This document shows, piece by piece, positions 1 to 25,870 of a stretch of 25,870 nucleotides of DNA. The stretch's first letter is position 1; every line of letters begins with the position of its first letter. The DNA comes from a virus: IMG/VR virus record IMGVR_UViG_3300020214_000105, positions 1-25,870 of that record, one strand, 5' to 3'. The notes beneath the pieces were generated by a model. The model did no database searches and had not been told where the DNA came from. It saw only the letters and a program-made list of their open reading frames with translations. Position numbers and translations under genes: made by a program.

Positions 1-1010
1 CTGGCTGTATTACCAGCAGCGGTAATTGCTGAAAATCCGCTTTGTGCTAGAGGTCTGTTAACTGCACCAGCCGATAGAGCGCCGACGTTTGCGCTTCCTG
101 GAATTCCAACACCGGTTGCATTGCCAGCAAGGCCTGATCTAAATGCTTTACTCGCACCGGTAATTTTATTAACTGCACCAGCTGCTCTAATTGCTCTAGC
201 TCCAGTCAATAGGCCTCTTGCAGCTGAGAATGCTCCAAATGTTACCATGCCAAGCGCAACGTCAAAGACTAATGATTGTAAAAAGTCAACGCCTAATGCT
301 GTACGAATATCACCATCTGTAAGTTCTTGTCCGTACAGCGCTCTAGCAAAAGCATCGGGGCTTCCGGAGAACTCTCCGTCCAGGGCTTCGTACATTCCTT
401 CCCGGTATAATGCTGTGTATGTAGTATTTAATGCATCAAATACAGCTTTTGGATCAGCATTATTTTCGGCAGCAGTTTTATGAATTGCTCCAGCGAGTGC
501 CGCTAGTTTATCTTCGTCAGTTCCAAAGGTAAGTCCAAAGATTGAAGAACCTTCAACGCCTTTACGGAATTGAATAGCTAGGTAATTCATATCAAGACCC
601 TGGATTAAAATTTTAGTACCATCTTCGTCAAACCATACTGCAAAGTTTCCGTTTGGATCTTTTTGGCGATTTACACTGACTTCATAGTCAATTGTTCCAT
701 CTTTAAATTTTAAAGGCCTGGTATTAAGGTTTGCATCGGTGCTTAAAATGAATGGCTCTAGCTGATTAATGATTGAATCATATTCTGCTTTTTTAGCAGT
801 TGGATCGTTAATTATTGCTTTAATAGCTTTTAAACCAGGAGTATCTGTCTCTACCGGAGTTGCTAGAGATTTAGCTGCAGCCTTAACGATGGCCGTTTTT
901 GCGGCCATCGTTGCGGTCACCGTTGCGGCCGCAGTGTCGGCCGCAGTTTCGGAGACAAATGCCCTATTTTCAAGCATTAATGCGTATTTTGAAATGTCTA
1001 ATATTTTCAT
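1..1010 (-). CDS. Ala-rich probable virion protein (partial, C-terminus beyond the window)
   Basis: The minus-strand frame is open from the ATG at 1010-1008 to the left edge, so about 336 residues are visible and the stop is outside the window. The N-terminus (MKILDISKYALMLENRAF) is followed by a low-complexity Ala/Thr segment (about residues 20-45), then a soluble-looking region with a beta-rich stretch (YEVSVNRQKDPNGNFAVWF), and finally a Gly/Ala-rich hydrophobic part (DFLQSLVFDVALGMVTFGAF onward, about residues 245-336). I do not recognise a family. It lies last in a run of minus-strand genes, 16 bases after the stop of its neighbour, so a virion or ejected-protein role is inferred from context only. 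The Gly/Ala-rich region resembles membrane-active segments in phage-injected or toxin-like proteins, but that is a weak analogy. Confidence 0.8.
   Translation of the reverse strand, partial: MKILDISKYALMLENRAFVSETAADTAAATVTATMAAKTAIVKAAAKSLATPVETDTPGLKAIKAIINDPTAKKAEYDSIINQLEPFILSTDANLNTRPLKFKDGTIDYEVSVNRQKDPNGNFAVWFDEDGTKILIQGLDMNYLAIQFRKGVEGSSIFGLTFGTDEDKLAALAGAIHKTAAENNADPKAVFDALNTTYTALYREGMYEALDGEFSGSPDAFARALYGQELTDGDIRTALGVDFLQSLVFDVALGMVTFGAFSAARGLLTGARAIRAAGAVNKITGASKAFRSGLAGNATGVGIPGSANVGALSAGAVNRPLAQSGFSAITAAGNTA
885..912. repeat. Perfect 10-11 bp inverted repeat in the Ala-rich coding segment
   Basis: AACGATGGCC at 885-894 is exactly complementary to GGCCATCGTT at 903-912, and the flanking G/C at 895/902 adds an eleventh pair, leaving a 6-base loop. 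It sits in the first 40 codons of the minus-strand gene starting at 1010, in an unusually GC-rich patch that also contains GCGGCCGC. It could be a by-product of repeated Ala (GCC/GCG) codons or a translation-modulating mRNA hairpin. Confidence 0.6.
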
Positions 1011-1026
1011 TACGAATTAGATTTTG

Positions 1027-2022
1027 TTACTTTTTATGTGGATCGTTTTGCTCTGAGTAGGTCCATCCCTTGTTTACAAAGTAGTATTTAGGGCCAGCTA
1101 CATCTGTTATATCTGGTTTTGGCTTAACCTCAATTTTAGTTTCGTTGAATATTTTTTCAACGGCGGGTTTATCTAAACCATTTAGTTTGCACCATTTTGC
1201 AATATCAGTAATTAATTCATTAGTGATACTTTCCTTTAGGTTTCCGTCACTTGTTAATTTACCTAATCCTTCAGAAGTTCCGCCGCCATAAATTCCATCA
1301 ATTCCTGATGATTTTATTTTCGCAGCAGCAACGGAATCAGTTTTTTTATCAGCTCTTTTAAATTTACTAACTAGAGTTTGAGTCGCTTTAATTTCGACAA
1401 TTTTCTTTGAGTTTTTGCTAAACTTAACAGTATCTCCGCTATTTAATAATTTAGACTTTAGAAATGTGATAACGTCTGCATCAGCTTCAATCTTTTCAAC
1501 ATCTACGTATTCAGGATTAGCATTAGTTTTTTCTTCAGGCTTAATCACAATAAGTTCCGGATCCTTTTTAATCTCTTCAACATTTTTCTTGATTTCTTCA
1601 GCTGTTTTGTCACCAGCTTTCATTTGAGCGGCTGAGTTAGAATCAAATACTTCAAAATTTCCAATTTTAACTACTGGTGATACCTTAGTCTTATCAAATC
1701 CTTCTAATTTTTTAAAGATTATTGCCCCTTTAAGTAGATCTCTTGGTGTTAAAGCCCTAGAATCTCTTTCTTTTGTGACATGTATGAAAGCGATTAACGT
1801 CGCATCGTCTGCAAATTTTTTAAACTCTGGACGAGCAAGAGCTGATTCAATTGAAATTTGCGAAAGGCTTGCCTGTGGATCAAATTCCCTAAGCGTAAAC
1901 TTAAATGAGGCAACCTCCCCCAAATTTGGGTCAGCTTTGCCTTGTTTTATTTTGAAAGAATCCCTTGCTTCTGTAACAAACGATTCATTTACGAATTCAT
2001 CAAATGACTTAAATAGTTTCAT
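1027..2022 (-). CDS. Hypothetical protein with T4 internal-protein-like N-terminus
   Basis: The start is the ATG at 2022-2020, one base after the TGA of the upstream gene. The frame extends 30 bases further to a TTG, but that would run into the upstream gene and put ten residues before the conserved-looking N-terminus. The product (331 residues) begins MKLFKSFDEFVNES. This resembles the capsid-targeting peptide of T4 internal proteins (MKTYQEFIAE-type), which is cut after Glu by the prohead protease; here possible cut sites are FVNE and FVTE. The middle is charged and Lys/Glu-rich (about 140-190), and the C-terminal third is alpha/beta with no motif I recognise. No enzyme active site is visible. 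An internal head protein is a reasonable guess, but no homology was tested. Confidence 0.75.
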   Translation of the reverse strand: MKLFKSFDEFVNESFVTEARDSFKIKQGKADPNLGEVASFKFTLREFDPQASLSQISIESALARPEFKKFADDATLIAFIHVTKERDSRALTPRDLLKGAIIFKKLEGFDKTKVSPVVKIGNFEVFDSNSAAQMKAGDKTAEEIKKNVEEIKKDPELIVIKPEEKTNANPEYVDVEKIEADADVITFLKSKLLNSGDTVKFSKNSKKIVEIKATQTLVSKFKRADKKTDSVAAAKIKSSGIDGIYGGGTSEGLGKLTSDGNLKESITNELITDIAKWCKLNGLDKPAVEKIFNETKIEVKPKPDITDVAGPKYYFVNKGWTYSEQNDPHKK

Positions 2023-2023
2023 T

Positions 2024-4291
2024 TCAATTTTTAAAGTTTTTAAATTGTTCAAATGTCATGAACTGATTATTTTTATTTATTCGCACAGACTCATTCATTT
2101 TAGCCGTGTCAGTTTTCGCTTCAGGCAGGGCTTGAGTAACTTCGCTTGGCTCAAGTCCTTTGTCCCAAGCTTCCTGTACTTTTTGCACTAACCTCTTCAT
2201 TTCGTCATTTGACTTTATCTTTCCAGATTTTCTTAGGCTCTGTGCAACTTTTTCAAGATTAGATTCGTCTTTAATATTCATATACATCATTTTTGCATCA
2301 GCATCATAGACGTCAGAAAAATACATTTCAACAATTGGATCAGAATTTGTCATATCTGGCAAGGGATCAATATTTGCATCTAGTCCTAGATAGTTAAGAA
2401 CTTCTTTTTGTGTACCGATTAGTTTTTGATAATCAGTATCAGTTAATTCCTTTTCTCCAAACATATTATTCTCATCATAAAGCCCTGGATTTAACATATT
2501 TGAACCAGTTACAGCGTTTGTTGCATCTGAACCTAGTCCACAATCATCTTTACTCTCAGCTGCTTTATTCATTGCTTCATCAACTAATGCATTTAGCTCA
2601 GCTTTACCTGCAGCATTTAGACTAGATTCTTCAATTTGATATTCCTTTAGGATTTGTGCTTTAACTTTTTCTCTAGTTGCAGTGTCTTCTGACTCCTTTA
2701 ATACTTGAGTTGCTCCAAGAGCCGCAAGTTCTTCAGTTGAGTCAACTCCAGAAATAGCTTTTTTCCATTCTTCATAACATTTATGATTCATAATATATTT
2801 TGCTGTCTGCCTAATTACAAATAACAATAGACGACGGCCGATTTTTTCACGGTATGCAAAACGTTTACCTATCTTAGTTAAAGTCGTTAAATAGTCATCA
2901 AAGTGCCGTCCGTGCTTAATGAAATCTTTGGGATATTTAGAATATACTCTTAGCACAGTTGCCTCTCCTTCGCTTAGAGTTTTTAGTACAAGAGGATCCT
3001 CGGTTATTTCTTTAAATAATTTGCCAATGACCGCATCATCGCCGGCGTTAATTGCATTCTTTACCATAGCTGGATCAGTTACCCAACCGGCTGATCGAAG
3101 AACTCTGACTGCTTGCGGATTTGCTAATATTTTATCGGTTGCGGTAATTGCATCAGTAAATGACATTCTGGCAACAGCTGCATTTACATAAGCCTCTTGA
3201 GCAGCCTTAGGTGCTCCAGCTTCAACCATTTCTTTAAATGCTCGGCTATTAGTCGCTTTTGCAACTAGATCACCGTCGCCGGCTGCAAGTTTATTAAACT
3301 TATTTACTAGACCATCGATGTCTGCAGTAGGCACTCCTTTTGCGGCGGCAACTGCCTTTACGTCAGTCTTAGTCGAAGCCGAGAGTACATCATCTCCTGA
3401 TTTTAGTGCAATGACCGCTTCTTCTGAGCCTTTGACCGCTTTCATTAGCGGTACTTCAATATTTGTTTCAATGAATTTGACAAATTTATCTGCTTTAACT
3501 GTACCGAATGTTGCAATGCTAACAACCTTTCCAATTAATGAACCGACTGCTTTTAAAATAGTAACTAGACTGCCTTTTATAAATCCGATAAAACCGCTAA
3601 GACCGTTTGCTAAGGTTGACGCTTTGTCTACACCAGCTGCAGCTTTTAATTCAGAAGATGCAATTTTAATAGCGGCACTATCTGCTTTAAATACGGCTAT
3701 TCCAAGTTTATCTAAAATCTTTGCAAATGGAGTAAACATCAGCTTAAGACCCTTAAATAGGTAGTTTGCAGGAATAGCGGCAATGGCTGATAATATTGCC
3801 AAGAACCACATTCCTCTAATTCCATAAATTATCGCATTTAGTAGGTTTGCAACAACATCGATAGGAAAACCTACCCAACTACCAGGAACCAGACCGATAA
3901 TATCAAGAATTAAGTGAATGATTCCAATAACTGAACCGCCCTCAGTAAGTGCACTAATAAAGTTCTTAACTGAAGACCAAAGACTTTCATAAACGGCCAT
4001 TGCCTCGTTTACGGCCTTGCGATACGCTTCGCTAGAAATTAATCCAACTTCAGAGATGTTTGCAAAGAATAAAATATGCTGCGACTCGTTAATATCTTCA
4101 ATTTCATCAAATGATTCCAATAAAACTTGCTGATATTGATGAGAGGCTGCTGTTGCTTCTTGAAATGATAGCTGTATTGAATCTAAAGATTCCCAGATTG
4201 TTTGAGGGATTGCCTGTACTAAATCCAATAATGGCTTAGAAGAATTCTCATTAGTAAACCCGTAATCTTGTGCAGTTAGCACATATTTCAT
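2024..4291 (-). CDS. Large protein with hydrophobic core, candidate ejected or virion protein
   Basis: This is a 755-residue product. The first ~110 residues look helical and soluble. Residues ~118-180 are strongly hydrophobic (GGSVIGIIHLILDIIGLVPG, then an Ile/Ala-rich stretch to AAIPANYLF). The motif LDIIGLVPG...P.D..NLLNAIIYG resembles the pre-toxin or membrane-inserting segment found in polymorphic toxins and some phage-injected proteins. A second hydrophobic, Gly-rich segment lies at ~230-265. The remainder is Ala-rich helical, and the C-terminal ~150 residues are acidic. The last residues (FMTFEQFKNFKN) resemble the N-terminal targeting motif of the next gene. A late-promoter-like motif lies 20 bases upstream of the ATG. 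Function unknown; ejection protein, virion-packaged effector and tape-measure-like roles are all possible. Confidence 0.8.
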   Translation of the reverse strand: MKYVLTAQDYGFTNENSSKPLLDLVQAIPQTIWESLDSIQLSFQEATAASHQYQQVLLESFDEIEDINESQHILFFANISEVGLISSEAYRKAVNEAMAVYESLWSSVKNFISALTEGGSVIGIIHLILDIIGLVPGSWVGFPIDVVANLLNAIIYGIRGMWFLAILSAIAAIPANYLFKGLKLMFTPFAKILDKLGIAVFKADSAAIKIASSELKAAAGVDKASTLANGLSGFIGFIKGSLVTILKAVGSLIGKVVSIATFGTVKADKFVKFIETNIEVPLMKAVKGSEEAVIALKSGDDVLSASTKTDVKAVAAAKGVPTADIDGLVNKFNKLAAGDGDLVAKATNSRAFKEMVEAGAPKAAQEAYVNAAVARMSFTDAITATDKILANPQAVRVLRSAGWVTDPAMVKNAINAGDDAVIGKLFKEITEDPLVLKTLSEGEATVLRVYSKYPKDFIKHGRHFDDYLTTLTKIGKRFAYREKIGRRLLLFVIRQTAKYIMNHKCYEEWKKAISGVDSTEELAALGATQVLKESEDTATREKVKAQILKEYQIEESSLNAAGKAELNALVDEAMNKAAESKDDCGLGSDATNAVTGSNMLNPGLYDENNMFGEKELTDTDYQKLIGTQKEVLNYLGLDANIDPLPDMTNSDPIVEMYFSDVYDADAKMMYMNIKDESNLEKVAQSLRKSGKIKSNDEMKRLVQKVQEAWDKGLEPSEVTQALPEAKTDTAKMNESVRINKNNQFMTFEQFKNFKN

Positions 4292-4310
4292 GAATAAAAA
4301 CCATTTTTAG

Positions 4311-4342
4311 TTATTTATTCATTAGCCTTTCCTTTATTTATT
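4311..4342 (-). promoter_or_regulatory. Candidate late promoter (two ATAAATAA cores)
   Basis: On the minus strand GAATAAATAA spans 4320-4311, 19 bases before the ATG at 4291. A second copy, AATAAATAA, lies at 4342-4334 inside the end of the glycosyltransferase-like gene. Both match the T4 late core TATAAATA except at the first position, and the spacing matches the other copies in the window. Confidence 0.45.
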
Positions 4343-5358
4343 AGTTGCTCGACCTGATATGAATATATTGACAAATAGTCAGCTGGCGAGGCTTCTGCTA
4401 AGTATGTAAGCTGTTCAATTGCCTGCTCTACATTAATAAAGCTCATTGCCGGATGCAAAGTTTTGTCATTATATGAAATAGTTACTGTCCCAAACATAGC
4501 AGCTTCATATGCTCTAGCTGGCAAAAAACCGCTTTCGATATACAAATCCTTACTGATATTAATACTTGCTAGAGAATTTGCAAATGAGTTCCAAATCTCT
4601 AGTCGATTTGCTCGGTTAATGTGATTATAGACGCTAATTCCATCAACTGGCTTGCCAGCATGTGTTACTAAAAATTGACTTCCATCAAACATCGAATGAC
4701 CATCAAGTGCAGCTAATAGGTCATAGATGATTGGATTCTTAGCATGGCCTGCTTTATAATTCTTAAAATCTAGATTGCCATAATATAATACGTCAGTACT
4801 TCTCTTTGTTTTAAGAATTTTTTCAGAGTTAATCGCTAAACAGTCATACGCGAATCTTTTACCTATTCCAGGCATGTTAACCGATGGAATTCTTCTGGTA
4901 AATGAATACGGTTTTAAATTAACAAACGATTCTGGTAGAGACAAGTCTGTGTCAAGTACATGTACTGGAACCTGCATTGCAACGGCAACCTTTATCAAAT
5001 CTTCAAACTCTCTAGCATCAAATAGGCCTTTTGTTAATGTTGATAAATTTCTAAATCTAGCCTTTAAATATATCGCATTATATTCACGAGCCATAATTCG
5101 ATCAAGTGTCTCTTGAAAAGTAATATCATACTGGTCAATAAGTTCGCTAAAGTATTTGATATTTAACTGGCCAATCTCTCCATCTGGAAAAATCACAATA
5201 TCATTGGCAGTCGGTAAATATGAATAGAAGTCAATCTTACAATCGCCTTCAATATCTCTAATTGCGTCCAGTAAACCAATTTGATAAAATGAATGGCCTG
5301 GCACATCTTCAGTAAATATTCCAAGTTTACCAAAGTAGGCGTACAGGATTTTCTTCAT
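4315..5358 (-). CDS. Glycosyltransferase-like protein
   Basis: I choose the ATG at 5358 (MKKILYAYFGKLGIF), four bases after the upstream methyltransferase stop; the frame is open upstream, but an earlier ATG at 5418 would overlap that gene by 56 bases. The product is about 347 residues. The N-terminal half has alternating beta/alpha character with VHVLDTD. The C-terminal half contains LYIESGFLPARAYEAAMFGT followed by a short strand and a conserved-looking D, as in the C-terminal nucleotide-sugar-binding half of GT-B (CgeB/GT4-like) glycosyltransferases, where an E near a Gly-rich turn contacts the donor. Pairing with an FkbM methyltransferase suggests glycan synthesis or decoration of a virion protein, DNA or host surface. 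Donor and acceptor are unknown. Family assignment is from sequence pattern only. Confidence 0.6.
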   Translation of the reverse strand: MKKILYAYFGKLGIFTEDVPGHSFYQIGLLDAIRDIEGDCKIDFYSYLPTANDIVIFPDGEIGQLNIKYFSELIDQYDITFQETLDRIMAREYNAIYLKARFRNLSTLTKGLFDAREFEDLIKVAVAMQVPVHVLDTDLSLPESFVNLKPYSFTRRIPSVNMPGIGKRFAYDCLAINSEKILKTKRSTDVLYYGNLDFKNYKAGHAKNPIIYDLLAALDGHSMFDGSQFLVTHAGKPVDGISVYNHINRANRLEIWNSFANSLASINISKDLYIESGFLPARAYEAAMFGTVTISYNDKTLHPAMSFINVEQAIEQLTYLAEASPADYLSIYSYQVEQLINKGKANE

Positions 5359-5362
5359 TAGA

Positions 5363-6166
5363 TTAGATATTTTTAAAGCCAGCAAAGTGGGTAATAAAGT
5401 GCTTACCTGATGCGGCATTTTTGTTTACAAATACTCTATCGAAATTTGCATTGAATATTTCCATCATTTCTGCAAATTTGTTTTCTCGGTCTTGGCCAGT
5501 TAACCAAGAATAATGAAAATGATATTCGATAATGGCTAGTCTAATATTAGACCAATCGGTTATAGCCTTGACCATATCATATTCCATGCCCTCAATATCC
5601 ATTTTGATTGCAGTTACTCCCTTTAGCGCATCATTAATGTTAATAGCTTCTACGGTAGTTGTTGCTCTACCCTTTATTGGATGAACTGAGTGCTTTCCAG
5701 AATCTTGTGATAAAAAGAAGTCAACTGATTTTTGATCATCATGCACCAGCGCCTTTTCAATAATTTTACAACGATCATCTACTCCATTTAGCTTTATATT
5801 TCGCTGTGCAAAATCGACATTATTATGAAATGGCTCATAGCTATAAACCATCTTTACCTTTGGAAATTGGGTTAATAATCTAGTTGCAAAGATCCCAATA
5901 TGTCCGCCGGCGTCCAGCCAAACATCTTCTTGGTTAAGATCGTTTAGTGTTAATATTGACCCGTCTTCTGAAAAGTTAGAAGTAAAAAGAGGCTTGAAGT
6001 ATTCTCCGCCAGTTGGTTTAATTGAAATATTCTGAGAAACATTAAATTTAATTTCGTCTTCGGAACGAACTACAAATTCATACTCATGGTATTTAGTTTT
6101 CTTCTTAAATGTTCGTAAATCACCTGAAGCTAAAGCTTCTTCGTATGAAGACAAAACATTTGACAT
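5363..6166 (-). CDS. FkbM family SAM-dependent methyltransferase
   Basis: A 267-residue protein with the class I methyltransferase signature: motif I VWLDAGGHIGIF at ~82-93 (SAM-binding glycine loop), an acidic strand end YSYEPF at ~109-113 for the ribose contact, and the FkbM hallmark IKMDIEGMEY at ~187-196, followed by IIEYHFHY. FkbM enzymes usually O-methylate sugars or polyketides. It is transcribed just upstream of a glycosyltransferase-like gene (4-base gap), so the two probably modify the same glycan. The leader contains a TATAAT-type box (minus strand, near 6194-6199) not shared with most structural genes here, so the pair may be expressed under a different promoter. Full length for the family; no damage seen. 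Confidence 0.88.
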   Translation of the reverse strand: MSNVLSSYEEALASGDLRTFKKKTKYHEYEFVVRSEDEIKFNVSQNISIKPTGGEYFKPLFTSNFSEDGSILTLNDLNQEDVWLDAGGHIGIFATRLLTQFPKVKMVYSYEPFHNNVDFAQRNIKLNGVDDRCKIIEKALVHDDQKSVDFFLSQDSGKHSVHPIKGRATTTVEAININDALKGVTAIKMDIEGMEYDMVKAITDWSNIRLAIIEYHFHYSWLTGQDRENKFAEMMEIFNANFDRVFVNKNAASGKHFITHFAGFKNI

Positions 6167-6188
6167 GGGTTATCAGCGATATAATTTA

Positions 6189-6200
6189 AGCTATTATACT
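6189..6200 (-). promoter_or_regulatory. Candidate TATAAT-type promoter upstream of the methyltransferase
   Basis: The minus strand reads AGTATAATAGCT (6200-6189), 23 bases before the ATG at 6166. The same 12 bases occur upstream of the tmRNA (22425-22436, plus strand). TATAAT matches the sigma-70 -10 consensus; I see no convincing -35 hexamer 16-18 bases upstream. Confidence 0.4.
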
Positions 6201-6229
6201 ACTAACCTGCCAATCCGGTTCATTTCTGG

Positions 6230-6472
6230 TTAAAAATCTTTTAGTACCAGGTGCTTTAGTTTTGAATTAAACTTAATTTGATCAGCTGACTTTTTAACAA
6301 AAGAAAACGGTACTTCCTTGGAGGTACCGTCATCTGTTAATATTAAATATGTATTCTGGTTAACTGCTATGATTTGTCCAAAGGCTCCGTTCTTTAATTT
6401 TACTCTAGTTCCAACATTAAATTTTTTACCAGTTAAAATTAAAAATTCTTCAGATTCTCTTAGGCCTTTTTT
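6230..6472 (-). CDS. Start-less -1 frame extension (SH3/KOW-like), probably fused by frameshift
   Basis: On the minus strand this frame is open from just after a TAA at 6475-6473 to the TAA at 6232-6230. It has no ATG, GTG or TTG near its beginning. From codon GGC (6466-6464) it encodes 78 residues (GLRESEEFLILTGKK ... HLVLKDF). The central part, KFNVGTRVKLKNGAFGQIIA followed by a strand ending in LTDDG, looks like a small beta-barrel of the SH3/KOW type. It begins exactly at the poly-A end of the 512-residue gene, in its -1 frame, so it is best read as a C-terminal extension made by ribosomal (or transcriptional) slippage, giving a product of about 589 residues. An assembly or sequencing error in the A8 run, or a natural frameshift mutation, would look the same. 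Confidence 0.6.
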   Translation of the reverse strand, partial: KKGLRESEEFLILTGKKFNVGTRVKLKNGAFGQIIAVNQNTYLILTDDGTSKEVPFSFVKKSADQIKFNSKLKHLVLKDF

Positions 6473-7998
6473 TTAGACCGGTCGAGCGTAATATATTGGC
6501 TTTTTAGTGAATTTATATTCTTTTCTAAAGCGTGCTTTAATTCGTTTAATTTGTCAGCATATTCTCCTGCCATATCGGAACCAGCTAATGCTTCGTCGAT
6601 TGAACTAATTGATTTTTCTAGTTTTTCAATATTCTTTTCGATAGAGGCTTTTTCAGAATCTACATTTTTATTGAATTCTGCATTTTCTTCAAGTTGAATC
6701 GAGTATAGTTCAGTAACATCATAATGAAATTTCTCCATTACATAGTTATGAAAGCTTGAACCTTCCATCTTCTTAATGTTTCGGGTTTGTCCAAGTTTTT
6801 CAAATACAAAGATTGATTCGTTTACTGTGAATACGTATGCGTCATTTCCAAGTCTTTCGTTAACTAGTCTTTTTGCAAAATTTAGGTGGGCGATATTTTC
6901 TAAAGAGGAAAGAAGTTTTGTGACATTAGTACGAGTTTCTACTGATTCCATTAAAAAGATTTCAGATACATTTGCTAAACTAGCGTCTTCAATTACTTTT
7001 TCGTTTACTGTAAACTGTAAATTATTCTCATGAAGTTCAAATCCAATAGTCATTGTCTTTAACTTAGCAGAGTATGTGTTTCCCTTGTGAGAAAAACCGA
7101 GAGCATTAACTGCTTCATATAATTCAAAAAAGTCAGGATAATCTTCTAAAACTTTTCTTGATTCAATTTGAGTAGGCGGTTCTTCACTAGATAATTTGAC
7201 AAAGCTATTATCAATAACTGTCATTACCTCGTTATCAGAAATAGCTAGGTATGGTAGAACTACTGAATTTACTTGAGCATCACCATTACCTATACCAATA
7301 TTAAATGTTCCAGCTAAGCGGGCTTCAACCATGCTTAGTGTATTAATTAAACGATTAACGATAGGCATATTGACTTTTCCACGAAGCTTCATCTTTAATG
7401 AGTCAGAAGAAATTGTATTTTCTAATAAGCACTCTTCTAGAACTGAACATGCTTCTTTGTAAATAATTGGGCTAGCTTGACGCATTTCATACACAGCATT
7501 CATAATCTCGAATTTAGAACGGTTTGCTTCAAGATGAGAATTTACTTGAGTAAGTACTTCAGCAACGGCCAAATCGTACGAATATTTAGTTAGGCCTGAG
7601 ATAAAATGAGAAATCATTCTAAATTCAGGCTGAGTAGATAAGCCGCTTTCTAGAACAACCAGCGTATGCTTAAATACTGGATCATTTGACAAAGCACTCT
7701 CTTTTAGCGTCTTAATTTTTGTCGCTAGATCAGCTGAGGCTGACATGTCCTTTAATTTTTTAGCTGGGGTATTAGCGAGTCTTTTGAATTTAGTAACAAC
7801 TCTTTTTAAAGATTTGTTTGATGTTGATTCAGCTAGCTGAGTTAATGTATTCAGAGCGTTTTCGAATACCTCCGCTGGAGATACTCCCAATAAAATTGAG
7901 TTATTAATTGACTCTACTACCATTTTTGTGGTAATTGCATCTTTAACACCCGTATTAGAGTTAAGCTCGGTTACTAGTTCTTGGATAAGGCCGTTCAT
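6460..7998 (-). CDS. Hypothetical virion-type protein with coiled-coil C-terminus (frameshift donor)
   Basis: A 512-residue protein, mostly helical, rich in Ser/Asn/Glu and free of Cys-rich or catalytic motifs. Residues ~1-240 are helical repeats; ~240-430 are mixed alpha/beta. Residues ~440-505 form a clear coiled coil (ASIEKNIEKLEKSISSIDEA, then KLNELKHALEKNINSLKSQ), ending LDRSKKKA. The start is supported by an AAGGA sequence about 9 bases upstream and by two late-promoter-like cores (8019-8027, 8045-8053). The final codons are a slippery poly-A run leading into a -1 frame extension, so two products (512 and ~589 residues) are possible. I do not recognise the family. Context in the structural cluster suggests a virion component. 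Confidence 0.85.
   Translation of the reverse strand: MNGLIQELVTELNSNTGVKDAITTKMVVESINNSILLGVSPAEVFENALNTLTQLAESTSNKSLKRVVTKFKRLANTPAKKLKDMSASADLATKIKTLKESALSNDPVFKHTLVVLESGLSTQPEFRMISHFISGLTKYSYDLAVAEVLTQVNSHLEANRSKFEIMNAVYEMRQASPIIYKEACSVLEECLLENTISSDSLKMKLRGKVNMPIVNRLINTLSMVEARLAGTFNIGIGNGDAQVNSVVLPYLAISDNEVMTVIDNSFVKLSSEEPPTQIESRKVLEDYPDFFELYEAVNALGFSHKGNTYSAKLKTMTIGFELHENNLQFTVNEKVIEDASLANVSEIFLMESVETRTNVTKLLSSLENIAHLNFAKRLVNERLGNDAYVFTVNESIFVFEKLGQTRNIKKMEGSSFHNYVMEKFHYDVTELYSIQLEENAEFNKNVDSEKASIEKNIEKLEKSISSIDEALAGSDMAGEYADKLNELKHALEKNINSLKSQYITLDRSKKKA
6466..6472 (-). promoter_or_regulatory. Candidate -1 frameshift slippery heptamer A_AAA_AAG
   Basis: Minus strand, in the frame of the 512-residue gene: TCT AAA AAA AAG GCC TAA (6477-6460). 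The heptamer A_AAA_AAG is the slippery sequence used in Escherichia coli dnaX and is positioned two codons before the zero-frame stop. A perfect 7-bp inverted repeat (ACGGTAC...GTACCGT, within about 6308-6331) lies ~135 bases downstream, too far to be a standard stimulator. No obvious upstream Shine-Dalgarno stimulator is seen. Confidence 0.5.
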
Positions 7999-8018
7999 TA
8001 ATAGTCCTTCTTTTTTTG

Positions 8019-8027
8019 TTATTTATC
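8019..8027 (-). promoter_or_regulatory. Candidate late promoter core GATAAATAA
   Basis: Minus strand GATAAATAA, 20 bases before the ATG at 7998, in the gap between two structural genes. It is followed by an A-rich leader with AAGGA as ribosome binding site. Exact copy of the motif seen before the genes starting at 12381, 15520, 22349 and 25743. Confidence 0.55.
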
Positions 8028-8044
8028 TGTCGACTGGCTATGTT

Positions 8045-8053
8045 TTATTTATA
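8045..8053 (-). promoter_or_regulatory. Candidate late promoter core TATAAATAA
   Basis: Minus strand TATAAATAA, an exact match to the T4 late promoter core TATAAATA, lying 26 bases upstream of the GATAAATAA copy and 46 bases before the ATG at 7998. This may be a tandem late promoter. Confidence 0.45.
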
Positions 8054-8071
8054 CTCAATCTCTTGCATATC

Positions 8072-10144
8072 TTATAACATCGGCGTGCCAGATTGATTTG
8101 GCATGTCATTGGGATTTGAGCCTAAGTTATTTCTTACAATTGCTGATCTTGGTATATTTGTAGAGCTGCCTGATGACTTAATTGCGGAAACAGTAGCCAG
8201 TGTTGAAGTGTCAACTGGCTTAGATACAACTGGTGCTGCACTAATTGCATTAATATCTGCCTTCGGTTCAACTTTGACAGTTCCTACCCTAAATGATTGA
8301 AAAGCTGCTATCCTTCTCCATCTATCAAGATCTACTTCAAGCTGAGAAACTTTATCAGTTAATGATTTAATTAATTCAGCATTATTTGCCAATTCTATTA
8401 TAGTAGAAGCCTCAGCTATTTCATTATTAATAATTGATTGATAGTCTGTAGAAGATCTCCACTTTCCAGTATAGAGCATTGATTCAGTTCCATCTTCTGA
8501 AATTATTGTGATAATGAATAGATCGTCGTTATCATCAAGAATTTTAAGAGCCGATTGCTTGCCAATTTTAAATGCGATTTGACCAAACTGTAAATTTTCA
8601 TAAGCTGCGTCTTTCATATTTGTAAATTCAGCTACTGCGTTTTTACCAAATGAAAGTTTAAAAGACGAATTCAAATTTAATGACATTGGAACTGGTGCGG
8701 TTGAAGTAGCAACCTTTTTATAGATGTTAAATCTAATGAAGTTATCAGTTGGATCAATCGGTAGTATCATTTTTCCTTGACCGTAAACTACTTCATTTCC
8801 CAACTCAGTTGTAGTAATAAGTGCATTTCTTGAGCTGAGCGCAATATTTGATTTATGGAAGAAAACTGGAGCTGCAACCTTTCTTTCTTGGATTTGAATT
8901 TGACTATTTGTGTTTCCTAGAAAAACATTGAATGCACCGGACGCGTCAAATGTGGTTTGTTGAATTTTATTGTAAACAATATTAGATTGAGGACCTCCAA
9001 CTAATTCAATCTTTGTTAATGATTTTCCATACTTATTCGGATTAAATATTGTCATAGAGCCAGTTCGAATAATGTTTTCGCTTGTCATTTTATTAAAAAG
9101 ACGAAGTGTATAGTCTATTGACATCGATACTGCAACTGCTGCGTTTTTAAGAATTGGCCTATATGCCAACGGTTCGCCGAAATTATCTTCTTGATATATT
9201 ACTAGGTTTCCAGCTGGAATGTATGCTGTTCCGACTTGTTCATATACTTGTAATTGGTGAATTAGGATCCAGTTTTGATTTGAACCACGGCGATTTAATA
9301 TTGAAATTAAATCGTCTGGAAACGCACCATTCCATGTAGCGTAATATTCGATATAATCTCCGTCTGTCGCTTCCCTAATAACTGCGCCTAGATCATCAAA
9401 CTCATTAGTTTGAGAAATCGCTGTTTCATGGCTTTGAGTAACAACGTAGCCAGCGTACTCAATATTATTTGTGCCGTAAATTACTTCAGAATTTGCTTCT
9501 TGTAAAAAGACCGTGACTGGAGAATTCTTAATAAAACCGATTCCGCCAGTTGCTAAATACTCAAATGAGTCTTGGTCATGCTCATCAAAGTCAGCATTAA
9601 GGTATTTAATTGATGGAACTTTAATATCAATATACTTATCATATATGGAATCGCCTAGGTATAATGGCCTAACGTTCAGTGATAAAATAGCTTCAGCGGT
9701 TATTGAGTCTAGTACAATATTTGAAAAGATAAAATTTCTTAAATCATTTAGTTTGTGCTTTACGCCAACGATTACAGAGCCAACTTCCTCAAAATTAAAA
9801 CCTGAGGCAAAGTGAAACCGAACTGTATCAAATACTAAATTTGCCGAGGAGTCTTGATTGATGTCGCTCTGAGACAGAGATATATCATAGTCTTGATATT
9901 CTGGGGAAATATCGCTATCTAACAGAGCAAGTCTAGACCCGCCAATTGGCGCAACTGTAATATCTTTAATGTTGTGAGTTTTTGCCAAATCACCATCGTC
10001 ATTATAGATCTGAATTAGGTCCATAGTAGTATTATTCAACTTATAGAAAGTAGAAGTAATACGCTCTGGTGATGGATCACCAAGCGGGTGCGCCATAAAC
10101 TCTAACACACAATAGTCGGATAATGTGACGAATGTTGAAATCAT
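8072..10144 (-). CDS. Large structural protein of unknown function
   Basis: A 690-residue protein whose ATG overlaps the TGA of the upstream gene (ATGA). The first ~560 residues have the short alternating hydrophobic/polar pattern of beta-rich virion proteins, with many Asn/Ser/Thr and aromatic residues (for example GGIGFIKNSPVTVFL and YEQVGTAYIPAGNLVIYQED). Residues ~595-620 form a short coiled coil (LIKSLTDKVSQLEVDLDRW). The last ~60 residues are a low-complexity Ser/Pro/Asn tail. There is no signal peptide or membrane segment. A baseplate, tail or fibre component is plausible from composition and neighbours, but no family is recognised. Confidence 0.85.
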   Translation of the reverse strand: MISTFVTLSDYCVLEFMAHPLGDPSPERITSTFYKLNNTTMDLIQIYNDDGDLAKTHNIKDITVAPIGGSRLALLDSDISPEYQDYDISLSQSDINQDSSANLVFDTVRFHFASGFNFEEVGSVIVGVKHKLNDLRNFIFSNIVLDSITAEAILSLNVRPLYLGDSIYDKYIDIKVPSIKYLNADFDEHDQDSFEYLATGGIGFIKNSPVTVFLQEANSEVIYGTNNIEYAGYVVTQSHETAISQTNEFDDLGAVIREATDGDYIEYYATWNGAFPDDLISILNRRGSNQNWILIHQLQVYEQVGTAYIPAGNLVIYQEDNFGEPLAYRPILKNAAVAVSMSIDYTLRLFNKMTSENIIRTGSMTIFNPNKYGKSLTKIELVGGPQSNIVYNKIQQTTFDASGAFNVFLGNTNSQIQIQERKVAAPVFFHKSNIALSSRNALITTTELGNEVVYGQGKMILPIDPTDNFIRFNIYKKVATSTAPVPMSLNLNSSFKLSFGKNAVAEFTNMKDAAYENLQFGQIAFKIGKQSALKILDDNDDLFIITIISEDGTESMLYTGKWRSSTDYQSIINNEIAEASTIIELANNAELIKSLTDKVSQLEVDLDRWRRIAAFQSFRVGTVKVEPKADINAISAAPVVSKPVDTSTLATVSAIKSSGSSTNIPRSAIVRNNLGSNPNDMPNQSGTPML

Positions 10145-10959
10145 TTGTACTTTTTGCCTAATTTAAATGTTAACCATGACGGAGTATAGCTTAAGCCAAT
10201 TCCAATATATGGAAAAAATGTCGGTTGCTGCTGCATAGATAAACCATATCCACCGTGTATTCCAATACCTAAATATCCTGAATACTTTTGATTTAATTGT
10301 CTTTCTATCATATTAATTCCGGACATTTGCACTTGTGCTGGAAATTTTGTGTTAGAGTTAATGTGAAATATACCCTCTTTATCCTTTGACATTGCAAGAG
10401 CTAGAGATATTCCGAATTCCGGATTTATCTCAACTTTTCCATCTTCTATTTTATTGTCTTTAATTTTAGTCGTAATTTCTCCTAAAATCTTATAATAGTT
10501 ACCATCACCATATTGCTTATCAATATTAATTGTAATTGATGAATCTGATGATAAAGATGCTATACTTTCCGGAGCTCCAATTCCTGAAATAATTTGGTCT
10601 TTAAATTTTATCTGATTTTCAAGATAGGCTATCATTTCTTGGTCCTTTGCTCTATCACCAAGGACATCTTCATATTTTTTCTTGTACTTAGATAGGCTTT
10701 CTTGAATTGTCTTTTTGTCACCAGTCAAAATGCTGATCTCGGATTTAAAGTTACCTGCTTCGTCTTGCCAATATTCCATGGTGTCCTGTAGCACCGTTAG
10801 ATTATTTTGAGCAGTTTTTTCTTTCTGTGCAAGAATCGCGAGCTGTTGCTTGAGAGTATCTTTGTCAGAACACTGTTTAAGTGCCATTAAGATAAATATC
10901 CCAAATACTGCAATAACAACCCACTTAAGATTACTTGACAGAATTTCAGTAAGTTTCAT
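10141..10959 (-). CDS. Membrane-anchored coiled-coil protein with beta-type C-terminus, spanin-like
   Basis: A 272-residue protein. One N-terminal membrane segment (WVVIAVFGIFILMAL, ~13-27) is followed by QCSDKD, then a long coiled coil (~30-120: LKQQLAILAQKEKTAQNNL and onward to MIAYLENQIKF), a beta-rich domain (~140-215), and a Gly/aromatic C-terminus (YLGIGIHGGYGLSM ... FFPYIGIGLSYTP) that looks like two outer-membrane-type beta strands. Proteins of this layout are common in Bacteroidota phages. The architecture (inner-membrane anchor, periplasm-spanning coiled coil, outer-membrane-seeking end) would fit a spanin-like role in outer-membrane disruption, but this is inference. The residue before Cys is Gln, so it is not a canonical lipobox. 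It overlaps both neighbours by a few bases (14 upstream, 4 downstream), so it is translationally coupled to the small coiled-coil gene before it. Confidence 0.8.
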   Translation of the reverse strand: MKLTEILSSNLKWVVIAVFGIFILMALKQCSDKDTLKQQLAILAQKEKTAQNNLTVLQDTMEYWQDEAGNFKSEISILTGDKKTIQESLSKYKKKYEDVLGDRAKDQEMIAYLENQIKFKDQIISGIGAPESIASLSSDSSITINIDKQYGDGNYYKILGEITTKIKDNKIEDGKVEINPEFGISLALAMSKDKEGIFHINSNTKFPAQVQMSGINMIERQLNQKYSGYLGIGIHGGYGLSMQQQPTFFPYIGIGLSYTPSWLTFKLGKKYK

Positions 10960-11185
10960 TTTGAATTAGATCTAGTATTTTTTTAAAGTCAACCGGCTCG
11001 CCAGTTTCTCTCTCTATTTTATCTATTAGACGACGTTCCTTATCTCTATTTTGCTCGATCTTCATAAGTGAATTGTTTCTTAAAATTTCAAGAGTATCAA
11101 TTCTCGCCTTAATGTTGTCAAGGTCAGCCGAAATTTCGTTATATTGATTAAGGATTTCCTTTATTTGAGGAATATATTTTTCCAT
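10946..11185 (-). CDS. Small coiled-coil protein
   Basis: A 79-residue protein predicted to be almost entirely a charged helical coiled coil (IKEILNQYNEISADLDNIKA then a Lys/Arg/Glu-rich heptad region). The ATG overlaps the stop of the upstream gene (TAATG) and its 3' end overlaps the next gene by 14 bases, so the three are one translational unit. No membrane segment or catalytic motif. Possibly a chaperone or assembly partner; family not recognised. Confidence 0.75.
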   Translation of the reverse strand: MEKYIPQIKEILNQYNEISADLDNIKARIDTLEILRNNSLMKIEQNRDKERRLIDKIERETGEPVDFKKILDLIQNETY

Positions 11186-12381
11186 TATGTTGATATTTTA
11201 ACTTTAATGCCAGAGGCCAATAATTCGTATATTGCATTTAACATTACATCGTTCATGTGATTACTATAGTTTTTAACCGCCTGATCCTCAGCCTTAGCAA
11301 CTGATTCAGTCATTGATGTTTCTGGTTTATTCATACTGTATATCGAGCTTTGATCAACCTGAGTAACATTAGACGTATTAATTTGATCTCCGTTTTTGAT
11401 TGTTGATACAGTTTTATTTAAGTCTGTTCCCAAATTTTGAATTGATGTTGACATTTGTGATGCCATTAAATCAACTGACTGTACAACTGGATTCTCTGGT
11501 CTAATAATTTGATTTGTCGATGCTTGGCTAATTAATTCAGATGACTCTACTCTAGATGTTTCAGCTGTTTGTGTTTTCTCAGAAGCAGTAGTTGATTCAG
11601 TTAATTTTGAAATGTTTGCTGATTCGAGTCTAGCGGCTGCCTCTTTTATTTGAGTATTGTTTGTCTGCACAGTATTAATCGTAGCAGGATTTAGATACTC
11701 AGTTAGATTATTCAATTTTTGGATAACGGCATTTTGATTATTAATTGCAGTTGAGGCATTCGTAGTTAGATTAGATTCAACATTTGAAATAACAGTTGAT
11801 GTCGCCGAGGCTGTTTGATTAGCCTGTTCATATATTGAATTTGCCGTAGTAACTGCATTATTATTAATAATTTGAGTTGTAGCATTTGATATTGGAGCTG
11901 GGGTAGCTGGCTTAATTGAATTATCTAGTCCAGCTAAAGCTGCCATAAAATCGTTAATTTCAGTATTTTCGGCAGGTGTGCTTACAATTGCCTTTGGTAA
12001 TGGTGCAGTTAATCCTTCAAGCAAATTTTCACTAGTAGTTTGAGTAATAGTATTTGCAGTTTTCTCAGGCGAAGACTCAGCAGCAGATCTTATGATATTA
12101 TTCATTTCTGCATATTTTTCAATGCCAGCATAGTCTGTCTCATCAATATCAATTGCTTCAGCAAGTGATACTTTTACAACGTTTTGATAGGCAATTGCAA
12201 TACGAGTTTGTGAATCAACGATTCCATCTTCAGGTAATCCTACGCTCTTTTTCCAAGAGTTTAGTGCCGCAACGGTACCATCACCAAAGTTTCCATTTCT
12301 CGATGCTTCATCCATATTCAAAAAAGTCTGAAGCTCTTTTACGGCTTTTCCTTTGGAACCTTTCTTTAAATCTGCTGGCAT
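11185..12381 (-). CDS. Peptidoglycan-binding-domain protein with long Asn/Ser/Thr-rich tail
   Basis: A 398-residue protein. Residues ~5-70 match the PG_binding_1 fold (LKKGSKGKAVKELQTFLN ... GNFGDGTVAALNSWKKSVGL, then DGIVDSQTRIAI), a three-helix cell-wall-binding domain found in endolysins and tail-associated lysins. No hydrolase catalytic domain follows. The rest (~120-370) is low complexity, rich in Asn, Thr, Ser, Ala and Gln with helical heptads, and ends in a more hydrophobic segment (VMLNAIYELLASGIKVKIST). This suggests a virion or baseplate protein that contacts the cell wall on entry rather than a lysis enzyme. A GATAAATAA core precedes the ATG by 24 bases. Confidence 0.8.
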   Translation of the reverse strand: MPADLKKGSKGKAVKELQTFLNMDEASRNGNFGDGTVAALNSWKKSVGLPEDGIVDSQTRIAIAYQNVVKVSLAEAIDIDETDYAGIEKYAEMNNIIRSAAESSPEKTANTITQTTSENLLEGLTAPLPKAIVSTPAENTEINDFMAALAGLDNSIKPATPAPISNATTQIINNNAVTTANSIYEQANQTASATSTVISNVESNLTTNASTAINNQNAVIQKLNNLTEYLNPATINTVQTNNTQIKEAAARLESANISKLTESTTASEKTQTAETSRVESSELISQASTNQIIRPENPVVQSVDLMASQMSTSIQNLGTDLNKTVSTIKNGDQINTSNVTQVDQSSIYSMNKPETSMTESVAKAEDQAVKNYSNHMNDVMLNAIYELLASGIKVKIST

Positions 12382-12404
12382 CGATCAATCATTATTTACT
12401 AAGA

Positions 12405-12413
12405 TTATTTATC
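12405..12413 (-). promoter_or_regulatory. Candidate late promoter core GATAAATAA
   Basis: Minus strand GATAAATAA, 23 bases before the ATG at 12381, in the 30-base gap behind the small upstream gene and partly overlapping its last codons. Confidence 0.5.
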
Positions 12414-12630
12414 AGCTCTGAGCAGTTGGAGCCGATCCAGTTGATCGATCCCTGCTTATTTCAAAAACTTCTTGTGATATTGAGCTAGTTGAGCCATCTC
12501 CAGCCGATTCAACTTCTTTTACTACAAGCTGCTTATAGATTGAATACTCATAAAATGGTAATCGATAGAGGCTGTCGAATGACTGATTAAGCTTCACTGA
12601 TAAAACCCTGTTCGCCTCAAACAAGTTCAT
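12412..12630 (-). CDS. Small hypothetical protein
   Basis: A 72-residue product from the ATG at 12630-12628 (MNLFEANRVLSVKLNQSF...), overlapping the 3' end of the baseplate gene by 14 bases; a TTG one codon earlier is an alternative start. The N-terminal ~40 residues are ordered and aromatic (LYRLPFYEYSIYKQL); the C-terminal part is Ser/Thr-rich and probably disordered. Tight packing between two structural genes and a compatible frame make it a likely real gene. Function unknown. Confidence 0.65.
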   Translation of the reverse strand: MNLFEANRVLSVKLNQSFDSLYRLPFYEYSIYKQLVVKEVESAGDGSTSSISQEVFEISRDRSTGSAPTAQS

Positions 12631-13621
12631 CAAGTCTACCTGAAATAAGGAAAAGACTTTTGATAGTGAAGCTTGATCCCAAAAAAAGAGGCGATGTCAT
12701 TTTGGATCCGCACTTTGGACAAATTAGATTAACGGAGGTTGCCTTGCTCTCTTGAAAAAGATTTGCAAACCTATCAATAAATGAAAATTTGTTAATGGGC
12801 CAAGTTAAGGATTCATTCTTTAGCTTGTTAAATTCGTCATCATTAAATGTGCTAAAGTCCTGAACTAGATATGGCAATAATTTAATGAAAGATCGGTCAA
12901 TGGTTTTTCCTTTTTTACGATCAGCAATTATTTTAGTTCTAATTCTCTCAATTGCGCCCAAGGTTGGAGCATAAAGATAAAAGGTTTCATTTAGTTTAGT
13001 AGATTCAACCTCAAAACACTTATATGAATCTTTAAAATATTTTGCAAATTCTGGATTCATATCAAATGCCTGCATTAGCGAGCTCGTTGTTCTAACTTCA
13101 GTTGAGTATTTTGAATCATCTGCGCAAGTTTCAGAGCATTCAAATTTGGTCCAGAGTACATTTTCTTTATTTGGGAAAGTTTGCTCATGGATCGCAAAGA
13201 TTATGTACAGTCGGTCAACTTCACAAATATCTCTCCATGATAACCACGAAGCTGTGTTTTTTGTTTTAATGCGAACGCATTTCTCAAGGATAAAGTTTAA
13301 TTTGTCGTCAATATCTAATGCATCAGTCTCATCAATCGTAGACCAGTGTCGAATCTCGCCAACCGTTGCGGCGCGCACGGTAATTTCAGTATCGTCCGGA
13401 TAAAAAATGCCACCAGACGGAACGTTTGTGATTGGAAGGTTCTTCCAAAATGAATCGTTTGCTCCAGAAATAGTGGACTCAGTCGATTTTTCGGTGATGA
13501 CAGCTTGTCCCAGTGAAGTTGGCAGTTTTTCTGGCTCCATTGAATTTTTGCCGTAAGCTTTATCAGTTTGTTCAAGAAAGGACTGAGCATCTTCTGGGAT
13601 GTGTCCCTGTGTATCGCTCAT
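12617..13621 (-). CDS. T4 gp26-type baseplate hub protein
   Basis: A 334-residue protein. After a disordered N-terminal ~60 residues comes NVPSGGIFYPDDTEITVRAA, then TVGEIRHWSTIDETDALDID and KLNFILEKC. This is the pattern of the T4_baseplate family (gp26/gp51-related), with a 'P-S-G-x-F-Y' turn, an 'R-x-x-T-x-x-E' helix and an 'I-x-x-C' end. It has Cys pairs at ~162/166 (CSETC) and ~301/304 (CPKCG), suggesting a zinc-binding knuckle formed across the chain. The T4 relatives take part in assembly of the baseplate central hub in the cytoplasm. Neighbours are other virion genes. Assignment from remembered family pattern, not a search. Confidence 0.65.
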   Translation of the reverse strand: MSDTQGHIPEDAQSFLEQTDKAYGKNSMEPEKLPTSLGQAVITEKSTESTISGANDSFWKNLPITNVPSGGIFYPDDTEITVRAATVGEIRHWSTIDETDALDIDDKLNFILEKCVRIKTKNTASWLSWRDICEVDRLYIIFAIHEQTFPNKENVLWTKFECSETCADDSKYSTEVRTTSSLMQAFDMNPEFAKYFKDSYKCFEVESTKLNETFYLYAPTLGAIERIRTKIIADRKKGKTIDRSFIKLLPYLVQDFSTFNDDEFNKLKNESLTWPINKFSFIDRFANLFQESKATSVNLICPKCGSKMTSPLFLGSSFTIKSLFLISGRLDELV

Positions 13622-13642
13622 AATATTAACTTTTTTAAAATT

Positions 13643-14101
13643 TTATATTAAAAATTCCAAAAAAGTTTTTGCTTTAGCGGTATTGTGCTGAACTGACTCG
13701 TTTAATCTAATTAGACTTTCTGGATAAACTTCATACTTTTCTAGAGTATCTGGATCTGTTATAAATGCTCTGATCGTCTTTGTATTTTTATCTACTCTGA
13801 ATGAATCGAAGCGGCCAACTATTGGCTTCGGGTTTTTGTCAGTATGTACAGAATTTACCTTAACTCCTTTAATTCGACCGCCGACTTTAAATTTAGAAGT
13901 TAGTTCCTTTATTTCTAGATCAAAATCTGAGGGTTGAACATCAGTATTTGGCTTAGATAAGTCGGCCAGTGGTAAAATTTTGATTGCAATACCTGGTGTA
14001 AAATTACCTCGTGATGCAACAAAATTAAAGTCTCCCTTTCCATAAAAAGGCAAACCCGACATTGCATTTTGGCGTTGACTATATGTTAAAATTGGCCCCA
14101 T
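13643..14101 (-). CDS. Hypothetical structural protein
   Basis: About 152 residues from the ATG at 14101, which overlaps the upstream stop (TAATG); a TTG two codons earlier is less likely. It is beta-rich, with short repeats of basic and acidic residues (FKVGGRIKGVKVNSVH, GRFDSFRVDKNTKTIRAFI) like a small barrel, possibly SH3/KOW-like. The C-terminus (KAKTFLEFLI) resembles the aromatic targeting motif seen in two other proteins in this window. Function unknown; likely a virion or assembly component. Confidence 0.7.
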   Translation of the reverse strand: MGPILTYSQRQNAMSGLPFYGKGDFNFVASRGNFTPGIAIKILPLADLSKPNTDVQPSDFDLEIKELTSKFKVGGRIKGVKVNSVHTDKNPKPIVGRFDSFRVDKNTKTIRAFITDPDTLEKYEVYPESLIRLNESVQHNTAKAKTFLEFLI

Positions 14102-14679
14102 TAGCAAAAACTATTTGGCTCTGGATTTGTTTTTGATGAGATAAGTAAGCCTTTAACCCTAATGCTATAATCATTGGGGTTAGTTATCGTCATTTTATTT
14201 AGAATCTTTGTTGCAGTTGATGCATCTGCATTTGAGAAATGGCTAAACGCTTCTCCTACTGGTATTGCAAAAGTACCAGTTGTTGATCTGTCAACTAGGG
14301 TTATTGTGCTGTTATACGAAGTAGCATAGATTGAATTATTTGCTGGATATTGAATAACTAGCAAAATTCCTCTAACATAAGCCTTATCTTCGTCGAGCGG
14401 ATATTCTTCATTAACTTGTGCAATTGTTTGCAGGTTATTATTAAATAGGGTCTCAGTCGAATTGGCACAAACTGTTAAATCCAATAGCGAAAATCCGTCA
14501 ACTGGAAAAGTCATATTTTTTAAATCACAAAATGAAGCAAGTAGCTGTTCTCTGTCAAATATTGAGAAACAGCCATTAACTAATTTGAGCGTATTCTTAA
14601 TCGAATCACCATCGCATAAACTACCAAATGCAGAATTTACGCGTCTTTTAACTGGGTCATCATTATATTTTATGTACAT
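14101..14679 (-). CDS. Hypothetical virion-type protein
   Basis: A 192-residue protein, soluble, with an N-terminal helical part (~1-60) and a beta-rich C-terminal half (YVRGILLVIQYPANNSIYAT ... ATKILNKMTITNPNDYSIRV). It ends NSFC with a terminal Cys. It has a strong AAGGAG ribosome binding site 9 bases before its ATG, inside a small GC hairpin. No family recognised. Its stop overlaps the next ATG, so it is coupled to the following gene. Confidence 0.75.
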   Translation of the reverse strand: MYIKYNDDPVKRRVNSAFGSLCDGDSIKNTLKLVNGCFSIFDREQLLASFCDLKNMTFPVDGFSLLDLTVCANSTETLFNNNLQTIAQVNEEYPLDEDKAYVRGILLVIQYPANNSIYATSYNSTITLVDRSTTGTFAIPVGEAFSHFSNADASTATKILNKMTITNPNDYSIRVKGLLISSKTNPEPNSFC

Positions 14680-14683
14680 CTGT

Positions 14684-14707
14684 GCCGGCTCCTTTTTTAG
14701 ATCCGGC
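14684..14707 (-). promoter_or_regulatory. GC hairpin enclosing the ribosome binding site of the 14679 gene
   Basis: On the minus strand GCCGG (14707-14703) is complementary to CCGGC (14688-14684), and the 14-base loop carries AAAAAAGGAG, the ribosome binding site for the ATG at 14679. The 5' arm is in the last codons of the upstream membrane-protein gene. Ribosomes finishing that gene would melt the stem, so translational coupling is possible. Confidence 0.35.
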
Positions 14708-15242
14708 CTCCCCTAGATAAAATCTCGTCTGTATTTATCTTTTTTAACGGTTTGGCCGTCTCTGTATTATTATCTATCTGAGTTTTTTGGAGAACTTTCG
14801 ACTCAGGTTTTATGTAATCAACTAGAGATTTGATAAATCCTAGTGCGACAATTGGTAAAATTGCACCGGACACAATTGACAATATTCTTTTCTGGTAGAT
14901 AAGCTCTTCTTCATTTAAACCAAAGAGGTCTATCCAGCCATGAAAATTTTCAAGATGAATGTATGCATAATAGGTATTGCCCATTGCCTGCATTGCAGTA
15001 AGAGTAATGAATAATAGCCAAACTATTGTCCGATTCATTTTTTCTAAAGCAACAATTGATGCTAAAGATGCTGCTGCGCCTAATTCAAATGCAATTGCTA
15101 GACTTATCGCCAACCACTTGGGATTGGACATACTGAAAAAATCGATTACGTGAATTGTCGATATTATTGAAACTAATAAATAAAGAGTAACAAATGTTCC
15201 AATAATAAAGACATTTGCGGCTTTATCACGGTCAATTGTCAT
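14697..15242 (-). CDS. Four-helix membrane protein
   Basis: A 181-residue protein with four membrane segments: VFIIGTFVTLYLLVSIISTI (~10-30), WLAISLAIAFELGAAASLAS (~43-62), TIVWLLFITLTAMQAMG (~71-87) and LSIVSGAILPIVALGFI (~121-137). A polar cytoplasmic tail (~145-181) follows. The ATG overlaps the stop of the upstream membrane gene (ATGA). Holin-like or other inner-membrane roles are possible, but size and topology alone do not prove this. Third of a run of three small membrane proteins. Confidence 0.75.
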   Translation of the reverse strand: MTIDRDKAANVFIIGTFVTLYLLVSIISTIHVIDFFSMSNPKWLAISLAIAFELGAAASLASIVALEKMNRTIVWLLFITLTAMQAMGNTYYAYIHLENFHGWIDLFGLNEEELIYQKRILSIVSGAILPIVALGFIKSLVDYIKPESKVLQKTQIDNNTETAKPLKKINTDEILSRGGRI

Positions 15243-15520
15243 TTACTCTCTATCTTATTTTTAATATCGGATAAACTTGTCCTGCCTTTGTCAACGTCTT
15301 CTTCGTAAATCAAAAATTCAAACATTATCTGTTGACTAATATGCTTAACTTCAGCTGCAGTGACTGGGCCAGCCTTTACTAACGAATCAGTTACATCAGC
15401 CGCAACTTTTGCTTGTTTATAAGCCTTGTCTGCTTTTCTTGATACGCTACACTGTTGAATGAATAGGATAAAAAGAAAGCCGAGCGCGATTAGTTTAAAG
15501 TATTTTTCAATGAATTGCAT
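15239..15520 (-). CDS. Small membrane-anchored protein
   Basis: A 93-residue protein with one N-terminal hydrophobic segment (KLIALGFLFILFIQQC, ~9-24) followed by a charged helical domain (KADKAYKQAKVAADV...) that ends DIKNKIESK. The Cys after the hydrophobic stretch follows Gln, so it does not match a standard lipobox. Its layout (short anchor, QC, coiled coil) resembles a miniature version of the membrane protein at 10141-10959. A GATAAATAA core lies 17 bases upstream of its ATG. Function unknown. Confidence 0.7.
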   Translation of the reverse strand: MQFIEKYFKLIALGFLFILFIQQCSVSRKADKAYKQAKVAADVTDSLVKAGPVTAAEVKHISQQIMFEFLIYEEDVDKGRTSLSDIKNKIESK

Positions 15521-15532
15521 CTTAAAAATTTT

Positions 15533-16039
15533 TTAATTATTTATCTGCATGTACCAGGCTTTCAACTGAAAACCCCACTGTATAAACAGTCGATAGTTAA
15601 CACAGAGTATAATTATGCCAGCTAACCAAATTAAACTATTTAACCAGGTAGCAATTGACGAATTCCATCGATATTTAACCCAGATTAAATAAGCATAATA
15701 GTCGGATGTTTTAATTCGTAGATAGTCAGCTTGAATAATTTCCAGCAGACCGTCTCTCATAAAGATTTGATTTCGCTCGGCAATTGCTTCAGCAACTCGG
15801 CTACGTTCCAATAAATCAATATCCTGACTGGCTAGGAGGGTCTCAGGTTGTAAGTTTATTACAAAATAGACTCGTTTTAGCCAGTCTGTGCGCATGCCTT
15901 TTTCCTTAAGAAGACCTTCTCGATCAAGCTTTTTAATTAGTCCACGATAGAATGAGTAGTTTACGAGATCACGATAACACGAAACCGTATTTTTCCAAAA
16001 AGAAGCTGGATTTATAAAATCTAATAAGTAACCTATCAT
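15533..16039 (-). CDS. Hypothetical membrane protein
   Basis: A 168-residue protein, mostly soluble and rich in Tyr/Trp/Arg, with one membrane segment near the C-terminus (WLNSLIWLAGIIILCVNYRL, ~132-151). It begins 3 bases after the sigma-factor stop, so the two are co-transcribed. No motif recognised. Its C-terminal codons overlap the late-promoter-like core for the next gene. Confidence 0.7.
   Translation of the reverse strand: MIGYLLDFINPASFWKNTVSCYRDLVNYSFYRGLIKKLDREGLLKEKGMRTDWLKRVYFVINLQPETLLASQDIDLLERSRVAEAIAERNQIFMRDGLLEIIQADYLRIKTSDYYAYLIWVKYRWNSSIATWLNSLIWLAGIIILCVNYRLFIQWGFQLKAWYMQINN
15537..15545 (-). promoter_or_regulatory. Candidate late promoter core GATAAATAA
   Basis: Minus strand GATAAATAA, 16 bases before the ATG at 15520, overlapping the end of the preceding gene. 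Confidence 0.5.
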
Positions 16040-16042
16040 CTG

Positions 16043-16669
16043 TTATAGAAATTCTTTTAGTCGGTCTTTGAACTCTGGGTTCTTTTCCAAAACATTGTCT
16101 CTAAGCATCTTTCTAGCCTTTCTAATCTTGGTCTTAACCGTATTTAGATTCATGTTGTATTTCTCAGCCAGGTCATTACCTTTCATGTGGTGAAGCTCCT
16201 TATCGATCAGAATCGATTTTTCAATACAATCTGGTAAAGTTGTCATCATTCTAAGAGTTTCAACATATAATGACTCGATATAGATCTCTTTCTCTAGAAC
16301 AAAGCCTGAATCATCAGGTCGATCTACTTTATTTTCAATATCATCTAGTCTAACAGCAAACTGTGTCTTTAATTTGTGCTGATGCAATAGCGATTCGTTT
16401 TTAGCAATAGTGTAAATCCAGGTTGTAAACCTAAATTTATCACTATACGACTCAATGTTTTTAAAGATCTTGTACAAAGTATTGTGCAAGACTTCTTCAG
16501 TAGGGTCAGTACTGTTAAAGAACTTCCAAATGAAGTACTTTAATTTGGGATACATTATAGATGCTAGTCTATTTCTATCTCTTTCTAAATAGTCACCGCT
16601 CTTGATCTTCTCAGCGAGCGTCTGCATCTCATCGTTTAATTGGCGGTTTAGTTGGTCGTACGTGCTCAT
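16043..16669 (-). CDS. Phage-encoded RNA polymerase sigma factor (ECF-like, sigma-70 family)
   Basis: A 208-residue protein with the two-domain layout of ECF-type sigma factors. Region 2 is at ~35-100, including DPTEEVLHNTLYKIFKNI and the -10-recognition helix FRFTTWIYTIAKNESLLHQH. Region 4 is at ~143-193, with an HTH (GNDLAEKYNMNLNTVKTKI and RKARKML). There is no region 1 or 3. It would direct host RNA polymerase to phage promoters. The recurring ATAAATAA motif before structural genes suggests it may be the late sigma, the counterpart of T4 gp55, but that link is inferred. It sits between PhoH (9-base gap) and a small membrane protein. Confidence 0.85.
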   Translation of the reverse strand: MSTYDQLNRQLNDEMQTLAEKIKSGDYLERDRNRLASIMYPKLKYFIWKFFNSTDPTEEVLHNTLYKIFKNIESYSDKFRFTTWIYTIAKNESLLHQHKLKTQFAVRLDDIENKVDRPDDSGFVLEKEIYIESLYVETLRMMTTLPDCIEKSILIDKELHHMKGNDLAEKYNMNLNTVKTKIRKARKMLRDNVLEKNPEFKDRLKEFL

Positions 16670-16678
16670 TTAATTAAT

Positions 16679-17407
16679 TTACCTAAGAAATATATGATTT
16701 GGATTCTCATTTTTCCATTGTTCATATCTCTCGGTAATTTCAACCAAAATTTTATTTCGGACAATATCGGAATCCTTAAATTGATGAACCCCAACTCCAA
16801 GAATTCCGCTTACAAGCTTAATAAAATCTGGTAAAGCTACTTTATTTTTAGAGATGTCATATTGACTAACGTCTCCACAGATAAGAACTTTAGAATATTT
16901 TCCAAGTCTAGTTAAAAACAGCATTAACTGCTTAAAGTCAGCATTTTGGGCTTCATCCAATATCATAAATGCATTGTCAAAAGTTGCTCCTCTCATATAG
17001 GCTAATGGTCTAAACTCGATAACACCAGTTGCCTCCAGCCAGTCAACAATATTTTGGTCATGTATTAATTTTGCCATATTGGAACGATAACTTTCCATAA
17101 ATGGATCAATTTTATCCTTAATTTCGCCAGGCAAAAATCCAAGCTTTTCTCCAGATTCCTGAATGGGTTTAGATAGGATAATTTTTAAAATACTGCCATT
17201 AAGATAGAGTCTAAGAGCTGCATAACAGGCAGTGAAAGTTTTACTAGTACCAGCTGGCCCAAAACAGAATGATATTTCGCTATTTAATATAGTATCAAAA
17301 TAGTATTTTTGACTCTCATTTAAAACAACATGCCGAAGATCGGCGTGCGTTAATTCCAATGATTTTGAAGTACGCCTAGTTGTTTGTTTTTTGGGTCTGG
17401 TCGGCAT
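16679..17407 (-). CDS. phoH: PhoH-like P-loop ATPase
   Basis: A 242-residue protein with PhoH-family features: Walker A GPAGTSKT (~50-57), a following helix (ACYAALRLYL), SKPIQESGEKLGFLPGEIKD (the PhoH 'G-F-L-P-G' segment, ~79-98), and Walker B AFMILDEAQNA (~146-156), then LICGDVSQYDI (sensor region). It has a basic disordered N-terminus (MPTRPKKQTTRRTSK). The usual PhoH KH or PIN domains are absent, as in the short phage versions. PhoH-like genes are frequent in phages of marine and freshwater bacteria; their role is unclear (RNA metabolism has been proposed). It overlaps the preceding small gene by 32 bases. Confidence 0.9.
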   Translation of the reverse strand: MPTRPKKQTTRRTSKSLELTHADLRHVVLNESQKYYFDTILNSEISFCFGPAGTSKTFTACYAALRLYLNGSILKIILSKPIQESGEKLGFLPGEIKDKIDPFMESYRSNMAKLIHDQNIVDWLEATGVIEFRPLAYMRGATFDNAFMILDEAQNADFKQLMLFLTRLGKYSKVLICGDVSQYDISKNKVALPDFIKLVSGILGVGVHQFKDSDIVRNKILVEITERYEQWKNENPNHIFLR

Positions 17408-17660
17408 CTATACCTAATTCATTATTTTTAAGATATTCAGACAAAGCCTTACATTTGGCGCATTTTTCATAGTCTTCGATACTTTCAAAAAAGTCTTGAG
17501 CTTTCTTCAAAACCTCAAGCCAATCAGTTCGCTCAGCAACTACCTCAAGTTTATTACCAAGCACAACTAACTGTTTTATAAAAAGCCTTGCGGATTTTTG
17601 GTCTATTGCGGTTTCTACACCAAGCAGTAATGTATTAAAAATTTTAACTTTATCGTTCAT
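17376..17660 (-). CDS. Small hypothetical protein between TerL and PhoH
   Basis: About 94 residues from the ATG at 17660 (MNDKVKIFNTLLLGVE...); an ATG at 17675 gives five more residues. I favour the inner start because a CATAAATAC sequence (minus strand, about 17689-17681) then lies ~20 bases upstream, as with other late-promoter-like cores here. The product is helical, with a CAKC pair (~67-70) and an acidic, Gln/Asn-rich end. It overlaps the start of PhoH by 32 bases. Function unknown. Confidence 0.65.
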   Translation of the reverse strand: MNDKVKIFNTLLLGVETAIDQKSARLFIKQLVVLGNKLEVVAERTDWLEVLKKAQDFFESIEDYEKCAKCKALSEYLKNNELGIDADQTQKTNN

Positions 17661-17684
17661 TAAATCAACTTTCATGAGCGGTAT

Positions 17685-19637
17685 TTATGAATTTCCGTAA
17701 AAATATCCCAACATTTTTTTATACTCAGAAATTGAATCAGGATCTAATACCGTCTTAGGTTTAGATCGGCTAATATCCGGAGTTGAATTTAGTTTACGAA
17801 ATTCATCAAAATCAAACCCAGAGTGAACAGGTAAGTACGCTTGATCTAAAATCTTTTCTCTAACTTCTCTTAAAAAAGACGGGTCGACTCTATCAAGTTC
17901 CTCGTTTGCAATTTCCCAAAAATTAGGAGATTCAAAAAAAGCTGAAGTATTTACACAAGTTATAGCTAAATCGTCATTGCCGCTTTGGCTTCGATATGAA
18001 CCGTTAGATGACTTACCAAAAGAACCAAGCTCGTGAATTGTTTTAAATTCGTTTGGTAAGATCCTATTCGTACTAGCAATGAACTTATATCGTTCACAAT
18101 ACTTAGCCTTATTCGTAATAGTCAATTTGAGTCCAGGCTTATAGCCTTTCATTGCTTCTGTGTGCTTAGAATGAATTAATTGACCAGGCCAATATTCTGG
18201 AGTATTTGTTATTCTGTCAAGTACATATTCTCCTTTATGATTAAGCTCAATTAAAAGCCTAACTTTTTCTGGATTAAAGATCGAGTAAGTCAATTTTTCA
18301 AGAGCATTACAAAACTGGTTAATGTCTTTAGTATTCGTTCGAAAGATAGCTACTTGAATTAGCCCAAAAATATCAGTTTCATCTTTAATAAATTCTTTAA
18401 CTCCGAATAGCAGTTTAATAGGCAATGGAGTAAACTTAAATATGTTGATTACTGAATAATCTTTACCTACTCCGTCTGCCGTATCAACTGATAGTATATA
18501 GTAGTTACCGTCATTTCTAATATCAGCTGGTGTGAGCTTTGCAAAGTTTGGATGTGCACTAAATTCATTAAATAAATCACCTAAAGAGGGATCCTGGCAC
18601 CACTCTGGTTCTTCATACTGAGTTCTGATATTGAATATTCGCTTAAGGTCTTTTGATGATAGTAATAGTTTGTCGGATGAAAAGAATTGGAGACCATATT
18701 CCTGATTAAAGTCTTCTTCTGAACCAAGGTTTGCAATGGTCATTTTCTTCCAATCGTCATCTCTACCTGGAACTTGCCACCAGTCTACTCGTAATGGCGT
18801 GTATGAATTTTTACCATCAATCGCATCCATGTAAATTTCATAAAATCGGTTCATTCCATTTGGTGTTGAGGTAATGATTACCTTTGAATTAGTCATTGAC
18901 GAAATTGTCGGATATATCGCTCGATAGAAGAAGGCAAGATATGCTCCATTGATGTGAGCAAATTCATCAATGTACAAGAGGTGAATTGTAAAACCAATAC
19001 CTGTATTTTTGGTTGTAGTTCGACCAATTAATCGACAACCATTATCGAATTTTAATGACAATACGTTATTTGAAATACAACCGGGCTTTAAAAAGAATGG
19101 CAAGTTTTCAAAGATTGATTTAATCTTATCGACTACTTCCTTTGTTGTTGATGCAACGTTTGCAACCGCTAATACATTTTTATCTGAATGAAATATTAAA
19201 AACCATGCAATGAATAATCCGGACATTATGGTTTTACCGATTTGTCTAGATGCCATTAGCACATTAAAACGATTAGCCTTAAATGAATCAATGATTTCTT
19301 CTTGATAATCCCTTAGCTGAATAATATCTATGCCGTTTTCTGTCATTACCTGACAGTACTTATTTGCAAAATAAATCGGATCCGCTTTACATCGAGTAAT
19401 TTCTTCTATTTCAGCTGGCGTGTACTCGAATACGATATTTGCCTTTTTCCAAGCAAGATCATTGTCTTTAAATGGAGAATTCTTAATTGATTTAATATCA
19501 ATCAATCCATTTTCAAAATCCTCAAGTAATTTTGTGATTTTGTCAGAGGTCCAAATTGCGTTTGAACCAGTCTCTTCATCCAGATTGGAAACTTTAATTC
19601 GACTGGAACCTCCGCTATTTGTTATAAAGTCTTTCAT
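17685..19637 (-). CDS. Terminase large subunit (T4 gp17-type)
   Basis: A 650-residue packaging motor with all expected motifs. ATPase: MASRQIGKT Walker A (~128-136), LLYIDEFAH Walker B with catalytic Glu (~220-228), IITSTPN coupling motif (~254-260). Nuclease: ILSVDTADGVGKDYS with first metal-binding Asp (~D385), LLIELNHKGE with the second acidic site (~E464), and SGNDDLAITC near residue 575-585 with the third. It hydrolyses ATP to drive DNA into the prohead and cuts the concatemer (headful packaging in T4). The ATG overlaps the upstream gene by 4 bases (ATGA), which may be the small subunit. Full length and intact; the best taxonomic marker in the window. Confidence 0.95.
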   Translation of the reverse strand: MKDFITNSGGSSRIKVSNLDEETGSNAIWTSDKITKLLEDFENGLIDIKSIKNSPFKDNDLAWKKANIVFEYTPAEIEEITRCKADPIYFANKYCQVMTENGIDIIQLRDYQEEIIDSFKANRFNVLMASRQIGKTIMSGLFIAWFLIFHSDKNVLAVANVASTTKEVVDKIKSIFENLPFFLKPGCISNNVLSLKFDNGCRLIGRTTTKNTGIGFTIHLLYIDEFAHINGAYLAFFYRAIYPTISSMTNSKVIITSTPNGMNRFYEIYMDAIDGKNSYTPLRVDWWQVPGRDDDWKKMTIANLGSEEDFNQEYGLQFFSSDKLLLSSKDLKRIFNIRTQYEEPEWCQDPSLGDLFNEFSAHPNFAKLTPADIRNDGNYYILSVDTADGVGKDYSVINIFKFTPLPIKLLFGVKEFIKDETDIFGLIQVAIFRTNTKDINQFCNALEKLTYSIFNPEKVRLLIELNHKGEYVLDRITNTPEYWPGQLIHSKHTEAMKGYKPGLKLTITNKAKYCERYKFIASTNRILPNEFKTIHELGSFGKSSNGSYRSQSGNDDLAITCVNTSAFFESPNFWEIANEELDRVDPSFLREVREKILDQAYLPVHSGFDFDEFRKLNSTPDISRSKPKTVLDPDSISEYKKMLGYFYGNS

Positions 19638-20386
19638 ATTAGGTCATTGATGTCTTCTGCGAACGTATCTTCTTCATCGTCGCTCTCGGCAGTAATGAGA
19701 TCAGCTAAGCCTCTTTCCTGCATGACTTGGATCTTTTTTGCTGGGTGGGTTAGGTGTCTAACTTCACTTTCGTCAAGTTCCAATGGTTCAACATCAATTG
19801 CTTTTACTAGATTTTTTGTGCCAGCAGTTAAAAAATATTCACTGGATTTGGTAGTAGCTGCTCCCAATTGTGGAGTATCGCCGCCTTCTTTTAATTGAAT
19901 TTCCTGTTTTGCTTTCTTGTAAGTATCTTCTAAAAATAGGAGATAATTTGCCTGTGTCTTAACCACTGCTGATAGCTTATCCTGTAATTGACCAAATACT
20001 TCAAATAGCCTCGGATGGGCGTTTCCTTGATTAATTTCCTCTGCAATCTTTTCGATTGCCATCTTAATTGTGTTTAACTGAAAAAAGATATTTGAGATAT
20101 TGGCATTATCTAGAGCCTGCTTATGCTTAAAATATTCATGTCGATCAATAACTCCAAGATCCACATAGAATTTAAATAATGAATCAGTTATTGATTTGGC
20201 CTGTGATTCAAAATTGCGATTCATTTCCGCAAAATCAATCGGCGGCGCCTGTCGGATTTCATGCAACTGATCGTCAACTATATCATTGTGTTGGTCAGTT
20301 GGGTTCCCAGCATAGGAACTTAAGAGATCTTCAAGTTCACTTTTTATTTGAGCCTTTTTTTCTTTACTAAAAAATTGTCCAGCCAT
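19634..20386 (-). CDS. Possible terminase small subunit or coiled-coil packaging partner
   Basis: A 250-residue protein, acidic and mostly helical, with a central helical region (~75-165: NANISNIFFQLNTIKMAIEK..., LFEVFGQLQDKLSAVVKTQA, LEDTYKKAKQEIQ) and a strongly acidic C-terminus (AESDDEEDTFAEDINDLI). It overlaps the large terminase start by 4 bases, the usual position of the small subunit, which in T4 (gp16) has a central coiled-coil oligomerisation domain. No obvious DNA-binding HTH is visible at the N-terminus, so the assignment is by position and shape only. Confidence 0.45.
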   Translation of the reverse strand: MAGQFFSKEKKAQIKSELEDLLSSYAGNPTDQHNDIVDDQLHEIRQAPPIDFAEMNRNFESQAKSITDSLFKFYVDLGVIDRHEYFKHKQALDNANISNIFFQLNTIKMAIEKIAEEINQGNAHPRLFEVFGQLQDKLSAVVKTQANYLLFLEDTYKKAKQEIQLKEGGDTPQLGAATTKSSEYFLTAGTKNLVKAIDVEPLELDESEVRHLTHPAKKIQVMQERGLADLITAESDDEEDTFAEDINDLI

Positions 20387-20389
20387 AAA

Positions 20390-20635
20390 TTAGTTTAAGC
20401 GATTTTCGTTTTTGTCCAATGCCGGATTTGCGAAAATCTTAATCTGCTTAACTGCTTCAATGTGCTCATATATGAAACGTTCAAGTCGACTTAGAACTCC
20501 GTCAAGTATTGGGGTGGCACCAAACATTTGGTTAGATAGTGTCTTTTTTAGAATATTACCTTTATAGTAATAGCCTAGATGCTTGCGCTTATCTTTTCTA
20601 TTATACGCCGTCCAATATATTGAGTTTCTGACCAT
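20390..20635 (-). CDS. Small basic hypothetical protein
   Basis: An 81-residue protein, basic and aromatic at the N-terminus (NSIYWTAYNRKDKRKHLGYY), with a helical middle (VLSRLERFIYEHIEAVKQI). It lies 3 bases from the downstream gene and 4 from the baseplate gene stop, so it is within one operon. Not recognised. Confidence 0.65.
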   Translation of the reverse strand: MVRNSIYWTAYNRKDKRKHLGYYYKGNILKKTLSNQMFGATPILDGVLSRLERFIYEHIEAVKQIKIFANPALDKNENRLN

Positions 20636-20639
20636 GTCC

Positions 20640-22349
20640 TTAAATTATATTATATGAGGTTATGCTCTTACGAGGTACTCGTTTTTTAATTTGAATATTT
20701 AGTGCTCCGAGTTTATCATCAGATAATCCGTCCGCATAGGTATTACCTTTACTGTCTTTCCAGCCGCCTCGAATTACCGGAAACTCATCCAGTTCAATAA
20801 TAATATCATTAAATTCGTCGAGACCAATAGCAGATGCCTTTGGATCCTTAGCTAGCGAAAGTTCATTCTTTTCTCCAAGAATACTAATATTTACTGAGTC
20901 GACGCCATTTATCTCTTCAATTATTTTAATTAAATCACTTTTTGGTACCCTGTCCTGTCTCTTTAGAGAAATGAAATATTTGCCTAGTGCGTCGGTAATG
21001 TCTGATTTAACTATTTCGAGTGCAATATCATCAAACGCGATGATACTCACAAATATCACATATTTTGAAATTTTTGGATCAACTATTTGAATGTCTGTCG
21101 AGATCAGCTTTGTACCTGACCTTTCAATATACTTAAGCAATTCATTCTTTTGAAAATCGCTCAATTTGAATTTTGAAACAGGCAGATTAAAATAGTCTTC
21201 TCCGCTCTTAAATAGCTTGCGAACATCAGGTACTAAGAATAAGTTGATCATTCTTGAATCCAGAATAGTTCCATTTGCATCTTGAGGCAAATAGACCTTA
21301 ATCGTTGAGAACATCTGCATTTTTCTAAGCAATACTTCATAATTATCAGTGTTGACTAGCGCAAAATTCTTTGATGCCTTTGGCGCAATTAACTTAGTCA
21401 ACTCAATACTTTCTGGATCAACTCCAAAGTTTGGAGGGCTGATTGTGAAAATATCAAAGTAGTCATTCATGTTGATTTCTTCGCCGGTTGGAGAAAAGCC
21501 AGTATCTTCAAAAATAAATTGGATTTGGCTTGGATCGTCGACTTTAATGTTACCAGCTGAACCATCCGTTGACAAGTACTCAACAATAATTTCTGAACCA
21601 ACCTCTGGAATTAGGCCAAAGTTTCCATTACCGAAAAATAGATCAATTCCATTTGTAATACCAGTTTTGCAGATAAAGCCCTTTGCTTTTCTTGGAATAT
21701 CTAATAGTGATTCATATTTTGTCCACTTTTCTCCATTAACGTAAACGTTGACAATAAAATTATCAATATAGAAGTTATTGGTAAAGCCCATTTGAAAAGA
21801 ATCGAACTTTTTACCTTTTGCAGTAAATGTTTGAGTTTCAACGATTCCCTGTCTAATACTAAAAATAGTTAGACTTGGGTCGCCAGTTAGAGAAAGACGA
21901 ACTTCGTCTTGTGGTAATTCAACAACATATGTTAAGCCGTTTTGAACGCACTTTAATCTAAATAAATTATTGATGATTGCTTTCGATGCCGGTAATTCAT
22001 CGGCATTTAGGTTAGGTTTTCTAATAACTCTTATCTGAGCAGTCGCTCCAATCGCTCTACTTGGATTGTGACCAGCAATTGCAGCTAATGAATAGATTGA
22101 GCTCGCCCTAGAAGCTTCATTTAAGTTTAATTCAGTTATTGCGTCTTCAATATAATAGAAGATGAGCTGACTTATGTTTTCAAAAACAATCAGCAATTGA
22201 CCATATGGCGAGGCTGCCGTAAAGATCGATTTACTCTGCTTAAAACGTTCCTGTAGGAACTGCAAAGATTCCGATAAAATATCGCGGATATTAATTCGAA
22301 GACTTGTAAATAATTTATAGTTCGAATTTTGACTAGACAATTCTGCCAT
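20640..22349 (-). CDS. Baseplate wedge protein, gp6/J-like
   Basis: A 569-residue protein with the outline of baseplate J / T4 gp6 proteins. The helical N-terminal ~100 residues (SLRINIRDILSESLQFLQER ... YYIEDAITELNLNEASRAS) hold the typical 'a-x-N-x-x-E-A-x-R-x-S-S-I-Y-S-L-A' segment that starts J-like domains. A long beta-rich middle follows, and the C-terminal ~190 residues include SDFQKNELLKYIERSGTKLI and the strand/helix repeat ISKYVIFVSIIAFDD..DITDALGKYFISLKRQD..ADLIKIIEEINGVDSV-like pattern (actual residues PKSDLIKIIEEINGVDSVNI). In T4, gp6 dimers form the wedge ring around the hub. A consensus ribosome binding site (AAGGAG) and a GATAAATAA core precede the ATG. Confidence 0.75.
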   Translation of the reverse strand: MAELSSQNSNYKLFTSLRINIRDILSESLQFLQERFKQSKSIFTAASPYGQLLIVFENISQLIFYYIEDAITELNLNEASRASSIYSLAAIAGHNPSRAIGATAQIRVIRKPNLNADELPASKAIINNLFRLKCVQNGLTYVVELPQDEVRLSLTGDPSLTIFSIRQGIVETQTFTAKGKKFDSFQMGFTNNFYIDNFIVNVYVNGEKWTKYESLLDIPRKAKGFICKTGITNGIDLFFGNGNFGLIPEVGSEIIVEYLSTDGSAGNIKVDDPSQIQFIFEDTGFSPTGEEINMNDYFDIFTISPPNFGVDPESIELTKLIAPKASKNFALVNTDNYEVLLRKMQMFSTIKVYLPQDANGTILDSRMINLFLVPDVRKLFKSGEDYFNLPVSKFKLSDFQKNELLKYIERSGTKLISTDIQIVDPKISKYVIFVSIIAFDDIALEIVKSDITDALGKYFISLKRQDRVPKSDLIKIIEEINGVDSVNISILGEKNELSLAKDPKASAIGLDEFNDIIIELDEFPVIRGGWKDSKGNTYADGLSDDKLGALNIQIKKRVPRKSITSYNII

Positions 22350-22367
22350 TAATGGGCTCCTTTTTTA

Positions 22368-22376
22368 TTATTTATC
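22368..22376 (-). promoter_or_regulatory. Candidate late promoter core GATAAATAA
   Basis: Minus strand GATAAATAA, 18 bases before the ATG at 22349, followed by an A-rich leader and AAGGAG. It would begin the long minus-strand run baseplate - TerS? - TerL - PhoH - sigma. Confidence 0.55.
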
Positions 22377-22411
22377 AGCCTGTGGAAAAAGAATACGAAC
22401 CGCAAACTTAC

Positions 22412-22432
22412 TATAAATAGAATTAGTATAAT
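22412..22432 (+). promoter_or_regulatory. Candidate tmRNA promoter region (TATAAATA and TATAAT)
   Basis: Plus strand: TATAAATA at 22412-22419 (T4 late core) and TATAAT at 22427-22432 (sigma-70-like -10), 24 and 11 bases before the tmRNA 5' end at 22444. The TATAAT copy lies in a 12-base sequence (22425-22436) also found before the FkbM methyltransferase. Either could be used; the mature 5' end would then be made by RNase P. Confidence 0.4.
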
Positions 22433-22443
22433 AGCTACTATAT

Positions 22444-22809
22444 GGGGGTGATTGGAATTGACGCGGGTTATTCCAGTATGCTCGCACGCCGAGGATGATG
22501 CTAAGACTCGTAAAAACGTATCAAACTGATAAGTGGCAACACTTCTATTTGGGATGTGATCAACGGCTTCGTTGGTGCTCCCGCAACCGAGGTTGAGTAC
22601 GCAATAGCGGCCTGACCAAGGCGGGTAGATAGGAACCTAGGAACAGAAGACTATCAACCAGGAGTCGGTTCATCCTTAACTGGACCAGCATGGTTGACTA
22701 GCTGACCCATAGCTAGATAGTTCGTCATATTAGAATAATGTGACTATGCGTGTGAACGAGAGTCTATTGAAAGGCCAAGCGGACAGGGGTTCGACTCCCC
22801 TCACCTCCA
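22444..22809 (+). ncRNA. ssrA: tmRNA (transfer-messenger RNA) with a 26-codon tag reading frame
   Basis: A one-piece tmRNA of about 366 bases. The acceptor stem GGGGGUG (22444-22450) pairs with CACCUCC (22802-22808), with a G-U at the third pair, the identity element for alanyl-tRNA synthetase; A22809 is the discriminator and CCA is not fully encoded. T arm: AGGGG/CCCCU (22785-22801) with TTCGACT loop. The 5' domain (GACGCGGG, then CACGCCGAG...ACTCGTAAAAA) aligns with the usual D-loop and first pseudoknot. The best resume codon is GGC (22535-22537), with T and A at -5 and -4 as in other tmRNAs. The tag begins GNTSIWDVINGFVG, ends TEVEYAIAA and stops at TGA 22613-22615. It rescues stalled ribosomes and tags the peptide for degradation; the terminal AIAA replaces the usual ALAA. 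Confidence 0.93.
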
Positions 22810-22812
22810 CTG

Positions 22813-22842
22813 AAAACGCCAGGGTTATTGCCTGGCGTTTTT
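22813..22842 (+). terminator. Intrinsic terminator of the tmRNA
   Basis: AAAACGCCAGG (22813-22823) pairs with CCTGGCGTTTT (22831-22841), with a 7-base loop, followed by T's. It begins four bases after the tmRNA 3' end, so it sets the primary transcript end and separates the tmRNA from the gene at 22878. Confidence 0.9.
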
Positions 22843-22877
22843 ATTAAACTATACTGTAAAAATAAGTATAAACTTGT

Positions 22878-23339
22878 ATGTTGGGAGTATTCAGAAAATT
22901 AGGTGATCACACTATTGTTTCAGACTTGGGAAGCTACGTTAAGGATCAAATTAGTGCTAATCGTGATGTAAAGATTTATGTTGGGTCTGATTCTCACAAC
23001 ACAACAACTGAAACTATATTGGCGACAGTTATCGTCATTCACTATGGAAATAGTGGAGCCCATGTTCTTTATAATAAAAGTTCAGTTCCAATTATTGTGG
23101 ATAGCTTTACCAGACTGTGGTTTGAAGTTACGTCGTCTGTCAATAGCGCAAGGTTTTTAAAAGAGGAGGGCAAGGTCCTGGTAAACTATGTGGACCTTGA
23201 TCTAAATAACGATCCTAGATATAAGAGCAATTCAATTCTTAGAGCTGCACTAGGTTACACTGAAAGCATGGGATTTAAAGCTCGCTGGAAGCCGTTTAGC
23301 CCGTTCTCTATTCCAATTGCAAATTTTATTTGTCGATAA
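22878..23339 (+). CDS. YkuK-like RNase H-fold protein
   Basis: A 153-residue protein. The stretch VKIYVGSDSHNTTTETILAT (~30-49) matches the first beta hairpin of the YkuK (DUF458) group of RNase H-fold proteins, with Asp in GSDS as a likely metal ligand. VNYVDLDLNNDPRYKSNSIL (~101-120) and GYTESMGFKARWKPFSPFSI (~125-144) match its later conserved segments (Lys-Ser and Lys-Pro-Phe-Ser). Members are predicted nucleases with no settled role. It lies on the plus strand 36 bases downstream of the tmRNA terminator and is followed by a gene 10 bases away. No clear ribosome binding site. Catalytic competence is not certain: I see two of the expected acidic clusters only. Confidence 0.65.
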   Translation: MLGVFRKLGDHTIVSDLGSYVKDQISANRDVKIYVGSDSHNTTTETILATVIVIHYGNSGAHVLYNKSSVPIIVDSFTRLWFEVTSSVNSARFLKEEGKVLVNYVDLDLNNDPRYKSNSILRAALGYTESMGFKARWKPFSPFSIPIANFICR

Positions 23340-23348
23340 ATAGATTAT

Positions 23349-24092
23349 ATGAAGAATCTCAACACAGACGATATCTTTCTTAGAAATTTAACGATCGCTA
23401 TCCTAGATCTGCTAAATGGTGAAACTCAAATCGATTTAACCAGTAATAATATTATACAAAGTTACTCAGTGCCTTTCTTTTATAACTATGGTACCGATGA
23501 GGGCTTTTTAAAGGATTTTTATATTGGGCTACCGGATAGCTGTAGAGTTCCAGTGGCAGAAGGTACATATGATATTGTACCCAGAGGCATTGTTACGCTA
23601 AGCAGTTTTCAGGTAAAAGCTGGCGACATTACTAATAAATTTGTTCGAGGAAATTTTGCAGAAGATGGCATTTCCGCAAATGGTGAAATTACCTATGTTC
23701 CAAAGAGTGCACTGCTCTATTCGCTACCAATGCAGGTCAAATTTGATATTAAAGTAATCGTTGACAATTTAAATAAGGCATTTAAGGTGGCAGAAGACCT
23801 ACTTGACCTAAATTATTCAAATCGAGTTGTCTATTTTCAATATAAGGGCGTTCGTATTCCGGCACAAATTCAGTTTCCAGAAAGCGAATCAATTGAAAAG
23901 AGCTATAAGTTTACCTATTCTGACAATAATAAGCTAAATGTGAATTTGTCAGTTAATGTTGAGACATACTTCCCAAGCTTTGAAAAATCATCTACGAGGA
24001 ATCGGGCTAATGTGATGGATAAGATATTAGTTGCACACAAAGATCCCAACGGGGGTGTTCTAAAGAGTGACTGGACAGACCAGAATACTTAA
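23349..24092 (+). CDS. Probable tail terminator/sheath stabiliser (T4 gp15-like)
   Basis: A 247-residue beta-rich protein. The segment from PRGIVTLSSFQVKAGDITNK through ANGEITYVPKSALLYSLPMQ, VKFDIKVIVDNLNKAFKVAE and VVYFQYKGVRIPAQIQFP has the order of T4 gp15-type tail completion proteins: a 'P-R-G' start, a 'Y-x-P-x-P' turn, then 'V-K-x-D-I-x-V-x-x-x-N' and a helix followed by a strand pair. In T4 gp15 caps the tail tube and sheath and joins the neck. Plus strand, 10 bases after the nuclease gene, converging on the tail-tube gene with a 4-base overlap of stops. Medium confidence; gp3 or another neck protein are alternatives. Confidence 0.5.
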   Translation: MKNLNTDDIFLRNLTIAILDLLNGETQIDLTSNNIIQSYSVPFFYNYGTDEGFLKDFYIGLPDSCRVPVAEGTYDIVPRGIVTLSSFQVKAGDITNKFVRGNFAEDGISANGEITYVPKSALLYSLPMQVKFDIKVIVDNLNKAFKVAEDLLDLNYSNRVVYFQYKGVRIPAQIQFPESESIEKSYKFTYSDNNKLNVNLSVNVETYFPSFEKSSTRNRANVMDKILVAHKDPNGGVLKSDWTDQNT

Positions 24093-24700
24093 CTAAAATC
24101 CAAGTCTAACTCAAAGTTATAATATGTAAAGGTTGCAGTAAACGTTTGAAACTGCGGCGTATTTGAGCTGTATGATAATTTCATTTCACTTAGGCTTGTC
24201 AACATTGGCCGATTCATCACAATTGACGCAACTGCATAACCCTCATTATTTAGTAAAGTTAATCTGATTGGCTTAAAGAATGGATGGCTATTATTAATAA
24301 CCGCCTGTGATTGAGCTAATCCTAAGCTATTCTGTGTATTTTCTTTAGTAACATTTAATGGGCTTAGATAATTAAGTGAATTATCCAAAAAGATAAAATA
24401 GTTTAGAAAAGCATCTGACAACTTAAAGGTCAGAGTTAAACTTCTTTCAAATTGGTCTTCTAGTGGCTTTGAACTCTGTCTTTCTTGGATTTTACCCAAT
24501 GGATTGACTTGAGTCGCCAGCTGACTCTTAAAGCCTGGAAAATTAATGCCCTGAATGGTTGACACCATAAAATCATCCAAGTTATTATATGGTAACAATA
24601 GGCTACGATAGTACTTTTCATACTTCTTTTGGACTTCTTGATTAAAGAAATCTGCAGGTAGCTGTACCATAAATGAGTTCTGTCTCGCGTTAAGTATCAT
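24089..24700 (-). CDS. Tail tube-type protein (T4 gp19/gp54 family)
   Basis: A 203-residue protein with tube-fold features: a strand containing STIQGINFPGFKSQL, KPLEDQFERSLTLTFKLSDA followed by FLNYFIFLDNSLNYL (the conserved 'L-T-F-x-L-x-D-x-F-L-N-Y-F' helix of gp19-like proteins), then PIRLTLLNNEGYAVASIVMN and a final beta segment (FQTFTATFTYYNFELDLDFS). This pattern occurs in the T4 tail tube (gp19) and in the baseplate-tube initiator gp54; length is closer to gp19. Position next to a gp15-like gene supports a tail-tube role, either tube subunit or initiator. Confidence 0.65.
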   Translation of the reverse strand: MILNARQNSFMVQLPADFFNQEVQKKYEKYYRSLLLPYNNLDDFMVSTIQGINFPGFKSQLATQVNPLGKIQERQSSKPLEDQFERSLTLTFKLSDAFLNYFIFLDNSLNYLSPLNVTKENTQNSLGLAQSQAVINNSHPFFKPIRLTLLNNEGYAVASIVMNRPMLTSLSEMKLSYSSNTPQFQTFTATFTYYNFELDLDFS

Positions 24701-24730
24701 ATAGAGTTATCTATTTGTGTTTTCAGTCTA

Positions 24731-24758
24731 ACAAAAAATGCCAGCATAGTGCTGGCAT
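24731..24758 (-). terminator. Intrinsic terminator for the minus-strand gene at 24781-25230
   Basis: ATGCCAGCA (24738-24746) and TGCTGGCAT (24750-24758) form a 9-bp hairpin with a 3-base loop. Read on the minus strand the stem is followed by TTTTTTG (24738-24732), as expected for an intrinsic terminator 23 bases after that gene's stop. Confidence 0.85.
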
Positions 24759-24780
24759 TCGTTTGCATATAGTGGTAGAT

Positions 24781-25230
24781 TTATGCTTCAATAAATTTAA
24801 AAAGAGTCGGGTAATTATTTGAAGTTTCAATATTCGCTAAGTCGCTGAGCTTGGTCGGAGCATAGCTAACCTCTTTTTCTTGATTAAGTAGCTCACTAAA
24901 TTCCTGATTGAATTGTAAAAACGCCGGATTTGGTCTACGAATTTCTACACCGCTATCGTCTTCTTCAACCAGTACTGGCGTTAAAGAAACTCCACCGTCT
25001 TCGTTCTCAGTTCCATATTTTTTAACTAGCTCATCTCTTTGAGCATCAAGTAGAGTAATCTCTGCCTTGACTGTGTTTGCTAATTGGTTTAACCAGTACT
25101 TTGGAACCAGGGATAATTTCTCTTCAAGAATCCCTATTGCAAGTTTCTCGCCAGTCTGTTGGTTAACGCGTCCGTTAAGTTCAACATCCAAATTGTAAAA
25201 CTCAAATAGCTTGATTGTTTGTGATTGCAT
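24781..25230 (-). CDS. Hypothetical acidic protein
   Basis: A 149-residue soluble, acidic protein, helical in the first ~75 residues (LAIGILEEKLSLVPKYWLNQ, then AEITLLDAQRDELVKKYG) and with a helix at ~105-120 (FLQFNQEFSELLNQEKEV). It forms its own unit: promoter-like AGTATAAAAT upstream and a hairpin terminator downstream, so it is a monocistron. A chaperone or tail-assembly helper could be imagined, but I do not recognise it. Confidence 0.75.
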   Translation of the reverse strand: MQSQTIKLFEFYNLDVELNGRVNQQTGEKLAIGILEEKLSLVPKYWLNQLANTVKAEITLLDAQRDELVKKYGTENEDGGVSLTPVLVEEDDSGVEIRRPNPAFLQFNQEFSELLNQEKEVSYAPTKLSDLANIETSNNYPTLFKFIEA

Positions 25231-25250
25231 ATTATGTAAAAGCTTTTTAG

Positions 25251-25260
25251 ATTTTATACT
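25251..25260 (-). promoter_or_regulatory. Candidate promoter AGTATAAAAT
   Basis: Minus strand AGTATAAAAT, 20 bases before the ATG at 25230. Same spacing as the ATAAATAA cores but one base different in the core. It lies between the terminator at 25288-25315 and this gene, so the gene needs its own promoter. Confidence 0.35.
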
Positions 25261-25287
25261 CAGTTTTGCATTAAGGTTTTAATAAAA

Positions 25288-25315
25288 GAAAAAAAGACCC
25301 TAAAGATTTAGGGTC
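25288..25315 (-). terminator. Intrinsic terminator for the Thr-repeat gene
   Basis: GACCCTAAA (25296-25304) pairs with TTTAGGGTC (25307-25315). On the minus strand the stem is followed by seven T's (25295-25289), 24 bases after the stop of the gene at 25339-25743. Confidence 0.85.
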
Positions 25316-25338
25316 CTTAATCTTCATAAGAATTTAGA

Positions 25339-25743
25339 TTACTCTTCAGGAGCTTCGGTCGTGGTAGTAGTCGTAGCTGCGGTAGTCGTAGCTTCGGTAG
25401 TCGTAGCTTCGGTAGTCGTAGCTGCGGTAGTCGTAGCTTCGGTAGTCGTAGTAGTTGGAGGCAGCGGTAGCGTAGTAGTTGGGGCTACCCAAGTTGTATC
25501 ACGAACAAAATCTTCTTTTGTAAGGATTGTATCGATTAGAAATAGATCGTCGGTTCCCCAATCTTCCAATTCTTCAGGTGTCAGATTAACAACTTTTGTT
25601 GTAAAGTAATCACCATCTTCCTCATAAAGGTTAAATGTGCACGAAGCATTCTTTGAAAAAAGGTCATAGTGCATTAAACGAATACCAGCAAAAACAGCAG
25701 TCTTACCAAAACCAGTTACTGGTTGAATTCTAATTTTTAACAT
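25339..25743 (-). CDS. Small virion-type protein with Thr-rich repeat tail
   Basis: A 134-residue protein. The N-terminal ~85 residues are a compact alpha/beta domain (MLKIRIQPVTGFGKTAVFAG..., LYEEDGDYFTTKVVNLTPEE). The last ~45 residues are almost only Thr, Ala, Glu and Pro (APTTTLPLPPTTTTTEATTT, then repeats of AATTT/EATTT to the end). Such Thr-rich tails occur in phage and Bacteroidota surface proteins and may act as a flexible or glycosylated stalk. It forms its own transcription unit with a GATAAATAA core 18 bases upstream and a terminator downstream. Function not recognised. Confidence 0.75.
   Translation of the reverse strand: MLKIRIQPVTGFGKTAVFAGIRLMHYDLFSKNASCTFNLYEEDGDYFTTKVVNLTPEELEDWGTDDLFLIDTILTKEDFVRDTTWVAPTTTLPLPPTTTTTEATTTAATTTEATTTEATTTAATTTTTTEAPEE
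25367..25450. repeat. 15-bp tandem repeat (about 5.6 copies) encoding the Thr-rich tail
   Basis: The unit GTAGTCGTAGCTKCG (K = T or G) repeats from 25367 to 25450 on the plus strand. On the coding (minus) strand each unit encodes five residues, AATTT or EATTT. Copies differ only at the K position, so copy number may vary between strains. Confidence 0.85.
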
Positions 25744-25761
25744 TGTAGCGTATCTTTTTTC

Positions 25762-25770
25762 TTATTTATC
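25762..25770 (-). promoter_or_regulatory. Candidate late promoter core GATAAATAA
   Basis: Minus strand GATAAATAA, 18 bases before the ATG at 25743. It is half of a divergent promoter arrangement with the plus-strand copy at 25838-25847. Confidence 0.55.
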
Positions 25771-25780
25771 TATTAGCTTA

Positions 25781-25835
25781 TACTATTTTTAGTTTGGCGG
25801 TTTAGTCGTTACTACGACCACAAAACTAAATAGTA
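25781..25835. repeat. Imperfect inverted repeat between divergent promoters
   Basis: TACTATTT (25781-25788) and AAATAGTA (25828-25835) are exact complements. Inside them AGTTTGG/ACAAAACT-like arms continue less perfectly towards GTCGT TACT ACGAC in the centre (25805-25818). The arms lie just upstream of the two outward-facing promoter cores, so this looks like a duplicated promoter-upstream element or an operator. Confidence 0.5.
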
Positions 25836-25837
25836 AG

Positions 25838-25847
25838 AAATAAATAA
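25838..25847 (+). promoter_or_regulatory. Candidate late promoter core AAATAAATAA (plus strand)
   Basis: Plus strand AAATAAATAA, 20 bases before the ATG at 25868. Spacing is the same as for the minus-strand copies, which supports a real gene start at the window edge. Confidence 0.45.
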
Positions 25848-25867
25848 TAAAAATCATAGGTTATTAC

Positions 25868-25870
25868 ATG
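25868..25870 (+). CDS. Probable start codon of a plus-strand gene that leaves the window
   Basis: The last three bases are ATG. A late-promoter-like core lies 20 bases upstream and ATAGG lies ~10 bases upstream as a weak ribosome binding site. No coding sequence is visible, so only the start can be proposed. Confidence 0.35.

Follow-up and report, generated by a model that had tools for sequence, protein, structure and literature searches.

A probably functional tmRNA with a long, conserved tag in a jumbo myovirus lineage

Introduction

A tmRNA gene has been found in 402 of 18,146 phage genomes (PMC9004378), and both a tmRNA and SmpB have been reported for the huge phages of Al-Shayeb et al. 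(PMC7162821). The purpose of phage tmRNAs is debated; the proposed roles are unproven and few cases have been examined closely. The question arises again with the IMG/VR virus record IMGVR_UViG_3300020214_000105 (25,870 bases, the whole stretch that was analysed, called the window in the following). A first-pass annotation had noticed a tmRNA gene with an unusually long tag of 26 codons and had proposed that such a tag could have a protease preference of its own or hold a particular fold. Is this a working tmRNA, and what could the long tag be for?

Results

The tmRNA gene and its surroundings

The tmRNA gene lies in a T4-type structural gene cluster with a terminase large subunit, PhoH, a baseplate wedge protein, a tail tube protein and a sigma factor, which agrees with the T4-like surroundings described before. 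The first-pass annotation had put the tmRNA on the strand opposite to its flanks. This is true for the left neighbour, but the two open reading frames on the right are encoded on the same strand as the tmRNA:

17685..19637, minus strand, terminase large subunit (PHROG 5989, 2.1e-51), the query used to find relatives
20640..22349, minus strand, baseplate wedge gene, left neighbour, divergent (PHROG 219, 4e-25)
22444..22810, plus strand, one-piece tmRNA (ssrA), 367 nt (ARAGORN; Rfam RF00023)
22878..23339, plus strand, RNase H-like protein, right neighbour directly 3' of the tmRNA (PF04308, 4e-18)
23349..24092, plus strand, second open reading frame to the right of the tmRNA

The structural cluster further contains an FkbM-type methyltransferase gene followed by a 367 aa gene without assignment (5363-6166 and 4315-5418). 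At 25339-25743 a small protein with a low-complexity TTTT/EATT tail is encoded; a similar T/A-rich repeat protein adjoins ClpP in the relative G002 (L460).

Two independent programs, ARAGORN and the Rfam covariance model RF00023, recognized a complete tmRNA. The Rfam match (22444-22812) reaches 103.3 bits at a cut-off of 47 and covers model positions 1-374 of 374. This score is lower than that of nearly all cellular Bacteroidota tmRNAs (105-198 bits), a point against a working tmRNA. The 3' CCA is not encoded in the window, where the gene ends A-C-TG; some relatives encode it.

For the core structure 15 distinct tmRNAs of the family were aligned and the pairs counted in the acceptor stem, P2, pseudoknot 1 and the T stem:

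22444..22450, plus strand, 5' strand of the acceptor stem (partner 22802-22808) with the G3-U70 pair (pair counts)
22490..22522, plus strand, pseudoknot 1 with the helices CGAG/CTCG and GATGC/GTATC (pair counts; motif scan of viral contigs)
22785..22801, plus strand, T arm with a five-pair stem and compensatory changes (pair counts)

The acceptor stem of the window tmRNA reads GGGGGTG/CACCTCC. Its third pair, the alanine identity pair G3-U70, is invariant in all 15 homologues, and pairs 5 and 7 are changed on both sides among them. Both helices of pseudoknot 1 are kept in 15/15 sequences, one pair showing a G-U change, and three pairs of the T stem have both-sided changes. Thus all three elements read from the single sequence, the acceptor stem with its G-U pair, the T arm and the first pseudoknot, are present and kept. 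Over the whole core 99.8% of the cells are paired, with 8 pairs showing both-sided changes and 36 cells changed on both sides; the compensatory changes fall in the acceptor, P2 and T stems. None of 500 shuffles reached the observed pairing or covariation score, and slid versions did not come close either. Since G3-U70 is invariant and both-sided changes occur in the acceptor and T stems, the alignment argues that the window tmRNA is a maintained RNA and not a relic. The downstream region of pseudoknots 2-4 differs in sequence among the relatives and is shorter than in Bacteroidota.

The tag reading frame is under selection

22535..22615, plus strand, tag open reading frame, 26 codons GNTSIWDVINGFVGAPATEVEYAIAA plus TGA (ARAGORN; resume context; conservation and purifying selection)

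The resume codon GGC is located at 22535-22537 and the stop codon TGA at 22613; the tag ends with EYAIAA. The resume context ATAAGT|GGC matches that of cellular Bacteroidota tmRNAs, for example ATAAGT|GCT and TTAAAT|GGC. Together with the tag reported by ARAGORN and the frame-specific selection described below, this confirms the resume codon, tag length and tag end that had been proposed.

The pseudoknot-1 motif of the tmRNA family was found in 48 IMG/VR stretches. From these stretches, the window and L052 (a repeat of one of the contigs) 49 complete tags were read. They reduce to eight different peptides; six have 24 aa and two have 26 aa. Each starts with GNT, has W at position 6 and keeps N, V, P and E. 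With the alanine that would precede them, two of the tag forms read A+GNTSIWDVINGFVGAPATEVEYAIAA and A+GNTNFWSLVNESVNAPVTEELLAA. For the six different 24-codon tags, compared as nucleotide sequences, the tag frame has a pN/pS of 0.26 vs 0.88 and 1.97 in the other two frames, and 11 of the 20 variable columns are third codon positions. Because pN/pS is lowest in the tag frame and third positions account for so many of the variable columns, the tag peptide is under purifying selection, and the long tag is by the same sequence comparison not an annotation slip. Across the lineage the tags end with AIAA, AVAA or LLAA, the final two residues always being alanine. These ends and the frame-specific selection suggest that the frame is translated and carries a hydrophobic degradation signal at its end. 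The cellular tag nearest in form is GNTQYAMAA, and the phage tag looks as if about 17 residues had been inserted between its GNT and its end.

Other reading frames from the resume region (7-8 or 19 codons, by eye) have neither a hydrophobic end nor frame-specific selection and were rejected. The tag also resembles the terminase segment NFWELVNE, but over a short stretch and weakly (E 0.018), which was treated as chance.

How rare is the tag length? Tags of 9-12 aa were found in 32 cellular tmRNAs, a set made up of the phylum of one Bacteroidota genome and two others and nearly all Bacteroidota, whereas the phage lineage has 24-26 aa; the comparison with candidate hosts and related phages therefore bears out a long, lineage-specific tag. 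Among bacterial contigs of mixed phyla 2/65 have tags of at least 20 aa, and among viral contigs with a tmRNA 10/77 have tags of 21-29 aa (Fisher p 0.04), some of these 77 probably being host genes at prophage sites. Other viral tmRNAs (L100, L067, L117, L124, L178) carry tags of 23-29 aa, e.g. GKNIPVNLLAQGQVGHSNFAYAG, which makes it probable that viruses evolved long tags on more than one occasion. The ssrA tag of Mesoplasma florum, AANKNEENTNEVPTFMLNAGQANYAFA, has the same total length and is read by the organism's own Lon protease (PMC9097571). The tag of the window is accordingly rare but not unique in its length, and its AIAA end, first regarded as unusual, belongs to a type (AIAA/AVAA) that is already known.

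A hairpin inside the tag frame and a shortened 3' region

22551..22581, plus strand, predicted hairpin within the tag open reading frame, GGG...CCC outer and ATCAAC/GTTGGT inner (alignment fold; pair counts)

All cells of this hairpin are paired in the 15 sequences, and two both-sided changes were counted, both of which sit on the split between the 26-aa and the 24-aa clades. The most variable residues of the region form the loop. Folding of single sequences gave no strong signal (z -1.5 to 0.25). The alignment model is thus suggestive of a hairpin within the tag frame, and the idea of a particular fold receives modest support for the RNA only.

The phage gene is as long as its cellular counterparts (367 nt vs a median of 368 nt in the 32 cellular tmRNAs), yet only 195 nt follow the stop codon vs 224-273 in the cellular set. 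L365 and L391 share their tag with L373 and L386 but differ from them in the stretch that leads from the tag to the 3' half. Because the region behind an identical tag differs in this way, the 3' pseudoknot domain seems to have been swapped between phages while pseudoknot 1, the tag and the tRNA-like domain stayed.

Relatives encode SmpB, ClpP and a ClpC-like unfoldase

Relatives with companion genes span 90-271 kb; the searches covered the 253-271 kb ones almost completely. The following genes were found:

G057:C1:108268-108678; G058-G060; G063:C1:92121-92522; G064, SmpB genes (L403-L406, L457)
G057:C1:73867-74394 (L459) and G002:C1:133036-133563 (L460), ClpP genes near the tRNA cluster
G057:C1:46573-48108 (L465), G002 (L461) and G003 (L462), ClpC-like unfoldase with UVR motif and IGF loop and without N-domain

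SmpB (PF01668) is present in six relatives, G057-G060, G063 and G064, with 150-152 bits (cut-off 27) over the full-length domain; it is also above the NCBIfam SmpB cut-off. Four of the carriers are genomes of about 270 kb; the others are contigs of 128 and 91 kb. On the 128 kb contig G063 tmRNA, SmpB and ClpP lie together. SmpB could not be detected in G002 and G003 (253 kb), which speaks against a working tmRNA. G002 keeps homologues of two genes that neighbour SmpB elsewhere, SmpB itself being absent; at L403 the SmpB gene adjoins a lysozyme-like gene.

ClpP is encoded by G057, G058 and G002 (196.5 bits to PF00574). It was not found in G003, again a point against a working tmRNA. The phage protein scores 254 bits to NF011091, below the cut-off of 361, vs 70-75 bits to head-protease models, and its catalytic regions align at the Ser-His-Asp positions; by these comparisons it is of the ClpP type and distinct from the ClpP-like head proteases. 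A double-AAA ATPase of 657-663 aa was found in G057, G058, G059, G002 and G003. Its best solved relative is ClpC, and it has a UVR motif and an IGF loop at the ClpP-binding position. The N-domain is absent and the NCBIfam ClpA/ClpB cut-offs are not reached. Far from the tmRNA, 24 tRNA genes are located in G002 (L346-L358) and 26 in G057 (L407-L420). These sets hold nearly one tRNA per amino acid; tRNA-Val was not found in G002.

The window's own clade is represented by fragments of up to about 31 kb. The ClpP and SmpB scans of viral contigs hit no contig of this clade, and none of SmpB, ClpP and ClpC was found on any of its fragments (<=31 kb), a further point against a working tmRNA.

Promoter-like motifs and a putative terminator

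22412..22419, plus strand, TATAAATA, T4-late-promoter-like motif 31 nt upstream of the tmRNA (enrichment; kept in relatives)
22425..22433, plus strand, AGTATAATA, second phage promoter-like motif before the tmRNA (enrichment in the relatives' genomes)
22816..22844, plus strand, terminator-like hairpin ACGCCAGG/CCTGGCGT (22816-22838) followed by the T run TTTTTATT (read by eye)

The window has 16 copies of ATAAATA, a sequence similar to the T4 late promoter; for 11 of them a correctly oriented gene starts no more than 70 nt further downstream, with 0.54 expected. At the site upstream of the tmRNA the relatives hold TATAAATA or GATAAATA. The second motif, AGTATAATA, is present in 22 copies in each of two relatives (genomes of 253-271 kb) vs 3.3 and 4.5 expected, and 19 of 22 copies are intergenic. 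Neither motif was flagged by a sigma-70 scan. In L346-L358 (G002) and L407-L420 (G057) AGTATAATA often lies 5-10 nt before a start codon. The clpP gene of G002 and the clpC gene of G057 each follow a copy of it immediately. As some start regions of ClpP, ClpC and SmpB contain the motif and others do not, a common control of the tmRNA and the Clp and SmpB genes is suggestive only. If AGTATAATA were an early or middle promoter, the tmRNA would be made throughout infection.

The terminator ascribed to the tmRNA gene is visible by eye as a hairpin with a T run, and in relatives the corresponding position 3' of the tmRNA is taken by other hairpins, likewise with T runs behind them; the automatic terminator scan, on the other hand, gave this hairpin no score. 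The claim of an own terminator is thus upheld in part.

The probable host and the origin of the gene

Among the named phages with a related terminase are those of Tenacibaculum and Prevotella. No tmRNA match was obtained for PTm1 and pT24 (both from Tenacibaculum) or for PAU, whose terminases are among the closest named ones. In the Prevotella phage Lak-B1 (L306, MK250020.1 414201-414610) a tmRNA match of 47.3 bits lies just above the Rfam cut-off and is missed by ARAGORN. The phage SmpB nests in a clade of five Bacteroidota SmpBs (support 100/98), and in these five genomes the tmRNA tags start with G (GNTQYAMAA, GDYNYAMAA, GEENYALAA, GDYSYAMAA and GEDNYALAA). On account of the terminase relatives, the SmpB clade, the G-starting tags and the resume context the host of the window phage is probably a member of the Bacteroidota, a placement at the level of the phylum, and probably a freshwater one; a host from Flavobacterium would agree with this.

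An identical tmRNA in a host would have made the gene a simple capture. In 394 Bacteroidota genomes there was no near-identical tmRNA; what recurred was a match of about 30-47 nt at the 3' end, made up of T arm and acceptor. One Bacteroidota genome also matched the tag region over 32 nt, but within a glycosyltransferase gene, and this was put down to chance. A DNA search of a phage collection gave only T-arm matches among the matches listed. Because only the T-arm/acceptor end matches systematically, a recent capture from the host is unlikely. The tmRNA has been retained among phages with a 27% difference between their terminases.

Discussion

We consider it probable, at roughly two in three, that the gene is a working tmRNA of a jumbo myovirus lineage which rescues stalled ribosomes and adds a phage-specific degradation tag. 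The RNA family and its structure, the selected tag frame, the conservation in the lineage, the promoter-like motifs and the SmpB, ClpP and ClpC genes of relatives are read from sequence; charging, SmpB binding, tagging, degradation, the timing of expression and the host are what we infer. The tmRNA would be charged with alanine by way of G3-U70 and bound by SmpB, either that of the host or, in some relatives, the phage's own. The charged molecule would enter ribosomes stalled on broken mRNA, and alanine plus the 26-residue tag would be added; the tag end (AIAA here, in relatives AVAA or LLAA) would serve as a Clp-type degradation signal. In this way stalled ribosomes would be released and their incomplete products degraded. 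The phage likely keeps the tmRNA and its own tRNA set so that ribosomes stay available while mRNAs and tRNAs are cut during infection. The tRNAs, SmpB and the Clp parts would fit a phage that sustains translation and protein turnover amid the destruction of host RNA. In the mycobacteriophage Wildcat the tmRNA is the most highly expressed lytic gene (PMC7474061).

Since relatives encode ClpP and a ClpC-like unfoldase, a special protease preference of the long tag has become more plausible. In its full form, a largely self-sufficient tag-and-destroy pathway of tmRNA, SmpB, ClpC-like unfoldase and ClpP with the long tag matched to the phage protease, this seems doubtful to us. We likewise think it unlikely that the system is orthogonal, with the phage ClpC-ClpP reading the long tag and host ClpXP reading it poorly, so that the phage would control destruction and recycle amino acids. 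The clpP of G002 and the clpC of G057 do start behind the same AGTATAATA as the tmRNA, SmpB accompanies ClpP and ClpC in part of the relatives, and M. florum illustrates that a tag of this length can suit a different protease (PMC9097571). However, the ends of the phage tags look like those that ClpXP ordinarily recognizes, the N-domain, by which adaptors are usually bound, is missing from the phage ClpC, and the Clp genes are known from the larger relatives and not from the window's own clade with its short fragments. The tag length might instead be mainly a matter of the RNA, the hairpin in the frame taking over from a part of the 3' pseudoknot domain, which is shortened, with the extra residues passive. 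The ordinary total length combined with the short region after the stop codon, the pairs kept in all 15 sequences and the variable loop would agree with such a replacement, which we nevertheless regard as improbable: both double-sided changes fall on one branch, the single-sequence folds are weak, and it is the peptide frame with its invariant W6 that is most strongly selected.

Two further readings deny the gene a rescue function. Phage DS6A has the tRNA-like domain only, and such molecules inhibit tmRNA (PMC4131195); the RNA of the window could in the same way act as a decoy, sequestering the SmpB of the host so that host trans-translation is blocked and not carried out. This is very unlikely, given that selection has kept the tag frame, the resume site and pseudoknot 1 intact and that some relatives supply their own SmpB. 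A captured host ssrA or an attachment-site remnant without function, as probably represented by many viral contigs with host-like tags (ANDENYALAA), is extremely unlikely here, for the match to Bacteroidota genomes is limited to the T-arm/acceptor end, and the gene is kept with intact, selected tag frames and its own promoter-like motifs across divergent phages.

Neither tmRNAs in phages nor tags as long as these are new. The one-piece tmRNA of Bacteroidota (RF00023; tags GNTQYAMAA, GNSYEYAMAA, GENNYALAA) shares with the tmRNA of the window the G3-U70 acceptor, the T arm, pseudoknot 1, the resume context TAANT|GGC, the G at the tag start and the YAxAA end, but differs in tag codons (9-12 vs 24-26) and in its longer region after the stop codon; the predicted hairpin inside the frame belongs to the phage tmRNA. 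Complete tmRNAs in phage genomes, equally unlike a prophage attachment site, are known from Bxz1-like mycobacteriophages, Wildcat, Bacillus phage G, Melnitz and Streptomyces phage Wakanda (PMC4131195, PMC9004378, PMC7474061). These phages are of different lineages; the Melnitz type is two-piece and the Wakanda tag has 11 aa. For none of them is the company of SmpB and ClpP/ClpC reported in the parts of these sources available to us. M. florum likewise has a long tag matched to another protease, as may be the case here, but it is a cellular system without sequence similarity and with Lon instead of Clp (PMC9097571). The moraphages, a lineage of freshwater Bacteroidota jumbo phages described in 2025, also have a T4-type core, PhoH, a sigma factor and a core Clp ATPase; the likeness is one of gene content only, and their description does not mention tmRNA or SmpB (PMC12619734). 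The Sinorhizobium jumbo phage AP-J-162 combines a tmRNA, many tRNAs and several Clp genes, but its host is alphaproteobacterial, and the accessible part of its description gives neither the tag nor SmpB (PMC11242549). In the open-access literature searched we found no description of a conserved tag family of 24-26 aa in the company of SmpB, ClpP and a ClpC-like unfoldase.

A whole phage lineage thus keeps a tag two to three times as long as that of its likely hosts and selected as a peptide. With the binding protein and the Clp protease encoded by relatives, it can be tested directly whether the phage tag leads to the phage protease. If it does, this would be a viral takeover of ribosome rescue in which the products are routed to a viral protease, and tag and protease would make a new ready-made degradation pair.
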